Positions 1 to 64,000 of a stretch of DNA of 64,000 nucleotides are shown here, piece after piece (the stretch's first letter is position 1; each line of letters starts with the position of its first letter). This DNA comes from Erysipelotrichaceae bacterium (lineage in GTDB: Bacteria; Bacillota_I; Bacilli_A; Erysipelotrichales; Erysipelotrichaceae). The stretch spans positions 1 to 64,000 of the forward strand of contig JAUNNY010000002.1 of NCBI GenBank assembly GCA_030531215.1. The letters are read 5' to 3'. Both the position numbers and the translations under genes were made by a program. The notes under the pieces were generated by a model, which saw nothing but the letters and a program-made list of their open reading frames with translations, was not told the origin of the DNA and did not search any database.

Positions 1-38
1 TCCTCTTTTTTAATTCTATATAATATTTAAATATTTGT

Positions 39-1202
39 CTAATTTGAGCTAATATAGATATCACATATTTCGGCTATGGTTCCAATGCGCATATTTACAC
101 CATATAACCCAACTCCACTAGAAACTATATTATCCATATCTTGGTATTTCTTATAACCATAACAATTATCCCAAAATAATTTAATAGTAATAGTTCCTGG
201 CCAAATCTGGCCATTATGAGTATGACCATTTAATAATAAATCAACGTTATTATTACTGTATTCATTCATAAATCTAGGTTCATGATCTAATACAATTAAA
301 TATTTATCTTTATCTATATTACATAATGCATTAGAAATTGACTTAATAGAATTATTATTTAGATTTATTCTTTCATAGTCAGGCCTACCGTAAATTATAT
401 AGTCACCAACACAAATATAATCTTCATATAAAAGCTTAATATTACTTTTAGCTAAAAAATCTAGCATTTCATCACTAATAGAGACATTTTCTTGTTTAAA
501 AGTAAAACCGTAAAATATCTTCTCATCAACATCGTGATTACCTAAACATGTAAAAACACCATATTTACTATCAATACTAGAAAGCAAATTAGACATCATT
601 TCTGGTTCTTCAATTGAACCAAATTCATTATCAAATATATCTCCACCTATTAATACAATATCTGGTTTTAATTTATTGATTGTTTCAACCATATCTTCTA
701 TTTCAATTAGACCAACGTTATATCCTAGATGAAGATCAGAAATAAAAACGATATGCATATCATTAACGTTTTTATCACTTACTAATTGATATTTAGTCAC
801 ATGTAAATTATGTGCATTATATATTCCATATACATTCATTATTAAAGTAAAAGCAATTATAAAAATTGATGAAATTTTATTCGCGATTATTTTATTATAA
901 TTTTCTTTAAGTATTATCTTAAATATGAATCTAATAATAACAACAATAACAAAACCAATAAATAGATATAATATAGCACCAAGCCAATAATAGCCTATAC
1001 GTGAAAATAATCTTTTTAACGAAGAGTTATCACTTAAAAAGAAAGAAATAACCGATATAATTAAACCACTATAAAATAATATTCCAATTAAAGAAGTTAA
1101 TATTTTAGAATAATTTGTATTATTTTTTAGATATTTATAAAGTCTATATAATATATAAAATAATAGAATTGCTAAAAAGATTAGTATTATAAAGCCGATC
1201 AT
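39..1202 (-). CDS. membrane-anchored metallophosphoesterase (YaeI/YkuE type)
   Basis: A 387-residue protein with four hydrophobic N-terminal segments (about residues 1-20, 34-58, 72-98 and 108-128) followed by a calcineurin-like phosphoesterase domain. The metal-binding motifs are present in order: SDLHLG near residue 154, GGDIFDN near 187, GNHD near 222, a later HEP, and GHTHNGQ near 328. The family hydrolyses phosphoesters with a two-metal centre, and the YkuE/YaeI branch is linked to lipid or envelope phosphates; the substrate here is not known. Its ATG overlaps the TGA stop of the upstream gene (ATGA), so the two are translationally coupled. The stop is close to the left window edge but the gene is complete. 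Confidence 0.88.
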   Translation of the reverse strand: MIGFIILIFLAILLFYILYRLYKYLKNNTNYSKILTSLIGILFYSGLIISVISFFLSDNSSLKRLFSRIGYYWLGAILYLFIGFVIVVIIRFIFKIILKENYNKIIANKISSIFIIAFTLIMNVYGIYNAHNLHVTKYQLVSDKNVNDMHIVFISDLHLGYNVGLIEIEDMVETINKLKPDIVLIGGDIFDNEFGSIEEPEMMSNLLSSIDSKYGVFTCLGNHDVDEKIFYGFTFKQENVSISDEMLDFLAKSNIKLLYEDYICVGDYIIYGRPDYERINLNNNSIKSISNALCNIDKDKYLIVLDHEPRFMNEYSNNNVDLLLNGHTHNGQIWPGTITIKLFWDNCYGYKKYQDMDNIVSSGVGLYGVNMRIGTIAEICDIYISSN

Positions 1203-3007
1203 ATTTGTTTATGAATATCAATATAACTTACTTTCTGATAATCGGTGATGCCCTTTCCTGTATTAGGATAATAATGAGAATAAACCATATCAGCAGCAAA
1301 GATTAATAATAAAGTGATACAAATAGGCATTAAAATCTTCATATTTGCCTTTCTAACAAGATTATCAAGTTGAGGCCCTATAATATAAACAACAGCTAAA
1401 CCGCCTACCATAAAGATAAATAAGCCTTCTGCGCAAACTCTACCATTAATATTTAAGAAATAACCTGAATAATCCCACCATTCAATACCTTTAGTAAGTT
1501 CTAAATACCAATGAGTAAAGTACTCAACAACACCACATAACGTAAAAGCAGAAATAGCTTCTAAAGCAACGTTTTTTCTAAATGGATATAAAACCATCAA
1601 GATTAAAATACCACCAAAACCATATATTGGAAGCCATGGTCCATGCATCGTTCCACGATTAACGAAAATGCCATCTTCAACTAAATGTAGCATTACTTCC
1701 CAAGACCAACCAATAAAACAGAATACAAAGAATAAAACAATAATAGACCATATAGAATAATGTCTTAAATAGTGAGTATTCTCGAGTTTTGTTTTATTAG
1801 TTTTAATGTAATTTGGGCATAAACGATTAGGATATTGTTTATGAATCAAAATAAGTTTATATTGTTCGATAGTTTCTTCTTGTTCAATCGCGATATTATA
1901 TTTATCCTCTTCAGCATCATACTTATAAATTAAACCAAGTTTATTTTCAAAGAATCCTCTAATACCAGTATGAATACAATCTTTTAATTCGATTTCATCG
2001 GTCATGATTTCAACTAAATCGTCATATGTTTCTACCAATAATATTGAATCGGCTTCTTCAAATAAATATTTGTCATTTAATAATTCAACATTTTCAATCT
2101 TATTTTCAATAGCTAAATTTCTTATATAAGCATAATATTCAATAACTGTTGATTCATAGTATGGATTGGTAAAAAATACATCAGATAAACCAAATGTAAC
2201 AACTTTTAATAAATACCAGCCAATAAAACTAATATCTAATTTGAAGCATTCCCATTTATGTCCATCCATCATTCTTCTAGATAATGTAATAGCATCTAAA
2301 GATTTAATATTAGGATTTTCTGCAACTATATATGGAACCAAAAAATAAGAATATGATTTAATAATTCCACCTATAATTGTAAAATCCCATAAAATTTGAA
2401 AAACACTTGTAATAAAGATTGTCAAACATGCTTTAGTAACTTTTTTAACTTTAAATAAGAACGAAAAAGCTGAAGCCTTAACTTTTTCATATCTGTAACC
2501 TTCTAAAAAGACACGTTTAAATGAAATTTTATACATATCTTTTAAGAAAATAGATACCAGTAACATAACTAAAGAACAAAGTATAATCACAATATCCATA
2601 GCGACAGATTTAGATTTAACAACAGAATTAACCATATTAACCATTGTTATTAAAAACTGTCCACTAGAGATATTGGATACTAAACCAGATAATACACCTC
2701 TAGCTGTTCCGATTTCGATAATGCCAATTGTTGTTGGTTTCATTCCAGATTGTAATTCTGAAGAAATAACCATACTTTTACCTAAATTACCTTCAATAAG
2801 CGAATCAAAAACATCAGACATTGATAAACCAGTTGATGTATAGTTAACATCTTCGCTTACAGAATAGTCTTTAGTATTAATTAAAGATAAAGTATCTGCA
2901 TAATCAGAACCTAACATAGCTGCAATTAAACAAGCTATAACAAATATTGTATAGTGTTTTTTTAAATTAGATTTAGCGTTTTTCTTAGCAGTTTTACGAT
3001 CAAACAT
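1199..3007 (-). CDS. DUF975 membrane protein fused to a putative ABC-transporter type IV (CmpB-like) domain
   Basis: A 602-residue multi-pass membrane protein. The N-terminal half starts with the RKTAKKNAKSNLKKHY element typical of DUF975 proteins and contains several membrane segments (about 20-35, 135-155, 190-215). A soluble stretch of acidic residues (about 290-400) follows. The C-terminal part, from about residue 405, has the FIGWSWEV...GTMHGPWLPIYG pattern of the 'putative ABC-transporter type IV' family (PF06541). Both families are found as separate proteins in Firmicutes; function is not established. A GGAG ribosome site lies 9 bases before the ATG. The gene sits just after the ncRNA terminator at about 3024 and is coupled to the phosphoesterase. 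Confidence 0.75.
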   Translation of the reverse strand: MFDRKTAKKNAKSNLKKHYTIFVIACLIAAMLGSDYADTLSLINTKDYSVSEDVNYTSTGLSMSDVFDSLIEGNLGKSMVISSELQSGMKPTTIGIIEIGTARGVLSGLVSNISSGQFLITMVNMVNSVVKSKSVAMDIVIILCSLVMLLVSIFLKDMYKISFKRVFLEGYRYEKVKASAFSFLFKVKKVTKACLTIFITSVFQILWDFTIIGGIIKSYSYFLVPYIVAENPNIKSLDAITLSRRMMDGHKWECFKLDISFIGWYLLKVVTFGLSDVFFTNPYYESTVIEYYAYIRNLAIENKIENVELLNDKYLFEEADSILLVETYDDLVEIMTDEIELKDCIHTGIRGFFENKLGLIYKYDAEEDKYNIAIEQEETIEQYKLILIHKQYPNRLCPNYIKTNKTKLENTHYLRHYSIWSIIVLFFVFCFIGWSWEVMLHLVEDGIFVNRGTMHGPWLPIYGFGGILILMVLYPFRKNVALEAISAFTLCGVVEYFTHWYLELTKGIEWWDYSGYFLNINGRVCAEGLFIFMVGGLAVVYIIGPQLDNLVRKANMKILMPICITLLLIFAADMVYSHYYPNTGKGITDYQKVSYIDIHKQI

Positions 3008-3023
3008 TATCTTTCTCCATTAA

Positions 3024-3178
3024 TAATAAAACCCAGCAAGTTGGAAATTTCCCTCTTCCAAATGAGGTGGGCCATCTATATGTACCTTTAGGATTCCTAA
3101 TTAAAGGCTTTCAACACCAGCACATAACACGATTAGTCCGTAATAATAGTGTAGGAATTTCATTGTTCTTGCTAGGCT
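3024..3178 (-). ncRNA. probable 6S RNA (ssrS-like)
   Basis: A non-coding stretch that folds, on the minus strand, into one long interrupted hairpin. The ends GCCUAGCAAG (3177-3168) and CUUGCUGGGU close a 10-bp stem. Inside it GAAAUUCC pairs with GGAAAUUUC, and a terminal hairpin CCUUUA...UAAAGG lies in the middle, with a large unpaired region between. That rod-with-a-bubble form is the shape of 6S RNA, which mimics an open promoter and binds RNA polymerase. A TTGAAC-N16-TATAAT promoter sits 6 bases upstream and the closing stem is followed by UUUUAUUAUU, a terminator. At about 155 nt it is shorter than Bacillus 6S RNA. The call rests on shape, not on an alignment. Confidence 0.5.
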
Positions 3179-3183
3179 TTTTA

Positions 3184-3211
3184 ATTATATACTATTGAAC
3201 AAAAGGTTCAA
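3184..3211 (-). promoter_or_regulatory. promoter of the 6S-like RNA
   Basis: On the minus strand, TTGAAC (3211-3206), a 16-base spacer and a perfect TATAAT (3189-3184) precede the RNA start near 3178. Most of it lies inside the last codons of the thioredoxin-like gene, so the RNA can be transcribed independently. Confidence 0.65.
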
Positions 3212-3770
3212 ATAAGTTTCGATATATTTTTTTAACTTTATTTATTTGTTTTTCTGTTGGTGGATTATCAAAATCTAAATCACCATTAAGTTTATAAGGA
3301 AGCGATACATAACTGCCATAAAATTCACCATTAATGATAGTAAATACATGAGGTGTCATCAACACCTTTTTACCTGTATCGTCTTTCTCTAATATCGGCT
3401 CTAAAAAAGCAGTTAAACGTCGAATATTAGTATTATCACCAATAATTAAGTCATCTTCATTTAGGGCATCAATATAATAGATCGTTACGCCCATTTCTTG
3501 ACCAACTTCATTCAAATATTTAATTACTTTATTGCAGAACGGACAAGTTCCGTATCCAAGATAAAAAATGCCTGAACTACCTTTTGAATAGCAATTATAT
3601 AACTCGCTGGTTGTAATGAGTTTAAAACAATGATCAGTTGAAGTTAAATCGTTATAGACAGACATATCAACATCAACAGCATTTACTTCATAAGTATATT
3701 TAACTTCTTCAGGCTTAGAGCACGAACAAAGCAATAACAAAAAAACAATTAAAGTAATTATTTTTTTCAT
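3192..3770 (-). CDS. thioredoxin-like lipoprotein (PedC/bacteriocin-accessory type)
   Basis: 192 residues. The N-terminus is a short lysine-start signal peptide ending in the lipobox-like LLLCSC, with a lipidated cysteine expected near residue 16, so the protein should be anchored on the outer face of the membrane. A thioredoxin-like fold follows, with the redox motif CPFC in GYGTCPFCNK (about residues 76-79) and a cis-proline candidate in MTPHVF (about 139-144). This arrangement resembles the bacteriocin-accessory/thioredoxin-like lipoproteins of Firmicutes that act on extracellular disulfides; no bacteriocin gene is visible nearby. The ATG overlaps the fruK stop by one base (TAATG), so it is coupled to the sugar kinase. 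Confidence 0.75.
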   Translation of the reverse strand: MKKIITLIVFLLLLCSCSKPEEVKYTYEVNAVDVDMSVYNDLTSTDHCFKLITTSELYNCYSKGSSGIFYLGYGTCPFCNKVIKYLNEVGQEMGVTIYYIDALNEDDLIIGDNTNIRRLTAFLEPILEKDDTGKKVLMTPHVFTIINGEFYGSYVSLPYKLNGDLDFDNPPTEKQINKVKKIYRNLFEPFVQ

Positions 3771-4663
3771 TAAAACTCAATTACCTCGATTTTATTAAAT
3801 CTATCTTCAATAATTTTCTTAGATTCTAAATCATTAGATAAAGTAGTTGCTAAACTAGCAGCATTAGCATATTTGAAAGATTCATAACTACTAGCTCCTC
3901 TTAAACTACTATATAAGAAACCAGCAACCATCGAATCAGAACTACCTGTAGAATTAACTAAACTGTCTTCAATAGTTTCACATTTATAGTTTTTATCTTT
4001 CGTAAACAAATATGATGGCTTATGTGCATTAGAATACATGACGTTAATTACGCCTTTTTCAACAAAAGATTTACATGTTTCTATGACATCCTCATTATTA
4101 GTAAAATAGCCATCATTAAGTTTAATCATAAAACAGTTAATATCTAAACATTTATTTATTATATGAGCATCAGTATCTAAAACAATCTTTACACCATCTT
4201 GAGCCAATTCATGTACTAATGCGATGATATCTTCTTCGATTTCATCTTGAACAGAACCACTTAAGACAAAAATATCATCATTATATATGTTTAAAGTTCT
4301 CTTTTTAAACTTTTCAAACTCTTCTTTTGATATATATGGCCCTTTAGCATTTAAACTAGTTTCATATTTATCATCCATTATTTTGACATTAATACGTGTA
4401 TTTTCTTTTATTGTAGTGAATAATGGCTGAATATTAGGATAGTTAGAAATAAAACTTAAATAATATTCTTTAGTAAAACCACCTATAAAACCTAAACAAA
4501 CACTTGGAATGTGAAAATTATTAAGCATTATTGAGACATTTACGCCCTTGCCACCTGCTTCAAACATTTCAAGATCACTTCTATTATTTTGATCTAATGT
4601 AAGTGAACTAGTGAATGTAATATAATAGTCTAAAGAAGGATTTGTTGTACATGTATAAATCAT
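3770..4663 (-). CDS. fruK: 1-phosphofructokinase-type PfkB sugar kinase
   Basis: About 297 residues of the PfkB/ribokinase family. It opens with the CTTNPSLDYYI segment typical of FruK/LacC (phosphorylation of fructose-1-phosphate or tagatose-6-phosphate), has the glycine-rich GGKGVNVSIML substrate loop near residue 38 and the ATP/anion-hole region NSTGSSDSMVAGFL near 237. The catalytic aspartate is in SSDS; the more usual GAGD is replaced by GSSD. I choose the ATG at 4663 rather than the TTG at 4669. There is no Shine-Dalgarno; instead TATAAT (4677-4672) lies 8 bases before the ATG, suggesting a leaderless mRNA. Divergent from the Mur-ligase fusion across about 22 bases. Confidence 0.8.
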   Translation of the reverse strand: MIYTCTTNPSLDYYITFTSSLTLDQNNRSDLEMFEAGGKGVNVSIMLNNFHIPSVCLGFIGGFTKEYYLSFISNYPNIQPLFTTIKENTRINVKIMDDKYETSLNAKGPYISKEEFEKFKKRTLNIYNDDIFVLSGSVQDEIEEDIIALVHELAQDGVKIVLDTDAHIINKCLDINCFMIKLNDGYFTNNEDVIETCKSFVEKGVINVMYSNAHKPSYLFTKDKNYKCETIEDSLVNSTGSSDSMVAGFLYSSLRGASSYESFKYANAASLATTLSNDLESKKIIEDRFNKIEVIEF

Positions 4664-4685
4664 ATACAATAATTATATAACAGAT
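4664..4685. promoter_or_regulatory. 22-bp divergent promoter region between fruK and the murE fusion
   Basis: Minus strand: TATAAT at 4677-4672, 8 bases from the fruK ATG. Plus strand: TACAAT at 4665-4670 with TTGTTG at 4642-4647 exactly 17 bases upstream, giving a leader of about 9 bases before the ATG at 4686; an alternative TATAAC lies at 4676-4681. Neither gene has a Shine-Dalgarno sequence. The -35 for the fusion gene lies inside the fruK coding start. Confidence 0.5.
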
Positions 4686-7600
4686 ATGTATATTTCTAAA
4701 CTTATTGACGGATATCGTGGTCAAGATATCGATATTAAAAATATAAGAGTAAACTCTAAGCTAGTTGAACCTGGAGACCTTTTTATTTGTATTAAAGGAA
4801 CTAAGGTTGATTCTCATAATTTCATCAAAGAAGCTATCGAAAATGGTGCTGTTTTCGCAATTACATCTAAATTTATGCGTATACCTATCCCTTATAAGCA
4901 AGTAAGAAACACGATAGAATATTCAATAGAACTATATAAACGATTCTATGGCAATCCTCAAGACAAATTAAAACTATATGGAGTTACTGGTACCGATGGT
5001 AAAACTACTGTTACAACTATCATTCAACAATTATTAGGGAATGATGTTTGTGGTTATATAGGTACCAATGGTTATTCATGTAAGAACTTCAATAATAATA
5101 ATCATGTAAATACTACACCTGCACCTGATGAAATGTATCGTATCTTAGGTGAGTTTGTTAATCACGATTGTAAAGCTGCAGCGATTGAAGCTAGTTCTGA
5201 AGGGTTCTATTATGGACGTCTAGATGGAATGTATTTTGATTATGGAATTGTTACTAATATTTCATCAGATCATTTAAATACACATAAAACATTAAAGAAC
5301 TATATTGAATGTAAAAAGAGAATATTGATGCAATCAGATATCCAAATATTAAATTCTAGTGATCAATATTTTAAAGAGTTTTCTAAAAACGCTAATAATT
5401 ATTATACATATGGTTATTTACCAGATGATAATTTATACATTAAAGATTATCAATTAAGAGATAATATGACATGTATCAACTTTGTAATTGATGATGTAGA
5501 ATATTTTTTAACTACTTCCCTGCTTGGTAAGTTTAATGTTGAAAATTTATGTGCGGCAATTCTAACCTTAGTTGCAGATGGATACGATGTTAACGACTTA
5601 ATCATTAAAGCTAAAAATATAAATATACCAGGCCGTCTTAATTTTATAGATAAGGGGCAAAATTTCAAGTGTTTACTTGATTATGCACATACAGCATATG
5701 GATTGAAGAGTTTATTTGAATTTGTAAATAAAATTAATGTCAATCGTAAAATAGTTGTCTTTGGAAAACCTGGCGAAAGAGATAAAGAAGCTCGCTACGA
5801 AATAGGTAAAATCTTAGAAGAATACAATGATATTGTTATTCTTACGCAACAAGATGCTCGAAGCGAAGATGTATCAAGTATAAATAAAGATATTATGAAA
5901 GATATCAGTTTGCCATATAAATTTATTGAAATTGAAGATCGTAAGCAAGCCATTAAACACGCTATGGATATTGCCGAACCAAACGATATTGTTATGATTT
6001 TAGGCAAAGGAATCGAAAATGGATTAAATATTAAAGGCAAAATAATGGAACATAATGATTTAGAGGAAATTAACAAATATTTAGATAGTATGGAAAAACA
6101 ATCAACAGAAATTATAAAAGCAAGTAAAATTTATAAAAACGCAAAAGTATATTCAATCTCTTTTGATAATAAAGAAACTAGAGCTGAAGCAATCGGTATT
6201 AAAGATGACAAGATTATATTCATTGGTTCTAATACAGAAGCTGAACAATACATTGGAAACGATACCGAAATAATAGATTGCAATGGTGGCAGTTTGTTAC
6301 CTGGCTTTGGTGATGCGCATATGCATTTTGCAGGCTCAGTAAGAAGATTTGAATCTGTCGATTTATTTGGCTTAGCTAAGAACCCTCACACTGACACACC
6401 TGATGAAATTATTAAGATTATTCAAGATAAATTAAAGAAATTTGCTGATGAACATCCTGACTATCCTGTTGTTCATGGATGTGGATGGGATAAATATTGG
6501 TTCCAAGGACAGTTACAAAATATTGTAAGAAACTTCACAAAACACGATATAGATGCTGTCGTAAATGATAGACCTGTTCTTTTAGATTCTAATTGTGGAC
6601 ATATATGTTTATTAAACTCAAAAGCACTTGAAATTGCTGGTGTTGATGCCAATACACCTGATCCAACTTCAGGATATATTAGAAGAGAAGAAAATAATGA
6701 ACCTGATGGTTTTGTTGAAGAACCTGCTGTTTTAATTCCTATATTTGAAAAAATACCTAATTCTACTTTCTCTGACGAATCAATAAAACAAGGTATGTTA
6801 AAAGCACAAGATATGTTTGCTTCTTTAGGTTACACATATATATCTGATTGTTTAGCTTTACCTAGTTATTATGAAGTATTAAGAAATATGGCTTTAAATG
6901 ATGAATTAAAGATGCGTGTTGACTGCGTATTTGGTTTTAACGATGCCACATCAAGTAAAGATTATGAAAGAGCTATAAACAACAAAGATTACTATACAGT
7001 TAAAGATATCTTAAAAAATGATACAGCTAAATATTTTGTTGATGGCGAATTCGCAATGTGTGAACCTTATGAAGATGTATATTGCGATCGCGAGGGTTTA
7101 CCAAGAGGATTTAATGCCCCTATTCTTTGGGATAAAGATAATTTGATGAAATCAATGGAAGACATCCAAGAAGCTGGATTCAATATTCATATTCATGCTA
7201 TGGGTGATTATGCAGTTAAATATTCTATAGATTGTCTAATTAATGCTAAAAAACATGATAAAACAAATAATCTAAGAAATATTATTGCTCACTGCACATT
7301 TGTTAAACCTGAAGATAAGAAACGTATGGGCGAAAATGGCATAATAGCTTCTATTCAACCAAAATGGTCTTTTGAAAATAACTCTAATTCTACAGATGTT
7401 GTTTTGCAAGTTGGCGAACGTAGACATGCTCATGTATATCCAAATCAAAGTTTAATGGATAATAATGTTATTTGTGCATATGGTTCTGATTATCCGGTTG
7501 ATTTACCTAATGCCTTAAATGATATACAAATGGCAATGACTAGGAAAACAACAAGACATTGTAATTTCTACGAAATAAATAAAGATTTTGAAACAGATAT

Positions 7601-7820
7601 AAAAGAAGAATGTGTAACTCTAAAAGAGGCTATTAAAGCTCATACAATTAACGTTGCATATCAATTCCATCGTGAAGATTTAACTGGTTCTTTAGAATTA
7701 GGTAAATCTGCTGATTTTGTTGTCTTGGACAAAGATATAGAAAAAACACCTGTCGACAATATTATAGATTTACAGATTGTCGAGACGGTGTTTAAAGGTA
7801 AAACAACTTATAAAAAGTAA
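4686..7820 (+). CDS. fusion protein: MurE-type Mur ligase + YtcJ-type amidohydrolase
   Basis: One uninterrupted 1044-codon frame. Residues 1 to about 470 are a Mur ligase of the MurE type (UDP-MurNAc-dipeptide plus amino acid, ATP-dependent): N-terminal UDP-binding part, P-loop GVTGTDGKTT (99-108), TTPAPDE, EASSEGF near 168, the ligase C-terminal motif LTQQDARSED (386-395) and GKGIENG near 440. From about residue 478 a metal-dependent amidohydrolase begins: HxH in GDAHMH (H545, H547), HIHAMGD (H835, H837), AHCTF (H869) and GSDYP (D935), matching PF07969/YtcJ proteins. No stop, frameshift or start with a ribosome site is seen at the junction (about 6060-6130). The usual DNPR specificity motif reads QDAR. 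Function of the second half is unknown; a wall-peptide or amino-acid amidase is an inference. Confidence 0.88.
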   Translation: MYISKLIDGYRGQDIDIKNIRVNSKLVEPGDLFICIKGTKVDSHNFIKEAIENGAVFAITSKFMRIPIPYKQVRNTIEYSIELYKRFYGNPQDKLKLYGVTGTDGKTTVTTIIQQLLGNDVCGYIGTNGYSCKNFNNNNHVNTTPAPDEMYRILGEFVNHDCKAAAIEASSEGFYYGRLDGMYFDYGIVTNISSDHLNTHKTLKNYIECKKRILMQSDIQILNSSDQYFKEFSKNANNYYTYGYLPDDNLYIKDYQLRDNMTCINFVIDDVEYFLTTSLLGKFNVENLCAAILTLVADGYDVNDLIIKAKNINIPGRLNFIDKGQNFKCLLDYAHTAYGLKSLFEFVNKINVNRKIVVFGKPGERDKEARYEIGKILEEYNDIVILTQQDARSEDVSSINKDIMKDISLPYKFIEIEDRKQAIKHAMDIAEPNDIVMILGKGIENGLNIKGKIMEHNDLEEINKYLDSMEKQSTEIIKASKIYKNAKVYSISFDNKETRAEAIGIKDDKIIFIGSNTEAEQYIGNDTEIIDCNGGSLLPGFGDAHMHFAGSVRRFESVDLFGLAKNPHTDTPDEIIKIIQDKLKKFADEHPDYPVVHGCGWDKYWFQGQLQNIVRNFTKHDIDAVVNDRPVLLDSNCGHICLLNSKALEIAGVDANTPDPTSGYIRREENNEPDGFVEEPAVLIPIFEKIPNSTFSDESIKQGMLKAQDMFASLGYTYISDCLALPSYYEVLRNMALNDELKMRVDCVFGFNDATSSKDYERAINNKDYYTVKDILKNDTAKYFVDGEFAMCEPYEDVYCDREGLPRGFNAPILWDKDNLMKSMEDIQEAGFNIHIHAMGDYAVKYSIDCLINAKKHDKTNNLRNIIAHCTFVKPEDKKRMGENGIIASIQPKWSFENNSNSTDVVLQVGERRHAHVYPNQSLMDNNVICAYGSDYPVDLPNALNDIQMAMTRKTTRHCNFYEINKDFETDIKEECVTLKEAIKAHTINVAYQFHREDLTGSLELGKSADFVVLDKDIEKTPVDNIIDLQIVETVFKGKTTYKK

Positions 7821-10217
7821 TTATCTTTGTATAGCTTCAAACATTGAAGATAAACTATCTACAATCTTAGCATGTATAGGATTTACATCCTCAACCTTCA
7901 AAGTCTTAGTTTGATCTTCATAAGTTATTGATAAAGAAACTGATTTATATCCTTCATCAATATGTTCGCCTTTGTAGACATCAAATACAGAGGCGTTTTT
8001 AATTAACTTGCCACCAACTTTTTGTATAGTCTTAATTAAATCAATAACATTGATATTATCTTTAACTACAAGGCTTATATCTCTTGATACAGAAGGATAT
8101 TTAGAAACAACAGGTGCTTTTACCTTTGATGGTTTTGAAGCCGCAAAATCATCTAAAATTAGCTCAGCACAATATGTATCATCTAGTTTAAGTTTTTTAC
8201 TATAAGCTGGATGTAATTTACCAAAAATACCAACAACTTTATTATTCATTTTGACTAAAGCGGATTGATATGGATGGAAATGAATGGTATCTATATTGTT
8301 TTCAATAATTTGTACCCTTCCAATTTCAAAACCGATCTTATTCATCAATTCAATTAACAAGCCTTTAACAACGTAGAAATCTGATTTAACATCAAGATGT
8401 TTAACACTATCCACTATTAACGAACCATTCATGACAAAAGATAATCTTTCTTGATCTATATCTTTCGCATATACTCTTGAAATTTCAAATAGATTAATAT
8501 TTTCGTTATTGTGATCTAAATTATAAGATAAAGACTCAAGTAATGAATTATAAATAGAAGTACGAATATATTTACGTTCATCAGATAATGGAGAAATAAC
8601 AGATAATGGCTCACCAAAAGGTAATATTTCATTATCAATATAATTCTTATTAACTAAAGAATAAGTAACAGCTTCATTAAAGCCATGATTTACTAGAATA
8701 TTAGACAAATCTCTTCTGATAGACTGGATATTAGATAATCTACCAACTGTTTGTGGAAGCAATGGAAGTGTAGATTTTAAATCATCAAAATCTGTCAATC
8801 TTACAATCTCTTCATCAATATCTTCTCTGATCTTCAAATCAGTCGCTCTATAAGAAGGAATAGTTGTAATAAAATTATCTCCCTCAACTTTAACATCAAA
8901 AGACAAACGCTTCATAACATCAGTAGCTTCATCCATGGTGTAATTCTTACCAATTAATTGATTAAGATGAGATAATGATTCGCAAATTGTATATTCTTCA
9001 TAATCAGCTTTACCAAATTCAACAGTTTCTTCAAAATCTTTTGCATCAGCAAGTTGAATTAATAAATCAACAGCTCTATCCATTGCTTTATTTTGAGCCA
9101 TTGGTTCTAATCCTTTAGAGAATCTTGCAGCAGCTTCAGTTTGTAAACCTAAACGATTAGATGTTCTTCTAATTAGTGCATGGTTAAATAAAGCAGCTTC
9201 AATAATTAATCCCTTAGTATCGTCTAGAATCTTAGTATTATCTCCACCCATTATTCCTGCAATACCAATTGGCTTATTATCAGAGGTAATCATTAAATCA
9301 CCTTTTTCAATCTTATATTCGATACCATCTAATGCAGTATAAGTGCCTTCATAATCATCTACTACAGTGATATTTTTATTAGGATTAGTTCTTAAATCAT
9401 AAAAATGCAATGGTTGTCCAGTCTCCAACATAACATAGTTAGAAATATCTACTAAATTGTTGATTGCTTTAACCCCATTTGCTTTTAAATGTGCTTTCAT
9501 CCATTCAGGAGATTCTTTGATTGTAACGTTATTAACTACTTTTGCTAAGAAGTGTGAACAATTTGCAGATTTAGAATCTAATTTAAATGTTGATTTATTA
9601 CCGATATTCGATTTGCCTTCATAATCTGGTAATGTAACTTTTTTATTTAAAATAGCACCCATTTCGTATGCCATCGCATACATTGATAAACAATCAGGTC
9701 TATTAGCATATATAGAAACATCAAGGGTAGTATCATCAAAGCCAAGTTTTTTAAGTATGTCAGTATCACCTACTTCAAACTTATCATCTAATTCTTCAAT
9801 GCCATTGTGACTTGGAGAATCTTCAGGAAGAAGTTCTTCTTTAATACCTAGTTCTTTTAATGAACAAAGCATTCCATTTGAAGCTTGTCCTCGAATAACG
9901 CCCGCTTTAATTTCGCCGCCAGGAAGTTTAGCTCCAACTTTAGCAACGATTACTTTTAAACCTTGACGACAATTAGGTGCACCACATACAATATCTAACA
10001 CTTCTGAGCCTATGTCGGTCTTTGTAAGATGTAAATGATCAGAATCAGGATGAGGAACACATTCTAATACTTTACCAACAACAAGATTAGTTGCATCACT
10101 TAATTTATCAACAGATTCAACTTCAAAACCACATTTAACCATTTGATCAACAATTTGATCAAGAGATAAATCTCTAATATCAATAAAATCTGATAACCAA
10201 TTTAAACTTAATTTCAT
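7821..10217 (-). CDS. pheT: phenylalanyl-tRNA synthetase beta subunit
   Basis: 798 residues, the normal length for bacterial PheT. It carries the N-terminal EMAP/tRNA-binding domain (residues about 40-150, with HPDSDHLHLT), the B3/B4 editing domain (about 210-395), B5 and the catalytic-like core, and the C-terminal ferredoxin-like anticodon-binding domain ending in LSITYEDQTKTL. With PheS it forms the alpha2-beta2 enzyme that charges tRNA-Phe. A GGAG site precedes the ATG. It is 10 bases downstream of pheS and shares its T-box. Its stop codon abuts the stop of the convergent Mur-ligase fusion with no base between and no obvious terminator. Confidence 0.97.
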   Translation of the reverse strand: MKLSLNWLSDFIDIRDLSLDQIVDQMVKCGFEVESVDKLSDATNLVVGKVLECVPHPDSDHLHLTKTDIGSEVLDIVCGAPNCRQGLKVIVAKVGAKLPGGEIKAGVIRGQASNGMLCSLKELGIKEELLPEDSPSHNGIEELDDKFEVGDTDILKKLGFDDTTLDVSIYANRPDCLSMYAMAYEMGAILNKKVTLPDYEGKSNIGNKSTFKLDSKSANCSHFLAKVVNNVTIKESPEWMKAHLKANGVKAINNLVDISNYVMLETGQPLHFYDLRTNPNKNITVVDDYEGTYTALDGIEYKIEKGDLMITSDNKPIGIAGIMGGDNTKILDDTKGLIIEAALFNHALIRRTSNRLGLQTEAAARFSKGLEPMAQNKAMDRAVDLLIQLADAKDFEETVEFGKADYEEYTICESLSHLNQLIGKNYTMDEATDVMKRLSFDVKVEGDNFITTIPSYRATDLKIREDIDEEIVRLTDFDDLKSTLPLLPQTVGRLSNIQSIRRDLSNILVNHGFNEAVTYSLVNKNYIDNEILPFGEPLSVISPLSDERKYIRTSIYNSLLESLSYNLDHNNENINLFEISRVYAKDIDQERLSFVMNGSLIVDSVKHLDVKSDFYVVKGLLIELMNKIGFEIGRVQIIENNIDTIHFHPYQSALVKMNNKVVGIFGKLHPAYSKKLKLDDTYCAELILDDFAASKPSKVKAPVVSKYPSVSRDISLVVKDNINVIDLIKTIQKVGGKLIKNASVFDVYKGEHIDEGYKSVSLSITYEDQTKTLKVEDVNPIHAKIVDSLSSMFEAIQR

Positions 10218-10227
10218 ATTTTGTCTC

Positions 10228-11256
10228 CTATCTCTTAAAGCCTTTCAAGAAACGTACATCATTTGTGAATAAATCCCTAATATCTGAAACACCATATTTT
10301 AACATTGCGATTCTTTCAATACCTGCGCCAAACGCAAAACCTGTATATTTTTTAGAATCAATACCAGCCATTTCTAAAACATTTGGATGTACCATACCTG
10401 AACCTAATATTTCAATCCAGCCTGTTCCTTTACAAGTTGGACATCCCTTGCCACCACAAATATGGCATGTCATATCAACTTCAAATGATGGTTCAGTGAA
10501 TGGGAAATATGAAGGTCTAAATCTGATTTTAGCGTCTTTAGAGAATAATTCATGAATCATTAATTCTAGTGTTCCTTTTAAATCTGCAACCGTGATATTT
10601 TCACCAACAACCAATCCTTCACATTGCATGAATTGATGAGAGTGAGTAGCATCATCATCATCTCTTCTATAAACCTTACCAGGACAAATTACTTTTATTG
10701 GTAGATTATTTGCTTCAGCTTCCAAAACACGCATTTGAATAGCTGTAGTTTGTGATCTCAAAAGATGAGTTGGATCAATATAGAATGTATCTTGCATATC
10801 TCTTGCAGGATGACCTTCAGGAGTATTAGCACGTGTAAAATTATATAAATCCAATTCTACTTCTGGACCTTCCGCAACGTTATATCCCATACCAATAAAA
10901 ATATCTTCTAATTCTTGTTTTACTAAAGATAATGGATGTAAAGTACCAAGTTTTGGATTATAAGCATCTAAAGTAATATCTATTTTTTCATTAGCTAGCT
11001 TAGAATCTAAAGCCTTAACTTCTAATTCTTCTTTTTTAGCTTCTAAAGCATCAGTAATAGCAGTTTTAAGTGTGTTAACTTTAGCACCAAAAGTAGGTTT
11101 TTCTTCAGGTGATAAATCTCTCATCAAAGACATTAAACCTTGAACTTTACCTTTTTTTGATAAATATTCAATTCTTAAATCTTCTAGAACTTTGCTATCT
11201 AAACATTCATTAATAGCTTTTAAAGCATCTTGTTTAAGTTGTTCTAAATCTTGCAT
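10228..11256 (-). CDS. pheS: phenylalanyl-tRNA synthetase alpha subunit
   Basis: 342 residues. An N-terminal coiled coil (about 1-80) is followed by the class II catalytic core: HPLSLV, motif 2 ([20 protein letters not shown]), and motif 3 [11 protein letters not shown] near the end. A zinc-like [12 protein letters not shown] cluster is typical of the family. It supplies the active site of the PheRS tetramer. The GGGGG ribosome site lies 7 bases before the ATG. First gene of the pheST operon and controlled by the T-box directly upstream. Confidence 0.97.
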
Positions 11257-11276
11257 ATAAATCCCCCTTCAAAATA

Positions 11277-11470
11277 AAAAGGTGGCCACAAGGTCGCTAA
11301 TGCGAGGTACCACCTTAATTTATAACTTAAATTCTTAACGCGAATTAAACGTGGAGTATTAATCCAACTAAGAAGTGAATTCACTATCTATTTGTTTAGA
11401 ACCTTACACCAATTGGCTCATTCTCTATAAACATCATCAATAGTTACTAGTCTTCTATCAACGTACTCAA
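11277..11470 (-). promoter_or_regulatory. T-box riboswitch (tRNA-Phe) of pheST
   Basis: On the minus strand the leader contains the T-box antiterminator signature AAGGTGGTACC (from 11316) followed by the terminator hairpin (GGTGG...CCACC then TTTTT, ending near 11276). Upstream is a Stem I with the AGAGAAT and GGTGTAAG segments and, in the specifier loop GTGAATTCAC, a TTC triplet at 11379-11377 followed by A, which is a phenylalanine codon. Uncharged tRNA-Phe should stabilise the antiterminator and switch pheST on. The specifier agrees with the downstream genes. Confidence 0.93.
11279..11316 (-). terminator. T-box terminator hairpin before pheS
   Basis: AAGGTGG and CCACCTT close the hairpin on the minus strand, with CGC/GCG at its tip, followed by five T then ATTTT. 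It overlaps the antiterminator strand, as expected for a transcriptional T-box. Confidence 0.85.
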
Positions 11471-11482
11471 ATATTATAACAT

Positions 11483-11510
11483 AAAAAACTCTTTGATTTC
11501 TCAAAGAGTT
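11483..11510 (-). terminator. terminator of the rplK-rplA operon
   Basis: Perfect 10-bp stem AACTCTTTGA / TCAAAGAGTT with a GAAA loop on the minus strand, followed by a T run, 9 bases after the rplA stop. A TATAAT for the T-box leader follows at about 11477-11472. Confidence 0.88.
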
Positions 11511-11519
11511 AATTACTAA

Positions 11520-12200
11520 TTATAGAGTTTCAACTTTAATAGCTGGACCCATATTGCTTGAAATTGTAGCAGATTGAACGTAAACACCTTTTACAGCAGC
11601 AGGTCTAACTTTAAGTAGTTGATTATAAATTGTATTATAATTTTCAACTAACTTATCAGTATCGAATGAAGCCTTACCGAATAGACAATTAATATTACCT
11701 TCTTTATCTACACGATATTGAACTTTACCTTTTTTAATTTCGTTAACTGCTTGAGCAATATTAGGAGTAACTGTACCAGTCTTAGGGTTTGGCATTAAAC
11801 CTTTAGGACCTAAGATTTTACCTAATTTACCAAGTTCACCCATCATATCAGGAGTTGCAACGATAATATCGAAATCGAACCAACCACCTTTAATCTTTTC
11901 TAAGATTTCTTTATCACCAACATAATCAGCACCAGCAGTCTTAGCTTCTTCAGTCTTAGGACCTTGAGTAACTACTAATACTTTTTGTGATCTACCAGTT
12001 CCATTTGGAAGAACTAATGCACCACGGATTTGTTGATCAGCTTGACGTGGGTCAACATTTAATTTGAATGAACATCTTAATGTAGCATCATACTTAACTG
12101 TAGTAGTCTTTTTAGCTAATTCACAAGCTTCTGCTACAGAATATTTTTTACTTTTTTCAATTAATGCTTTTGCATTGTTATAAGCTTTTGAACGTTTCAT
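11520..12200 (-). CDS. rplA: 50S ribosomal protein L1
   Basis: 226 residues, standard length. Family segments are clear: the N-terminal [18 protein letters not shown], the conserved [22 protein letters not shown] block (about 127-150) and the ending [12 protein letters not shown]1 binds helices 76-78 of 23S rRNA to form the L1 stalk and represses its own operon in many bacteria. The start overlaps the rplK stop (TAATG), giving translational coupling. Confidence 0.97.
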
Positions 12201-12613
12201 TAGTCAACTACCTCGATTCCCATATTTTTTGCAGTACCTTCAATAATCTTCATAGCGGCTTCAACATCATTAGCGTTTAAATCAGGAAGCTTATATTCAG
12301 CGATTTCCTTAACTTGAGCCTTAGTAACCTTACCAGCTTTAACTGTGTTTGGAGTACCTGATGCTTTTTCAACACCGGCAGCTTTCTTTAACAAGAATGC
12401 AGCTGGAGTAGTCTTTAGTACAAAATCAAATGATTTGTCTTCGTAAGCTGTAATGATTACTGGAACAACATCACCTGCTCTGTCCTTAGTTTGATCATTG
12501 AATTGTGTGCAGAACTGAGGCATATTGATACCTGCAGATGCTAGTGCTGGACCTGGTTTAGCTTGGCCAGCTCTAAATTGTAGTTTACAAACTTTTGCAA
12601 CTTTTTTTGCCAT
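12200..12613 (-). CDS. rplK: 50S ribosomal protein L11
   Basis: 137 residues, slightly short of the usual 141. It has [22 protein letters not shown] near the start, [19 protein letters not shown] in the middle and the C-terminal rRNA-binding domain with the ending [18 protein letters not shown]11 forms the GTPase-centre stalk base with 23S rRNA. A strong GGAGG ribosome site lies 8 bases before the ATG. First gene of the rplKA operon, behind a leader with an L1-like site. Confidence 0.97.
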
Positions 12614-12631
12614 AGAATTTCCTCCTTTTGG

Positions 12632-12668
12632 TTGTGGGTATAGCGGAGTAGTTGCACTCCTTCCACAA
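12632..12668 (-). promoter_or_regulatory. candidate L1-binding leader of rplK-rplA
   Basis: On the minus strand CTTGTGG...CCACAAC forms an outer helix and GGAGT...ACTCC an inner one, joined by a small 5' and a larger 3' internal loop. This is the two-helix, asymmetric-loop shape by which L1 represses L11-L1 mRNA in other bacteria. It lies between the promoter and the rplK ribosome site. Confidence 0.55.
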
Positions 12669-12676
12669 GCCTTATA

Positions 12677-12705
12677 ATCATACTATAAATTAACTACAAA
12701 TGCAA
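12677..12705 (-). promoter_or_regulatory. promoter of rplK-rplA
   Basis: TTGCAT (12705-12700), a 17-base spacer and TATGAT (12682-12677) on the minus strand, ahead of the L1-like leader. Confidence 0.6.
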
Positions 12706-12709
12706 ATAA

Positions 12710-13189
12710 TTAATATCTAGAATAATAGCATTTTTTATCAAAAGCTAAGATGCACTTAAAGATTGGATTTAAGAATATCAAACCAAAACCAAACCAAAAT
12801 TCTTGTGCAAAACATTTAGCCTTTTTAAATTCTAAAACAATTGAGAATAAAGCTAGATAAATAACAATAATTACTACTAATACAATTAAAACAAAACTAG
12901 CTAATGTTCCATTAATAAAAGCAGCTATAAATACAATAGATAACAAAATTAATGGCGAAAAGAACGCAAACCAGAAAGCGTTAGTTGACCAATATAATTT
13001 ATATTCAATATAGTGATTATAAATTGGAATAAATTGTTTCCAACCTCTTTCTCCTGCTTTTTCCAAAACAAGCCAATTAGCAACAATCATTAAAGCAGTA
13101 AATAATAGCCCTAATAGCCAGTGATCTCTAAATAAATTGTTAAAATTCAAGATCAAATCATCAATAGAATCAAATTTATAACTTAACAT
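12710..13189 (-). CDS. small membrane protein, DUF5684-like
   Basis: 159 residues with about four membrane segments (about 28-45, 75-95, 98-118, 135-150). The central AGERGWKQFIPIYNHYIEYKLYW resembles the conserved W-x-P-x-Y-N element of DUF5684-type proteins, which often precede signal peptidase-like genes. No catalytic residue can be recognised, so function is open. A strong AGGAGG ribosome site precedes the ATG. It follows yhaM by 12 bases and is probably the last gene of that operon. Confidence 0.6.
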   Translation of the reverse strand: MLSYKFDSIDDLILNFNNLFRDHWLLGLLFTALMIVANWLVLEKAGERGWKQFIPIYNHYIEYKLYWSTNAFWFAFFSPLILLSIVFIAAFINGTLASFVLIVLVVIIVIYLALFSIVLEFKKAKCFAQEFWFGFGLIFLNPIFKCILAFDKKCYYSRY

Positions 13190-13201
13190 AATTTATACCT
13201 C

Positions 13202-14131
13202 CTACTTATGTTTATAAAATACACGATTATCTAATGCGAAAATCTTTTGTGTAAATTCGCCAACTTCAATATCACTAAGTGCTTTATCTAGAATATTAAT
13301 TCTAGCATCAATATTATCTATCATAAATAATAATTCAGCTTCTAAAGTTTCTGGTCTAACAGGTGAACCAAATTCATATTGACCATGATGTGCTAAAACC
13401 ATATGTCTTAAAATTAATAATTCTTCACTATCTTCTAGTTTAAGTTCTTTGCCAATTTCTAGTAATCTAGAATCCATAATTGAAATATGGCCTAATAGTT
13501 TACCATCAACAGTGTATTCTGTTACAACAGGAGAAGATAATTCTTCGATTTTGCCTAAATCATGGACTATAATACCTGCGGTTAAATAATTACGATCAAT
13601 TGTTGGATAAATTGAACACAAACAATCAGCAATTTTAAGCATACCTGAAACATGAGTTGCTAAACCGCCGATATAATTGTGATGAATCTTACTAGCGGCA
13701 GGAAATTGATAAACTTTTTCATCATAATAATTTAAAGCAGCTGTTACTATTCTAGCTAGATTTTCATTATCAATAGTATTGATACCCTTTTGAATATTTT
13801 CTCTTAAAGTAGATGTTGAAATATTAGATCTAAAAACATAATCATCATAATTAATATCATTTTGTGATATAGGTAAAACAGATATAACTTTACATTGAAG
13901 ATTATTTTTATATTTAATTACTTCTAAATCAAAGTTATATACTTTACCAACTTCTAAATTTTTTTCAATTTCTGGTTTAACATCCCATAGTTTAGCGTCA
14001 ATAGCTTTACTAGAATCTTGTAAAGTTAATGTTAAATATGGTGCACCAGAATTAGTAGCACCTTTTACTAAATTAGAAATAAGAAGTTTAATTGAGACGT
14101 GTTCGCCTTCTTTAAAATCTTTAACTTGCAT
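13202..14131 (-). CDS. yhaM: 3'-5' exoribonuclease YhaM
   Basis: 309 residues. An N-terminal OB-fold (about 1-95, with LTLTLQDSSKAIDAKLWD) binds nucleic acid, and a C-terminal HD domain (about 150-290) carries the metal ligands: HHNYIGGLATHVSGM, VHDLGKI and the HHGQYEFGSP segment. YhaM degrades RNA and single-stranded DNA from the 3' end and is typical of Gram-positive bacteria. The frame overlaps the end of recX by 11 bases, so both are likely in one transcript. Confidence 0.93.
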   Translation of the reverse strand: MQVKDFKEGEHVSIKLLISNLVKGATNSGAPYLTLTLQDSSKAIDAKLWDVKPEIEKNLEVGKVYNFDLEVIKYKNNLQCKVISVLPISQNDINYDDYVFRSNISTSTLRENIQKGINTIDNENLARIVTAALNYYDEKVYQFPAASKIHHNYIGGLATHVSGMLKIADCLCSIYPTIDRNYLTAGIIVHDLGKIEELSSPVVTEYTVDGKLLGHISIMDSRLLEIGKELKLEDSEELLILRHMVLAHHGQYEFGSPVRPETLEAELLFMIDNIDARINILDKALSDIEVGEFTQKIFALDNRVFYKHK

Positions 14132-14948
14132 CTTGAACCTCCATCACTTTTTTAATATCTTCAATTTTGAATCCTTTTGATAATAATGAACTAATTATAC
14201 GCTTAGATAAATCATAATCAGAATATTTTTTACTGTATTTTGAATATGCTTTACTATATTGCTTTTTTAATAGTTCTTCTTCGTTATCAATAGTGAATTC
14301 TAACTTATCAACTACATCATTAACAATATCATAATTATAACCATTAGATACTAATTTATTCATTATGCTTTGTTTTTTGGCATAAAATGATTTGTTATTA
14401 ATAGTACGTATGTATTTATTTGCGAGTTGAATCGCTTTATTGAGTTCATTATCTTTGTCCAAAGACAAATTTGTATTAATAATATCTTCAGTAATGCCTT
14501 CTTTTAATAGTTTAGCTTTAATATTTTTATATGAATACAATGAGGAATTTAAATAATTTATACGGTTTATACAATATCGGTTATCATCAATAAGATTATA
14601 TTGAATTAATTTGTTAAGGATATTATCGATTTGATTAACATCTAGTTTAAATTTAGTTTTTAAATAATCGTATAACTGTTTTTTACTATAATCTTTAATT
14701 GAAAGTTTTCTTAAACAACTATTATAAGCACTTACATAATTATTTTCTTCATTAAATAGTTGATAAGTATCTTCATCTAATCCTTTAAGATTTGTATATT
14801 TACAATATGTTTCGATTGAAATCTTTAATTTATCGCCATTATCTAAATATATAATAAAATAATTATTACAATCTTTAATTTTAATAATTTTATATTTATA
14901 ATCGGCAATTTCGATTTTATTTGTTTTAAGTAAAGAGTTAATATCCAT
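14121..14948 (-). CDS. recX: RecA regulator RecX
   Basis: 275 residues, typical of the longer Gram-positive RecX. It is lysine- and asparagine-rich with repeated three-helix units such as SYKNIKAKLLKEGITEDIIN (about 135-155) and a last repeat LSKRIISSLLSKGFKIEDIKKVM. RecX caps or modulates RecA filaments; recA lies 28 kb away in this window. No Shine-Dalgarno is seen. TAAAAT at 14961-14956 lies 7 bases before the ATG, which suggests a leaderless start from inside the gap after the beta-lactamase-like gene. Confidence 0.85.
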   Translation of the reverse strand: MDINSLLKTNKIEIADYKYKIIKIKDCNNYFIIYLDNGDKLKISIETYCKYTNLKGLDEDTYQLFNEENNYVSAYNSCLRKLSIKDYSKKQLYDYLKTKFKLDVNQIDNILNKLIQYNLIDDNRYCINRINYLNSSLYSYKNIKAKLLKEGITEDIINTNLSLDKDNELNKAIQLANKYIRTINNKSFYAKKQSIMNKLVSNGYNYDIVNDVVDKLEFTIDNEEELLKKQYSKAYSKYSKKYSDYDLSKRIISSLLSKGFKIEDIKKVMEVQDAS

Positions 14949-14955
14949 TAATATT

Positions 14956-14961
14956 ATTTTA
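14956..14961 (-). promoter_or_regulatory. -10-like box giving a probable leaderless recX transcript
   Basis: TAAAAT on the minus strand ends 7 bases before the recX ATG; no Shine-Dalgarno precedes that ATG. No clear -35. Confidence 0.35.
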
Positions 14962-14963
14962 CT

Positions 14964-15731
14964 TTATTTGTTATATATATTGACTAAATCTCTACTAGTT
15001 TCTCTAATGAATATTTCAAAATCAGTAACAGATGTATCATGACCTGCAAAACATAAAATAAAAGGTTTTTTAGTATATACAATACCTACGTCATTACTTA
15101 AGTTGTCATCTTCACCAGTTTTATGAGCCACTTCTATCTCATCATTTAAATAACCAGGAATTTTATGATTAACTTGTTGTTTTAATAAACAATCATTTAC
15201 GTAATTAGAATAATATTCATTAATAAATGTCTTATCATATATTTGTTTTAATAAAATTGATAATTCTTTTAAACAAATTTTATTTTCTAATCCTTTGCTA
15301 GAAGCAACAGAATCAAATAATAATCTATATATTTTTGTTTTATGTAAACCCATAGAAACAAATTCATTATTTAATCTATCAATACCAAAATAATTGATTA
15401 AAACATTAGTAGCGGTATTATCAGATAATCTAATCATAAGATTACATAATGATTCAATATTTATATCAATATCACCAGTAAAACAATTCAATCCGCCACA
15501 ACTTGGTAACTTGTCTTCATTTTTGACTTTAACAACAGTATCAAAAGAAGTTTCGTTTCTTGAAACAAAGCGACAAATAGACAAATAAATTGGTAATTTA
15601 ATTACACTTGCCGCAAGAAATTCATCCTCTTCATTAAAACCGTAAGATTCATTAGTTGATAAATCAATAAAATAATAGCCTAAATGGCCAGATAAGTTAC
15701 TAATGCGATTGTTAATTTCATCAAATATCAT
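14964..15731 (-). CDS. class A beta-lactamase-like serine hydrolase without signal peptide
   Basis: 255 residues of the beta-lactamase2/transpeptidase fold. The three active-site motifs are intact: SVIK (S42-K45), SDN (S103-N105) and KTG (K204-G206). The omega-loop glutamate that makes class A enzymes hydrolytic is not evident; the region reads RLLFDSVASSKGLEN, as in many non-resistance members. There is no signal peptide or membrane segment, so it should be cytoplasmic, unlike true lactamases. It overlaps the D-aminoacylase gene by 4 bases. A D-amino-acid peptidase or esterase role fits the neighbours but is inference; antibiotic resistance is not indicated. Confidence 0.8.
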   Translation of the reverse strand: MIFDEINNRISNLSGHLGYYFIDLSTNESYGFNEEDEFLAASVIKLPIYLSICRFVSRNETSFDTVVKVKNEDKLPSCGGLNCFTGDIDINIESLCNLMIRLSDNTATNVLINYFGIDRLNNEFVSMGLHKTKIYRLLFDSVASSKGLENKICLKELSILLKQIYDKTFINEYYSNYVNDCLLKQQVNHKIPGYLNDEIEVAHKTGEDDNLSNDVGIVYTKKPFILCFAGHDTSVTDFEIFIRETSRDLVNIYNK

Positions 15732-17074
15732 ATTCTAATTGCCTTTCCTAAATTATTATTAATAATATTACCTTCATTCATTGCGATTTTACCATCTATT
15801 AAAACATAATTTATACCTTTAGGAGGAATAAGATCATCTTGATAAGTAGCACAATCTTGAATTTCGTTTAAATCAAATATTGTAATATCACCATCAGAGC
15901 CAGGAATTAAATTCCCTTTATTTTTTAAACCAATTTGTTTAGCGGCTAAACAAGACATTTTGTTTATTCCCTCAGATAATGTAATTTTATTAGTTTTAAT
16001 ATAATCACTAATAAATTTGGGAAAACTACCTGAAGCTCTAGGATGACCATGTCCATTATCTCTAGTACCATCTGAACCAACACAGACATAATCTTTTGCA
16101 AATGCTAAATCAATATCTTGTTGTTTCATGAAAAATCCAACTGTAGCTGTATTTGGATGATTGTTTCTTACTTCATTAAATAGTTTTTCATCACAATATT
16201 GTCCACGATAAATTCCCGAAGCAAGATAAACATGTGAATAATCACTATGGTAACGATCTAAAAAACCATCATCATATGTGGTAGAACCAATGCTTGTACA
16301 GAAAGCATCGTAAGGATAGCAATCGCAACACATATCAATACTCAACGAACGATATTCATCAATTTGCTTTAATAATTGATTCATTTGGTTATAACCGCCC
16401 ATTGAACCAATATGAGAAAATTGCACTCTTACTTTAGCTAATCTTGCTATTTCTTTTAATTCTTCACAAGCTGCAAATACTTCATCTTCATCTTGGCGAA
16501 CATGACAAGAAACAAGTTTATTTGATTCATGACATAAAGAAGCTAGTCTAACGAGTTCATCAGTAGTAGAACCTGGAACATATTTAATTCCAAAGGAAAC
16601 TCCTAATAGCCCATAGTCTAAATAATCTTTAGCAATTTTAGTCATTTTATCTATAACATCATTAGTTGTTGGCTTATATTTATTAATATTAAAACGTTGT
16701 CTAAGACTAGTATGCCCTACAAACAATCCTAAATTAACATAAGAACCATTTTTATCAAGATATTCATAGTATTTAATAGGATCATAATTATTATCACCAC
16801 AATTACCACCAATATCAGTTGTAACGCCCATTAATAAAGCTGATTTAGCCATCGAAAACGTTGGTTTATTATCAACAAAAGGATCTTCATGCATATGAAT
16901 ATCAATGAAACCTGGTGATACTATTTTATTAGTTGCATCAATAACTTGATCAGCATGAGGCTCATCATCTGTTATTGAACATATCTTTCCATCATTTATA
17001 AGAACATTAGTAATCTTGTCTAGTTGTTGGCAAGGATCAACAACACGTCCATTTTTAATGAGTAAACTACTCAT
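15728..17074 (-). CDS. N-acyl-D-amino-acid deacylase family amidohydrolase
   Basis: 448 residues. An N-terminal beta-sandwich (1-55, starting LLIKNGRVVDP) precedes the TIM-barrel amidohydrolase with the metal motif GFIDIHMHEDPF (HxH near residue 60), HVRQDEDE near 190, QFSHIGSMGGYN near 220 and the catalytic GSDGTRDNGHGHPRASG segment near 332-348, a signature of D-aminoacylase/dihydroorotase-like enzymes. It ends with the returning sandwich strand (LIPGSDGDITIFDL). The family removes acyl groups from N-acyl-D-amino acids. It sits between an amino-acid permease and a beta-lactamase-like hydrolase with overlapping ends on both sides, pointing to uptake and breakdown of D-amino-acid compounds. 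Confidence 0.85.
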   Translation of the reverse strand: MSSLLIKNGRVVDPCQQLDKITNVLINDGKICSITDDEPHADQVIDATNKIVSPGFIDIHMHEDPFVDNKPTFSMAKSALLMGVTTDIGGNCGDNNYDPIKYYEYLDKNGSYVNLGLFVGHTSLRQRFNINKYKPTTNDVIDKMTKIAKDYLDYGLLGVSFGIKYVPGSTTDELVRLASLCHESNKLVSCHVRQDEDEVFAACEELKEIARLAKVRVQFSHIGSMGGYNQMNQLLKQIDEYRSLSIDMCCDCYPYDAFCTSIGSTTYDDGFLDRYHSDYSHVYLASGIYRGQYCDEKLFNEVRNNHPNTATVGFFMKQQDIDLAFAKDYVCVGSDGTRDNGHGHPRASGSFPKFISDYIKTNKITLSEGINKMSCLAAKQIGLKNKGNLIPGSDGDITIFDLNEIQDCATYQDDLIPPKGINYVLIDGKIAMNEGNIINNNLGKAIRI

Positions 17075-18443
17075 CTAAAGAATTGTACTCCTTACCATTA
17101 TTTTTCTTTTTATAGTATAGATATACAAGATAGCCTATAGCAGGAACAAGTAAACCAAATAATGCTGAACGAGGATCTTCTATAAACTGATTAATTAATA
17201 AAATTACAAATAAAATCGTAGTAATCACAACAGTTATTGTTCCACCTAATACAGTATATGGCCTATCTAAATTAGGATATTTTTTACGATATATTAAAAC
17301 TGCGATAATACACAAAACATTTAATAGAGAACCTAAAGTAATCAAATAATCTGTCAATTGTTGTAAATCATTAAAAATAACTAAAATGATCGAAATAATA
17401 CTAGAAGCAATAGTAGCTTCAACAGGGACACCGGTCTTTTCATTTACATTCTTAAATTTTTCAGGGAAGTACCCTTCTTGTGCCATTGCATAATATGTTC
17501 TTGGGAAAACAAGAATATCAGTTGCAGTCATTCCGATAATACCAATAGTCATACCAGAAACTACCAGGATATGGCCAAAGTCACCTAAATATCTTTGCGC
17601 AACTTCATTTCCAATATATAGTTGTCCAGCTTCAATCATCGAAATAATATCTTGAGCAGGAATTAAACGATATAAAGCGTAATTAAATAAAATATAAATA
17701 CCAGTGATTAAAAACATTGAAAAGATAATAGAACGAGGAATATTCTTTTCAGGTTCAATTACTTCTTCACCAACAGTATTTAAATTAGTCCAACCATCAT
17801 ATGCCCATAAAGAAGCAAAAGTTGCATACGCAATCATAGAGATAATGCCAATAATTCCTTTTCCATCAACACTAGTTCCAGCAAATGAAATAGTTAAATC
17901 AGGATTATATTTACCCATAAATAATCCTAAAAAGATTATTAAAAACAAAGGAATTAATCTAAGTACCATAGTTATATTAGAAACTACTAAACCATACTTA
18001 ACACCTAATAAATTAATAATTGTAAAGAATATAATAATTACAATCGCAGCAATTTTAATGCCTAAATCAGATAAACCTAACAAAGAATTAACACCAATTA
18101 CAGCAGCCATAGCTAACGATGCGATTGAACCTGAGTTATTTAAAATAAATGAACTAAAGCCATTAATAAAACCTAGTGCTGGAGAATAAGCTTCAGTTAA
18201 ATAAACAGTCATACCTCCAGATACGGGTCTAGAAGCGCCAAGTTCAGCAAAGCATAATCCACCAAGTGTTGAAACAATGCCTCCGATAAGCCAACATAGT
18301 AACGCTAAACCAAAATTATATTCTGTTCTTTGTAAGACGTAACTACCCAAATAGTAAACACCAGAACCAATAACCATACCAGCAACTAAACTGATACCAC
18401 TAAATAAGCCAATAGACTTTTTAAATTTCGTATTTTTTTTCAT
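17067..18443 (-). CDS. APC-superfamily amino-acid permease (LAT-like)
   Basis: About 458 residues with twelve predicted membrane segments. The first segment holds GLFSGISLVAGMVIGSGVY, the substrate-binding loop of the family, followed by AELGASRPVSGGMTVYLTEAYSP; helix 6 has YDGWTNLNTVGEE. This resembles LAT-type amino-acid exchangers and permeases. I place the start at 18443, where AGAGG lies 8 bases upstream, instead of the upstream in-frame start. It overlaps the D-aminoacylase start by 8 bases and follows the PHP gene by 10. Confidence 0.9.
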   Translation of the reverse strand: MKKNTKFKKSIGLFSGISLVAGMVIGSGVYYLGSYVLQRTEYNFGLALLCWLIGGIVSTLGGLCFAELGASRPVSGGMTVYLTEAYSPALGFINGFSSFILNNSGSIASLAMAAVIGVNSLLGLSDLGIKIAAIVIIIFFTIINLLGVKYGLVVSNITMVLRLIPLFLIIFLGLFMGKYNPDLTISFAGTSVDGKGIIGIISMIAYATFASLWAYDGWTNLNTVGEEVIEPEKNIPRSIIFSMFLITGIYILFNYALYRLIPAQDIISMIEAGQLYIGNEVAQRYLGDFGHILVVSGMTIGIIGMTATDILVFPRTYYAMAQEGYFPEKFKNVNEKTGVPVEATIASSIISIILVIFNDLQQLTDYLITLGSLLNVLCIIAVLIYRKKYPNLDRPYTVLGGTITVVITTILFVILLINQFIEDPRSALFGLLVPAIGYLVYLYYKKKNNGKEYNSLDE

Positions 18444-18453
18444 AACTAAACCT

Positions 18454-19179
18454 CTAAAAATCAATATATTCTCTTAATTTATCTTCTGAATAATTAACCA
18501 CTAATTCCTTAGGAAAATTAACCTCATCTAATAATAACTCCGCAGATCTAAAATCAGCAATTTCATATTTGATATGAGCATCAGAGTTAACAATAATTGG
18601 ACAAGAATGTTTAATACATAAAGGTAATATCTTTTCTTTATCAATTTGCCTAGCTCCTACTCTAAATGCTCCAGGAACAATGGAAGAATTATTTAATTCA
18701 ATCAATTTATGATTTTTAACTGCTTCTTTGATAACAGCTTCATAATCACAATCAAACGGAGAGTAATCCATATGACCGATTATAGTAATGTAATCAGTAT
18801 TACAAGCCATTATATAATTATCTGTATTCTGCATATAAGTATGTGATTTACTGTAAACATATGAGTGCATAGAAGCAATCGTATAATCAAGATTATTAAA
18901 ACGATCATGATATTTTTCTATATCAAAATGACCATCAAGAATATTTAATTCCAATCCTTTCAATATTCTCATACCATCAATTTCTTTAGGAATTCTAGTC
19001 ATACTACCAACTATGTGATGAGAAGCACCTACACCTACTTCATCATATTGATGTTCAGACATACCAAGAATCTTAACACCTTTAGATAATGCATAATCAA
19101 AATTCTCAGTTAAAGAACTGAAAGCATGACCAGATAAAACAGAATGTGTATGTAAATCAATTGAATTTAAATTATTCAT
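18454..19179 (-). CDS. PHP-domain phosphoesterase (YcdX-like)
   Basis: About 241 residues of the PHP family: DLHTHSVLSGHAFSS at the start gives the first metal motif, then GMSEH near 43, KGLELNI near 75, ASMHS near 100, and INSDAH-like VNSDAHIKYEI near 210. YcdX-type proteins are zinc-dependent phosphatases of unknown physiological substrate. The start at 19179 has an AGGGAG ribosome site 3-8 bases upstream and trims eight residues from the longest frame. It is the first gene of the permease/deacylase run, immediately after the ftsZ terminator. Confidence 0.85.
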   Translation of the reverse strand: MNNLNSIDLHTHSVLSGHAFSSLTENFDYALSKGVKILGMSEHQYDEVGVGASHHIVGSMTRIPKEIDGMRILKGLELNILDGHFDIEKYHDRFNNLDYTIASMHSYVYSKSHTYMQNTDNYIMACNTDYITIIGHMDYSPFDCDYEAVIKEAVKNHKLIELNNSSIVPGAFRVGARQIDKEKILPLCIKHSCPIIVNSDAHIKYEIADFRSAELLLDEVNFPKELVVNYSEDKLREYIDF

Positions 19180-19193
19180 AGTCTCCCTAAAGT

Positions 19194-19212
19194 AAAAAAG
19201 CACTAGGTGCTT
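19194..19212 (-). terminator. ftsZ terminator
   Basis: AAGCAC-CTA-GTGCTT on the minus strand followed by T6, 6 bases past the ftsZ stop. Compact stem; some read-through into the PHP gene is possible because its ribosome site follows closely. Confidence 0.7.
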
Positions 19213-19217
19213 ATTTA

Positions 19218-20324
19218 CTATAATCTATTTTTGAAGAAATCAGGTACATCGTCATCTTCAGAAAGAATTTCAACGACTTCCTTCTTTTCTTCAGGAATAA
19301 CAATCTTATTATCCTCTACAATAGGTTGAACAGGTCTATCAAACATCATATTAGAATTTGCAGTATGTTTTGTATTTGGAAGATCAAAACCAGTAGCAAT
19401 AACAGTAACGATGATAGATTCACCAAGAGATTCATTGATAGCAACACCATAGATAATATCAATATCGTTACCGGCAGCTTCTTTAATAAACTCGACAGCA
19501 ATTGAAGAATCTTGTAATGAAATATTAGGACCACCAGTGATATTGATAATTGCTGATTTAGCACCTTTAATTTGTGCTTCAAGTAATGGAGATTTAATAG
19601 CTCTAGAAGCAGCATCTCTAGCTTTGTTTTCGCCTTGAGCCATACCTATACCTATTAATGCAGTACCCTTACCAGACATTACAGTTCTTATATCAGCAAA
19701 ATCTAGATTAATAAATGCAGGAACAGCAATTAAATCAGTAATAGTTTGAACACCTTGTCTTAAAACATTATCAGCTTCTTTAAATGCTTCTTGCATTGGA
19801 ATCTTACCAATTACATTTAATAATTGATTATTAGAAACGATGATTAATGAATCACAGTATTGTTTAATTTGTTCGATACCAACATTTGCTTGATCCATTC
19901 TTTTACGACCTTCAAAGTCAAATGGTTTAGTAACAATACCAACTACTAAAGCGCCAATATCTCTAGCAAGTTTCGCAAATATAGGAGCAGCACCAGTACC
20001 AGTTCCACCACCCATACCGCAAGTAATGAATACCATGTCAGAACCTGCTAAAGCTTTTTTAATATCTTCTTGTGATTCTAAAGCGGCTTTTTGACCAACT
20101 TCAGGATTACCACCAGCACCTAAGCCTTTAGTAAGCTCTTTGCCTAGAACAATCTTATTTGGGCATTTAGAAAGATTGAGTTGTTGAATATCAGTGTTAC
20201 AAACATAAAAATCAACACCTCTAACACCATCATTGACCATACGGTTAACAGCGTTACATCCTCCGCCACCAACACCAAATACTTTAATTCTTGCTACTTG
20301 ATTATATTCAGGTTTAATTGTCAT
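19218..20324 (-). CDS. ftsZ: cell division GTPase FtsZ
   Basis: 368 residues. The GTP-binding signature [12 protein letters not shown] is present near 105-116, the N-terminal [14 protein letters not shown] near 15, and the synergy-loop region around NLDFADI near 205. A short linker leads to the conserved C-terminal peptide [10 protein letters not shown], the docking site for FtsA and other partners. FtsZ polymerises into the Z-ring. A GGGGG ribosome site lies before the ATG, 13 bases after ftsA. Confidence 0.98.
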
Positions 20325-20336
20325 CTTGCATACCCC

Positions 20337-21575
20337 CTAATTAATATATTGAATAAATAAATTCTTTATTTTTGTCGTAATAGATTCACCTTCAACATCT
20401 ATCTTCTTATGATCGATAACATCATCATATTCAAATAAATCGATACAACTAATTGAAGTATTATTAAGTATTTCTTTCTCTTTATAAACAACAAATGAGC
20501 CATATAATGCTGTAAATGATGAATCTCTAATACCAATTGTATCAGGATAATAATCTTTTACTTCAACACCAGAGTTTTCTCTAATACAATCTAATAAAGC
20601 TTTCATACTTTGACCAACACCGGCAATAACTATTTGTGTATCACCTTGGTCAATAATTGGTTTACACATAGTAATTAGTTTATCTACAAAACTATTAAGA
20701 CTATCTTTAACAGCATCATTTAAATCTCTTAAAGTTATTGATGTATCATTAGATGAATAAATTATATTATCTAGATATTCATTATTGAAATTAGTAGAAT
20801 ATTTAACCATTCTAACTACATCAGTATAAGGAATATTATATAAACTCTTAACTTTATCCACCATTTGATTAAGACCTTCAAATATAACTTCAGTAGATAA
20901 ATGCCTTCCCTTAGATAATAATGTTAAGAATGTTTCTTGCATGCCAATATCTAATAAAATAACATTCTTTTTTAATGATTCTTCTATTAAACTAGCTTCT
21001 TTACATATTGCATAAGTATTTAAACAAATATCTAATACTTTGATACCAGCAGATTCTAGAGCATCAACATATTCATAAGCCATTTCCCTATCGCAACATA
21101 ATAAATCTAGATCAATCAAAGCATCTGAACATGTTTCATTTTCAGGAAGTCTTCTAGAAGCTAAACCATTAATAGTATATTTATTGATAACAGTATTGAC
21201 CATCATAACATCATAATCAACATTAGAATGTAAACTATTAGAAACTGCTCTAGCAACGTCTTCTTTCTTTAATACACCTGTACTAGGTACTACCGTACTT
21301 CTTAAAGGGAAACGTTTAAAATTATATGTTGGCAATACTAAAATAACCTTTTCAATCTTAGCGCCTAATTTAGTAGATGCTTCATTGATAACTTTTTTAA
21401 GATCTTGGACTAAAAGTTCTTTATCCGCAATCTTAAATCCATTAAAAGCCATCGTTTTTGAAGTAAGCGTCTTGATAATATTAAAACGAGTATTAAAATA
21501 CTCACCAATAAGTAGTTTAATTTCGTTATCGCTCATTTCTAAAGAAACGTAAATCTTCTTTACTGAATTGCTCAT
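20337..21575 (-). CDS. ftsA: cell division actin homologue FtsA
   Basis: About 412 residues. Actin-fold segments are visible: the first phosphate loop VSLEMSDNEIKLLIGE, the SHS2/1C insertion (about 85-165) and the second phosphate region VILLDIGMQETFLTLL near 205. The tail ITTKIKNLFIQYIN is an amphipathic helix suited to membrane attachment. FtsA tethers FtsZ. The longest frame begins with TTG; I use the ATG at 21575, which has no Shine-Dalgarno but an extended -10 (TGCTAAAAT) 8 bases upstream, suggesting a leaderless mRNA. A 17-bp palindrome lies just beyond. Confidence 0.93.
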   Translation of the reverse strand: MSNSVKKIYVSLEMSDNEIKLLIGEYFNTRFNIIKTLTSKTMAFNGFKIADKELLVQDLKKVINEASTKLGAKIEKVILVLPTYNFKRFPLRSTVVPSTGVLKKEDVARAVSNSLHSNVDYDVMMVNTVINKYTINGLASRRLPENETCSDALIDLDLLCCDREMAYEYVDALESAGIKVLDICLNTYAICKEASLIEESLKKNVILLDIGMQETFLTLLSKGRHLSTEVIFEGLNQMVDKVKSLYNIPYTDVVRMVKYSTNFNNEYLDNIIYSSNDTSITLRDLNDAVKDSLNSFVDKLITMCKPIIDQGDTQIVIAGVGQSMKALLDCIRENSGVEVKDYYPDTIGIRDSSFTALYGSFVVYKEKEILNNTSISCIDLFEYDDVIDHKKIDVEGESITTKIKNLFIQYIN

Positions 21576-21583
21576 ACACAACT

Positions 21584-21592
21584 ATTTTAGCA
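21584..21592 (-). promoter_or_regulatory. extended -10 of the ftsAZ promoter
   Basis: TGCTAAAAT on the minus strand ends 8 bases before the ftsA ATG. The same ATGCTAAAATA string occurs before pgsA. Confidence 0.5.
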
Positions 21593-21600
21593 TATAATCA

Positions 21601-21617
21601 TTTTTACAATGTAAAAA
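21601..21617. repeat. perfect palindrome, candidate operator of ftsAZ
   Basis: TTTTTACA-A-TGTAAAAA, 8-bp arms about one spacer base. It lies across about -24 to -40 of the inferred ftsA start, where a regulator would block or recruit polymerase. It also lies upstream of rpmB on the other strand. Confidence 0.45.
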
Positions 21618-21737
21618 CTTACATAAAAAACACTGTATAAACTACGATAAATATATATAAAATAGTTAATAAATTTGCAATTAATCAGTAATTATGATAA
21701 ATTAAATAGGCATAATTATGAAAGGGGGCAATCCGGT

Positions 21738-21926
21738 ATGTCAAGAGTATGCGAAATTAGTGGTAAAAAACAATTGTCTGGAAACAATCGTTCACATTCA
21801 CTTCGTGCTACACGCCGTAAATGGAATGTCAATCTTCAAAATGTTACTATGATGGTTGATGGAAAACCTAAGAAGGTTCGCGTTTCTGCCCGCGCACTTA
21901 GAACTTTAAAAAACAAGGCAGCATAA
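21738..21926 (+). CDS. rpmB: 50S ribosomal protein L28
   Basis: 62 residues: [30 protein letters not shown] and [13 protein letters not shown] are the L28 signatures. The longer frame from 21675 is rejected because a strong AAGGGGG site sits 8 bases before the ATG at 21738. The four-cysteine zinc ribbon is absent; only one cysteine is present (C- type paralogue pattern), so it would not need zinc. Single-gene unit ending in a good terminator. Confidence 0.95.
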
Positions 21927-21935
21927 TCTATTGGA

Positions 21936-21959
21936 AGAAGCTAATTTGCTTCTTTTTTT
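21936..21959 (+). terminator. rpmB terminator
   Basis: AGAAGC-TAATTT-GCTTCT followed by T7, 9 bases after the stop. Confidence 0.88.
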
Positions 21960-21965
21960 ATAAAC

Positions 21966-21988
21966 AAAATGACACTAGGTGTCATTTT
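21966..21988 (-). terminator. rpe terminator (bidirectional)
   Basis: AAAATGACAC-TAG-GTGTCATTTT, 10-bp stem lying just past the rpe stop; can work in both directions. Its loop palindrome CACTAGGTG is the same as in the ftsZ terminator. Confidence 0.75.
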
Positions 21989-21989
21989 A

Positions 21990-22640
21990 TTATTTGCATT
22001 TTCTTAAAGTATCTAAATTATTATTAATATCGCCTTTAAAGACATAAGATCCAGCTACCAATATATCGGTGCCAGATTGAATAATTTCGTGAGCATTTTT
22101 ATCATTAACTCCCCCATCCACTTCAATCAGATATTTTAAATCATGTTCTTTACGATATTGATCTAAGAATTGAAGTTTATCATATGTGGATTGAATGAAC
22201 TCTTGTCCACCAAAACCAGGTTCAACTGACATAACAAGTACAATATCAATCTTATCTAATAAAGGTTTAATAACTTCGATATCGGTATTAGGTCTAACAG
22301 ATATTCCAGCTTTAATATATTTTTTATGAATTTTATCTATTAATAAATCGCATTTAATAATGTCATCGAAAGATTCGTAATGGAATGTTATACCATCTGC
22401 ACCTGCTTTAATAAAAATATCGGAGAAGTAATCGGGATCTTCAACCATTAAATGAACATCCATGAATAAATTTGAACTTCTTCTAAATGCTTTTAAAACA
22501 TCTGGCCCAAATGTTAAATTAGGAACAAAATGACCATCCATAACATCAAAATGAAGAAATTCTGCTTTCTTATTGAGAATATCAATTTCTTCTTTAAATT
22601 TATCAAAATGGAAAGATAAAACGGATGGAGCAATTATCAT
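21990..22640 (-). CDS. rpe: ribulose-phosphate 3-epimerase
   Basis: 216 residues, standard TIM-barrel length. MIIAPSVLSFHF at the start, HFDVMDGHFVPNLTFGP (metal-binding histidine and aspartate, near 30-46), DVHLMVEDP near 60, MSVEPGFGGQEFI near 136 and the EVDGGVN loop with the second catalytic aspartate near 170. It interconverts ribulose-5-phosphate and xylulose-5-phosphate. GAGGA site before the ATG, overlapping the end of prkC. Position after rsmB-prpC-prkC is a common Firmicutes order. Confidence 0.96.
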   Translation of the reverse strand: MIIAPSVLSFHFDKFKEEIDILNKKAEFLHFDVMDGHFVPNLTFGPDVLKAFRRSSNLFMDVHLMVEDPDYFSDIFIKAGADGITFHYESFDDIIKCDLLIDKIHKKYIKAGISVRPNTDIEVIKPLLDKIDIVLVMSVEPGFGGQEFIQSTYDKLQFLDQYRKEHDLKYLIEVDGGVNDKNAHEIIQSGTDILVAGSYVFKGDINNNLDTLRKCK

Positions 22641-22643
22641 AGT

Positions 22644-24329
22644 TTAGTCCTCATCTTCATAATAATATATTTCGATAACAAATGAATCAGTTTGTTCACA
22701 TGTTAAACCTAAACTTGGAGTAGTATAAACAACACAATTTGGATCAATATCATCAACATCTACTTCAGCAAAATAAGACAAATCTTTCTTGACTAATTTA
22801 TATTCAATATTTAAATCATCAAAATAATTACATGCTTTTTTAATGTCGGCACCTTTAAGTTCAATTGGAAGTGTAATCTCTTTATATGGAGAATAGTTAA
22901 TAATCAAAGTGCCAGGATTACTTGGATCATACTTGCTATTAGCTTCAGGTTCTGTAGAAACAACTAAACCGGCTTTCATTGAAGATTCGGTTTTATTAAC
23001 TTTAACTAAGAAACCAAGATTTTCAAGTTCATCTTTAGCCTCTTCCATAGAATCTCCTGCATAATCTTTTAAAATAGCATATTTACCAGAAGAAACAGTT
23101 GCAGATAATTTAGTATTAATTTCAACTTTAGCATCAGCTGCAGGATTTGTTGATATAATTACCCCTTCGGCTAAATCATCAGTCAATTCCCAAGTTAAAT
23201 CAGATGTATCAATTGATATTTTATACTGGTCTAAAATATCACTAGCCTCAATGATGGTATATCCTCTAACATCAGGAACTTCAACCATCTTGTTTCCACC
23301 AGAGCCAATGACGCCTGATAAAACAAGAATAACAAATACAGCTAATAAAGAAATAATAACAATTAAGAAAATAAAGATTAAAGAGAAAGCGTTTTTAGTA
23401 TTGTTTTTCTTCTTTTTCTTCTTATCAGGAAGTTTATATTCATTATTAACGTGAATATTAGAAACTTCTTTTTCTAATTGTTTATTTAACTCTAATTTAG
23501 GACAATTTAGATATTCTGGTTTTAAACAATTATTAAGATCTTGAATCATTAAAGCAATATTTTTATATCTATTTTCGCAAGACTTAGCAGTTGCTTTAAT
23601 TAAAATATTTTCTACTGATTGAGGAATCTTAGGATCAAATCTACGTACACTAGGTATATGACCTTTGAGATGTTGCAAAGCAACTTGAACAGCAGAATCT
23701 GCTTTAAAAGGAACATCACCAGTTAAAAGTTCATAAAAAACAATACCTAACGAATAGATATCTGATTGCATCGTAGCAACTTGTCCTTTAGTGATTTCAG
23801 GAGCAATATAATGAACAGAGCCTAGAATTGAATCTTTGGAAGTTATTTGCATGGCACCTTGAGCAAGTGCAATACCAAAATCGGTTAATTTAATAGTTCC
23901 ATCATTTTTAATTAAAACATTTTGAGATTTTACATCACGATGTATCATTTTCTTACGATGGGCTTCCATCAAAGCACCTGATAATTGTTTAATCATCCAA
24001 ACAGCTTCTTTATATGGAATAGCACCACGCTTTTTAATCAATTGTTTTAAGGTATAACCATTAACATATTCCATAACAATGTAATGTTTATCATTATCAT
24101 CACCAACATCATAAACATCAACTATATTTGGATGAGATAGTTCAGTAGATGCCAAAGCTTCTCTTGAAAATCTTTGTAAAGCGACAGGATCAGAAGATAA
24201 ATTATCCTTTAATATTTTAATAGCTACTTCACGATTAAGAATGGTATCCATTGCCAAATAAACATCAGCCATACCACCTTTACCGATTAACTTAATAATT
24301 TCATATCTATTTCCTAACATTTGTGACAT
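22644..24329 (-). CDS. prkC: PASTA-domain Ser/Thr protein kinase
   Basis: 561 residues. Kinase domain 1-270 with GKGGMADVYLA, catalytic lysine in VAIKIL, HRDVKSQN, DFGIA and APE. A lysine-rich juxtamembrane stretch (DKKKKKKNN) precedes one membrane helix (about 318-342), and three PASTA-like repeats follow outside the cell (about 350-415, 416-483, 484-561), ending in an acidic tail. The family senses muropeptides/lipid II and controls wall growth and dormancy. The ATG overlaps the prpC stop, so kinase and phosphatase are co-translated. Confidence 0.96.
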   Translation of the reverse strand: MSQMLGNRYEIIKLIGKGGMADVYLAMDTILNREVAIKILKDNLSSDPVALQRFSREALASTELSHPNIVDVYDVGDDNDKHYIVMEYVNGYTLKQLIKKRGAIPYKEAVWMIKQLSGALMEAHRKKMIHRDVKSQNVLIKNDGTIKLTDFGIALAQGAMQITSKDSILGSVHYIAPEITKGQVATMQSDIYSLGIVFYELLTGDVPFKADSAVQVALQHLKGHIPSVRRFDPKIPQSVENILIKATAKSCENRYKNIALMIQDLNNCLKPEYLNCPKLELNKQLEKEVSNIHVNNEYKLPDKKKKKKNNTKNAFSLIFIFLIVIISLLAVFVILVLSGVIGSGGNKMVEVPDVRGYTIIEASDILDQYKISIDTSDLTWELTDDLAEGVIISTNPAADAKVEINTKLSATVSSGKYAILKDYAGDSMEEAKDELENLGFLVKVNKTESSMKAGLVVSTEPEANSKYDPSNPGTLIINYSPYKEITLPIELKGADIKKACNYFDDLNIEYKLVKKDLSYFAEVDVDDIDPNCVVYTTPSLGLTCEQTDSFVIEIYYYEDED

Positions 24330-25054
24330 TATATTTTTACCAAAACAGCTGTGATATTATCAAAGCCGCCTTTCAACAATGCAAGATCTTTTAATTCAAC
24401 ACATTTATCATTTAATGATTTATCAGCCATAAAAACGATATTTTTAATCTCATCTAAATCACAATAACCATGTAAACCATCAGAACAACATAAATAATAT
24501 TCCATATCTTTAACTTTATGTATATCTGCAGTTATTGAATCAAATATGCCCATAGCTTTGGTTAAATAATGGCGTTTTGGATGATTTATAGCCTCTTCCT
24601 CAGTTATTTCACCAGCATCAATCATTTGATTAATTAAACTATGATCTTTTGTTAGAGCGAAAGCTTTATCATCTAAAAAGCCATAAACTCTAGAATCACC
24701 GATATTAATGCTTAAAGCACCATGTTTTGTAAGTAAAATACCAGTTAATGTAGTTCCCATACCTGTATATTCTTCATAAGCTTTTGATAAATCATTTATT
24801 TTTTGATTTGCAATAGATATATGATGATTCAAAAAATTAATTGCACTATCTAAATCATCAAAAGGGCCAGATTCATTAAAGATATTTCCAAAGTATTTAA
24901 TACACTCACTAGAAGCAACTTCACCAGCTCTAGCACCGCCAATCCCGTCAGCAACCAATGCTAAAACATCACCATATTTATTTTCGATGGTGATAAATGC
25001 ATCTTGATTTTTTTCTCTGACAAGACCGATGTCAGTAATACCACAATATTCCAT
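24329..25054 (-). CDS. prpC: PP2C-family protein phosphatase
   Basis: 241 residues with the metal-dependent PP2C motifs: DIGLVREKNQDAF, VADGIGGARAGEVAS near 36, TGILLTKHG..SINIGDSRVYG near 110-125, CCSDGLHGYCD near 190 and the final GGFDNITAVLVKI. It removes phosphates placed by PrkC. No Shine-Dalgarno is seen; TAAAAT, which contains the end of rlmN and its stop, lies 6 bases before the ATG, so either coupling with rlmN or a leaderless start may drive it. Confidence 0.95.
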   Translation of the reverse strand: MEYCGITDIGLVREKNQDAFITIENKYGDVLALVADGIGGARAGEVASSECIKYFGNIFNESGPFDDLDSAINFLNHHISIANQKINDLSKAYEEYTGMGTTLTGILLTKHGALSINIGDSRVYGFLDDKAFALTKDHSLINQMIDAGEITEEEAINHPKRHYLTKAMGIFDSITADIHKVKDMEYYLCCSDGLHGYCDLDEIKNIVFMADKSLNDKCVELKDLALLKGGFDNITAVLVKI

Positions 25055-25058
25055 AATT

Positions 25059-26090
25059 CTATTTTAGATTATTAGCCCTCAATTGACCACATGCAGCATC
25101 AATATCATCACCCTTTTTCTGTCTAAGTGTTACTGCAACATTATTCTTTTTTAATAAATCGTAAAATCGTAAAGCATTTTCAGCACTAGCGGTATGGTAT
25201 TGATTTTCATTAACTTCATTATATGGAATCAAATTTACATATGCATTTAAACCACTTAATAAATTCTTTAATTCATCAGCCTCTTTTTTAGAATCATTAA
25301 TATCTTGTAATAGCAAATATTCAAAAGTTAAACGACGATTATTACTAGACGCGTAATCTTTTAAAGCGGCAAACAGTTCTTCTAAAGGATAAGCTTTATT
25401 AATAGGCATCAATTTACTTCTTAATTCATTATTTGGTGCATGTAAGGAAATGGCTAAATTATATTGTTTGTCTTCTAATGCAAATTTTCTAATCATAGGA
25501 ACAACTCCACAAGTAGATACAGAAATATGTCTAGCCCCTATTTGTAAACCAAAAGGATCATTAATAATACTCAATGCTTTCATAACATTATCATAATTAT
25601 CAAAAGGTTCCCCTGTTCCCATCAAGACAATATTGCCAAGACGATCTTGAGTTTCATCAAGATATTTTTGAATAGTTAAAGCTTGCAAAACTATTTCCCC
25701 TGGCGAAAGATCTCTTTGTTTTTTTAACAAACCAGATGCACAAAATGTACACCCCATATTGCATCCAACTTGCGAAGATAAGCAAGCACTGAACCCATAA
25801 TCAAAAACCATTAAAACAGATTCAACTAAACATCCATCAAATAATTTAAACAAAAACTTTTGTGTTCCATCTTTAGATATTTGTCTTTTTACTAACTGTA
25901 AATCATTGAAACAAAAATCTTCATTAAGTTTTGCTTGTAAATCTTTAGAAATATCACTCATTTGTTCAAAAGATGATACTCTTTTTTCATATAGCCACTT
26001 AAAAATCTGTCTAGCTCTAAATGGCTTTAAACCATTATCAACTAGATAATTTTGAAGATCTTTTAAATCATAATCATATATCAAATTCAT
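25059..26090 (-). CDS. rlmN: 23S rRNA/tRNA adenine-C2 methyltransferase RlmN
   Basis: 343 residues. The radical SAM cluster CNMGCTFCASG is near residue 115, with GTGEPFDNYDNV near 175, the SLHAPN segment near 215 and the C-terminal VTLRQKKGDDIDAACGQL holding the second catalytic cysteine. It methylates A2503 in 23S rRNA and A37 in tRNAs. TATAAT at 26103-26098 ends 7 bases before the ATG and overlaps the rsmB stop; no ribosome site is present. Confidence 0.96.
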   Translation of the reverse strand: MNLIYDYDLKDLQNYLVDNGLKPFRARQIFKWLYEKRVSSFEQMSDISKDLQAKLNEDFCFNDLQLVKRQISKDGTQKFLFKLFDGCLVESVLMVFDYGFSACLSSQVGCNMGCTFCASGLLKKQRDLSPGEIVLQALTIQKYLDETQDRLGNIVLMGTGEPFDNYDNVMKALSIINDPFGLQIGARHISVSTCGVVPMIRKFALEDKQYNLAISLHAPNNELRSKLMPINKAYPLEELFAALKDYASSNNRRLTFEYLLLQDINDSKKEADELKNLLSGLNAYVNLIPYNEVNENQYHTASAENALRFYDLLKKNNVAVTLRQKKGDDIDAACGQLRANNLK

Positions 26091-26097
26091 CTACTTC

Positions 26098-26103
26098 ATT
26101 ATA
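26098..26103 (-). promoter_or_regulatory. TATAAT giving a possible leaderless rlmN transcript
   Basis: Perfect -10 hexamer on the minus strand, 7 bases before the rlmN ATG; it contains the rsmB TAA stop, so chance cannot be excluded. No good -35. Confidence 0.35.
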
Positions 26104-27280
26104 CCTTAGACAAAATGCAATAATAAAAACAATCGCCCATATCATTTATAATGGTTTCATCACTAATAATCATAAAATCAGGATTATTATTTATAAATTT
26201 ATCAATTTGTTTTCTATTTTCTTTCTTATTTAATGTACAAGTGCTATAAAGCAAGATTCCATCATCGGCTAATAGATTCTTAACACTATCTAATAATTCA
26301 TATTGTAAAACCTGCAATTCATCTAAAGAAGATGGCTGAATATGAAACTTTAAATCAGGTTTTCTACCAATTACCCCTAATCCACTACAAGGTGCATCTA
26401 ACAAAATACGGTCAAATTTAACATTTACATTTTTGCTTATATCTCTACCATCATAATTTAAATAATTAATTCCTTCAAAACCTAATCTAGAAGCAGCTTT
26501 TTTAATTAAATTGATTCTATTTTCATAAATATCATTCGCATAACAATTATGTGCATCTAAAACATCAAGACAATTAAAAAGCTTACCACCAGGAGCACAA
26601 CAAACATCGAGTAAGGAATTATCTTTGTTTAGGTTTAAATGTTTATATAATTGGCCGCTATTATAATCTTGAATATAGAAATAACCATTTTTAAAGTCAT
26701 CAGTATTAATTAAATTATAGTCGGAAGTAAAAAACTCATCATCAATAATATTAGCTTTAATTTGTTTAATATCAACTTTCGATTTATTAATACGATAATA
26801 TACTTTTGGAACTTTACGATAAATATTTAAAATTTTATTAAGTTCTTCGTTTGTATATTGTGATTTTAATAAGTTATAGATCCAAGAAGGCAAACAGTGA
26901 ATAATATGTTCTTCGTTAGGTTGCTTTAAATCATGAATTTTATGTAAAACAGCATTTATAAATGCTTTATCAAATTTGTTATCACCCAATTCAACATATT
27001 CATTGTTTATAACATAGTCTTGTTTATTAAGATAAAATTTTTCATAAGTAGCCATTGTTAAAATTAGTTTATTCTTAAGCGAAGTATTATTGTCAATATA
27101 ATCAACAAATTGGTATTGTAAAAATTCATAGTTTCTCAATACTCCATTAACTAAATTTGTACAAAAAGAACGTTTTTCAACAGGTAATACATTTAGTTCT
27201 TTACGCATTAAAAGATTTGAATAAGATTCATCACTAATCGTTTTATATATAATGTTTAAACTGATACTTCTTTGGTTCAT
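26099..27280 (-). CDS. rsmB: 16S rRNA m5C967 methyltransferase RsmB
   Basis: 393 residues. The N-terminal NusB-like helical domain (1-140) is followed by a Rossmann methyltransferase: LLDVCCAPGGKLFN near 220, LLDAPCSGLGVIGRKPD with the PC dipeptide near 292, and LLYSTCTLNKKEN with the catalytic TC near 343. It is slightly shorter than the E. coli protein. It starts 1 base after the priA stop, implying coupling within the priA-rsmB-rlmN-prpC-prkC-rpe operon; def and fmt, often between priA and rsmB, are absent here. Confidence 0.93.
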   Translation of the reverse strand: MNQRSISLNIIYKTISDESYSNLLMRKELNVLPVEKRSFCTNLVNGVLRNYEFLQYQFVDYIDNNTSLKNKLILTMATYEKFYLNKQDYVINNEYVELGDNKFDKAFINAVLHKIHDLKQPNEEHIIHCLPSWIYNLLKSQYTNEELNKILNIYRKVPKVYYRINKSKVDIKQIKANIIDDEFFTSDYNLINTDDFKNGYFYIQDYNSGQLYKHLNLNKDNSLLDVCCAPGGKLFNCLDVLDAHNCYANDIYENRINLIKKAASRLGFEGINYLNYDGRDISKNVNVKFDRILLDAPCSGLGVIGRKPDLKFHIQPSSLDELQVLQYELLDSVKNLLADDGILLYSTCTLNKKENRKQIDKFINNNPDFMIISDETIINDMGDCFYYCILSKV

Positions 27281-27281
27281 A

Positions 27282-29435
27282 TTATTCTAAAAATAAAGGG
27301 TCAATATCAACTTTAATGTTTGATAAATTTTTATAAGACAAATATTTATTTATAACTTCAGTCAAATCTTTTAACATAGATAATAAATCTTTATCAATTA
27401 ATAATAAGCGATAACGGAAATTTTTCTTAATTTTTGGAAGTTCAAATGGACGATATTGTTTATAACTTAAATCTGATGTTAATTTAGTTAAAATATTTAA
27501 TGATTTATTTAATCTTTCAGCATTAGTGTCAACTAATAAAAGTTCTAATAAATGTGAATATGGTGGATATAAAGTCTTATTTCGATAATTCATCTCAATA
27601 TTATAAAAATATTCATAATCTTGTTTTAAGACAGCTTTAATTGCATAATGATCAACATTAAAAGCTTGAATTAAAACTTTGCCCTCTACATCAGCCCTAC
27701 CGCTACGTCCAGATGCTTGCATTAATAAATCAAAAGTTAATTTAGCACTATTATAATCTTGGTGCATTAGACCAGCATCTGCATTTAAAATACCTACTAA
27801 AGTAACATCAGGATAGTCTAGTCCTTTAGCTATCATTTGAGTGCCAATTAATATATCTATTTCATGATTTCCAAAACGATCCAATATTAATTTATGAGAC
27901 CCTTTTTTAGAAACGTTATCCCTGTCCATTCTTTCAATATTGGCATCAGGGAATAATTTTTTAAGTTCTTCTTCAACTCGTTTTGTACCAAAACCATAGA
28001 AAACGAGACTATCTTCATGACAATTAGGACAGTATTTGGGAATTTTATAGGTTTTAGAACATTGATGACACTTAAGAATATTTTCGTCTTTATGATAAGA
28101 AAGAGGAATATCGCAATCAATACATGTTAAAGTAGTACCACAATTACCACATTTAACTATAGGAGAATAACCCCTTCTATTTAATAAAATAATGGCTTGT
28201 TTATGTTTAGACAAACAATTAGAAAGTTCTAATTTTAATTGATCAGAAATTATATATGATGAATTCTTCTTTTGCTTAGATAAATCGATAACTTCAACAT
28301 GAGGTAGTTTCAAATTAATTCTATTCTCTAGTTTTAATAACTGATAATCATTTCTTAAACCATGTGAATAAGAATCAAGCGATGGTGTAGCACTTGCTAG
28401 TAGCACTTTAGCTTTAAAACTCATCGCGCGTTTAAAAGCAACATTTTTAACGTGATATGCCGGAATATTATCTTGTTTATAAGAACTATCGTGTTCTTCA
28501 TCAATAATAATTAAACCAAGATTGGTAAATGGAAGAAAAATAGAAGATCTTGTGCCAACAACTATTTTAACTTTGTTTTGTTTAACTCTCTTATATTGTT
28601 CATAACGTTCTTGATCAGAAAGCTCTGAATGATAAAATATAACATCAGAAAATCTTTCTTTAACTCGCGAGATCATTTGCGGTGTTAATGAAATTTCAGG
28701 TACTAATATTAAGACTTCTTTTCCCAAAGATAAATAATATTTAGCTAGATGCAAATATACTTCTGTTTTACCGGAACCAGTTACACCAAATAATAAAGAA
28801 ACCATCTTATCAGTAGAAATAACAGCATCATAAACAGATTTTTGTTCAGTAGTGAGTTCTTTAAATGATGTTATATCAGATTTATCTTCTTGATATTCAG
28901 CTTCTTCATAATATTCTTCAATAGCGCCTTTTTTAATTAAAGAATTGATAATAGATACCGACATTTTTCTTGCTATCGAACTTTCAATACCATCAAATAA
29001 CTTATCATAGACTTCTTTTTGTTTTGAGGTTAAATCAAAATTTCCTTCAAGTTTATGAAAACGACGTATCATTTTAATATTTGAATCAAGATCTTTTGTC
29101 TTTAAAACTTTCGGAAGCATACAATTTAAACAAGATATTAATGGTGATATCGTTGTTTTAGAAAGCCAAAAAGCTAAATCAAATAGTTCTTGAGAAATAA
29201 TAGGTTCATCATCCAATACTTCTAGAATAGGCAATAATTTGTAACCTTTTTCATCACATAATTCTTCGTAATTTTTAGATGAATAGATACAATTTGATAC
29301 AATTGCACCAGTTTTTTTATTATGAAAACTTACTTTTACTCTAACAAATTTTAAAATTTGCTTATCAGCATAATAAGTAAATGGATAATTAACATTTAAG
29401 CTTGCATTGGTTACATATACTTCTACTAAATACAT
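27282..29435 (-). CDS. priA: primosomal replication-restart helicase PriA
   Basis: 717 residues. An N-terminal 3'-DNA-binding domain (1-105), then the superfamily 2 helicase with Walker A FGVTGSGKTEVYL near 213, DEEHDSSYKQ near 305 and SATPSLDSY. The zinc-binding cysteines appear in CGNCGTTLTCIDCDIPL..LKCHQCSKTY..CPNCH (about 430-475), followed by GTQMIAKGLDYPDVTLV. It reloads replisomes at stalled forks. A CATAAT box ends 6 bases before the ATG and no Shine-Dalgarno is visible. First gene of the six-gene leftward operon. Confidence 0.96.
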   Translation of the reverse strand: MYLVEVYVTNASLNVNYPFTYYADKQILKFVRVKVSFHNKKTGAIVSNCIYSSKNYEELCDEKGYKLLPILEVLDDEPIISQELFDLAFWLSKTTISPLISCLNCMLPKVLKTKDLDSNIKMIRRFHKLEGNFDLTSKQKEVYDKLFDGIESSIARKMSVSIINSLIKKGAIEEYYEEAEYQEDKSDITSFKELTTEQKSVYDAVISTDKMVSLLFGVTGSGKTEVYLHLAKYYLSLGKEVLILVPEISLTPQMISRVKERFSDVIFYHSELSDQERYEQYKRVKQNKVKIVVGTRSSIFLPFTNLGLIIIDEEHDSSYKQDNIPAYHVKNVAFKRAMSFKAKVLLASATPSLDSYSHGLRNDYQLLKLENRINLKLPHVEVIDLSKQKKNSSYIISDQLKLELSNCLSKHKQAIILLNRRGYSPIVKCGNCGTTLTCIDCDIPLSYHKDENILKCHQCSKTYKIPKYCPNCHEDSLVFYGFGTKRVEEELKKLFPDANIERMDRDNVSKKGSHKLILDRFGNHEIDILIGTQMIAKGLDYPDVTLVGILNADAGLMHQDYNSAKLTFDLLMQASGRSGRADVEGKVLIQAFNVDHYAIKAVLKQDYEYFYNIEMNYRNKTLYPPYSHLLELLLVDTNAERLNKSLNILTKLTSDLSYKQYRPFELPKIKKNFRYRLLLIDKDLLSMLKDLTEVINKYLSYKNLSNIKVDIDPLFLE

Positions 29436-29491
29436 AATTATATTATGCCTTAATATTGAGATTATTTCAGTTTTATTACAGATTTTTCATT

Positions 29492-29497
29492 TATAAT
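29492..29497 (+). promoter_or_regulatory. -10 box of the first NlpC/P60 gene, probable leaderless start
   Basis: TATAAT ending 7 bases before the ATG at 29505; the interval AATAAAG is not a convincing Shine-Dalgarno. Confidence 0.45.
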
Positions 29498-29504
29498 AAT
29501 AAAG

Positions 29505-30605
29505 ATGAATAAGAAAACTCATAAAGGCATAAAAATTCTATTTATTATACTTTTAATTTTAACTGCATCTTTTATAGTTCTATATATAGGTGATAAACAA
29601 GCAGTTACTGTCATAGAAGAAAACGAACAAAGAGCTATCCAAGCAGAAGAAGAACGTATTAATAATCTAGAAATTAGTAAAAATATCTACTTATGTATTA
29701 ATGAAAAATATTATATCGATAATATTGAACGATTTGACGATTCGATAATAAAATTCCATGATGAAAATGACGTCAAGTACATAATTGGTACAAATGTAGG
29801 CCAAACTAAAGTTTATGATGTAGATAACGATCAAATGTATTTAGTAACAGTATCTAATCTATATGATATAGAACAAATCAATCCAAATAAATTGCCTTTA
29901 CCTTGTCACAAATACAGTCAAGATGAAGCGGCATATCTTGATACAGTCTTGCAAAATAAAATATATGATGCCGGATATCAAACTAGAGCTGGTGTAGTTA
30001 CAGCTATTAGATTTTTAACCTTGCAATTTAAATATAAACTTCTTTATTTCTGCGAAAATGGAAGAATGGATACAAATACTGGCCATCAATTATGTGATGG
30101 TGAAGGAAGATATTATCATGTAGGTTTATATTTAAGTGAAGATAAATTTGATGATATTGAGGTTTCAAGTCAAGGACCCGCTATATGGGGTTGCGATTTG
30201 TATGAGGTTCCAGAAAATAGAGACTACTATAATGGCATTGACTGTTCTGGCTTAGTCACATGGGCTTTATTAAATGCGGGATTTGATTGTGGAGATATTG
30301 GCGGTGGATACGGAATAGACTCTGAAGGATTTGACTGTGTAGATTTAGGAAAAGCTGTTGAAATTAAAGATATTAATTATAGCGAAATAAAAGCTGGTGA
30401 CTTAATAGGCTATTCAGGACATATAGGAATGATAGTCGGCATAGATGGAGAAAAATTATATGTTGGTCAAGCATATTGGGCTAATGATTTAGAAGTTGTA
30501 ACTTATAATAACTTCCAAGAACTTGAAAATTCTGAGTGGGATTATATAGTATTAATGGATGATTACTATTTAAAAGATGGTAATTATACCCCTGTTTGGT
30601 ATTAG
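29505..30605 (+). CDS. membrane-anchored NlpC/P60-type cysteine peptidase, copy 1
   Basis: 366 residues. One N-terminal membrane helix (about 9-28) is followed by a glutamate-rich coiled stretch, a small beta-rich domain (about 60-120) and a C-terminal NlpC/P60 domain. The catalytic cysteine is in GIDCSGLV (C247), the histidine in SGHIGM (H306) and the third polar residue is Q322. NlpC/P60 enzymes cut peptide bonds in wall stem peptides, here on the outer face of the membrane. A conserved mid-region (DEAAYLDTVLQNKI...TRAGVV) is shared with the next gene. No signal-peptidase site, so it remains anchored. Confidence 0.8.
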   Translation: MNKKTHKGIKILFIILLILTASFIVLYIGDKQAVTVIEENEQRAIQAEEERINNLEISKNIYLCINEKYYIDNIERFDDSIIKFHDENDVKYIIGTNVGQTKVYDVDNDQMYLVTVSNLYDIEQINPNKLPLPCHKYSQDEAAYLDTVLQNKIYDAGYQTRAGVVTAIRFLTLQFKYKLLYFCENGRMDTNTGHQLCDGEGRYYHVGLYLSEDKFDDIEVSSQGPAIWGCDLYEVPENRDYYNGIDCSGLVTWALLNAGFDCGDIGGGYGIDSEGFDCVDLGKAVEIKDINYSEIKAGDLIGYSGHIGMIVGIDGEKLYVGQAYWANDLEVVTYNNFQELENSEWDYIVLMDDYYLKDGNYTPVWY

Positions 30606-30607
30606 TT

Positions 30608-31750
30608 ATGGCAAAAAAACATCGTAAAGTTAACAAAAAACATTTAGCAATAGTTGCATCATTACTAGTAATAGCGATAATCTTTTTAATCGTTGTTATA
30701 AATAACTTTAAAAAAGCAGTTGAGGTTAAAAAAGAAGAAATAGAGCAACAAATTGAAGTAGATAATGAAAAACAAAGAGAAGAACAACTTGCTAAATATG
30801 TAGATGGTGGAACGATTTGTATTGCCGTTGGTGCAAAACAAGAAATCGGTAATAATTGTTCAAGCGAAGATGAAAATATTGCAAAAATAGATAATGGTAA
30901 TTTAGTTGGTGTTAGCAATGGCGAAGTTATAATCTATAACGACGATACACAAACTAGATATGAAGTATCTGTATCAGACTTATATTTACCTGCTCATATA
31001 GATAACAATAAAGAACTATTGCCATGTGGACAATATAGTAATGAACAAGCCATATACTTAGACACTGTCCTTGAATCCAAAGTAATGAATGCTGGTTATA
31101 AAACTAGAGCTGGTGTGCTTGCGGCCGCTAGATTCCTTGCCCTAGAGTTTAAATATCGTATGCCATATTTCTATGAAAACGGAAGATTAGAAGGCTCTAC
31201 TGGACATCCATACGCTGATGGTGAAGGTAGATTTTATCATAAAGGATTATATTTAAGTGAAGAAAAATATGATGTATTAGATCCAAACGGTTTTGTCTCA
31301 GGGCCACAAATTTGGGGATGCGAAATGTTTTCAGGTGCTGGTGGAGTAATTCCTAATGGATTAGATTGTTCCGGTTATGTCTCATGGTGTCTATATCAAG
31401 CAGGATTTGATCCTGGCGATGTTGGTGGAGGCGCTGGTATTTGGGATGGTGCATATAATCTTCCAGATCTTGGCGTTGGCGATGGAGGTGCAATCAGCAC
31501 AAGCAGTATTGATCCTGATGCTATCCAAGCTGGAGATATTATCGCATGGGAAGGAACAATAGCTATAGTTGTTGGTGTTGATGAAGAAAACATATATGTT
31601 GCTCATCAATATTGGGATAATGATTTAGAAGTAGTTACAACGCCAAAATCAAATCTAGCTAATTCTGAATGGGAATATGTTACATTAATGGATAACTACT
31701 ACAACGAAGAAGGAAATGGCGCTGGAAATTATACAGCAATGTGGAATTAA
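30608..31750 (+). CDS. membrane-anchored NlpC/P60 paralogue lacking the catalytic histidine, copy 2
   Basis: About 380 residues; ATG at 30608, 2 bases after the stop of copy 1 and with no ribosome site, so it is likely translated by coupling. The domain order is the same: membrane helix (about 14-32), acidic/lysine coiled stretch, a bacterial Ig-like (BIG2-type) segment SEDENIAKIDNGNLVGVSNG (about 87-106), then NlpC/P60. The cysteine is present (C254 in LDCSGYV) but the histidine position reads EGTIAI (T317); the third residue is H333. Alignment with copy 1 is clear across the whole domain. It may be a non-catalytic or altered-dyad partner. Confidence 0.78.
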   Translation: MAKKHRKVNKKHLAIVASLLVIAIIFLIVVINNFKKAVEVKKEEIEQQIEVDNEKQREEQLAKYVDGGTICIAVGAKQEIGNNCSSEDENIAKIDNGNLVGVSNGEVIIYNDDTQTRYEVSVSDLYLPAHIDNNKELLPCGQYSNEQAIYLDTVLESKVMNAGYKTRAGVLAAARFLALEFKYRMPYFYENGRLEGSTGHPYADGEGRFYHKGLYLSEEKYDVLDPNGFVSGPQIWGCEMFSGAGGVIPNGLDCSGYVSWCLYQAGFDPGDVGGGAGIWDGAYNLPDLGVGDGGAISTSSIDPDAIQAGDIIAWEGTIAIVVGVDEENIYVAHQYWDNDLEVVTTPKSNLANSEWEYVTLMDNYYNEEGNGAGNYTAMWN

Positions 31751-31752
31751 TA

Positions 31753-31784
31753 AAATAGAAAGCTGAATTGCTTTCTATTTTTTA
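31753..31784 (+). terminator. terminator shared by the NlpC/P60 pair and the Xre gene
   Basis: AAATAGAAAGC / GCTTTCTATTT with a 6-base loop, then T run on the plus strand. The convergent Xre gene ends inside it. Confidence 0.8.
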
Positions 31785-32242
31785 AGTTTAGTATCTACCC
31801 ACATAGATAATGAAGCTATTGTTTTAGACATTTCATCTAATTGTCTTTTTATTTCTACAAAATCTTTATGCTCATCATCACTAATTTCGCCATCTACGGT
31901 TATTTCGATTAATCGATTCTTTTGCAAATCTAATGAATTTAGTATCGCAAGCATTTCAAGAGTTATTTGAGATAACTCTTTTTTCTTAACTTCTGGTACA
32001 TATTTTTTGCCAATTGGACATTCATGAGAACAATAATAATTAACTAATTCAGGATTTTGATAAACTTCAGACATTTTTAAAACTTCTTCAGGTCTAATAA
32101 GCGTTTTATTATTCTCTATTTTTTCAATACGATCATCGGAAATAAAATCTAAAAGTTGACTAGCTTTTTCTCTAGTAAGATTTAATGATTCACGTAGTTC
32201 TTGATAAATGTTTTTACTTTCTTTAGTAGATTTTCTTCCCAT
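31775..32242 (-). CDS. Xre-like helix-turn-helix regulator with C-terminal extension
   Basis: 155 residues. An N-terminal helix-turn-helix of the Xre type (about 10-65: LRESLNLTREKASQLLDFISDDRIEKIENNK). It is followed by a short HECPIG motif around a cysteine pair, CSHEC at about 71-75, and a helical tail (about 85-155). The cysteine pair could bind metal or be redox-active; that is inference. An inverted repeat GTTATTT-CGCAA-AAATAAC lies directly before its start, which fits autoregulation. Sits between the NlpC/P60 pair and the two-gene cassette at 32.4 kb. Confidence 0.65.
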   Translation of the reverse strand: MGRKSTKESKNIYQELRESLNLTREKASQLLDFISDDRIEKIENNKTLIRPEEVLKMSEVYQNPELVNYYCSHECPIGKKYVPEVKKKELSQITLEMLAILNSLDLQKNRLIEITVDGEISDDEHKDFVEIKRQLDEMSKTIASLSMWVDTKLKK

Positions 32243-32244
32243 AA

Positions 32245-32263
32245 GTTATTTCGCAAAAATAAC
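32245..32263. promoter_or_regulatory. inverted repeat, candidate operator of the Xre gene
   Basis: GTTATTT and AAATAAC arms about a 5-base centre, 2 bases upstream of the Xre start codon and directly after a TATTAT box (32269-32264, minus strand). Confidence 0.5.
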
Positions 32264-32361
32264 ATAATAGACATACTTATTACGCTATAAATACCCTTTT
32301 TTACTATATTACCTAATTATACAATGAAAATCGTAAAGAAAGCTTTACAAGGAGAAATGAA

Positions 32362-32784
32362 ATGAATGAACTAACAGTACAAGTAAATGAGGCAATTTTA
32401 GTTGGTGAAAAAACATTAACTATAATTGACAATATACTAGAGAACTTACAAAGTGCTAAAAACTGGGGTATCTTCGATATGTTATCAAATGGAAGTTTAT
32501 TTTCTAGTATATTTAAACATTCAAAATTAGATTCAGCCCAAAACAAAATGGAAGAACTAAAATATATGCTTAACAACTTTAACAAAGAATTAAATGATGT
32601 AATAGTATATTGCAATGTATCCTATGTTAATTTTGATGAATTTACTAAATTTGTTGATATCTTATTTGATAATTTCTTCATTGATATATATGCCTTTTCT
32701 AGAATATCTGATTCTAAAAAACAAATAGAACAATTAAGAAAAGATGTTATAGACGTTCTTAATAAGTTAAAAAACATTAAATAA
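32362..32784 (+). CDS. uncharacterised helical protein
   Basis: 140 residues, no signal peptide and no membrane segment. It is mainly helical, with leucine/isoleucine heptads at both ends (about 8-30 and 108-138). A central segment SAKNWGIFDMLSNGSLFSSIFKHSKLD (30-58) has the look of a conserved WGxxDxxxxGxxxxxxKHSKxD element that I recall from unnamed Firmicutes proteins; this is memory, not a search. An AAGGAG site precedes the ATG. It is followed 12 bases later by a small membrane protein, so the two are probably one operon. Confidence 0.65.
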   Translation: MNELTVQVNEAILVGEKTLTIIDNILENLQSAKNWGIFDMLSNGSLFSSIFKHSKLDSAQNKMEELKYMLNNFNKELNDVIVYCNVSYVNFDEFTKFVDILFDNFFIDIYAFSRISDSKKQIEQLRKDVIDVLNKLKNIK

Positions 32785-32796
32785 GGAGGAAAGCAC

Positions 32797-33009
32797 ATGT
32801 TAGAATTATTGTTTATTGGTTTAATGATCTTAATCTTTGGTAGAATGACAATATTTGCAATTAAACTAACCTGGGGATTTGCGAAAGTATTATTTGTATT
32901 AATATTTTTACCAATAATACTGATAATTGCCTTGATAGTTGGCTTAGTAAGACTAGCATTCCCAGTATTAGCTATCATCGGATTAATATCATTATTTACT
33001 GTAAGATAA
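32797..33009 (+). CDS. small two-helix membrane protein
   Basis: 70 residues, almost all hydrophobic, with two or three membrane segments (about 2-20, 25-48, 50-66) and few charges. A very strong AAGGAGG site lies 8 bases before the ATG, supporting it as a real gene. No family recognised. A GACGCTATATAGCGTC hairpin follows its stop. Confidence 0.6.
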   Translation: MLELLFIGLMILIFGRMTIFAIKLTWGFAKVLFVLIFLPIILIIALIVGLVRLAFPVLAIIGLISLFTVR

Positions 33010-33030
33010 GACGCTATATAGCGTCTTATT
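33008..33030 (+). terminator. hairpin ending the 32.4-33.0 kb cassette
   Basis: Perfect 20-bp palindrome AAGACGCTATATAGCGTCTT starting inside the stop codon, followed by a short ATT-rich tail. Confidence 0.6.
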
Positions 33031-33035
33031 AATTT

Positions 33036-33060
33036 AAAAGGTGCTAACCAATAGCACCTT
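33036..33060 (-). terminator. suf operon terminator overlapping the end of sufB
   Basis: AAGGTGCT / AGCACCTT stem on the minus strand followed by TTTTAAATT. The 5' arm is the last codons of sufB and the stop lies in the loop. Confidence 0.7.
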
Positions 33061-34447
33061 CCATATTTATCTTTAATAATTGATTTAATTCAACAGCATA
33101 TTCCATTGGCAATTCTCGCGTAAATGGTTCAATAAATCCTAAAATAATCATTTGTGTTGCATCTTCTTTAGATAAACCTCTAGACATTAAATAAAATAAC
33201 TGTTCTTCGGAAATTTTTGAAACAGTAGCTTCGTGTTCAATAGTAGAAGTATTATTAGAAATAATATTAGTTGGAATAGTATCTGAACTAGATATATCAT
33301 CCAATATCAAAGTATCACATTCAACTTTAGCTTTAGAATGTAAAGCTTTACTTCCGATAGAGACCAAACCACGATAATTAACCTTACCACCAGTACGTGC
33401 TAAAGATTTAGATATGATAGTAGAAGAAGTATGAGGAGCTAAATGAATCATTTTAGCACCAGCATCTTGTATTTGTTTATAAGAACCAACAGCAATAGAA
33501 ATGCAAACACCTTTGGCATATTCACCTGCTAATATACAGGCAGGATATTTCATATTGATATGTGATCCGACATTACCATCAATCCATTCCATAACACCAT
33601 TTTCTTCTACTAAAGTACGTTTAGTAACTAGATTTAAGATATTAGGAGACCAATTCTGAACGGTTGAATAACGGCATTTAGCATTCTTCTTAACAAAAAT
33701 TTCAACAACAGCTGCATGTAATGAATCTTGCGAATACTTAGGAGCAGTACAGCCTTCAACATAATGTAAATCAGAGCCTTCATCACAAATAATTAATGTT
33801 CTTTCAAATTGACCCATTTGTTCAGAATTAATACGGAAATATGATTGCAAAGGTTTTTCTAATTTAACACCTTTAGGAACATAAATAAAAGACCCACCAG
33901 ACCATACTGCAGCATTCAATGCAGCAAACTTATTATCAGCATAAGAAACAACTTTTCCAAAATACTCTTTAAAGATGTCAGGACACATTTTTAGTGCTGT
34001 ATCCGTATCAAAGAAAAGAACACCCTTCTCTTCTACTTCTTTAAGCATATTATGATAAACAACTTCAGATTCATATTGAGTTGAAACACCAGCCAAAAAC
34101 TTTTGTTCAGACTCAGGTATTTTTAATTTTTCAAAAGTAGATTTAATTGTTTCAGGAACTTCATCCCATGATTTTTCAACTTTTTGACTAGGCTTTTTAT
34201 AATAAGTAAAATCATTAAAATCAATGTCTTTTAAATCAGGACCAAAACTAGGTAAAGGCATTTCCACAAATTTTCGATAAGCAGTCAAACGATACTCTAA
34301 CATCCATTCGGGCTCTTGTTTAGCAGCACTTATCTGTCTAATAACTTCTTCAGAAAGACCTTTTCCAGTATTAAAAATAGTGACATCTTCGTCTTTAAAA
34401 TCATATTTATATTCATCTTGAGATTTTAAAATATCACTATTTTTCAT
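33044..34447 (-). CDS. sufB: Fe-S cluster scaffold SufB
   Basis: 467 residues, typical length. Family blocks: [16 protein letters not shown] near 40, [25 protein letters not shown] near 185, [17 protein letters not shown] near 235-250, and the C-terminal [21 protein letters not shown]. With SufC and SufD it forms the scaffold on which iron-sulfur clusters are built. It overlaps sufU by 11 bases and is the last gene of sufC-D-S-U-B. Confidence 0.97.
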
Positions 34448-34865
34448 ATTCTTTAATCAAATCCTCAATCGCATGAATACCAATCGTACCACATTTAATT
34501 CTGTTAGCTTGTTGATAAAGAGTATCAAACGCATTAGCTTCATCTAATACATCTTCATTAAAAGGCTTTTCATCAATCATATTATAGTATTCATTAATAA
34601 TTGCTTTAGCATCGTCTAAAGTTTTGCCGGTAACCAAATCACACATGATATCAGTGGATGCAGTACATATAGTACAGCCAACTCCATCAAATTTAGTATC
34701 AACGATTTTATCATTTTCAACTTTCATAAAAACAGTAATATCATCTATGCATGAATCAGAAGCATTATGAAGACTCTTATATGATTCATCATCAATAGTT
34801 GCTTTATTATTTGGGTTTGAATAATGATCTAACATTATTTCTCTTTTAATTTCTTTATCCATCAT
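34437..34865 (-). CDS. sufU: Fe-S assembly sulfur-transfer protein SufU
   Basis: About 142 residues; start at the first of two adjacent ATGs (34865), 6 bases after GGAGAG. The zinc/persulfide cysteines are seen in [10 protein letters not shown] (near 58-66) and in NRIKCGTI near the end, and the aspartate in the DSCIDDI segment. SufU takes sulfur from SufS in Firmicutes. It overlaps sufS by 4 bases. Confidence 0.93.
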
Positions 34866-36085
34866 AATATACTCTCCACACATTTTTCGATTGTAGTATC
34901 TTTAACTATATCAATAAACTTATCAATTTCTTCTTTGGAATTATAAAAATATAAGCTTGCTCTAATAGTGTCATTTATACCAATAACATTATGAAGTAAT
35001 TTGGCACAATGATTACCACTTCTAACAGCAATAGAATTCTTATTAAAATAACTAGCAGCATCTTGAGCAAAAACACCATTTACATTAAAAGTAACAATAC
35101 CAGTTGTAGAAGCAGAATTATATACAGTTACATTATTTAAACTAGATAATTTGTCAATTAAATATTTAGTCAATTCTTCATCATATTCAGCAATATTATC
35201 AATTCCAATTTCATTAAGATAATTAATTGCACTATTTAATCCTAAGATACCTTCAATGCATGGCGTACCAGATTCAAACTTATAAGGTATATTTTTAAGT
35301 ATCAAATTACCTTCAATATCAAATCTTGCATTTGAATCACCGCCATAATACAAAGGATCCATCATATCTAGTAATTCATATTTGCCATATAAAACACCAA
35401 CACCAGCTGGGCCTAACATTTTATGAGATGAAAATGATAAAAAATCTACATCTAAATCTGATACATCAACTTTAATATGAGGGACTGCTTGTGCACCATC
35501 CAAAGAAACTATGGCATTATATTTATGAGCAATATTAATAATTTCTTTAGCAGGATAAATATATCCTAAAACATTAGAAACATAAGGTAATGCGACAATT
35601 TTTATATTGTCATTAAAGCATTCTTTATATTTATCAATATTAAAACTACCATCAGCATTTAAAGGAACATATTTAATAGAAGCTCCAGTTTCTTTACATA
35701 CATTGAACCAAGGAAGAATGCTGGATGCATGCTCAACATATGAAGTTAAGATTACATCGCCCTTCTTTAAATATTTTTTACCATATCCATAAGCTAATAA
35801 ATTTAAAGAAGAAGTAGCACCATTTGTATAAATAATGCATCTTTCATCATCCGCATTAATAAACTTAGCTATATTCTTTCTGGTATCTTCATAAGCTTTA
35901 GAAACACGATAAGATATATCGTAATCTCCACGATGAATATTCACATTGTCAAAAGAATAATATTTGTTTATAGCATCAATTACGCATTGAGGTTTAAAAG
36001 ATGTCGCACTAGAATCAAAATAGATAAGATTAGGATTATTCCTAATCATAGGAAAATCATTTCTAACTTTATTTATATCGAACAT
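34862..36085 (-). CDS. sufS: cysteine desulfurase SufS
   Basis: 407 residues, class V PLP enzyme. LIYFDSSATSFKP near 19, NIHRGDYDIS near 50, the lysine for PLP in SFSSHKMLGPAGVGVLYG near 216-233, and the catalytic cysteine loop RSGNHCAKLL near 352. It releases sulfur from cysteine for cluster synthesis. GGAAGG lies before the ATG; overlaps the end of sufD by 13 bases. Confidence 0.96.
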   Translation of the reverse strand: MFDINKVRNDFPMIRNNPNLIYFDSSATSFKPQCVIDAINKYYSFDNVNIHRGDYDISYRVSKAYEDTRKNIAKFINADDERCIIYTNGATSSLNLLAYGYGKKYLKKGDVILTSYVEHASSILPWFNVCKETGASIKYVPLNADGSFNIDKYKECFNDNIKIVALPYVSNVLGYIYPAKEIINIAHKYNAIVSLDGAQAVPHIKVDVSDLDVDFLSFSSHKMLGPAGVGVLYGKYELLDMMDPLYYGGDSNARFDIEGNLILKNIPYKFESGTPCIEGILGLNSAINYLNEIGIDNIAEYDEELTKYLIDKLSSLNNVTVYNSASTTGIVTFNVNGVFAQDAASYFNKNSIAVRSGNHCAKLLHNVIGINDTIRASLYFYNSKEEIDKFIDIVKDTTIEKCVESIL

Positions 36086-36804
36086 AAATGATTTACCTTC
36101 CCTTCTACAAGTGTTTTTATAGTATCCCCATCAATGAAACCATCATAATAATTATCATTAGGCATTAAATAAGATCTTAAGATTAAACCTAAAGCCGCTT
36201 TCTTATCTAAACCACGTGAATTCATATAAAATAAGATATCTTCATCTAATGTACCAGAAGAAAGCGAATGAGATGCTTCAACATCATTTTCATCAATATT
36301 TAATACCGGCAATACTCTAGCCTTTTTAGGATTATCTAATGTTAAGCAATGAGATTTTTGATGACAAATACTTCTTTTAGCACCATTCTTTATTGTTCCA
36401 ATGCAATCTAAGGAAAAATCTGCTTTATCTAAACAAATAATATTATTAGTTATATCTATTACAGTATCTTTACCAGCATTCACCAAATCATAAATAATTT
36501 TTTTAGAATTGACACCTAAATATGTAGAAACAACAAAAAGTTGAGATGATTTATCAACTTCAACATTACTATTTTGAATATAATCATAATTATTTAATTC
36601 TAAATAATTTAATTTAACAATCGAATTATTTATGTGACCTTTATCATTTATAACAATATTACAATCAGCATCATTAAAAATAAGAATATTATATTCACCA
36701 TCTTTAAGATTATATTCAATATTAACTTCATCGCTTTTAATAATTAAAGTACAAGATTTATTTATTTCAAAAAGCGAATTATCTTTAATTGTAATACTAG
36801 GCAT
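36073..36804 (-). CDS. sufD: Fe-S cluster assembly protein SufD (short form)
   Basis: About 243 residues from the ATG at 36804 (AGAGG 6 bases upstream). The SufD/SufB right-handed beta-helix core is present and the C-terminus has VEASHSLSSGTLDEDILFYMNSRGLDKKAALGLILRSYL. It is much shorter than usual SufD (about 430 residues): the N-terminal helical region is missing. This reduced form is seen in some streamlined Firmicutes. It should still bind SufB and SufC. Confidence 0.85.
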   Translation of the reverse strand: MPSITIKDNSLFEINKSCTLIIKSDEVNIEYNLKDGEYNILIFNDADCNIVINDKGHINNSIVKLNYLELNNYDYIQNSNVEVDKSSQLFVVSTYLGVNSKKIIYDLVNAGKDTVIDITNNIICLDKADFSLDCIGTIKNGAKRSICHQKSHCLTLDNPKKARVLPVLNIDENDVEASHSLSSGTLDEDILFYMNSRGLDKKAALGLILRSYLMPNDNYYDGFIDGDTIKTLVEGKVNHLCSI

Positions 36805-37621
36805 TATTACCTCTTGGATTTTTAGCACATGTGCCTAAAGAATATACTAAAGGTCTATTTTCTTTAACGGGTTGAATCTTTAACTCATCATATAGCCAAT
36901 CATAACCATCGTTATCAATTTTCATAACTAATTCACTATCACCTTCAACAACAATCTTGCCATCAACGATAACATGAGCATGTGTAGGCTTAATTGATGT
37001 AAAAAATCTTTCATAATGAGATACGACGATTAATCCCATATTATTTTCATTTTTCATATTAATAATCGAATCAGATACTAATTTAATAGCATCAACATCT
37101 AAACCACTGTCTATTTCATCTAACATAGCGATACTAGGTTTAAGCATCATCATCTGTAAAATTTCATTTCTTTTCTTTTCACCGCCAGAAAAACCATCAT
37201 TTACAAAACGATGTGCTAAATCTTCCTTCATCTTTAAGGAAGAGATACCTTTATCCATTTCTTTTATGAACTTAAATAAAGATATATTTTTATCTAATCT
37301 GGCATTAATAGCAGCTCTTAAGAAATCAGAATTCGTTACACCAGCAATTTCTTTTGGATATTGCATAGCTAAAAACAAGCCTTTTTTACTTCTTTCATCA
37401 ACACTCATCTTCAAAACATCTTCGCCATTATATGTAATGGAACCAGCTGTAACTATGTATGAAGGATGACCCATAATCGTCTGTAAAAGCGTAGATTTAC
37501 CATTTCCATTAGGTCCCATGATGGCATGAATTTCACCTTCATTAACCTTCAAATCAATACCCTTTAGAATCTCTTTATCATCAATTGATACATGTAAATC
37601 TTTAATAACTAAACTATTCAT
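36797..37621 (-). CDS. sufC: Fe-S cluster assembly ATPase SufC
   Basis: About 274 residues. ABC ATPase with Walker A GPNGNGKST near 39, the signature FSGGEKKRNEI near 146 and Walker B PSIAMLDEIDSGLDVDA near 163-180. It powers cluster assembly on SufBD. The ATG at 37621 is preferred; an in-frame GTG lies at 37630. A GGGTG segment is the only weak ribosome-site candidate. First gene of the suf operon. Confidence 0.96.
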   Translation of the reverse strand: MNSLVIKDLHVSIDDKEILKGIDLKVNEGEIHAIMGPNGNGKSTLLQTIMGHPSYIVTAGSITYNGEDVLKMSVDERSKKGLFLAMQYPKEIAGVTNSDFLRAAINARLDKNISLFKFIKEMDKGISSLKMKEDLAHRFVNDGFSGGEKKRNEILQMMMLKPSIAMLDEIDSGLDVDAIKLVSDSIINMKNENNMGLIVVSHYERFFTSIKPTHAHVIVDGKIVVEGDSELVMKIDNDGYDWLYDELKIQPVKENRPLVYSLGTCAKNPRGNNA

Positions 37622-37718
37622 ATTTTTCACCCATCTAATTATAACATCTACAAAACTGATAAGGTTAAATTACTATCTATATCAAAATATGAAACTTAAC
37701 TGAAATATATAAACTTAA

Positions 37719-37748
37719 TTGAATATAAGTACTTAAAAATTATATAAT
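37719..37748 (+). promoter_or_regulatory. promoter of the prsA-like operon
   Basis: TTGAAT (37719-37724), an 18-base spacer and TATAAT (37743-37748), followed by an AAGGAG ribosome site and the ATG at 37773. Confidence 0.6.
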
Positions 37749-37772
37749 TGAATGGTTGAAAAGGAGAAAACT

Positions 37773-38780
37773 ATGGACAAAAAAGAATTATTTAAAAAGT
37801 ATTGGTTTGTAGGATTATTAGCCATAGTATTTTTAGTATTTATTGGTGCATACGCATATGACTCTTACCAAAATAGAGAAATATTTGTATCAAATAAACA
37901 AGTTGATGGTAAATACATAGCCTACAGTATTGATGATCAAGATATTACAGCTGATCAATTATATGAAGATTTATATAATGATGAATCTCAAGGATTAAAA
38001 GCAGGTGTTATTGCAGAATACACACAATATCAACGTGCAGTACTAAATAAGGCTGTTGAAACTACTGAAGAAATGGAAAATTCAGCTGCTTATAACGCTT
38101 ATTATGTATTACAAAGTTATACAACAGAACAAATCGATTCTGATTTAAGAAGCTATGGTTTTATTAATGGTTCTGATGATTTAACTGAATACTACATTTT
38201 AGGTTATAAACAAAACCAATTAATGAAAGATTACTATATGGCAGATTATGATAAATATCTTAAATCAACAATTGATGAAACAAATCCAAGAATAATTTAT
38301 CAAATCTTAGTTACTGTAGCAGATATTAATAATCCAACTGATGAAGAAAAACAAAAATTAGCAGATGTTCAAGAAGCATTAAAAACAAAAGATTTCCAAA
38401 CAGTAGCTTATGAAATGTCTGATGATGGTTCTGCTTCTAGTTATGGATATCTTGGTATCTGTGACACAAGCTTTGATCCAGAATCTGAAGGTTCTACAAC
38501 TAAATATGTTAAAGAATTCTACGATGCAGCAATGTCTTTAGAAGATGGTGAAGTATCTGATGTAGTTACATCACAATATGGATATCATATTATTTGGAAC
38601 TATTCTAACAAAGTTGAAGATTTATTAGATGTAAGTGATTTTATTTCAACAATTGAAAATAACTTCCCTACTACTCCAGTACAAGCTTTACAAGATAAAG
38701 CTAGTGAATTAGGTTTTGAAATTAAAGAACAAAATTTAATTGATTATATTAATATGGTTCTAGAAAGTGAGGCTGAATAA
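37773..38780 (+). CDS. PrsA-like peptidyl-prolyl isomerase (membrane-anchored foldase)
   Basis: About 335 residues from the ATG at 37773 (AAGGAG 5 bases upstream). One N-terminal membrane helix (about 10-29) with no lipobox, a SurA-like helical domain (about 35-165) and a parvulin/PpiC rotamase domain (about 170-280), with QILVTVADI, SYGYLGICDTSFD and the conserved SQYGYHIIW. It helps exported proteins fold outside the membrane. Followed after 1 base by a lipoprotein that resembles a second, diverged foldase. Confidence 0.88.
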   Translation: MDKKELFKKYWFVGLLAIVFLVFIGAYAYDSYQNREIFVSNKQVDGKYIAYSIDDQDITADQLYEDLYNDESQGLKAGVIAEYTQYQRAVLNKAVETTEEMENSAAYNAYYVLQSYTTEQIDSDLRSYGFINGSDDLTEYYILGYKQNQLMKDYYMADYDKYLKSTIDETNPRIIYQILVTVADINNPTDEEKQKLADVQEALKTKDFQTVAYEMSDDGSASSYGYLGICDTSFDPESEGSTTKYVKEFYDAAMSLEDGEVSDVVTSQYGYHIIWNYSNKVEDLLDVSDFISTIENNFPTTPVQALQDKASELGFEIKEQNLIDYINMVLESEAE

Positions 38781-38781
38781 G

Positions 38782-39633
38782 ATGAAAAAAATAGTAATAT
38801 TATTAATTTGCTTATTAGCTTTAACGGCTTGTAATAATAAAGCAAGTTATTCTAAAGTATCAGATGAAGATGAAGTAATCTTTTCAGGTCCAGGTACAAC
38901 ATATACTAAAGGTGATTTATATGCAGTATTAAAATTAACTTCTTCTACAACTATTAATAACGAATTGATTAATTATATTGCAAATAAAGAAAATATAAAT
39001 CCAGATGACTATAAGGCAGAAGCTGAAGAATATACTCAATTGATGGTAGATTATGGTCTAGAAGAAACAATAATTTCATATTATGGTTCGTTAGATGCAT
39101 TTACTAAGATGTATCAAGATGACTTAGTTCAATTTCAAATAGTTAAAAACTACGTATCTGATCATTATGATGAATATGTAACAGTAGATAAACCAGTTAA
39201 GATTCAAAATGTTTATTTCGACAATGAAGAAGCAGCTAAAAAGATGATTGAAGATGTAAATTCAGGAAAAGACTTTGCAACTGCTGCTGCAGAAAACGGA
39301 TATGAAGCAGATTGTTCAGAATTTATTGCATTAGATTCAGATGATTTACTATTAGAAGTTAAGGAATACATCAATTCAGCAACACAAACTGGCATTTCTT
39401 CAATTATTGAATCATCTACAACATCTGCTGACGATGAAGGAAATGAGATAGAAGTTAAACAATACAATATAGTTAATATCGTTGATAATGACGTTAATAA
39501 TTATAAAGAAGACTATATTAGTGTAAAAGCAGAAACTATTACATTAGATTCTATCAAAGATGAATTATTCTCTAAATTGAATATTGAATATTTCGATCAA
39601 GATTTGTATGATCTAATGACTACTGAGGAGTAA
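38782..39633 (+). CDS. lipoprotein, diverged PrsA/SurA-like
   Basis: About 283 residues. A lipoprotein signal with the lipobox ALTAC at about 14-18 and an AGTGAGG ribosome site. The rest has a SurA-N-like helical region (tyrosine/aspartate-rich, about 50-130) and a shortened rotamase-like stretch with YFDNEEAAKKMIEDVNSG near 150. The isomerase active site is not clearly kept, so it may be a chaperone only. Co-transcribed with the prsA-like gene and hit. Confidence 0.75.
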   Translation: MKKIVILLICLLALTACNNKASYSKVSDEDEVIFSGPGTTYTKGDLYAVLKLTSSTTINNELINYIANKENINPDDYKAEAEEYTQLMVDYGLEETIISYYGSLDAFTKMYQDDLVQFQIVKNYVSDHYDEYVTVDKPVKIQNVYFDNEEAAKKMIEDVNSGKDFATAAAENGYEADCSEFIALDSDDLLLEVKEYINSATQTGISSIIESSTTSADDEGNEIEVKQYNIVNIVDNDVNNYKEDYISVKAETITLDSIKDELFSKLNIEYFDQDLYDLMTTEE

Positions 39634-39637
39634 ATAA

Positions 39638-40027
39638 ATGTGCATCTTTTGTGAAATAATCAATGGTAATATACCATCAAGCAAAGTTTATGAAGACGAA
39701 GATACACTAGCAATCTTGGATATTTCTCAAACAACTTATGGACACACTCTAGTAATGCCAAAGAAACACTATGAGAACTTCCTAGAGATGCCAAACGAAG
39801 AATATGCATCATTAATGGCAAAAGCACAAAAAGTTGCTCAAATGCTTCAAAATAAGCTTAATTGCAACGGTATGAATCTCTTGATTAATACTAACGAGGT
39901 TGCTGGACAAACAGTTATGCATACTCATATCCATCTAATACCAAGATATAATCAAGATGATAGTATCGAAATCAAATTTAAAGAAAATAAATTTGATCTA
40001 AACGAAATAATTAATAAACTTAAATAA
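39638..40027 (+). CDS. hit: HIT-family nucleotide hydrolase
   Basis: 129 residues. The N-terminal CIFCEIINGNIPSSKVYEDE and the catalytic triad segment MHTHIHLIPRY (HxHxHxx, near residues 97-107) identify an HIT/HINT protein that hydrolyses AMP-linked nucleotides. GGAG site before the ATG. Placement after prsA is a known Firmicutes neighbourhood, in Bacillus on opposite strands. Confidence 0.95.
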   Translation: MCIFCEIINGNIPSSKVYEDEDTLAILDISQTTYGHTLVMPKKHYENFLEMPNEEYASLMAKAQKVAQMLQNKLNCNGMNLLINTNEVAGQTVMHTHIHLIPRYNQDDSIEIKFKENKFDLNEIINKLK

Positions 40028-40062
40028 AAAATGAATCTAGCAACAAGCTAGATTCATTTTTA
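40028..40062. terminator. bidirectional terminator between hit and ymdB
   Basis: 14-bp stem AAAATGAATCTAGC / GCTAGATTCATTTT with an AACAA loop and flanking A and T runs; serves both convergent genes. Confidence 0.92.
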
Positions 40063-40067
40063 TAGAA

Positions 40068-40850
40068 CTAATATGGTCTAAATTGAAGTCTTTCAATTGA
40101 TATAGGCTTCTTAAGAATATCATCAATCTCAATTATTACTGCACAGAATATAGCATCACCCTCTGCAATAGTATATTGAGATTTTTGACTGGTAAGCATT
40201 GCGTTAACAGATTCACTAATATCCCTACCAATAACTGAATCATAAGTTCCACACATACCCACATCGCTAATAAATGCAACATCATTAATCATTCTTTCAT
40301 CAGCGGTTTGTACATGAGTGTGAGTTCCAACAACAACCTTCGCAACATCCTTGTAGTATTCAGCAAATATACGCTTTTCAGCTGTTGTTTCAGCATGTAA
40401 ATCAACAAAATAGAAATCAACATTATTATTTGATGTTTCTTTAATAATTTGGTCCATAGAATCAAACATTGATATATTGGATTCACCCATTAAAGCATTA
40501 CCTAAAATATTAGTTAAACAAAATCTAATATTGTTGTAATCAATAAATCGATAATATTTACCACAAGTTCTTTTTTCATGATTAAAAGGAACTATCAAAG
40601 CATCCATTTCATCAATATGGTCAAATATTTCTTTTTTAGAAAAAGTATGATTACCCATCGTTATATAATCGACACCATCATTTATTAATTGATTATAAAT
40701 TTTGTATGTAATCCCTTTTCCATGAGCGCTATTTTCACCATTGGCGATAACTAAATCTATGTTATATTCAACTTTTAAAGAATATAAAAGTGAAGAGACA
40801 ATGTCTCTTCCACTTTTACCAACGATATCACCAATAAATAGAATTCTCAT
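40068..40850 (-). CDS. ymdB: YmdB-type cyclic-nucleotide phosphodiesterase
   Basis: 260 residues. Binuclear metallophosphoesterase motifs GDIVGKSGRD at the start, NGENSAHGKGIT near 38, MGNHTFS near 66, VDLHAETTAEK near 148 and GTHTHVQTADE near 176. YmdB cleaves 2',3'-cyclic nucleotides and influences RNase Y-linked mRNA turnover. It overlaps the rny stop by one base, the classic rny-ymdB pair. Confidence 0.95.
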   Translation of the reverse strand: MRILFIGDIVGKSGRDIVSSLLYSLKVEYNIDLVIANGENSAHGKGITYKIYNQLINDGVDYITMGNHTFSKKEIFDHIDEMDALIVPFNHEKRTCGKYYRFIDYNNIRFCLTNILGNALMGESNISMFDSMDQIIKETSNNNVDFYFVDLHAETTAEKRIFAEYYKDVAKVVVGTHTHVQTADERMINDVAFISDVGMCGTYDSVIGRDISESVNAMLTSQKSQYTIAEGDAIFCAVIIEIDDILKKPISIERLQFRPY

Positions 40851-42400
40851 TATTTAGCCGTTTCATTAGCACGCATCTCACGAATAACTGTAACCTTGAT
40901 TTGACCAGGATAAGTTAATTCATTTTCGATACGATCTTTTATTTCTCTAGCGATTAAGAAACACTTAGAATCATCAACCTTTTCAGGAACAACCATAACT
41001 CTAATTTCTCTACCAGCTTGAATAGCATAAGCTTTATCAACACCTTCAAATTCATTAGCAATCTTTTCTAATGATTCAAGTCTGTTAATATAATTTTCAA
41101 TGCCTTCATATCTAGCACCAGGTCTAGCAGCAGATAAAGTATCAGCAGCAGCAACTAAATATGAATATAAATTATTAGGTTCAACATCACCATGATGTGA
41201 TTCTATAGCGTTAATAATTTCAGGTCTTTCGTTATATTTTTTAGCTAACTTAGCACCTAATTCAACATGAGTTCCTTCTTGTTCGAAATCGACAGCTTTA
41301 CCTATATCATGTAATAAACCAGCTCGTTTAGCTAAGTTTTGATTCAAGCCTAGTTCAGCAGCCATTACACCAGCAAAAGAAGCAACTTCTATTGAATGTT
41401 CTAAACCGTTTTGACCATATGAATATCTGTATCTCATACGACCAATAAGTTTAATTAACTCTTTATCCATCTTACCAATTTGAAGTTTGAAACAAGCATC
41501 TTCACCTAACTTCATAATCGTATTATCCATATCAGCAGCAGTTTTATTAACTACATCTTCAATTCTGCCAGGTTGGATACGTCCATCTCTAATCAATTGT
41601 TCTAGAGACAATCTAGCTATTTCTCTTCTAATAGGATTAAAACAAGAAACAGTTATAGCTTCAGGAGTATCATCAATAATCAAATCAACACCAGTAGCTT
41701 GTTCGATAGCACGAATATTTCTACCTTCTCTACCGATAATTCTACCTTTCATTTCTTCTGAAGGAAGCGAAACAACAGAAACTGTTCTATCAATTGTTTC
41801 ATCTTGAGAATATCTTTGAATAGCTGTAGCTATAATCTCTCTAGATAATTCTTTAGCATTTTGCTTAGCTTCTTCTTCTTGTTCACGAATGTAGTTAGCA
41901 ACTTCTCCTTGAATACGCTTTTCAACAACATCCATTAGTTCTTTTTTAGCGTCTTCTTGAGACATATTAGAAACTCTTTCTAAAAGGGCAATCTGTCCAT
42001 TAATACGAGATTGCAAATCTTCTTCCATTTTATCTAGTTGAGCTTGTTTGTCTTCAGCTTTCTTTAACTTTTCGTCTAATTTCTTTTCTTTTTGTGTTAA
42101 ATTTTCATCACGGAAATTAAGAGAGTCTTCTCTTCTTAATAATTTTGTTTCTTGGCTCTGTAATTCGCCTTTTCTTTCCTTGATTTCTTTTTCAGCTTGA
42201 AGCTTTAAATCATAAACTTGTGTTTTTCCGTCTAAAACAGCCTGTTTAACAGTGTTTTTAGCTTGATTATTTGCTTCATCTAAGACTTTTTTAGCTTCGG
42301 CTTTAGCATTGTTTTTGATAACTAAATTAATAGCGCAAACAATAATAACGCCAACAACTAATCCGATTAAAATGGAAGGTATACTTATCAAATTACTCAT
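40850..42400 (-). CDS. rny: ribonuclease Y
   Basis: 516 residues. An N-terminal membrane helix (about 8-27), a long charged coiled coil (about 30-190), a KH domain (about 208-270, with GRIIGREGRNIRAIEQATGVDLIIDDTPE), and an HD domain with LLHDIGKA and SHHGD. RNase Y starts mRNA decay in Gram-positive bacteria and sits on the membrane. GGAGG before the ATG. Confidence 0.97.
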   Translation of the reverse strand: MSNLISIPSILIGLVVGVIIVCAINLVIKNNAKAEAKKVLDEANNQAKNTVKQAVLDGKTQVYDLKLQAEKEIKERKGELQSQETKLLRREDSLNFRDENLTQKEKKLDEKLKKAEDKQAQLDKMEEDLQSRINGQIALLERVSNMSQEDAKKELMDVVEKRIQGEVANYIREQEEEAKQNAKELSREIIATAIQRYSQDETIDRTVSVVSLPSEEMKGRIIGREGRNIRAIEQATGVDLIIDDTPEAITVSCFNPIRREIARLSLEQLIRDGRIQPGRIEDVVNKTAADMDNTIMKLGEDACFKLQIGKMDKELIKLIGRMRYRYSYGQNGLEHSIEVASFAGVMAAELGLNQNLAKRAGLLHDIGKAVDFEQEGTHVELGAKLAKKYNERPEIINAIESHHGDVEPNNLYSYLVAAADTLSAARPGARYEGIENYINRLESLEKIANEFEGVDKAYAIQAGREIRVMVVPEKVDDSKCFLIAREIKDRIENELTYPGQIKVTVIREMRANETAK

Positions 42401-42480
42401 TTTTATACCTCCATAGTATTACTTTATATAGGTTTTACCCTTTTCAATTCTATAACAAAATGTCCCTTTTTACTAGTCTA

Positions 42481-42526
42481 AAATAAAACTCTATGCTTAA
42501 TTTTAGTTAAACATAGAGTTTATTTT
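42481..42526 (-). terminator. recA terminator
   Basis: AATAAACTCTATG pairs with CATAGAGTTTTATT around a 20-base loop on the minus strand, 6 bases past the recA stop; flanked by A/T runs, so may act both ways. Confidence 0.8.
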
Positions 42527-42531
42527 GTATT

Positions 42532-43554
42532 TTATTCTTTAGCGAATAACTTTTCTTTGATTTTTTCTGTAATTTCTTTATCTATTTCAGGATGAGCCTT
42601 TAAGAATGCTCTAACCGCTTCGCTTCCTTGGCCTATCTTTTCGCCATTATACGAATACCAAGAACCAGATTTATCAATAAATCCTAAATCGGTACCTAAA
42701 TTGATAATTTCAGAGATATGTGAGATTCCTTCGCCATAATAAACCTCGATAGAACATGTCTTAAATGGTGGAGCAACCTTATTCTTAGCAATCTTAACAT
42801 TAACTTTATTACCGATAACATCTTGTCCATCCTTAATTGCTTCAGATTTTCTTACTTCCATTCTAATAGTTGAATAGAATTTTAAAGCACGGCCACCAGT
42901 AGTTACTTCAGGATTTCCAAACATAACGCCAACTTTTTCTCTTAATTGGTTAATAAAGATAGTTGTACAGCCATTAGAATTCATAGCACCAGCCAACTTT
43001 CTCATAGCTTTTGACATTAATCTAGCATGCAAACCAATGTTAGAATCGCCCATTTCACCATCTAGTTCTGCTTGAGGAACTAATGCGGCAACAGAGTCAA
43101 TAACAATAAGATCAATAGCACCAGACTTAATTAAGACTTCAGCAATTTCTAGTGCTTGTTCACCAGAATCAGGTTGAGATAATACTAAATCATCAATATC
43201 AACACCTAATGCTTTAGCATAGCGAGGATCAATTGCATGTTCAGCATCAATAAATGCAGCTTTGCCGCCCTTCTTTTGACATTCAGCTATAGTTTGTAAA
43301 GCTAAAGTAGTTTTACCAGAAGATTCTGGACCATAAATTTCAATAATACGTCCTTTAGGTAAACCACCAACACCTAGAGCAGCATCAATAGCCAATGAAC
43401 CAGTAGAAATTGCATCAACATCAACATTGGCATGCTCCCCAAGTTTCATAATAGAGCCTTTGCCATAAGTTTTTTCAATTTGTTTTAACGCTTCATTTAA
43501 TAACTGTTCTTTTTTATCTTCACTAACTTCTTCAATTTCTTTTTCTTTTGCCAT
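42532..43554 (-). CDS. recA: recombinase RecA
   Basis: 340 residues. Walker [10 protein letters not shown] near 72, the DAEHAIDP segment near 100, the Walker B region [10 protein letters not shown] near 146, [19 protein letters not shown] and the [26 protein letters not shown] loop. It drives homologous recombination and the SOS response. No LexA-type box was recognised upstream. The start is 12 bases after pgsA, implying co-transcription. Confidence 0.98.
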
Positions 43555-43566
43555 AAAGCCTCCATT

Positions 43567-44160
43567 TTACATTGATTGAAAAATATATTCTTTTAATTGC
43601 ATAAAATATGAATATCCACCCGCAACAGAAACAAATGCCGTAAACCAAATTAATATTTCATCCATTGGAATACCAAACAGTTCAAAAGGTAGATTATCTA
43701 ATAAAACAACAATAATGGTAATCATTTGAAGCGCAGTTTTCAATTTACCAAGTATTCCTGCTGAAACTACAACACCGTTTTGAGCAGCAATCATTCTACA
43801 GCCATCTACAACAATATCTCTAGTGATCATCAAAACGCATGGAACAACAGGAATCATATGTTTATATGCAAGAATAATAAGCATAGAATTAACTAATAAT
43901 TTATCCGCAATAGGATCAGCAAACTTACCAAACGTCGTAACTAATCCCTTTTTTCTAGCAATCTGGCCATCTAATAAATCTGTAATTGAAGCCAAACAAA
44001 ATAAAACTAATACAATTAGATTTATAACAGGTAAACTTATAAAACCTAAATTTAAATAACCAAATGAAAAATAAAAATTATCATAAGGAAATAACCAAAG
44101 TAAACATAAAATTGGTACTAAAAATATTCTAAATAATGTAAGTTTATTAGGTAAATTCAT
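43567..44160 (-). CDS. pgsA: CDP-diacylglycerol-glycerol-3-phosphate 3-phosphatidyltransferase
   Basis: About 197 residues from MNLPNKLTLFRI at 44160; the longer frame would run into the rnpB terminator. It has the CDP-alcohol phosphotransferase signature ASITDLLDGQIARKKGLVTTFGKFADPIADK (about 68-100; D-G-x2-A-R-x8-G-x3-D-x3-D) and about five membrane segments. It makes phosphatidylglycerol-phosphate. The ATG is preceded by an extended -10, TGCTAAAAT, with a 7-base gap, so the mRNA may be leaderless; AAGG adjoins the ATG too closely to act as a normal ribosome site. Confidence 0.94.
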   Translation of the reverse strand: MNLPNKLTLFRIFLVPILCLLWLFPYDNFYFSFGYLNLGFISLPVINLIVLVLFCLASITDLLDGQIARKKGLVTTFGKFADPIADKLLVNSMLIILAYKHMIPVVPCVLMITRDIVVDGCRMIAAQNGVVVSAGILGKLKTALQMITIIVVLLDNLPFELFGIPMDEILIWFTAFVSVAGGYSYFMQLKEYIFQSM

Positions 44161-44167
44161 CCTTATT

Positions 44168-44176
44168 ATTTTAGCA
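44168..44176 (-). promoter_or_regulatory. extended -10 of pgsA-recA, probable leaderless start
   Basis: TGCTAAAAT ends 7 bases before the pgsA ATG, inside the stretch after the rnpB terminator. Identical 9-mer to that before ftsA. Confidence 0.5.
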
Positions 44177-44190
44177 TATGCAGATAAAAT

Positions 44191-44216
44191 AAAAAAATGG
44201 TTAGAAACCATTTTTA
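44191..44216 (-). terminator. rnpB terminator
   Basis: AAATGGTT-TCT-AACCATTT on the minus strand followed by a T run, immediately past the 3' end of rnpB. Confidence 0.85.
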
Positions 44217-44218
44217 CA

Positions 44219-44551
44219 ATAACATTTAATAAGCCATGTTCTGTATTAGATAATCATTTATCTGTGCAATGCACCTCATGAATAACTTCAGTTCGTCTTC
44301 ACAAGTTCCCCTACCAAATTTGGGTTTCTCGCTTAAGGGGTTTATCACGTTCCACTCTTAATATTTCTATTAAGTTCGTCTCTTTGACACTTTTATAGGC
44401 TAATTCCATGAGTTTCCTTTTAGGAATATTACCAGCCGTTAACTTACGTTACCTAAGCTTATTGTTTCACTTAGCTTAAACACTACATCCATCGCAGGAT
44501 GTGCGAGCATGGACTTTCCTCTAGTAATATACTAGCGATTATCTTAATGTT
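44219..44551 (-). ncRNA. rnpB: RNase P RNA, type B
   Basis: About 333 nt on the minus strand with the type-B landmarks: GATAATCGC, GAGGAAAGTCCATGCTCGCAC (CRI), GTAGTGTTT, the P4-flanking GAGTGGAACGTGATAAACCCC, GCGAGAAACCCAAATTTGGTAGGGGAAC and the 3' ACAGAACATGGCTTAT. The ends AACATTAA and TTAAATGTT pair as P1. It is the catalytic RNA that matures tRNA 5' ends. It is shorter than the Bacillus RNA (about 400 nt). Its 5' end coincides with the gpsB stop codon and it ends at a strong terminator before pgsA. Confidence 0.95.
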
Positions 44552-44870
44552 ATTTGTTGTTGCGATACATTTGTTCTTCTAAACGAGAAACTCTCTTCAA
44601 GATATCTAAAGAACTATATGAAGTTGTATTAGACAAATCAAATGCTTTAGATCTACCTTCAAGTTCAACTTTCTCTGCATTAAGAGCTTTAATTTTATCT
44701 TGTAATGAAGCAACTAAATCTAGTAATTCTTGAACATTGTCTTCCATCTTTTGATAGTCTTCAAGTACTAAATCTAAAAATGCGTCAACATCACCTGGTG
44801 TATAGCCCTTAAAATCAACATCAAACTGTTTGTTTAGAATTTCTTCTGGTGTTAAATTTAATTTTTCCAT
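44550..44870 (-). CDS. gpsB: DivIVA-domain cell-division regulator GpsB
   Basis: 106 residues. The N-terminal lipid/partner-binding element LTPEEILNKQFDVDFKGYTPGDVDAFLDLVLEDY is followed by a coiled coil (about 35-75), a linker and a short C-terminal helix LKRVSRLEEQMY that forms the hexamer. GpsB couples PBP1 to division and elongation and is a PrkC substrate in relatives. AGGAA before the ATG. The rnpB RNA begins at its stop; recU and the class A PBP lie divergently upstream, as in Bacillus. Confidence 0.95.
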   Translation of the reverse strand: MEKLNLTPEEILNKQFDVDFKGYTPGDVDAFLDLVLEDYQKMEDNVQELLDLVASLQDKIKALNAEKVELEGRSKAFDLSNTTSYSSLDILKRVSRLEEQMYRNNK

Positions 44871-44964
44871 AGTATTCCTCAGTGAATATTTTATCCTAAT
44901 TTATATGCACATTCAAGTTGATAGTAATTTAAAAAGATATAATTTATAATAAATAAGAGGCTAA

Positions 44965-45531
44965 ATGAACTATCCTAACAGCAACAAAAAGTACATAAAG
45001 CCAAACACTTCACAAGCTAAAAGAGGTATGTCTCTTGAAGATGATTTAAATCTATCGAATAAAACATATCTCGGGGAAGGAATAGCTGTAATTCATAAGA
45101 AACCTACTCCTATTACGATTGTGAATGTTGACTATCCTAAAAGAAGCGCTGCTAAGATTACAGAAGCCTACTTTAAATTACCTAGTACCACAGATTATAA
45201 CGGTATATATAAAGGTAAATATATAGATTTCGAAGCTAAAGAATGTAATTCAACTACTTCTTTTCCCTTCTCATCTATACATCCACATCAGGTTAAACAT
45301 TTAACTGATGTCATTAAACACGGGGCTATTGCGTTTATTGTACTTAGAATGAGCGCATATGAAAAAGATTATTTAATAAAGGGGAATGATTTTATCTCCT
45401 TTTATAATGATTCAACAAGGAAATCACTTCCCTATGATTGGATTAAAGAAAAAGGATATCAAATCAAACACAGAGGATTAGCAATTCCTTGTGACTATCT
45501 TAAAGTAATAGATGAAGTTTTTGATCTATAG
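44965..45531 (+). CDS. recU: Holliday-junction resolvase RecU
   Basis: 188 residues. RecU pattern: GMSLEDDLNLSNKTYL near 22, then the nuclease motif AYFKLPSTTDYNGIYKGKYIDFEAKEC (catalytic aspartate, E-x-K) near 70-95, and PHQVKHL near 108. It cuts recombination intermediates in Gram-positive bacteria. AGAGG site before the ATG. Conserved recU-PBP1 order; its stop lies 10 bases before the PBP start. Confidence 0.95.
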   Translation: MNYPNSNKKYIKPNTSQAKRGMSLEDDLNLSNKTYLGEGIAVIHKKPTPITIVNVDYPKRSAAKITEAYFKLPSTTDYNGIYKGKYIDFEAKECNSTTSFPFSSIHPHQVKHLTDVIKHGAIAFIVLRMSAYEKDYLIKGNDFISFYNDSTRKSLPYDWIKEKGYQIKHRGLAIPCDYLKVIDEVFDL

Positions 45532-45541
45532 GAGTAAATTT

Positions 45542-48500
45542 ATGGAACCTAAAACAAATAAACCAGTTACAACAAAAAAGAAAAGAAAAGTAAATAAACT
45601 GAATTTATGGGCTGCTATCTTATCATGCCTAGCTGCTTTAGCATTGGTTGGTGTATGTATTGGTATTGGCGTCATAATGGTAATGTTAAAAGACAAACCA
45701 ACATTAAATTTATCTGATTTCGACCCTCAAGAATCTTCAATAGTATATGATTCTGAAGGTGATGTTATAGCTGAACTTGGTTTAACAATTAGACAAAATA
45801 TAGAATATGAAGATTTACCTAATTGCGTTGTTGACGCCTTTGTTGCAGTCGAAGACTCAAGATTCTTTGAACACAATGGTTTTGACCTTCCTCGTTTTAC
45901 TAAGGCTTTCCTAGAAAACATTAAGACGATGTCATTCTCTCAAGGCGGTTCAACCTTCACAATGCAACTTGTAAAAAATACATATTTTACAGATGATGCA
46001 ACTGGAGAAGAGGCATCAAGAAGTGGTGCATCAGGTGTAAAAAGAAAAGTTCAAGAAATTGCTTTAGCAATGGACTTAGAAAGAAACGTTTCTAAAAAGA
46101 CAATCTTTGAACAATATGTTAATAAATTAAACTTCGGTGGAGATAGAAATATTAGAGGTATCGCTAAAGCTAGTGAATACTACTTTAATAAACCAATAAG
46201 CGATGTCAATTATATTGAAGCAGCAATGTTAGCTGGCGTAATTAATGCGCCAAACTACTACAACCCTTTCTATAATTTAGAAGCAGCAAATTCTAGAAAA
46301 GATGACGTTTTATATTTAATGCATAAACATGGTTACATCAGTAACGTTCAATATCAACTAGGATTATCTACAAGAATTGAAGATTTGTTAGTAGATCCAG
46401 ATACAAATGCCGTTAAGACAAATGATGGTGATGCATCTAACGCAATCCCTTATCAGGCATATATCGATGCAGTAGTTGAAGAAGTATATGATCTAACAGG
46501 ATTAGATCCATATTCAACAACAATGCATATATATACACATATGAATAAAGGTGTCCAAGAAACAATGGATAAAATTGAAGTTGGTGCTGTTGATGATTTT
46601 GAATTCCCAGATGAATATTTTGAATGTGCATCTATATGTATAAATAACCAAACAGGTGCTATCATTGGTATCCTTGGTGGTAGAAGCTATGCGAATGGTG
46701 GACAAATGTTGTTGAATCATGCGACTAGTTTAAGAAGACAAGTCGGTTCATCAATTAAGCCAATACTTGATTATTCACTTGCATTTGAAAATTTAGGTTG
46801 GGCCACATCTCATGTAATTACTGATAGGCCAATTTTCTATGCTGGAACAGATATAAGAATAACGAACTCAGATGGTACTTATAAAGGAGACGTAACTTTG
46901 TATGATGCCTTAGGAAGTTCTATAAATACTTGTGCAATTCAAACTTTACAAGCCGTTATAGATGCTAAAGGTGAAGAATATTGTGTTGATTACCTACAAT
47001 CATTAGGTTACGATACAACATTAGATACCTTTGATATTCAAAGTGCTATTGGTGGTTTTAATATGACAGCTTCACCTAAGCAAATGGCTGCAGCATATTC
47101 TATGTTATTGAACTTAGGAACGTATAATGAACCACATTGTATTGAAAAAATTGAATTTACTAATGGAAAATCACCTATTACTGTTTCTACTAAATCAAAG
47201 CAAATCTTATCTGAAGCTGCAGCATATTTAACAGATACATTGTTATATTCTAATATCCAAAAATATGGTGGATCATACGATGTAGTTAAAGATTCTTATC
47301 CAGTATATGGCAAGACTGGTACAAGTACATGGGAAGATGAAGGCGAATATTATGGTATTCCATATGGTTCAAGAAAAGACTCTTGGTTATGTGCTGGTAC
47401 AAGTGCTTATACGGTATCAACATGGACAGGTTACGACAAAGCTCAAGTAGGAAAACAATCTTATATTTCTGAAAATGTATTCTATCAAAGAATTCAAGCA
47501 AGAATTACTAATCTAATACTTGATTCTACAGTTGAAAATTGTGATGAAACACCAGTCAAGATTGAAAAACCATCAACAGGTGTTACTACAATTAAACATA
47601 TAATTGGTACATGGCCATACGCTTCTGTAATTGAAGGCATGGATGAACAATATATAACAACTGGTGAGATTAAAACAGAAAATGCTAAGTTAGTTAATCT
47701 TAATGCAAAAGTTGAAGATATGACTGATGATTTTGATGTTCATATCGATACTGCAAGCCAAAGAATATCTATTGAATGGCCTGAATATCCAGATAAAGAC
47801 GCTGTTAGTGATGATCACACTCAAGATATATCTTTAAAAAGATCAGATGGAACAGTAGCATGGTCTGGAAGAGGCAACAAGATGTTTGACGTGGCATGGG
47901 TATATGGTGATGTTGTATACAAAGCAGATGTTGAAGTAATCCAAGATGGAGAAGTCTACTATAAAGACACAATCGAATCTGATGATGAAGATTGTACAGA
48001 AGATATCGAATTACCATTTGGTGAATCAACAGTTAACGTAGAAGTTTACTATGGATTCTCAGGAGCAAAGATAAATTCAAATAAGGGTAAATGGTCTAAG
48101 ACGATATCTGTAGATGATGCATTAATTATTCCAAGAGGATATTCTGGTGAAGAATTGAGAGATTGGTTCAGAGCTAATGGAATGGATGCTTCATATGAAC
48201 TAAAAAAAGGAAATGAATCTAAAATTGAAATAAAGGATTCTAAGAAAAATACATACAGTCCAGGTGATGTAGTAAATGCTTCATCTAGAGTAAAATACAC
48301 AATTACTGAATACTATGTAGAAGACGATTTTGAATTTGAATTTGGTGATTTAGATATGGACGGAGATACGTACGTTGTTGAATTCTATACAAATGTCAAA
48401 GTAAAAGATATTAGATTTACAATCAGCGACCAAGAAGCCTCATGGGATTACGACAATGATGCCGTATATATTTACTCATTCACTGGATCAAGCACAACAA

Positions 48501-48559
48501 TTACAGCAACTTATAATGGACAAAGTGTTTCTAAAAAAATAAACAAAATTTTTAGATAA
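45542..48559 (+). CDS. class A penicillin-binding protein (PBP1A-type)
   Basis: About 1005 residues from the ATG at 45542 (GGAG 7 bases upstream). A lysine-rich cytoplasmic start, one membrane helix (about 20-45), the glycosyltransferase-51 domain (about 65-240, with EDSRFFEHNGFD and QGGSTFTMQLVKN), then the transpeptidase (about 320-620) with SSIK, SIN and KTGTS. The C-terminus is long and acidic, with beta-rich repeats and a PASTA-like segment IPRGYSGEELRDWFRANGMDA. It polymerises and cross-links peptidoglycan. The opposite-strand frames in this gene are shadows. Confidence 0.95.
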   Translation: MEPKTNKPVTTKKKRKVNKLNLWAAILSCLAALALVGVCIGIGVIMVMLKDKPTLNLSDFDPQESSIVYDSEGDVIAELGLTIRQNIEYEDLPNCVVDAFVAVEDSRFFEHNGFDLPRFTKAFLENIKTMSFSQGGSTFTMQLVKNTYFTDDATGEEASRSGASGVKRKVQEIALAMDLERNVSKKTIFEQYVNKLNFGGDRNIRGIAKASEYYFNKPISDVNYIEAAMLAGVINAPNYYNPFYNLEAANSRKDDVLYLMHKHGYISNVQYQLGLSTRIEDLLVDPDTNAVKTNDGDASNAIPYQAYIDAVVEEVYDLTGLDPYSTTMHIYTHMNKGVQETMDKIEVGAVDDFEFPDEYFECASICINNQTGAIIGILGGRSYANGGQMLLNHATSLRRQVGSSIKPILDYSLAFENLGWATSHVITDRPIFYAGTDIRITNSDGTYKGDVTLYDALGSSINTCAIQTLQAVIDAKGEEYCVDYLQSLGYDTTLDTFDIQSAIGGFNMTASPKQMAAAYSMLLNLGTYNEPHCIEKIEFTNGKSPITVSTKSKQILSEAAAYLTDTLLYSNIQKYGGSYDVVKDSYPVYGKTGTSTWEDEGEYYGIPYGSRKDSWLCAGTSAYTVSTWTGYDKAQVGKQSYISENVFYQRIQARITNLILDSTVENCDETPVKIEKPSTGVTTIKHIIGTWPYASVIEGMDEQYITTGEIKTENAKLVNLNAKVEDMTDDFDVHIDTASQRISIEWPEYPDKDAVSDDHTQDISLKRSDGTVAWSGRGNKMFDVAWVYGDVVYKADVEVIQDGEVYYKDTIESDDEDCTEDIELPFGESTVNVEVYYGFSGAKINSNKGKWSKTISVDDALIIPRGYSGEELRDWFRANGMDASYELKKGNESKIEIKDSKKNTYSPGDVVNASSRVKYTITEYYVEDDFEFEFGDLDMDGDTYVVEFYTNVKVKDIRFTISDQEASWDYDNDAVYIYSFTGSSTTITATYNGQSVSKKINKIFR

Positions 48560-48587
48560 TATAAAAAAATTTAAATTAATAAAAATA

Positions 48588-48613
48588 AAAGAATTGCTTA
48601 AATGCAATTCTTT
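48588..48613. terminator. bidirectional terminator between the class A PBP and the m5C methyltransferase
   Basis: AAAGAATTGC / GCAATTCTTT, 10-bp stem; the T run on the minus strand is stronger, and the methyltransferase stop lies within the hairpin edge. Confidence 0.8.
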
Positions 48614-49904
48614 AATTATGGATTCGAAGACCTTTAGGATATTTATTTTTGAGTTGTTTATTTGAACATTTTCCAAATCCTAAGGATAAGCCACTGTAAG
48701 TCAACTGATAATAATGGTTTTCTAAATTTACTCTTATTTCATTACCTGATATAAATTTATCGTATTCTTCATTTGATAAATCATATGAATATTTATATTT
48801 AGAAATCAAACTATTAGAACGATAAAAATTGTGATTTGGTTCAAATCTTTTATTGATAATATCGCCAACATAAATACCATTTCTAATTATTTTATTTTTT
48901 AAATCCGGTAATGGAATTATTGACATATAATAGCGATTATCAATTTTATATAGATAATATTTATCAATATTTAGATTATCTGAAATAAAATCGTCAACTA
49001 TTTTTTCTTTAATAGGTTTTAATAAATTAATTGAGTGTGATAAACCTCTTGTTTTACGCATTAAACAAATGAACTGCCCTTCTGTATTGGTTAATGGCGA
49101 TAATTTAATAGTTCCTTTTAAAGTAGATGAATAACTATTACCTAAATCTATAATTTCCATATCTTCGTGATTATTTAAAAATTGAATTATTTGGTTTTCA
49201 TCTTCTTCAAAAGCATAAGTACATGTACTATATAATAATTGCCCACCACATTTAAGAATTCGATATGCATCTTCTAATAATTCTTTTTGAATACTAGCTA
49301 AATTATTAATATTATTAATAGAATAATCATATAATATCTCAGGGTATTTTCTAATCATTCCTTCCCCAGAACAAGGAGCATCTAATATGACTAAATCAGC
49401 ATAGTTTTCTAATTGATAAGATAATTCTTTTGTATCTTTTGAAGTAATTACAACATTATCTAAACCTAGTCTTTCAAGATTAGAAGATAATGTTAGTGCC
49501 CTTTTGTACGAAACATCATTACAAATGCAAATAGAGTCTTTGGATATTTTATTTAAAACATTAATTGTTTTACCACCAGGGGCACTACATAAATCAACTA
49601 CAAGTTTCACTCCTTTTGTGTCTATTTTAGTTGAAGGAATTGAAGCAGCTATCTCCTGTGGATAGATTAGACCTAATTCATATACTTTAGTTTTACCTAT
49701 ACCATCACTTGAATGATAAAAAGAATATTCAGTTAAATCAGAACTAGAATATGGAAAATCAATTAAATCTAAAATTTGCTGTTTTGATGCTTTAGTAGTA
49801 TTTAAAAAGAATCCTTGTGTACAAGGTTTACTAATTAAATCTAGATATTTTTCTGCATCATCTTTAAAATATGCGTTAACTCTTTGTCTAAAAATCTCAT
49901 TCAT
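48612..49904 (-). CDS. RsmF/YebU-type RNA m5C methyltransferase
   Basis: 430 residues. Methyltransferase core about 1-290: YPQEIAASIPS, VVDLCSAPGGKT near 108, LDAPCSGEGMIRKYPE (PC) near 180 and LLYSTCTYAFEEDENQI (TC, catalytic) near 231. The C-terminal region (about 300-430) holds a PUA-like RNA-binding part with YSGLSLGFGKCS. It differs from rsmB at 26 kb and acts on rRNA or tRNA cytosines; the exact site is not predictable here. Overlaps the ribF end by 8 bases. Confidence 0.88.
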   Translation of the reverse strand: MNEIFRQRVNAYFKDDAEKYLDLISKPCTQGFFLNTTKASKQQILDLIDFPYSSSDLTEYSFYHSSDGIGKTKVYELGLIYPQEIAASIPSTKIDTKGVKLVVDLCSAPGGKTINVLNKISKDSICICNDVSYKRALTLSSNLERLGLDNVVITSKDTKELSYQLENYADLVILDAPCSGEGMIRKYPEILYDYSINNINNLASIQKELLEDAYRILKCGGQLLYSTCTYAFEEDENQIIQFLNNHEDMEIIDLGNSYSSTLKGTIKLSPLTNTEGQFICLMRKTRGLSHSINLLKPIKEKIVDDFISDNLNIDKYYLYKIDNRYYMSIIPLPDLKNKIIRNGIYVGDIINKRFEPNHNFYRSNSLISKYKYSYDLSNEEYDKFISGNEIRVNLENHYYQLTYSGLSLGFGKCSNKQLKNKYPKGLRIHN

Positions 49905-50643
49905 TTTTAAATACTAGTAAAATTTCATCATTTTTTGATATATCTTTAACATCATTAAAATAAAAATGTCTATTTCTAATATAATAGCCATTATAATTGC
50001 CATCTTTAGGTATTATTAAATCTTTATCTTTACATATAGCCTCAACAAGCAATTTACGTCCTTTTACAGCAATATTTATGACTTTTAAGGTTAATGAGTA
50101 ATCATAGCCTAAAAGCTTGCTAGCAAGCTTAAAATTGCCCTCATACACAGCATTTCGAATTCTAGTAGAAGATATTTTTTTACCATAATATGATATTTGC
50201 TCAATTACAACTGTGTTTATATATTTAGAAAGCAATTTATAATCCCCTTTACCTAAATAACCAAAATGGAAATCATAGCCACAAATAAGAGTATCAATAT
50301 TAAGTTTTAATAAAAACTTATTAATAAACTCAACGGGACTTAAATTCATTAGTTCTTTGTTAAATTTAATAATACAAACTGTATCGATACCTACTTCTTT
50401 AAAACTATCAAATCTATCTTTCTTTGATAATAAATGTAAATGTTTATCATCAGCAGATATAACATCAATTGGATCAGGATCAAAGCAAATAACCATGGAG
50501 TTAACATCATTAATTGATGATAAATATTTAGTAAAATTAATAAGAGCTTGATGTCCTCTATGAACACCATCAAAATAACCTATACAAGCAACATTTTTAT
50601 TAAGATTAGGAACATTAAAATCATTTATATACACTTTTCTCAT
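49897..50643 (-). CDS. ribF: RibF-type FAD synthetase, flavokinase domain apparently missing
   Basis: About 248 residues from the ATG at 50643. The nucleotidyltransferase half is intact: GYFDGVHRGHQALI near 20-33, VICFDPDPIDV near 55, FGYDFHFGYLGKGDY-like near 122-135 and SSTRIRNAVYEGN near 155. The C-terminal flavokinase barrel, normally about 120 residues with GRxLGFPTAN, is not recognisable; only about 75 lysine-rich residues remain. It may therefore make FAD from FMN but not FMN from riboflavin. Overlaps truB by 4 bases; truB-ribF is the usual order. Confidence 0.82.
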   Translation of the reverse strand: MRKVYINDFNVPNLNKNVACIGYFDGVHRGHQALINFTKYLSSINDVNSMVICFDPDPIDVISADDKHLHLLSKKDRFDSFKEVGIDTVCIIKFNKELMNLSPVEFINKFLLKLNIDTLICGYDFHFGYLGKGDYKLLSKYINTVVIEQISYYGKKISSTRIRNAVYEGNFKLASKLLGYDYSLTLKVINIAVKGRKLLVEAICKDKDLIIPKDGNYNGYYIRNRHFYFNDVKDISKNDEILLVFKNE

Positions 50644-51482
50644 AGCAATCCTCTTAAGCATTTATACATATCGCCATCTTTTTGATAAATAGCATATAAA
50701 ACATTATCATGTACGATAACTACTTTATCAGCATTTATCTCTAATTTGATTCTTTTTCCATTAATTACATCATTAATCTTTTCATAATCATATGTAACAT
50801 ATCTTCTGGACATAATATCCAATAAATCATGATTATGATAATTGCCCTCAAGAACATCATTGAAATCATCGCATTCATCTACGCTAATGTCATCAATCAT
50901 CGTACGTGTTAATTCTTCAACAGTACCTATTAAGTTTAATTTAATTAAAATGTCTCTAGCTAAGGCGCGAATATAAGTGCCTGATGAAACTTTAGTTTTA
51001 AAAGTAAAAGAATATTCATCCATATCAATTAACTCAATATTATGGACTTCAATATCTTTGCATGGAAGATCAACCTGTATATTATTTCTTTGATATTCAT
51101 ACAATTTTTTACCATTTACCTTAACAGCGCTTGTAATAGGAACAATCTGACTTTGCTTGCCTACAAAAGAATTTAATGTATTAACTAAAACATCTTTATT
51201 AGGAGATTTACAATCTTCCTTATTGATAATTTTTCCATCAATATCTAATGTATCTGTTTCAATGCCTAATTTAACTCTACAAATATATTCTTTTGAATCT
51301 GAAACAAGAAATTGATTAGCTTTAGTTGAAGAATTATACAATACAATCATGACACCTGTTGCATTAGGATCTAAAGTACCTGTGTGCCCTATTTTTTTAG
51401 AATTTAAAACTCTTCTTAATTTATAACAAACATCAAAAGAAGTGATACCTTTAGGCTTATTTATATATAAAGCATATGACAT
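50640..51482 (-). CDS. truB: tRNA pseudouridine-55 synthase
   Basis: 280 residues. KPKGITSFDV near 8, KIGHTGTLDPNATGVM with the catalytic aspartate near 38, the VNGKKLYEYQR element near 123 and SSGTYIRALARDIL near 166. It makes the psi55 of the tRNA T-loop. No ribosome site is visible; an extended -10 (TGTTATAAT, 51500-51492) ends 9 bases before the ATG. Divergent from ttcA with a 35-bp gap. Confidence 0.95.
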   Translation of the reverse strand: MSYALYINKPKGITSFDVCYKLRRVLNSKKIGHTGTLDPNATGVMIVLYNSSTKANQFLVSDSKEYICRVKLGIETDTLDIDGKIINKEDCKSPNKDVLVNTLNSFVGKQSQIVPITSAVKVNGKKLYEYQRNNIQVDLPCKDIEVHNIELIDMDEYSFTFKTKVSSGTYIRALARDILIKLNLIGTVEELTRTMIDDISVDECDDFNDVLEGNYHNHDLLDIMSRRYVTYDYEKINDVINGKRIKLEINADKVVIVHDNVLYAIYQKDGDMYKCLRGLL

Positions 51483-51491
51483 ACTAACAAA

Positions 51492-51500
51492 ATTATAACA
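51492..51500 (-). promoter_or_regulatory. extended -10 of truB-ribF
   Basis: TGTTATAAT on the minus strand, 9 bases from the ATG, giving at most a 2-3 base leader. Confidence 0.5.
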
Positions 51501-51505
51501 TGCGA

Positions 51506-51511
51506 TATAAT
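51506..51511 (+). promoter_or_regulatory. -10 of ttcA, probable leaderless start
   Basis: TATAAT ending 6 bases before the ttcA ATG; the interval TAGGTT is too close for a ribosome site. Back-to-back with the truB -10. Confidence 0.5.
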
Positions 51512-51517
51512 TAGGTT

Positions 51518-52270
51518 ATGCCAATAAAAAAGATTCTCTCATCAGTAAGAAAAGCTGATGAAATGTTTAATTTAATTAATGAAAACGACAAGATTGCTGT
51601 CGGTTTATCAGGTGGCAAAGATTCTAGTTTATTATTATATGTTTTATATCTTTATCAATATCTCTATGAAAATACTTATCATAAAAAATTTGATATCATA
51701 GGTGTTCACGTTGATTTAAATTTCGGTGAAGATGATTTTAATATTTTGAATGAATATTTTAATAAATATAATCTAAAAATTGAAGTAGATAAATCTAAAA
51801 TTAAAGATATTTTAAATTTAAATCTGCATAAAGATAAAATTGATTGTTCTCTATGCTCAACACTAAAAAAAGGAGCAGTAATAAAAAAAGCCAAAGAATT
51901 AGGATGTAACAAAGTTGCCTTTGCTCATCACGCTGATGATGCAATCGAAACTTTATTGATGAATATTATCCATGGAGGAAGAATAGCAACATTTGACCCT
52001 AAAATGTATTTAACAAATTCAGAAATAACATTTATAAGACCATTTTGTTTAACATTTGAATCAGATATTAGCAAAACATGTAAAGAATTAAATATTCCAA
52101 TTATTAAATCAGGTTGTCCAAATGATGGATATACGCAAAGACAAGAAATGAAAGAGATGTTACATTATATTTACCACAAATATCCTGGTTCAAAACAAAA
52201 CTTTTTGTTATCACTATATAACAAGGAACAATTAAATTTATATTTAAATAAATTGGATCCTAAAATTTAG
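51518..52270 (+). CDS. ttcA: TtcA-like tRNA thiolation ATPase
   Basis: 250 residues. PP-loop AVGLSGGKDSSLLLYVLYLY near 28-46, a CSLC pair near 110 and a third cysteine in KSGCPNDG near 207, the cysteines that hold the Fe-S cluster in TtcA, plus AFAHHADDAIETLLMNIIHGG near 132-152. Such enzymes make 2-thiocytidine-32 in tRNA. The Firmicutes members may have other targets. Convergent with the DUF218 gene, overlapping by 11 bases. Confidence 0.85.
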   Translation: MPIKKILSSVRKADEMFNLINENDKIAVGLSGGKDSSLLLYVLYLYQYLYENTYHKKFDIIGVHVDLNFGEDDFNILNEYFNKYNLKIEVDKSKIKDILNLNLHKDKIDCSLCSTLKKGAVIKKAKELGCNKVAFAHHADDAIETLLMNIIHGGRIATFDPKMYLTNSEITFIRPFCLTFESDISKTCKELNIPIIKSGCPNDGYTQRQEMKEMLHYIYHKYPGSKQNFLLSLYNKEQLNLYLNKLDPKI

Positions 52271-52793
52271 TAAATAGAGCTTTAATAATAAGTGCTTCTT
52301 CAAAAGGAATATTAATAATTTGGTCAATTCCTAATGATCTAGAACAAACAACATTAACTTTATAACCTAATTTAGAAGCTAAAATCTTACATCTAAGAGC
52401 TTTATAATCGCTACAACAGATAGCGATTTTCTTATTGGTTTCGGTTAATAATAAAGAATTTTTGATTTGTTGTTCAAGATTTTGAGCTTTATCTTCACAA
52501 ATAATACGTGAGGAATATATTTTTCTTTCATCTAACAAATTCGTCATAGAACTAGCCATACTATAATTACAATTTTTATCCTTAAAACCTGTAACAATGG
52601 CTTTACATTCTCTATTATTTCCTAAATACATAGCTGCTTTATTTGCGACTGCCACAGTTTGGAAATCAGGAATATCATTTTTAATCTTATTTGGAATGAT
52701 TATTAAATAATCAGCATTCTTAGCTTTAAAATCATAACTAAAAGCAATTATAATAATTGCATATATAACAATAAGTAATAAAAGTAATCTCAT
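52260..52793 (-). CDS. DUF218 (SanA/ElyC/YdcF-type) membrane-anchored protein
   Basis: About 177 residues from the ATG at 52793. A single N-terminal membrane helix (about 2-20) precedes a Rossmann-like DUF218 domain (about 25-160) with NKAAMYLGN, IICEDKAQNLEQQIKNS and ICCSDYKALRCKILASKLGY. Related proteins are linked to envelope integrity; the activity is unknown. No ribosome site; TATAAT (52808-52803) ends 9 bases before the ATG. The gene lies just past the ATPase terminator. Confidence 0.7.
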   Translation of the reverse strand: MRLLLLLIVIYAIIIIAFSYDFKAKNADYLIIIPNKIKNDIPDFQTVAVANKAAMYLGNNRECKAIVTGFKDKNCNYSMASSMTNLLDERKIYSSRIICEDKAQNLEQQIKNSLLLTETNKKIAICCSDYKALRCKILASKLGYKVNVVCSRSLGIDQIINIPFEEALIIKALFTKF

Positions 52794-52809
52794 ATCAATT
52801 AAATTATAC

Positions 52810-52839
52810 AAAAAGAAGTGCATTTAAGCACTTCTTTTT
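52810..52839 (-). terminator. ATPase terminator overlapping its last codons
   Basis: AAAAAGAAGTGC / GCACTTCTTTTT, 12-bp stem on the minus strand; the 5' arm encodes the final Lys-Arg-Ser-Ala and the TAA is in the loop. Confidence 0.88.
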
Positions 52840-55541
52840 CTAGCAGATCTTCTTAAAGCTTTACCTAATTCAAATACAGGAACAGTAGTTAAAGCTAGTA
52901 TGATTGATATAATAAGCTCTCTAGTTTCAAATGTACCAGGAATAATTCCGAATACGTTTTGTAAACCAGGCATATAGATAGCCAATAATGTAAAGACAAC
53001 AGATACAATAGAAGCGCCAACTAACCACCAATTAGTATTCTTAATCATCTCCATCGACAAAATAGAATGTCTTTGAGAACGCATATTAATGGCACACATA
53101 ATCTCGGCAAAATTAACTGTTAAGAAAGCCATCGCAATTGCATTTGGACAATCCTCAATACCAAATATTGTTGGAATACTACCTCTTTCTAAATATAGAC
53201 CAATAAAGAAAGCGGCAAGTTCGATAATAGCTATATAAATGCCTTGCCAAGTCATATCAATACCAGCACCATGAGCAAAGACACCATCAGATGAATTACG
53301 AGGTTTTCTATTCATAACATCGCCTTCTGCTTTTTCCATTCCTAATGCCAAACCAGGAAGCGAATCAGTAACCATATTAATCCATAATAAATGAACTGGG
53401 GTTAAAATTGTAAAATTCATAATTGAAGCAAAGAACATAATAATTACTTCTGATAAATTTGTTGAAAGTTGGAATTGAATAACTTTACATACGTTATCAT
53501 AAATCTTTCTACCTTCTTCAACTGCATGCACAATAGTTGCGAAGTTATCATCTGCTAATACCATATCAGCAACAGATTTAGTAACGTCAGTACCAGTAAT
53601 ACCCATACCGACACCAATATCAGCAGCTTTAATACTAGGAGCATCGTTAACACCATCACCAGTCATAGCTGTAATCATACCTCTAGCTTTCCAAGCGTTA
53701 ACAATCTTAGTTTTATGTTCAGGCTGAACTCTAGCATAAACAGAATATTTAGTGACTTCTTCAATCATATCTTGATCTGAATATTTATCAAGTTCAGAGC
53801 CAACAATCGCTTGTGATTCGTCATTAATTATTCCTAAGTCTAAGCCTATAGCTATGGCGGTATCTTTATGGTCACCAGTAATCATAACAGGTCTAATACC
53901 AGCTTTTTTACATTCCTTGATTGCATCATATACTTCAGGACGACAAGGGTCTATCATTCCAACAATACCAATGAAGACTAAATCATTTTCTAAATCTTCA
54001 GGTTCAAAAGAACTAGGAAGTTTATCGTGCATTTTATATGCTGCACATAATACTCTAAGAGCTTTTGAAGCGAATTCTTTATTCTTATGTTCGATATTAT
54101 TTATAAGCTCTTGAGACATAGGGACAACTTCACCATCAAGAAGATATCCATTACATCTTTTTAACAATACATCAATTGCGCCTTTTGTATATTGTATATA
54201 TTTACCATCCAATTCATGAATAGTAGACATCATCTTACGATTTGAATCAAATGGTGCTTCACCTACTCTAGGTTCTTGTTTTTCTAACTCATATTTTGGA
54301 AGTTCAAGTTTATTAGCATAATTAACCAAAGCAGCTTCAGTTGGCTCACCCGTAGACTCAACATCACCAAGTTTGATTGTAGCATCTGAACAAAGTGCCA
54401 TTGCTTTAGCTAATAAATTCTTATCTGATGTAAATTCATCAACAACGGTCATTTTATTTTGTGTTAAAGTTCCTGTTTTGTCTGTACAAATTATATTAGT
54501 ACAACCTAGTGTTTCAACAGCAGTTAGTTTTCTAATAAGCGCTTGTCTTTTAGCCATAGCACTTACACCAATCGAAAGAATAATAGTAACAACAGCTGGC
54601 ATACCCTCTGGAATTGCAGCAACACCTAACGCAACAGCAGCAATAAATGTATCAAGCGCTACATTGCCAAGATTAGCTAAAGAAAGGCCATCAGCAGAAG
54701 TAATCAGTGATTCTATGACACCAACAGTAAAGACAATTACACAAATCCAAATTACTAATTTAGTTAAGAAATTAGATAATTCAGTCATCTTTTTTTGTAA
54801 AGGGGTTAATTCTTTTTCAGCCATATTTAAAGCTGAAGCAATTTTACCCATTTCAGTATCCATACCGCAGGCAACAACAACAGCTTTGCCTCTACCATAA
54901 ACTACAGTAGAACCGTTATATAACATATTTTTACGATCGCCTAAAGTAACATCATGGTTATCAACACACATTAAAATATCGATAATTTTATTAACAGGAA
55001 CAGATTCACCAGTAAGTGCGGCTTCTTCTGCTTTTAAACTATGAGATTCAATAATACGACAATCAGCAGGAACAGTATCACCAGCTTCAAAATATATTAC
55101 ATCACCGACAACAATGTCTTCAGCTTTTACCATTTCGATTTCACCATCACGATAAACCTTCGAAGTAGCAGCAGTCATTTGCATCAAGGCATCCATTGCA
55201 CCTTCTGCCTTGCTTTCTTGAACTAAAGACATAATTGTATTGATTACAACAACTACTAAAATGACAAAAACATCTGCAAATTCTGAAAATTTAAAGCCAT
55301 CTTTCATTTGAATAACATTAACAACAGCTTGAATTGCAGCAGAAACTATCAACATGATAATCATAGGATCAGTGATAGAATTAATAAATTTTTGGAATAA
55401 AGTTTCTTTATCAGCTTGTTCTAGAACGTTTTTGCCATTCTTTTCTAATCTAGTTTGAGCCTCAATTTTACTTAGTCCATTTTCGTTACTTTCAGTCTTT
55501 TTTAACGAATCATTAATACTAGTTAAATAATATTTTTCCAT
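52824..55541 (-). CDS. P2-type cation-transporting ATPase (Ca2+/Mn2+ exporter)
   Basis: 905 residues, SERCA/PMCA-like. Ten membrane helices; TGES in the actuator domain near 175, AIPEGMPA in helix 4, the phosphorylated aspartate in CTDKTGTLTQNKM near 355, KGAIDVLLKRC, MITGDHKDTA, and TGDGVNDAPSIKAADIGVGMG near 630. Helix 4 and the NLLWINMVTDSLPGLALG-type helix 6 segment carry the ion ligands (N-x-x-x-D). Calcium is the default substrate of the family, but a yybP-ykoY riboswitch directly upstream argues for manganese export. GAGG before the ATG. Confidence 0.95.
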   Translation of the reverse strand: MEKYYLTSINDSLKKTESNENGLSKIEAQTRLEKNGKNVLEQADKETLFQKFINSITDPMIIMLIVSAAIQAVVNVIQMKDGFKFSEFADVFVILVVVVINTIMSLVQESKAEGAMDALMQMTAATSKVYRDGEIEMVKAEDIVVGDVIYFEAGDTVPADCRIIESHSLKAEEAALTGESVPVNKIIDILMCVDNHDVTLGDRKNMLYNGSTVVYGRGKAVVVACGMDTEMGKIASALNMAEKELTPLQKKMTELSNFLTKLVIWICVIVFTVGVIESLITSADGLSLANLGNVALDTFIAAVALGVAAIPEGMPAVVTIILSIGVSAMAKRQALIRKLTAVETLGCTNIICTDKTGTLTQNKMTVVDEFTSDKNLLAKAMALCSDATIKLGDVESTGEPTEAALVNYANKLELPKYELEKQEPRVGEAPFDSNRKMMSTIHELDGKYIQYTKGAIDVLLKRCNGYLLDGEVVPMSQELINNIEHKNKEFASKALRVLCAAYKMHDKLPSSFEPEDLENDLVFIGIVGMIDPCRPEVYDAIKECKKAGIRPVMITGDHKDTAIAIGLDLGIINDESQAIVGSELDKYSDQDMIEEVTKYSVYARVQPEHKTKIVNAWKARGMITAMTGDGVNDAPSIKAADIGVGMGITGTDVTKSVADMVLADDNFATIVHAVEEGRKIYDNVCKVIQFQLSTNLSEVIIMFFASIMNFTILTPVHLLWINMVTDSLPGLALGMEKAEGDVMNRKPRNSSDGVFAHGAGIDMTWQGIYIAIIELAAFFIGLYLERGSIPTIFGIEDCPNAIAMAFLTVNFAEIMCAINMRSQRHSILSMEMIKNTNWWLVGASIVSVVFTLLAIYMPGLQNVFGIIPGTFETRELIISIILALTTVPVFELGKALRRSARKRSA

Positions 55542-55561
55542 AAATACCTCAATTAAAAATA

Positions 55562-55582
55562 AAACTCATGTTAATACATGAG
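55562..55582 (-). terminator. terminator of the Mn2+ riboswitch
   Basis: CTCATG-TATTAA-CATGAG then TTTTATTTTT on the minus strand, 21-26 bases before the ATPase ATG. Its arms can also pair with the earlier CTCATG copies near 55616. Confidence 0.8.
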
Positions 55583-55702
55583 CAAATCTATAATCTCATG
55601 TACAACAAAGTTACACATGAGTCTCGCTATTTAAGACAAACCAGGCATTGCCGAGATTGTTGGCGTGTCGCGTAGAAACGCAAGCTACTCCCTCATCGAG
55701 TA
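55562..55702 (-). promoter_or_regulatory. yybP-ykoY manganese riboswitch with terminator platform
   Basis: On the minus strand the aptamer starts ATGAG-GGAGTAGC (from 55696) and closes AGCGAGA-CTCAT (to about 55617): P1 pairs ATGAG with CTCAT, and the flanking GGAGTAGC and GCGAGA are the conserved metal-binding loops of the yybP-ykoY class; CAACAATCTCGG lies between. Downstream, CTCATG...CATGAG alternatives form: one hairpin from 55622 to about 55596 and a terminator at 55582-55562 followed by TTTTATTTTT. High Mn2+ should favour the on state for the ATPase. Confidence 0.85.
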
Positions 55703-55750
55703 AATAATACTATAAATATAGACATATTTTCAATTATATATAGGTACTTG

Positions 55751-55756
55751 TAAAAT
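55751..55756 (+). promoter_or_regulatory. -10 of the radical SAM gene, probable leaderless start
   Basis: TAAAAT ending 6 bases before the ATG at 55763; no ribosome site. Confidence 0.45.
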
Positions 55757-55762
55757 AGAAAT

Positions 55763-56572
55763 ATGAAAAGAGTATATTTAGAAATAACAAACAATTGCAA
55801 TCTAAACTGTTCTTTTTGTTCTTACAAAAAAGGAAATAATTATCTAACTTTAGAAGAAATAGATAATTATTCTACACAAATAAAAGAATTTACAAATTAT
55901 ATTTATCTTCATATTCTTGGCGAACCATTATTACATCCACAATTTGAACAAATACTTGATATTCTCGATCAAAAAGAATTAAGTGTTCAATTAGTTACAA
56001 ATGGTACTTTATTATATAAACATCAAGACATACTTAAACATAAGTGTATTCGGAAATTATCAATTTCAATACATTCAATAAATAACTTAGATATAAATGA
56101 AAATTATTTTAAACAAATTAATAATTTAATAGAAAACAATAACGATAAAACAATAGAATTAAGATTCTATAATAAACAACAATTATCAGACAAATTGATA
56201 TCATACTTAAACTCATTAAAAGAAAAATATAAATTTGAAGATACTAAAAAAGAAAACTCATATAGAATTAAAGAACATATATACGTCTATTTCCAAGATT
56301 TTTTCAAATGGCCAGAAATAGAAGATGCAATAGTATCAGATCAAGGAACATGCCACGGAGGCATTGATATGATAGGCATTAATAGTAAAAGCGATGTTAC
56401 TATATGTTGTCTAGACCCAAAAGCATACAATAAATTAGGAAACCTAAAAGAAAAATCACTTAAAGAGATACTAGAAAGTGATTTATATAAAAAATATATC
56501 GAAGACTTTAGAAACCATAAGATTAACTATGAATTATGTAAGAGATGTACCTATCGTCTCCGTTTTAAATAG
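55763..56572 (+). CDS. radical SAM protein with SPASM-like C-terminus
   Basis: 269 residues. The 4Fe-4S motif is CNLNCSFC (C12, C16, C19), followed by ILGEPLLHPQF near 50-60 (GEP motif) and a short radical SAM barrel. The C-terminus has an extra cysteine set: GTCHGG near 193, TICCLD near 212 and ELCKRCTYRLR near 258-268, as in SPASM/Twitch proteins that hold further Fe-S clusters and modify peptides or carry out anaerobic maturation. No small precursor peptide was seen next to it. Overlaps the convergent methylase gene by 8 bases. Confidence 0.82.
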   Translation: MKRVYLEITNNCNLNCSFCSYKKGNNYLTLEEIDNYSTQIKEFTNYIYLHILGEPLLHPQFEQILDILDQKELSVQLVTNGTLLYKHQDILKHKCIRKLSISIHSINNLDINENYFKQINNLIENNNDKTIELRFYNKQQLSDKLISYLNSLKEKYKFEDTKKENSYRIKEHIYVYFQDFFKWPEIEDAIVSDQGTCHGGIDMIGINSKSDVTICCLDPKAYNKLGNLKEKSLKEILESDLYKKYIEDFRNHKINYELCKRCTYRLRFK

Positions 56573-57266
56573 TTTGATGATATAAATAACTAAGTACGAT
56601 TGAACTTAATGAACTTAAAGACATTTCGTTAAGATTTTTATGTTTTACATAATAACCTTCCTTAAATTCTTTACACAATCCTCGATACTCTTGAGGAATT
56701 ATGACACTATAAGGTTCATATGCCTTTAATTCACATAACTCATGACCACCATTTGGCACAAATGGATAAATAAAATTATCAGGATAATCATTAATATAAT
56801 CCATCAATTTATCATAATGAACAATATTGCAATGAAAGATTGAACCCATAGAAGCTCTTATACATCTAGGATCAAAATAATCAATATCGCTATTAACAAT
56901 AACAATGTCATGAAAATCAAAAGATACCGAACTTCTTAAAATAGTTCCTAGTTCTCCATAATCATTAAATTCATATAGCACGATATGTTTTTTGCTATCT
57001 AAATTGTTATAAAACTTATTAAAGATACCGATGCAATAACAATTCTCTTTAATTGATAATTTATCAATAAGTGAATCATCGTATACTAGAACAATATTGT
57101 TTAGTTCGCATAATTGCAACAAATAATCAAGTTGATTGTTCTTGTTCGCTTTATTAGATAATACAATCTTTTCGATATATTTTGCTTTATGTAAAAGAGC
57201 CTCAATTGTTAAAGACATACCTAAACAATATGATTTTGAATCTAATTTATTATACGTTTCCATCAT
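56565..57266 (-). CDS. TrmH/SpoU-family RNA methyltransferase-like protein
   Basis: 233 residues. It has the SPOUT landmarks in diverged form: HDIVIVNSDIDYFDPRCIRASMGSIFH near 128-154, VIIPQEYRGL near 198, and the ending LNEMSLSSLSSIVLSYLYH in place of the usual SLNVSVAAGILLY. The N-terminal part resembles the substrate-binding extension. The usual NxGAIxRTA segment reads DYGELGTILRSSV. Likely a 2'-O-ribose methyltransferase on RNA; target unknown. Overlaps the following gene's end by 17 bases and starts inside it. Confidence 0.75.
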   Translation of the reverse strand: MMETYNKLDSKSYCLGMSLTIEALLHKAKYIEKIVLSNKANKNNQLDYLLQLCELNNIVLVYDDSLIDKLSIKENCYCIGIFNKFYNNLDSKKHIVLYEFNDYGELGTILRSSVSFDFHDIVIVNSDIDYFDPRCIRASMGSIFHCNIVHYDKLMDYINDYPDNFIYPFVPNGGHELCELKAYEPYSVIIPQEYRGLCKEFKEGYYVKHKNLNEMSLSSLSSIVLSYLYHQTI

Positions 57267-58761
57267 TAATAATTATATTAGAAATTCTTATTCCATCAAG
57301 GCAACAAGACATTATACCGCCACCATATCCAGCACCCTCACCCATAGGATAAAGATTTTTAGTATTAATTGATTGCCCTAATTCGTTTCTCTTAATTCTA
57401 ATTGGACAAGAAGATCTAGTTTCAGGTCCAACCATAATACCTTTATCAATAAAACCTGGAATTTTTGAATCAAAATCTAAAAGGGCTTGTTTTACTATAT
57501 TTAAATCATTCTTGGAAAAGAAATTATTAAAATCATATAATACAGTACCCAAACAATATGTAGATGGAAAGATTAACTCGTGAAGTTCGTTATTCATAAA
57601 ATCTTTGATATTTTGAGCTAATGCTTTATAGCTATTTGAATATGCATAAGCTTTATATTCAATCATTTTTAAATAGATATAACCATCATTAAATTCAGTT
57701 TTAGGAACTTGAATTAAAATAGCACTATTAGCAATACCAGAGTCACGTTTAGCATAAGACATACCATTAGTGACTATCGTATTTTTATCAGACATTGCAG
57801 GTACAACCAATCCACCAGGGCACATGCAAAATGAATAGACACCCTTTTCGCCTTTGTATCTTAATAAATATTCATTTGGTTCATTAACAATACTATTAGT
57901 TTGACGTTCATCTATGAAACTTTGAGGATGTTCTACTCTAAAACCAATCGCAATATCTTTAGGCTCGATATAAACACCTAAATCTTGTAATTTTACAACT
58001 GTATCATAAGCACTATGTCCAATACCAAGCAATAAATAATCACAATCATATTCATCTTTTTTAGTAACAATCTTTTTAATACAACGTTTATCATCTAATA
58101 CAAAATCAACAACTTCTTCAGAAAAATGAAAATCACATCCTTGTTGTATTAAATAATCAGTTATATTTTCAATTACTTTCCTAATTTCATCAGTGCCTAT
58201 ATGAGGATGATGTTCATATTTAATAGATTCTTTACATCCGTGTTTAATAAAAATATTAAGAATATAATCAATGTATTGATCTTTTATTCTGGTTGTCAGT
58301 TTTGCATCAGAAAAAGTACCTGCACCACCTTCGCCAAATTGAACATTACTATTTTCATCTAATATTCCCTCATTAAAGAAACGTTCGACATCTTTTACAC
58401 GATCTTTAATTCTTTTTCCCTTTTCAAAAACAGACACATTAAATCCAGTTTGCATTAAACGATAAGCAGAAAAAATACCGCTAGGGCCATACCCAACAAT
58501 ACAAACTTTTTTATTATTTTTATGATATACAGGATTTAAATCAGTTTTAATGTATTTTTTAATATTACTGGTTATATATTTATCTTCGTTGTCGACATCA
58601 ACTAAAACCGAATAAACATATATAGGCTCTTTTCTTGCATCTAATGATTTCTTTTTAATCTCAAAACTATTAATTTTAGTATGCAAAAGCTTTTCAATCT
58701 TTGATTGCAGTTTATCCTCGCTAGAATTTAAACTAAGTTTAATATCATTAATTAATAACAT
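57250..58761 (-). CDS. FAD-dependent dehydrogenase, COG2509 type
   Basis: About 503 residues from the ATG at 58761. A N-terminal ferredoxin-like extension (about 1-85) precedes the FAD Rossmann motif VGYGPSGIFSAYRLMQTGFNV..FEKG (about 90-115), then the family block NVQFGEGGAGTFSDAKLTTR near 138-157, YLLLGIGHSAYDT near 240 and the C-terminal GEGAGYGGGIMSCCLDG near 478. This conserved group has no settled substrate; it is often annotated as uncharacterised FAD dehydrogenase. The 220-bp gap upstream is AT-rich and holds nothing I can support. Confidence 0.85.
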   Translation of the reverse strand: MLLINDIKLSLNSSEDKLQSKIEKLLHTKINSFEIKKKSLDARKEPIYVYSVLVDVDNEDKYITSNIKKYIKTDLNPVYHKNNKKVCIVGYGPSGIFSAYRLMQTGFNVSVFEKGKRIKDRVKDVERFFNEGILDENSNVQFGEGGAGTFSDAKLTTRIKDQYIDYILNIFIKHGCKESIKYEHHPHIGTDEIRKVIENITDYLIQQGCDFHFSEEVVDFVLDDKRCIKKIVTKKDEYDCDYLLLGIGHSAYDTVVKLQDLGVYIEPKDIAIGFRVEHPQSFIDERQTNSIVNEPNEYLLRYKGEKGVYSFCMCPGGLVVPAMSDKNTIVTNGMSYAKRDSGIANSAILIQVPKTEFNDGYIYLKMIEYKAYAYSNSYKALAQNIKDFMNNELHELIFPSTYCLGTVLYDFNNFFSKNDLNIVKQALLDFDSKIPGFIDKGIMVGPETRSSCPIRIKRNELGQSINTKNLYPMGEGAGYGGGIMSCCLDGIRISNIIINDGNV

Positions 58762-58981
58762 TTTTGTGAACAATCTTTATAGACCAAACGTTTCAATACA
58801 TTATGGTTTTCTCAATCAATATAATACATTAAATAATATAATAATTCATAAAAGTAAATTACTTAAAACATGTTAATAGATATTATGTAGACTATTTTTT
58901 ACACTACAAAAGTTTTTTATTAATCCATATAAGAAGTGATTAATGAACAAAATTTAATAATATTAATTAAATAATAAAAAG

Positions 58982-59620
58982 CTAATCATTTGGCTCGCCA
59001 ATAAAATAATCTTCACCAGCGTTTAACATGTAAACGTATGATCTGAAATATATACGAGCAATTCTAATTAAAGTATATTCATCTATATTTTTATATTTAA
59101 ATATCTCTTTAAAGCCATCAAAGATAGCAACCGCAAAGGATCTAGATAAAACATTAATATCGATAATGTTATTATCATTACCAAAAGAAACAGTAATCAT
59201 TTCACTAATAACCTTAGAAAACCAAGATACAAGGTCGTTATTTAGGGAGGAGTTAATCATTAATATATTAAATTCGGTTTGATTATTGATAAACACCTTA
59301 ACCATTTTTTCCGCAAGACCATCCAAGATATTAGTTAACTCTGCAACATTAAATCTAACATCAAATACTCTAGTTTCTAAAGATAATGTATTTTTAGTAA
59401 TATCTTTAACAATCGAATCTAGTTGTCTTAATGTAGGCCCTACAATTTGATAATTTATATCCTCTTTACTATCAAAATAACGATATAAATTGCCAACAGT
59501 CATATTAGCTTTTTTGGCAATACTACGCATCGTAGTAGCTTCATAGCCCTTCTGCAGAAATTCTTGTTTTGCGGATTCTAAAATAAGGACTTTTACTTCA
59601 TCTTTTAATACTTGCGCCAT
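58982..59620 (-). CDS. TetR-family transcriptional regulator
   Basis: 212 residues. The N-terminal helix-turn-helix ATTMRSIAKKANMTVGNLYRYFDSKEDI (about 27-54) is typical of TetR. The ligand-binding C-terminal part (about 60-212) is hydrophobic and unassigned. The ATG has no ribosome site; an extended -10 TGATAAAAT (59635-59627) ends 6 bases upstream. A perfect GAACAATTGTTC palindrome is further upstream in the -35 region, fitting autorepression. It may also control the ABC/FtsX export operon just upstream. Confidence 0.88.
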   Translation of the reverse strand: MAQVLKDEVKVLILESAKQEFLQKGYEATTMRSIAKKANMTVGNLYRYFDSKEDINYQIVGPTLRQLDSIVKDITKNTLSLETRVFDVRFNVAELTNILDGLAEKMVKVFINNQTEFNILMINSSLNNDLVSWFSKVISEMITVSFGNDNNIIDINVLSRSFAVAIFDGFKEIFKYKNIDEYTLIRIARIYFRSYVYMLNAGEDYFIGEPND

Positions 59621-59626
59621 ATCTAT

Positions 59627-59635
59627 ATTTTATCA
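59627..59635 (-). promoter_or_regulatory. extended -10 of tetR, probable leaderless start
   Basis: TGATAAAAT on the minus strand, 6 bases from the ATG. Confidence 0.5.
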
Positions 59636-59642
59636 TAAAAAT

Positions 59643-59654
59643 GAACAATTGTTC
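59643..59654. promoter_or_regulatory. palindromic operator before tetR
   Basis: Perfect 12-bp palindrome GAACAATTGTTC at about -23 to -34 relative to the inferred tetR start, between the lipoprotein gene and tetR. Confidence 0.6.
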
Positions 59655-59697
59655 TCTAATAGATAATAATCAATAAATAAACAACAAAAGTAAAATA

Positions 59698-60327
59698 TTA
59701 GTAATCGATATCTTCTGTATATTTTTCAATATCTTCTAAATTTACAATATTTAAAGGCAAAACGATTCTACTGATACCATAATCATAAATCAGCATTGTA
59801 TCCTCTTTATTTTCATTGTTATTAGAATAAATTTCGCTAAATTTAGTAATTTTATCATCATCTAGTTCAATTTGAATTTCAGATGGAACATGAATTTCAT
59901 CATCATATAAATATTTACCTTTAAGATTATTACCAATAAATTTATTATTTTTGTATTTTAATGAACCATTATTGATATATCCACTAACCTTCTCTAAACG
60001 TTCTAGTTGTTTATATGGGAAAAGATAATGTTCATCATAATCAATCTTTTCTTTAACAAATATTTTATATTCTTCATCATAAGCGATAATAAACAAATCA
60101 TCACCTTCCTTGGTAACGTAGATTTCGTTTTCATCATCTTTCATATAACAAGTATTGTCAGTAAAGATATACAAAGATTTTTTACCATTAATATCTTCCT
60201 CAATAGTATAGTTATTTGTGTTATTAAAATAATCAAGACATTTTTGATAAATCAAAAAATCATCTGTTTTTCTAGAACAACCTGTAAGAATCATGAATAT
60301 CAATGCAATAATAAATAATCTTTTCAT
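59698..60327 (-). CDS. lipoprotein of the ABC/FtsX export operon
   Basis: 209 residues. A clear lipoprotein signal with the lipobox LTGC at about 14-17. The rest is beta-rich, with many tyrosines and acidic residues (YFNNTNNYTIEEDINGKKSLY; LKGKYLYDDEIHVPSEIQIELDDDKI), resembling LolA-like or outer-surface lipid-binding folds of small lipoproteins, but no family is sure. ATG overlaps the stop of the FtsX permease by one base, so it belongs to the transporter operon. Confidence 0.75.
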   Translation of the reverse strand: MKRLFIIALIFMILTGCSRKTDDFLIYQKCLDYFNNTNNYTIEEDINGKKSLYIFTDNTCYMKDDENEIYVTKEGDDLFIIAYDEEYKIFVKEKIDYDEHYLFPYKQLERLEKVSGYINNGSLKYKNNKFIGNNLKGKYLYDDEIHVPSEIQIELDDDKITKFSEIYSNNNENKEDTMLIYDYGISRIVLPLNIVNLEDIEKYTEDIDY

Positions 60328-62621
60328 TAATCTTTTTCCTTCGTATTTTCAACAAGATTCCACTTACGTATATTTTGCATAGCGATATAATGCGTAAAAA
60401 CAATGAATACTAAAACAATTATAATAGTTAAATAATATTGTTTAATGCTAGATGTAAAAGGATATTCTCTTGTGCTAGTGGATATTACACTCATAGCAAA
60501 TCTCGAAAAATAAACGCCCAAAATCAAACCGACAATAATACTAATTATAGTTTGAATACCAGTTTGAAATAACCAAATTCTAGAGATATCCTTAACCTGG
60601 TAGCCAATCGTTCTAAGAACTGATAATTCCTTTTTTTGTTCATATAAACTATTGATAGTAGTGTTATAGACAATAACAAAACCAATAATAAGTGAAAAGC
60701 CAATAATAAAGTAAACACCAATGTTATAAAGCGAAAATTCCTTCTCGATTCCTTTTCGGTTACTGGTAGTTGAACTGGCAATAGAAATATTATCTTGACT
60801 ATTAGCAAAATTAATCGCTTTTGTTTCGTCCCCTGTTTTTAAAACAACGCTATATTGGTCAATATCTTTAATTTTGGCTAAATTATCATTCTTCACATAA
60901 CAGTATCGATCAACATATTCGTCAACCATACCCTCTACAACAAATTCAACGCCATTAACTAAAACTTTATCACCAATATTAGCGCCTATATTTTGTGCAA
61001 TATGTTTTTCAATAATTAATCCATCTGAAATATCAGCATTTATAGAATTAAGCTTATATAATCCTATAAGACTGCTATTAGGCTCGATACCCCTAACGGT
61101 TATATCCTCTTTACGATTATTGAATTCAATAGTCGTATCAATGTAGTTTAATATTTCATATGCATCTACAAAACTATTTTGATTCAATAATTTGATATCA
61201 TTATCATTAATTTTTTCATCATAAAAGAATTGAAAATCAAATTTAATTCTTTCATCAAACAAACTTGATTTTATTTCGTTTTTTGAATCATAAAATGCCC
61301 AAGAAGTAAAAATCATCATAACAGTAGCAGTTAGGCAAAGAGTGGAAAAAATAAATCGTTTTTTGTTTTTTAATATACTGTTTATTCCGTATTTAATCTT
61401 TGATGAATAATTACTTAACTTATTATTAATTTTTATATCAAAATTACTTGGCCTTCTAACTTCTTCACGTAATGATTCGGTTGGCGATATTTCCTTGATT
61501 TGACCAATAGATAGCAAAACAGCAATCTGTCCAGAAACAATCGTTGCAATAATAGAAATTATGTAATATACGATATTAAATTTATAGGTAATATATGGGA
61601 TATTAAATGTCTCTACATATATAGTTGAAGTAAGATAAGTAACAAAGATTCCAAGAATTGTTCCTAAAAATATAGATAGAAAACTAGTGAATAAAACTAA
61701 ACCGGCAAATACATAATATATATCAGTAATCTTACGTCCTAAAGTTCTTAAAATGCCAATATCTTTTCTACTTTGTTTAATAATTTGTGTTAAAAACAGA
61801 AAAGAAACACATATTACAATTACAAAAAAAGCACTAGGAAGTAATAAAGAAAGCGATTTAACTGGTTTAATATTGATATCAATTCTATTTCTTATAATTG
61901 AATTAGAATATAAATAGTCATCTAAAATATTACTTTGACCAAGAATAATCTTAATTCTATTCATTAAAGATTCTTGATCAGCCCAATCCTCAAAAAAGAT
62001 TAATAATTGATTAAATTGATTGTTATAATCGGTATCTAACAAATAATCTTCGGGAAGATACATATATGCTAAATCAGGATTATTTCCATATATGTATTTA
62101 TTTAATATTAGTGAAACACAATCAGGAGTTGTAATAGATCTACCCATACACAGAGTTTCTTTTTTATCAGCAAAGTCTGCTTCAATTAAATCTCCTACCT
62201 CAATATCATTATTATCTAAAAAAGATTTATTAACAGAAACATTAGGATAATCACCACTCTCATTAATATCATATGTATATTGCATGCCATAATCACGATA
62301 ATTATAAGTAATAGCTCTTACATTAATATATCTTCCATTCGATAATTTACCTTGAAAATCAAAAGTAAGTCTATAGTTTAATGACTTGACACCATTAATG
62401 TTTTCAATTTCTTTACATATATTTTTGTCTAAAACTTTGGTTGTAATAATTCCATCTGCATATCGATATTGGCTCGCAAAGGTATCTAAGCTTTTATCAA
62501 CGCTATCACAAGCAGAAGTTAAGCCAAATAATAAAGACATGCTTAAAGCTAAAGCAATGCTTATTCCGAAAAATAACTTAATATATTTTTTAAATAGCGG
62601 ATATACTAATATGCTAACCAT
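60327..62621 (-). CDS. ABC transporter permease with two FtsX domains
   Basis: About 764 residues from the ATG at 62621. One N-terminal helix, a large extracytoplasmic domain (about 40-255), three helices of the first FtsX/MacB domain (about 260-385, with ILRTLGRKITDIYYVFAG), a middle helix (about 425), a second external domain (about 445-630), and the second FtsX domain (about 640-755, with LSVLRTIGYQVKDISRIWLFQTG). This layout is typical of MacB/BceB-like exporters for peptides or lipoproteins. Starts 2 bases after the ATPase stop. Confidence 0.9.
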   Translation of the reverse strand: MVSILVYPLFKKYIKLFFGISIALALSMSLLFGLTSACDSVDKSLDTFASQYRYADGIITTKVLDKNICKEIENINGVKSLNYRLTFDFQGKLSNGRYINVRAITYNYRDYGMQYTYDINESGDYPNVSVNKSFLDNNDIEVGDLIEADFADKKETLCMGRSITTPDCVSLILNKYIYGNNPDLAYMYLPEDYLLDTDYNNQFNQLLIFFEDWADQESLMNRIKIILGQSNILDDYLYSNSIIRNRIDINIKPVKSLSLLLPSAFFVIVICVSFLFLTQIIKQSRKDIGILRTLGRKITDIYYVFAGLVLFTSFLSIFLGTILGIFVTYLTSTIYVETFNIPYITYKFNIVYYIISIIATIVSGQIAVLLSIGQIKEISPTESLREEVRRPSNFDIKINNKLSNYSSKIKYGINSILKNKKRFIFSTLCLTATVMMIFTSWAFYDSKNEIKSSLFDERIKFDFQFFYDEKINDNDIKLLNQNSFVDAYEILNYIDTTIEFNNRKEDITVRGIEPNSSLIGLYKLNSINADISDGLIIEKHIAQNIGANIGDKVLVNGVEFVVEGMVDEYVDRYCYVKNDNLAKIKDIDQYSVVLKTGDETKAINFANSQDNISIASSTTSNRKGIEKEFSLYNIGVYFIIGFSLIIGFVIVYNTTINSLYEQKKELSVLRTIGYQVKDISRIWLFQTGIQTIISIIVGLILGVYFSRFAMSVISTSTREYPFTSSIKQYYLTIIIVLVFIVFTHYIAMQNIRKWNLVENTKEKD

Positions 62622-62623
62622 AA

Positions 62624-63334
62624 TTACCACTCTATGTCTTTTGCGCTAACAATATTATTATTTTGTTCTATTTTTGTAATTTGACCATTACGCATATATA
62701 AAACGCGATCTGCAATCTTGGCCATTTCTTTAGTATGCGTAACTATGACAACACATTTATGATATACTCGCGAAAGTTCTTCTAATTTAATTAAAATAGC
62801 CTTCCCAGTTTCATAATCTAGCGCACCAGTAGGCTCATCACATAAAAGCATAGGAGCATCTTTTACAAGTGCCCTTGCAATAGAAACACGTTGTTGTTCA
62901 CCACCCGATAACTCTCGAGGATATTTAAATTTCTTCTCTTTTAATTTAACAATATCTAAAACATTATCTACTGCTTCAATATTTTCTTTAGCCATGCATA
63001 TATCAATATTCTCTTTAGCAGTTAACTCTTGAATTAAATTAAATGATTGAAAAACAAATCCTATATTCTTATCACGATAGTTGGTTAATTTTACATCATT
63101 AAATTTTGTGATATCTTCATCATCATATAGAATTTGGCCAGAAGTTGGGTAGTCCATACCACCTATCATATTTAGAAGCGTACTTTTGCCACTGCCTGAA
63201 CTTCCTAAAATGACAAGAAGTTCACCATCATAGATTTCAAAACTAACATCATTTAAAGCTATAACTTTACTTTCACCTTGGCCATATTCTTTTGATAAAT
63301 TTTCAACTTTAAGAAGCGTCTTCTGTTTTTCCAT
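62624..63334 (-). CDS. ABC transporter ATP-binding protein (MacB/LolD type)
   Basis: 236 residues. Walker A LGSSGSGKSTLLNMIGGMDYPTSG near 42-65, Q-loop FVFQSFNLIQELT near 93, signature LSGGEQQRVSIARAL near 142 and Walker B LLCDEPTGALD near 162, with the EPTGALD form usual for MacB/LolD exporters. It energises the FtsX permease that follows. Its start overlaps the end of the upstream coiled-coil gene by 26 bases, so the three are one operon. Confidence 0.96.
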   Translation of the reverse strand: MEKQKTLLKVENLSKEYGQGESKVIALNDVSFEIYDGELLVILGSSGSGKSTLLNMIGGMDYPTSGQILYDDEDITKFNDVKLTNYRDKNIGFVFQSFNLIQELTAKENIDICMAKENIEAVDNVLDIVKLKEKKFKYPRELSGGEQQRVSIARALVKDAPMLLCDEPTGALDYETGKAILIKLEELSRVYHKCVVIVTHTKEMAKIADRVLYMRNGQITKIEQNNNIVSAKDIEW

Positions 63335-63998
63335 TTTTCTTTCCTCTATATACTATATATCCAAACAATGCAGCTAAAATAACCACACCTATTATTGCAC
63401 CATAAGGAGAGTATGATTTATTGCTGCCACAACAATCAGAATAAACATAATTGATATTAATATTTGAAATATCTTTTTTTAATACGTTAATATCTTTGTC
63501 TATATCATCTAACTGATTATTAAAGTCATTCATCTGTTCATCATATTTAGATTTTTCTTGATTATATTTAGTTACACCAGAATCATATTCTTTTTTCTTA
63601 GAATTAAATTCTATTGTAGCATCGTTATATTCCTTAAGTTTCTTGTCATATTCTTGTAAGCCATCTTCGTATTCATCTTTACCTTTTAAATATTCGTTAT
63701 ATTTACTATCATATTCTTTTTCTGCAGATTTAATTTGATCGCGTACATAAATAGCAGATTCTAAATCTTCAATTGTAAGTTCAACAGTTACAAGACTTTG
63801 AATATTATTAGTATTAGACTGTAAAGATACTACAGCTGTTCTTAAATATAACAAAGATTCTTTATTTCTAGAAAAAGATATTCCAGGAAGAAAATCATCT
63901 ATTTTTTTATACGCATTTTCTATATCATCCCATAAGTCATCATCTATTTCTTCTTGACTAAGAGCTTTATCTATTAAATCAATTAAATCAGATGTGTA
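63309..63998 (-). CDS. C-terminal part of a coiled-coil membrane protein (5' end outside the window)
   Basis: The frame is open to the right window edge, so this is a fragment; the first in-frame start (TTG at 63854) is not a believable start. The visible 229 residues are mostly a long charged coiled coil rich in K, E, Y and D with KEYDSGVTKYNQEKSKYDEQ-like heptads (about 80-190), then CCGSNKSYSPYG, one membrane helix (GAIIGVVILAALFGYIVY) and a basic tail. Its position ahead of the ATPase suggests a periplasm-facing stalk or adaptor of the exporter, possibly an FtsX-related permease with a coiled-coil insert; that is inference. Confidence 0.7.
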   Translation of the reverse strand, partial: YTSDLIDLIDKALSQEEIDDDLWDDIENAYKKIDDFLPGISFSRNKESLLYLRTAVVSLQSNTNNIQSLVTVELTIEDLESAIYVRDQIKSAEKEYDSKYNEYLKGKDEYEDGLQEYDKKLKEYNDATIEFNSKKKEYDSGVTKYNQEKSKYDEQMNDFNNQLDDIDKDINVLKKDISNININYVYSDCCGSNKSYSPYGAIIGVVILAALFGYIVYRGKKNGKTEDAS

Positions 63999-64000
63999 GT

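Follow-up and report, generated by a model that had tools for sequence, protein, structure and literature searches.

A MurE ligase joined in one reading frame to a YtcJ-type amidohydrolase in two Candidatus Colivicinus species

A gene of an Erysipelotrichaceae bacterium joins a MurE ligase to a complete YtcJ-type amidohydrolase in one open reading frame, and the fusion is genuine, its architecture being confirmed. The gene lies on the forward strand at positions 4686-7820 of the window (i.e., the whole 64,000-nt stretch of contig JAUNNY010000002.1 that was analysed) and appears to encode a single, presumably bifunctional protein found in two Candidatus Colivicinus species. MurE is essential and sets the chemistry of the third residue of the stem peptide, which is read by host immune receptors.

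The frame runs over 1044 codons from the ATG at 4686 to the stop at 7818-7820 with no internal stop, as stated in a preliminary description made from the sequence of the window. Pfam models place Mur_ligase at residues 17-63, Mur_ligase_M at 100-294, Mur_ligase_C at 316-442 and Amidohydro_3 (PF07969) at 528-1042, the latter with an E value of 1e-64, 220 bits for a cut-off of 29.7 and the entire profile covered (1-472 of 472). The NCBIfam murE model TIGR01085 scores the protein at 386.8 bits, the cut-off being 257.3. The domain search proposed in the preliminary description hence recovers the Mur ligase domains and a whole Amidohydro_3 in the one protein. The MurE domain occupies residues 1-467 (4686-6086), the linker residues 468-480 (6087-6125; delimited by comparing the two species) and the amidohydrolase residues 481-1044 (6126-7817), which is complete and includes its N-terminal beta-strands in Pfam and in alignments with PDB 3icj and 3igh and with YtcJ sequences. 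The junction within one frame had been described correctly, but the ligase ends at ~467, where stand-alone MurEs stop, and not at ~478.

A full-length homologue without stops, 85% identical, lies at the same locus in Candidatus Colivicinus equi (horse-gut metagenome, contig JAGHUL010000025.1); the genus corresponds to GTDB UBA636 (PMC8957277). In both species the fusion is flanked by a pfkB-type kinase gene and by pheT, each on the opposite strand. The two genes differ by one single-codon (3-nt) indel, which is located in the linker and keeps the frame, and few stretches are less conserved between them than the linker region. In this two-species comparison, the corrected dN is 0.08 for the ligase half and 0.10 for the hydrolase half, and the JC-corrected dN/dS is ~0.05 and ~0.09, respectively, with silent sites near saturation. 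Because dN is low while synonymous differences are nearly saturated, both halves are under purifying selection in one frame. That an assembly error or a frameshift joined two genes is extremely improbable. The Ca. C. equi genome is a metagenome assembly and the genome of the window is fragmented and 69% complete, but the same join recurs in two separately assembled species, the indel is exactly one codon and the flanking genes are conserved on both sides. The identical join in the second species led us to reject an assembly artefact, and the frameshift at 6060-6130 that the preliminary description had suggested looking for elsewhere is absent, the second species sharing the open frame.

The fusion occurs in two of the 272 family genomes searched, so that the search for the same architecture in relatives, also suggested earlier, yields Ca. 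C. equi as one further case. In seven sister species (G001, G002, G008, G009, G015, G019 and G020), murE is a stand-alone gene of ~465-480 codons that ends at the junction and lies in a pfkB<murE>pheT< locus, with the exception that the pheT side carries other genes in G001. The same type of murE is present in three more genomes: in G030 it neighbours rpsB, and in the other two its contig is truncated. In none of the seven, nor in these three, is murE next to an amidohydrolase gene. The preliminary description had asked whether homologues are all separate genes with a stop at the junction: this holds for most homologues of the genus, which marks the fusion as derived rather than false, but not for Ca. 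C. equi. Because murE stands alone at the same locus in sister species, with no amidohydrolase beside it, the fusion probably arose once, recently, in the ancestor of the two species. In the tree, the pair falls on a long branch (0.96) within the stand-alone clade (MurE-A), with G020 as its neighbour. In the simplest history, a hydrolase gene would have been inserted behind murE, at its stop codon, and the murE stop lost. The ATG of codon 469 (6090-6092) sits where a stand-alone hydrolase would begin and is probably the old hydrolase start. It is also worth noting, from a comparison of L031:1431-2840 with L024-L029, that MurE-A of G030 occupies, beside rpsB, the locus of an alternative MurE-B in other genus members; since its place in other genomes is between pfkB and pheT, murE has changed position in the course of the genus's evolution.

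No near relative of the hydrolase was found at E 1e-80 in 395 genomes of the class or at E 1e-55 in 392 genomes of the phylum, which leaves no donor lineage above threshold in either set. The best plasmid matches are uncharacterised Streptomyces plasmid amidohydrolases with at most ~31% identity, and YtcJ genes of the order are ~24-29% identical. An intragenomic origin from the other YtcJ gene of the same genome was rejected, the two being ~26% identical, on long branches and in no supported grouping.

The ligase half has the features of a working MurE. The alignment shows GTDGKT, K210, NTTP, R-D-x-x-x-R and E444 to be kept, the curated murE score is passed and the N-terminal, middle and C-terminal domains are complete. 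The motif positions given in the preliminary description are borne out: the P-loop GVTGTDGKTT at residues 99-108 (4980-5009), EASSEG at 168-173, QDAR at 389-392 (5850-5861) and GKGIEN at 440-445. Characterised MurEs (TIGR01085; PDB 4c12 of S. aureus, 4bub of T. maritima and 2wtz of M. tuberculosis) share the domain set, the P-loop and the carbamate lysine, for which K210 (5313-5315) is the equivalent of S. aureus K219 (PMC3829189); E444 corresponds to S. aureus E460. They differ from the fusion in their DNPR, DNPA or DDPR motif, where the fusion has QDAR, and the fusion alone adds a C-terminal amidohydrolase.

The other Mur-ligase-type genes in the 69% complete genome of the window are MurF, MurD, FolC and two MurT-like genes (L045 and L046). 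The Ca. C. equi genome (96% complete) contains a further MurE homologue, MurE-C, at an rsmE-mtaB-murE-deoC locus (L034:7581-9023), syntenic with L082:7224-8678, L083:6758-8206 and L039:6332-7795. In every genus genome examined, the GTNGKT of the MurE-C P-loop is replaced (e.g., GCYGRSS), and the P-loop lysine and EASS are lost; the Ca. C. equi copy scores under the murE cut-off, and relatives in the order retain GSSGKT. By these motif losses, the second, syntenic homologue is a predicted MurE pseudoenzyme conserved in the genus. It was rejected as a second housekeeping MurE that would make the fusion dispensable, lacking the P-loop lysine and other motifs. Because MurE-C has lost the P-loop and EASS motifs, the fusion would be the only catalytically intact MurE found in either species.

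The amidohydrolase half carries a full set of predicted active-site residues, invariant in both species. The metal ligands are H545 and H547 of the HxH motif (6318-6326), H837 (7194-7196), H869 (7290-7292) and D935 (7488-7490), together with K782 (7029-7031), equivalent to the carboxylated bridging lysine K373 of the metalloBSH of Bilophila (BwBSH1), and H639 (6600-6602), equivalent to its catalytic/oxyanion histidine H196 (PMC13081902). The preliminary description had listed H545/H547, H869 and D935 correctly but had taken H835, which is unconserved in relatives, where the beta-5 ligand is H837, and had missed the putative carboxylated K782 and the oxyanion H639, which emerge from the YtcJ alignment. 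In BwBSH1, activity is abolished when any one of the six metal residues or H196 is changed to alanine (PMC13081902). As all these residues are conserved here, the hydrolase half is likely an active binuclear-metal amidohydrolase. The stretch after K782 reads DGEFAMCEPY, whereas most relatives have DGSLGxRT, and because of this departure the pocket is probably specialised.

Over its whole domain, the hydrolase resembles the YtcJ-type amidohydrolases (PF07969; PDB 3icj and 3igh), with which it shares the HxH, the bridging lysine, the two histidines, the aspartate and the CGH oxyanion motif, and from which it differs in being fused to MurE. These enzymes have broad activities and are mostly uncharacterised (PMC13081902), and the YtcJ/M38 group includes acylases of lysine and of other N-acyl amino acids (PMC10699109, PMC11511702). 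Because the hydrolase is at most ~31% identical to any match, transfer of function from these enzymes is weak. The epsilon-lysine acylases of Streptomyces (SmELA and SgELA; M38/YtcJ-like) belong to the same superfamily group and would release free lysine, the usual substrate of non-DAP MurEs. They lack the carboxylated bridging lysine (PMC11511702), and membership among them was rejected since K782 is present. MetalloBSH membership was likewise rejected: the six metal residues and catalytic histidine of BwBSH1 all have equivalents, but its predicted taurine-binding S194, Q381 and N443 correspond to C637, A790 and M839 when counted by offset from the matching metal and histidine residues, and the fusion has no C-terminal domain of the BwBSH1 kind. 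Elsewhere in Ca. C. equi (L035:1252-4756), two tandem YtcJ-type amidohydrolase genes lie beside small genes of the double-glycine-leader type (ISGG, FGGG).

A possible link between the halves comes from the supply of the third stem residue. Models of DapB and DapF found no match in 13 genus genomes, most of them at least 90% complete, while matching in controls and in one relative of the order. DapB is shared by all bacterial DAP routes. As the genus has neither enzyme, it is predicted to make neither DAP nor lysine, and the third residue must be scavenged.

In the MurE of S. aureus, lysine is held at its side-chain amino group by D406 and E460, N407 and P408 give the pocket its shape, and D406A cuts kcat several-thousandfold (PMC3829189). 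The corresponding motif is QDAR in both fusion species and EDPR or DDPR in the stand-alone relatives; measured against DNPR of mDAP enzymes and DNPA of S. aureus, the fusion matches neither the mDAP form nor the lysine forms (DNPA or DDPR), which bears on the amino acid used and not on its being a MurE. The changes that took place in the fusion lineage are E389Q and P391A, at the positions of S. aureus D406 and Pro408; at the first of these, every other ligase-competent MurE in the alignment except two from the order has an acidic residue. The side chain accepted by the fusion MurE thus appears to have changed. By analogy with S. aureus, E389Q, which removes an acidic contact, might weaken the binding of lysine instead of retuning it.

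In Lys-type walls, FemAB enzymes build bridges on the amino group of the third residue. Comparison of the genomes carrying FemAB pairs with G000, G004, G003 and G014 revealed a pair of canonical FemAB genes in six sister species (G001, G002, G008, G009, G015 and G019), and none in the two fusion genomes, in which only a weak FemAB/GNAT-like protein of 346-351 aa was found. G020 (78% complete) and two genus members that have the other MurE type likewise lack canonical FemAB genes. The absence of these genes is thus correlated with the fusion and not unique to it, and the uneven distribution of the pairs suggests that cross-link chemistry differs within one genus.

The best mechanism that we can propose, with a probability of about 0.35, is that the hydrolase frees the amino acid that MurE adds; the two activities, the substrate of the hydrolase and the coupling of the halves are all inferred. 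The hydrolase would cut a scavenged precursor bearing an N-acyl or otherwise amide-bound amino acid, which would be released next to the ligase and joined by the MurE half, with ATP, to UDP-MurNAc-L-Ala-D-Glu. Three ways of coupling ligation with hydrolysis had been offered in the preliminary description, and we think that amino-acid supply is the best of them, since the genus is unable to synthesise DAP or lysine. Weighing against it, the fusion is carried by no more than two sister species and so has not persisted over long evolutionary time, K782 places the hydrolase outside the known epsilon-lysine acylases, and co-expression may be all that links the two domains. A bolder version, in which the hydrolase releases a non-standard third amino acid for a MurE with a retuned pocket, giving an unusual stem and no FemAB bridge, is unlikely. 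An AlphaFold run from an alignment of just the two fusion sequences gave a pLDDT of 30.

Equally credible is that loss of the murE stop joined a neighbouring hydrolase gene and that the domains work on unrelated substrates, the fusion persisting because it is harmless or through shared expression. Its restriction to two family genomes, the complete, stand-alone type of the hydrolase with its own N-terminal strands, the broad and mostly uncharacterised activities of YtcJ enzymes (PMC13081902) and the tolerance of MurE-A for a C-terminal extension all fit this reading. It has more difficulty with the strong purifying selection on both halves in a frame that stays intact while silent sites are nearly saturated, and with the fact that the fusion coincides with an altered MurE specificity motif and the absence of FemAB. 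Less likely than amino-acid supply, and quite doubtful in itself, is that the hydrolase acts on wall peptides, either recycling muropeptides or stripping UDP-MurNAc-tripeptide of a third residue that was wrongly added or is modified. The amidohydrolase superfamily does include isopeptide and acyl-amino-acid hydrolases (PMC11511702), and fusion to MurE would position the enzyme at the nucleotide precursor. However, no feature for binding muropeptides was recognised, the closest relatives that have been characterised cleave small N-acyl amines, and in neither species could another recycling gene be identified next to the fusion.

The cell could also make two polypeptides, by internal initiation at ATG 469 or by proteolysis of the linker, which ranks below amino-acid supply as well and is improbable. 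This ATG is the only in-frame start codon near the join in both species and lies shortly before the hydrolase start, and the linker is poorly conserved. Against this, there is no stop between the halves, so that ribosomes reading through yield the full-length protein, and no Shine-Dalgarno sequence above background precedes ATG 469 (-1.7 kcal/mol compared with -1.9 for random sequence). The earlier statement that the junction has no internal ribosome site holds to that extent, but the lack of a Shine-Dalgarno is not decisive because the start of the fusion itself lacks one too. The start codons of the fusion and of the divergent pfkB-type gene lie ~20 bp apart (4663-4686) with a Shine-Dalgarno on neither side, and the transcripts here are possibly leaderless.

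Neither the literature searched nor NCBIfam yielded a description of a fusion between MurE and an amidohydrolase, and within this scope the earlier claim of novelty stands: it is a new domain combination of known families. Known fusions of peptidoglycan enzymes are MurE-MurF, MurB-MurC, MurG-MurC, MurC-Ddl and MraY-MurG (PMC6420597). In MurE-MurF and other Mur-Mur fusions (Bordetella, PMC6420597; NCBIfam PRK11929), the C-terminus of an essential Mur ligase is likewise joined to another enzyme, possibly bringing reactions together as may be the case here. Their partners, however, are enzymes of the peptidoglycan pathway, whereas the partner here is an amidohydrolase. The fusion offers a direct lead to how walled bacteria lacking DAP and lysine synthesis could obtain their third residue, and a rare way into the function of the large YtcJ group, most of which is uncharacterised; if the domains are unrelated, it is still a documented recent fusion onto an essential enzyme. 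Elsewhere in the window, a class A beta-lactamase-like gene was seen by eye to overlap a D-aminoacylase/amidohydrolase-like gene on the reverse strand (14964-17074), and the RNase P RNA, of bacterial class B, lies at 44225-44550 on the same strand.
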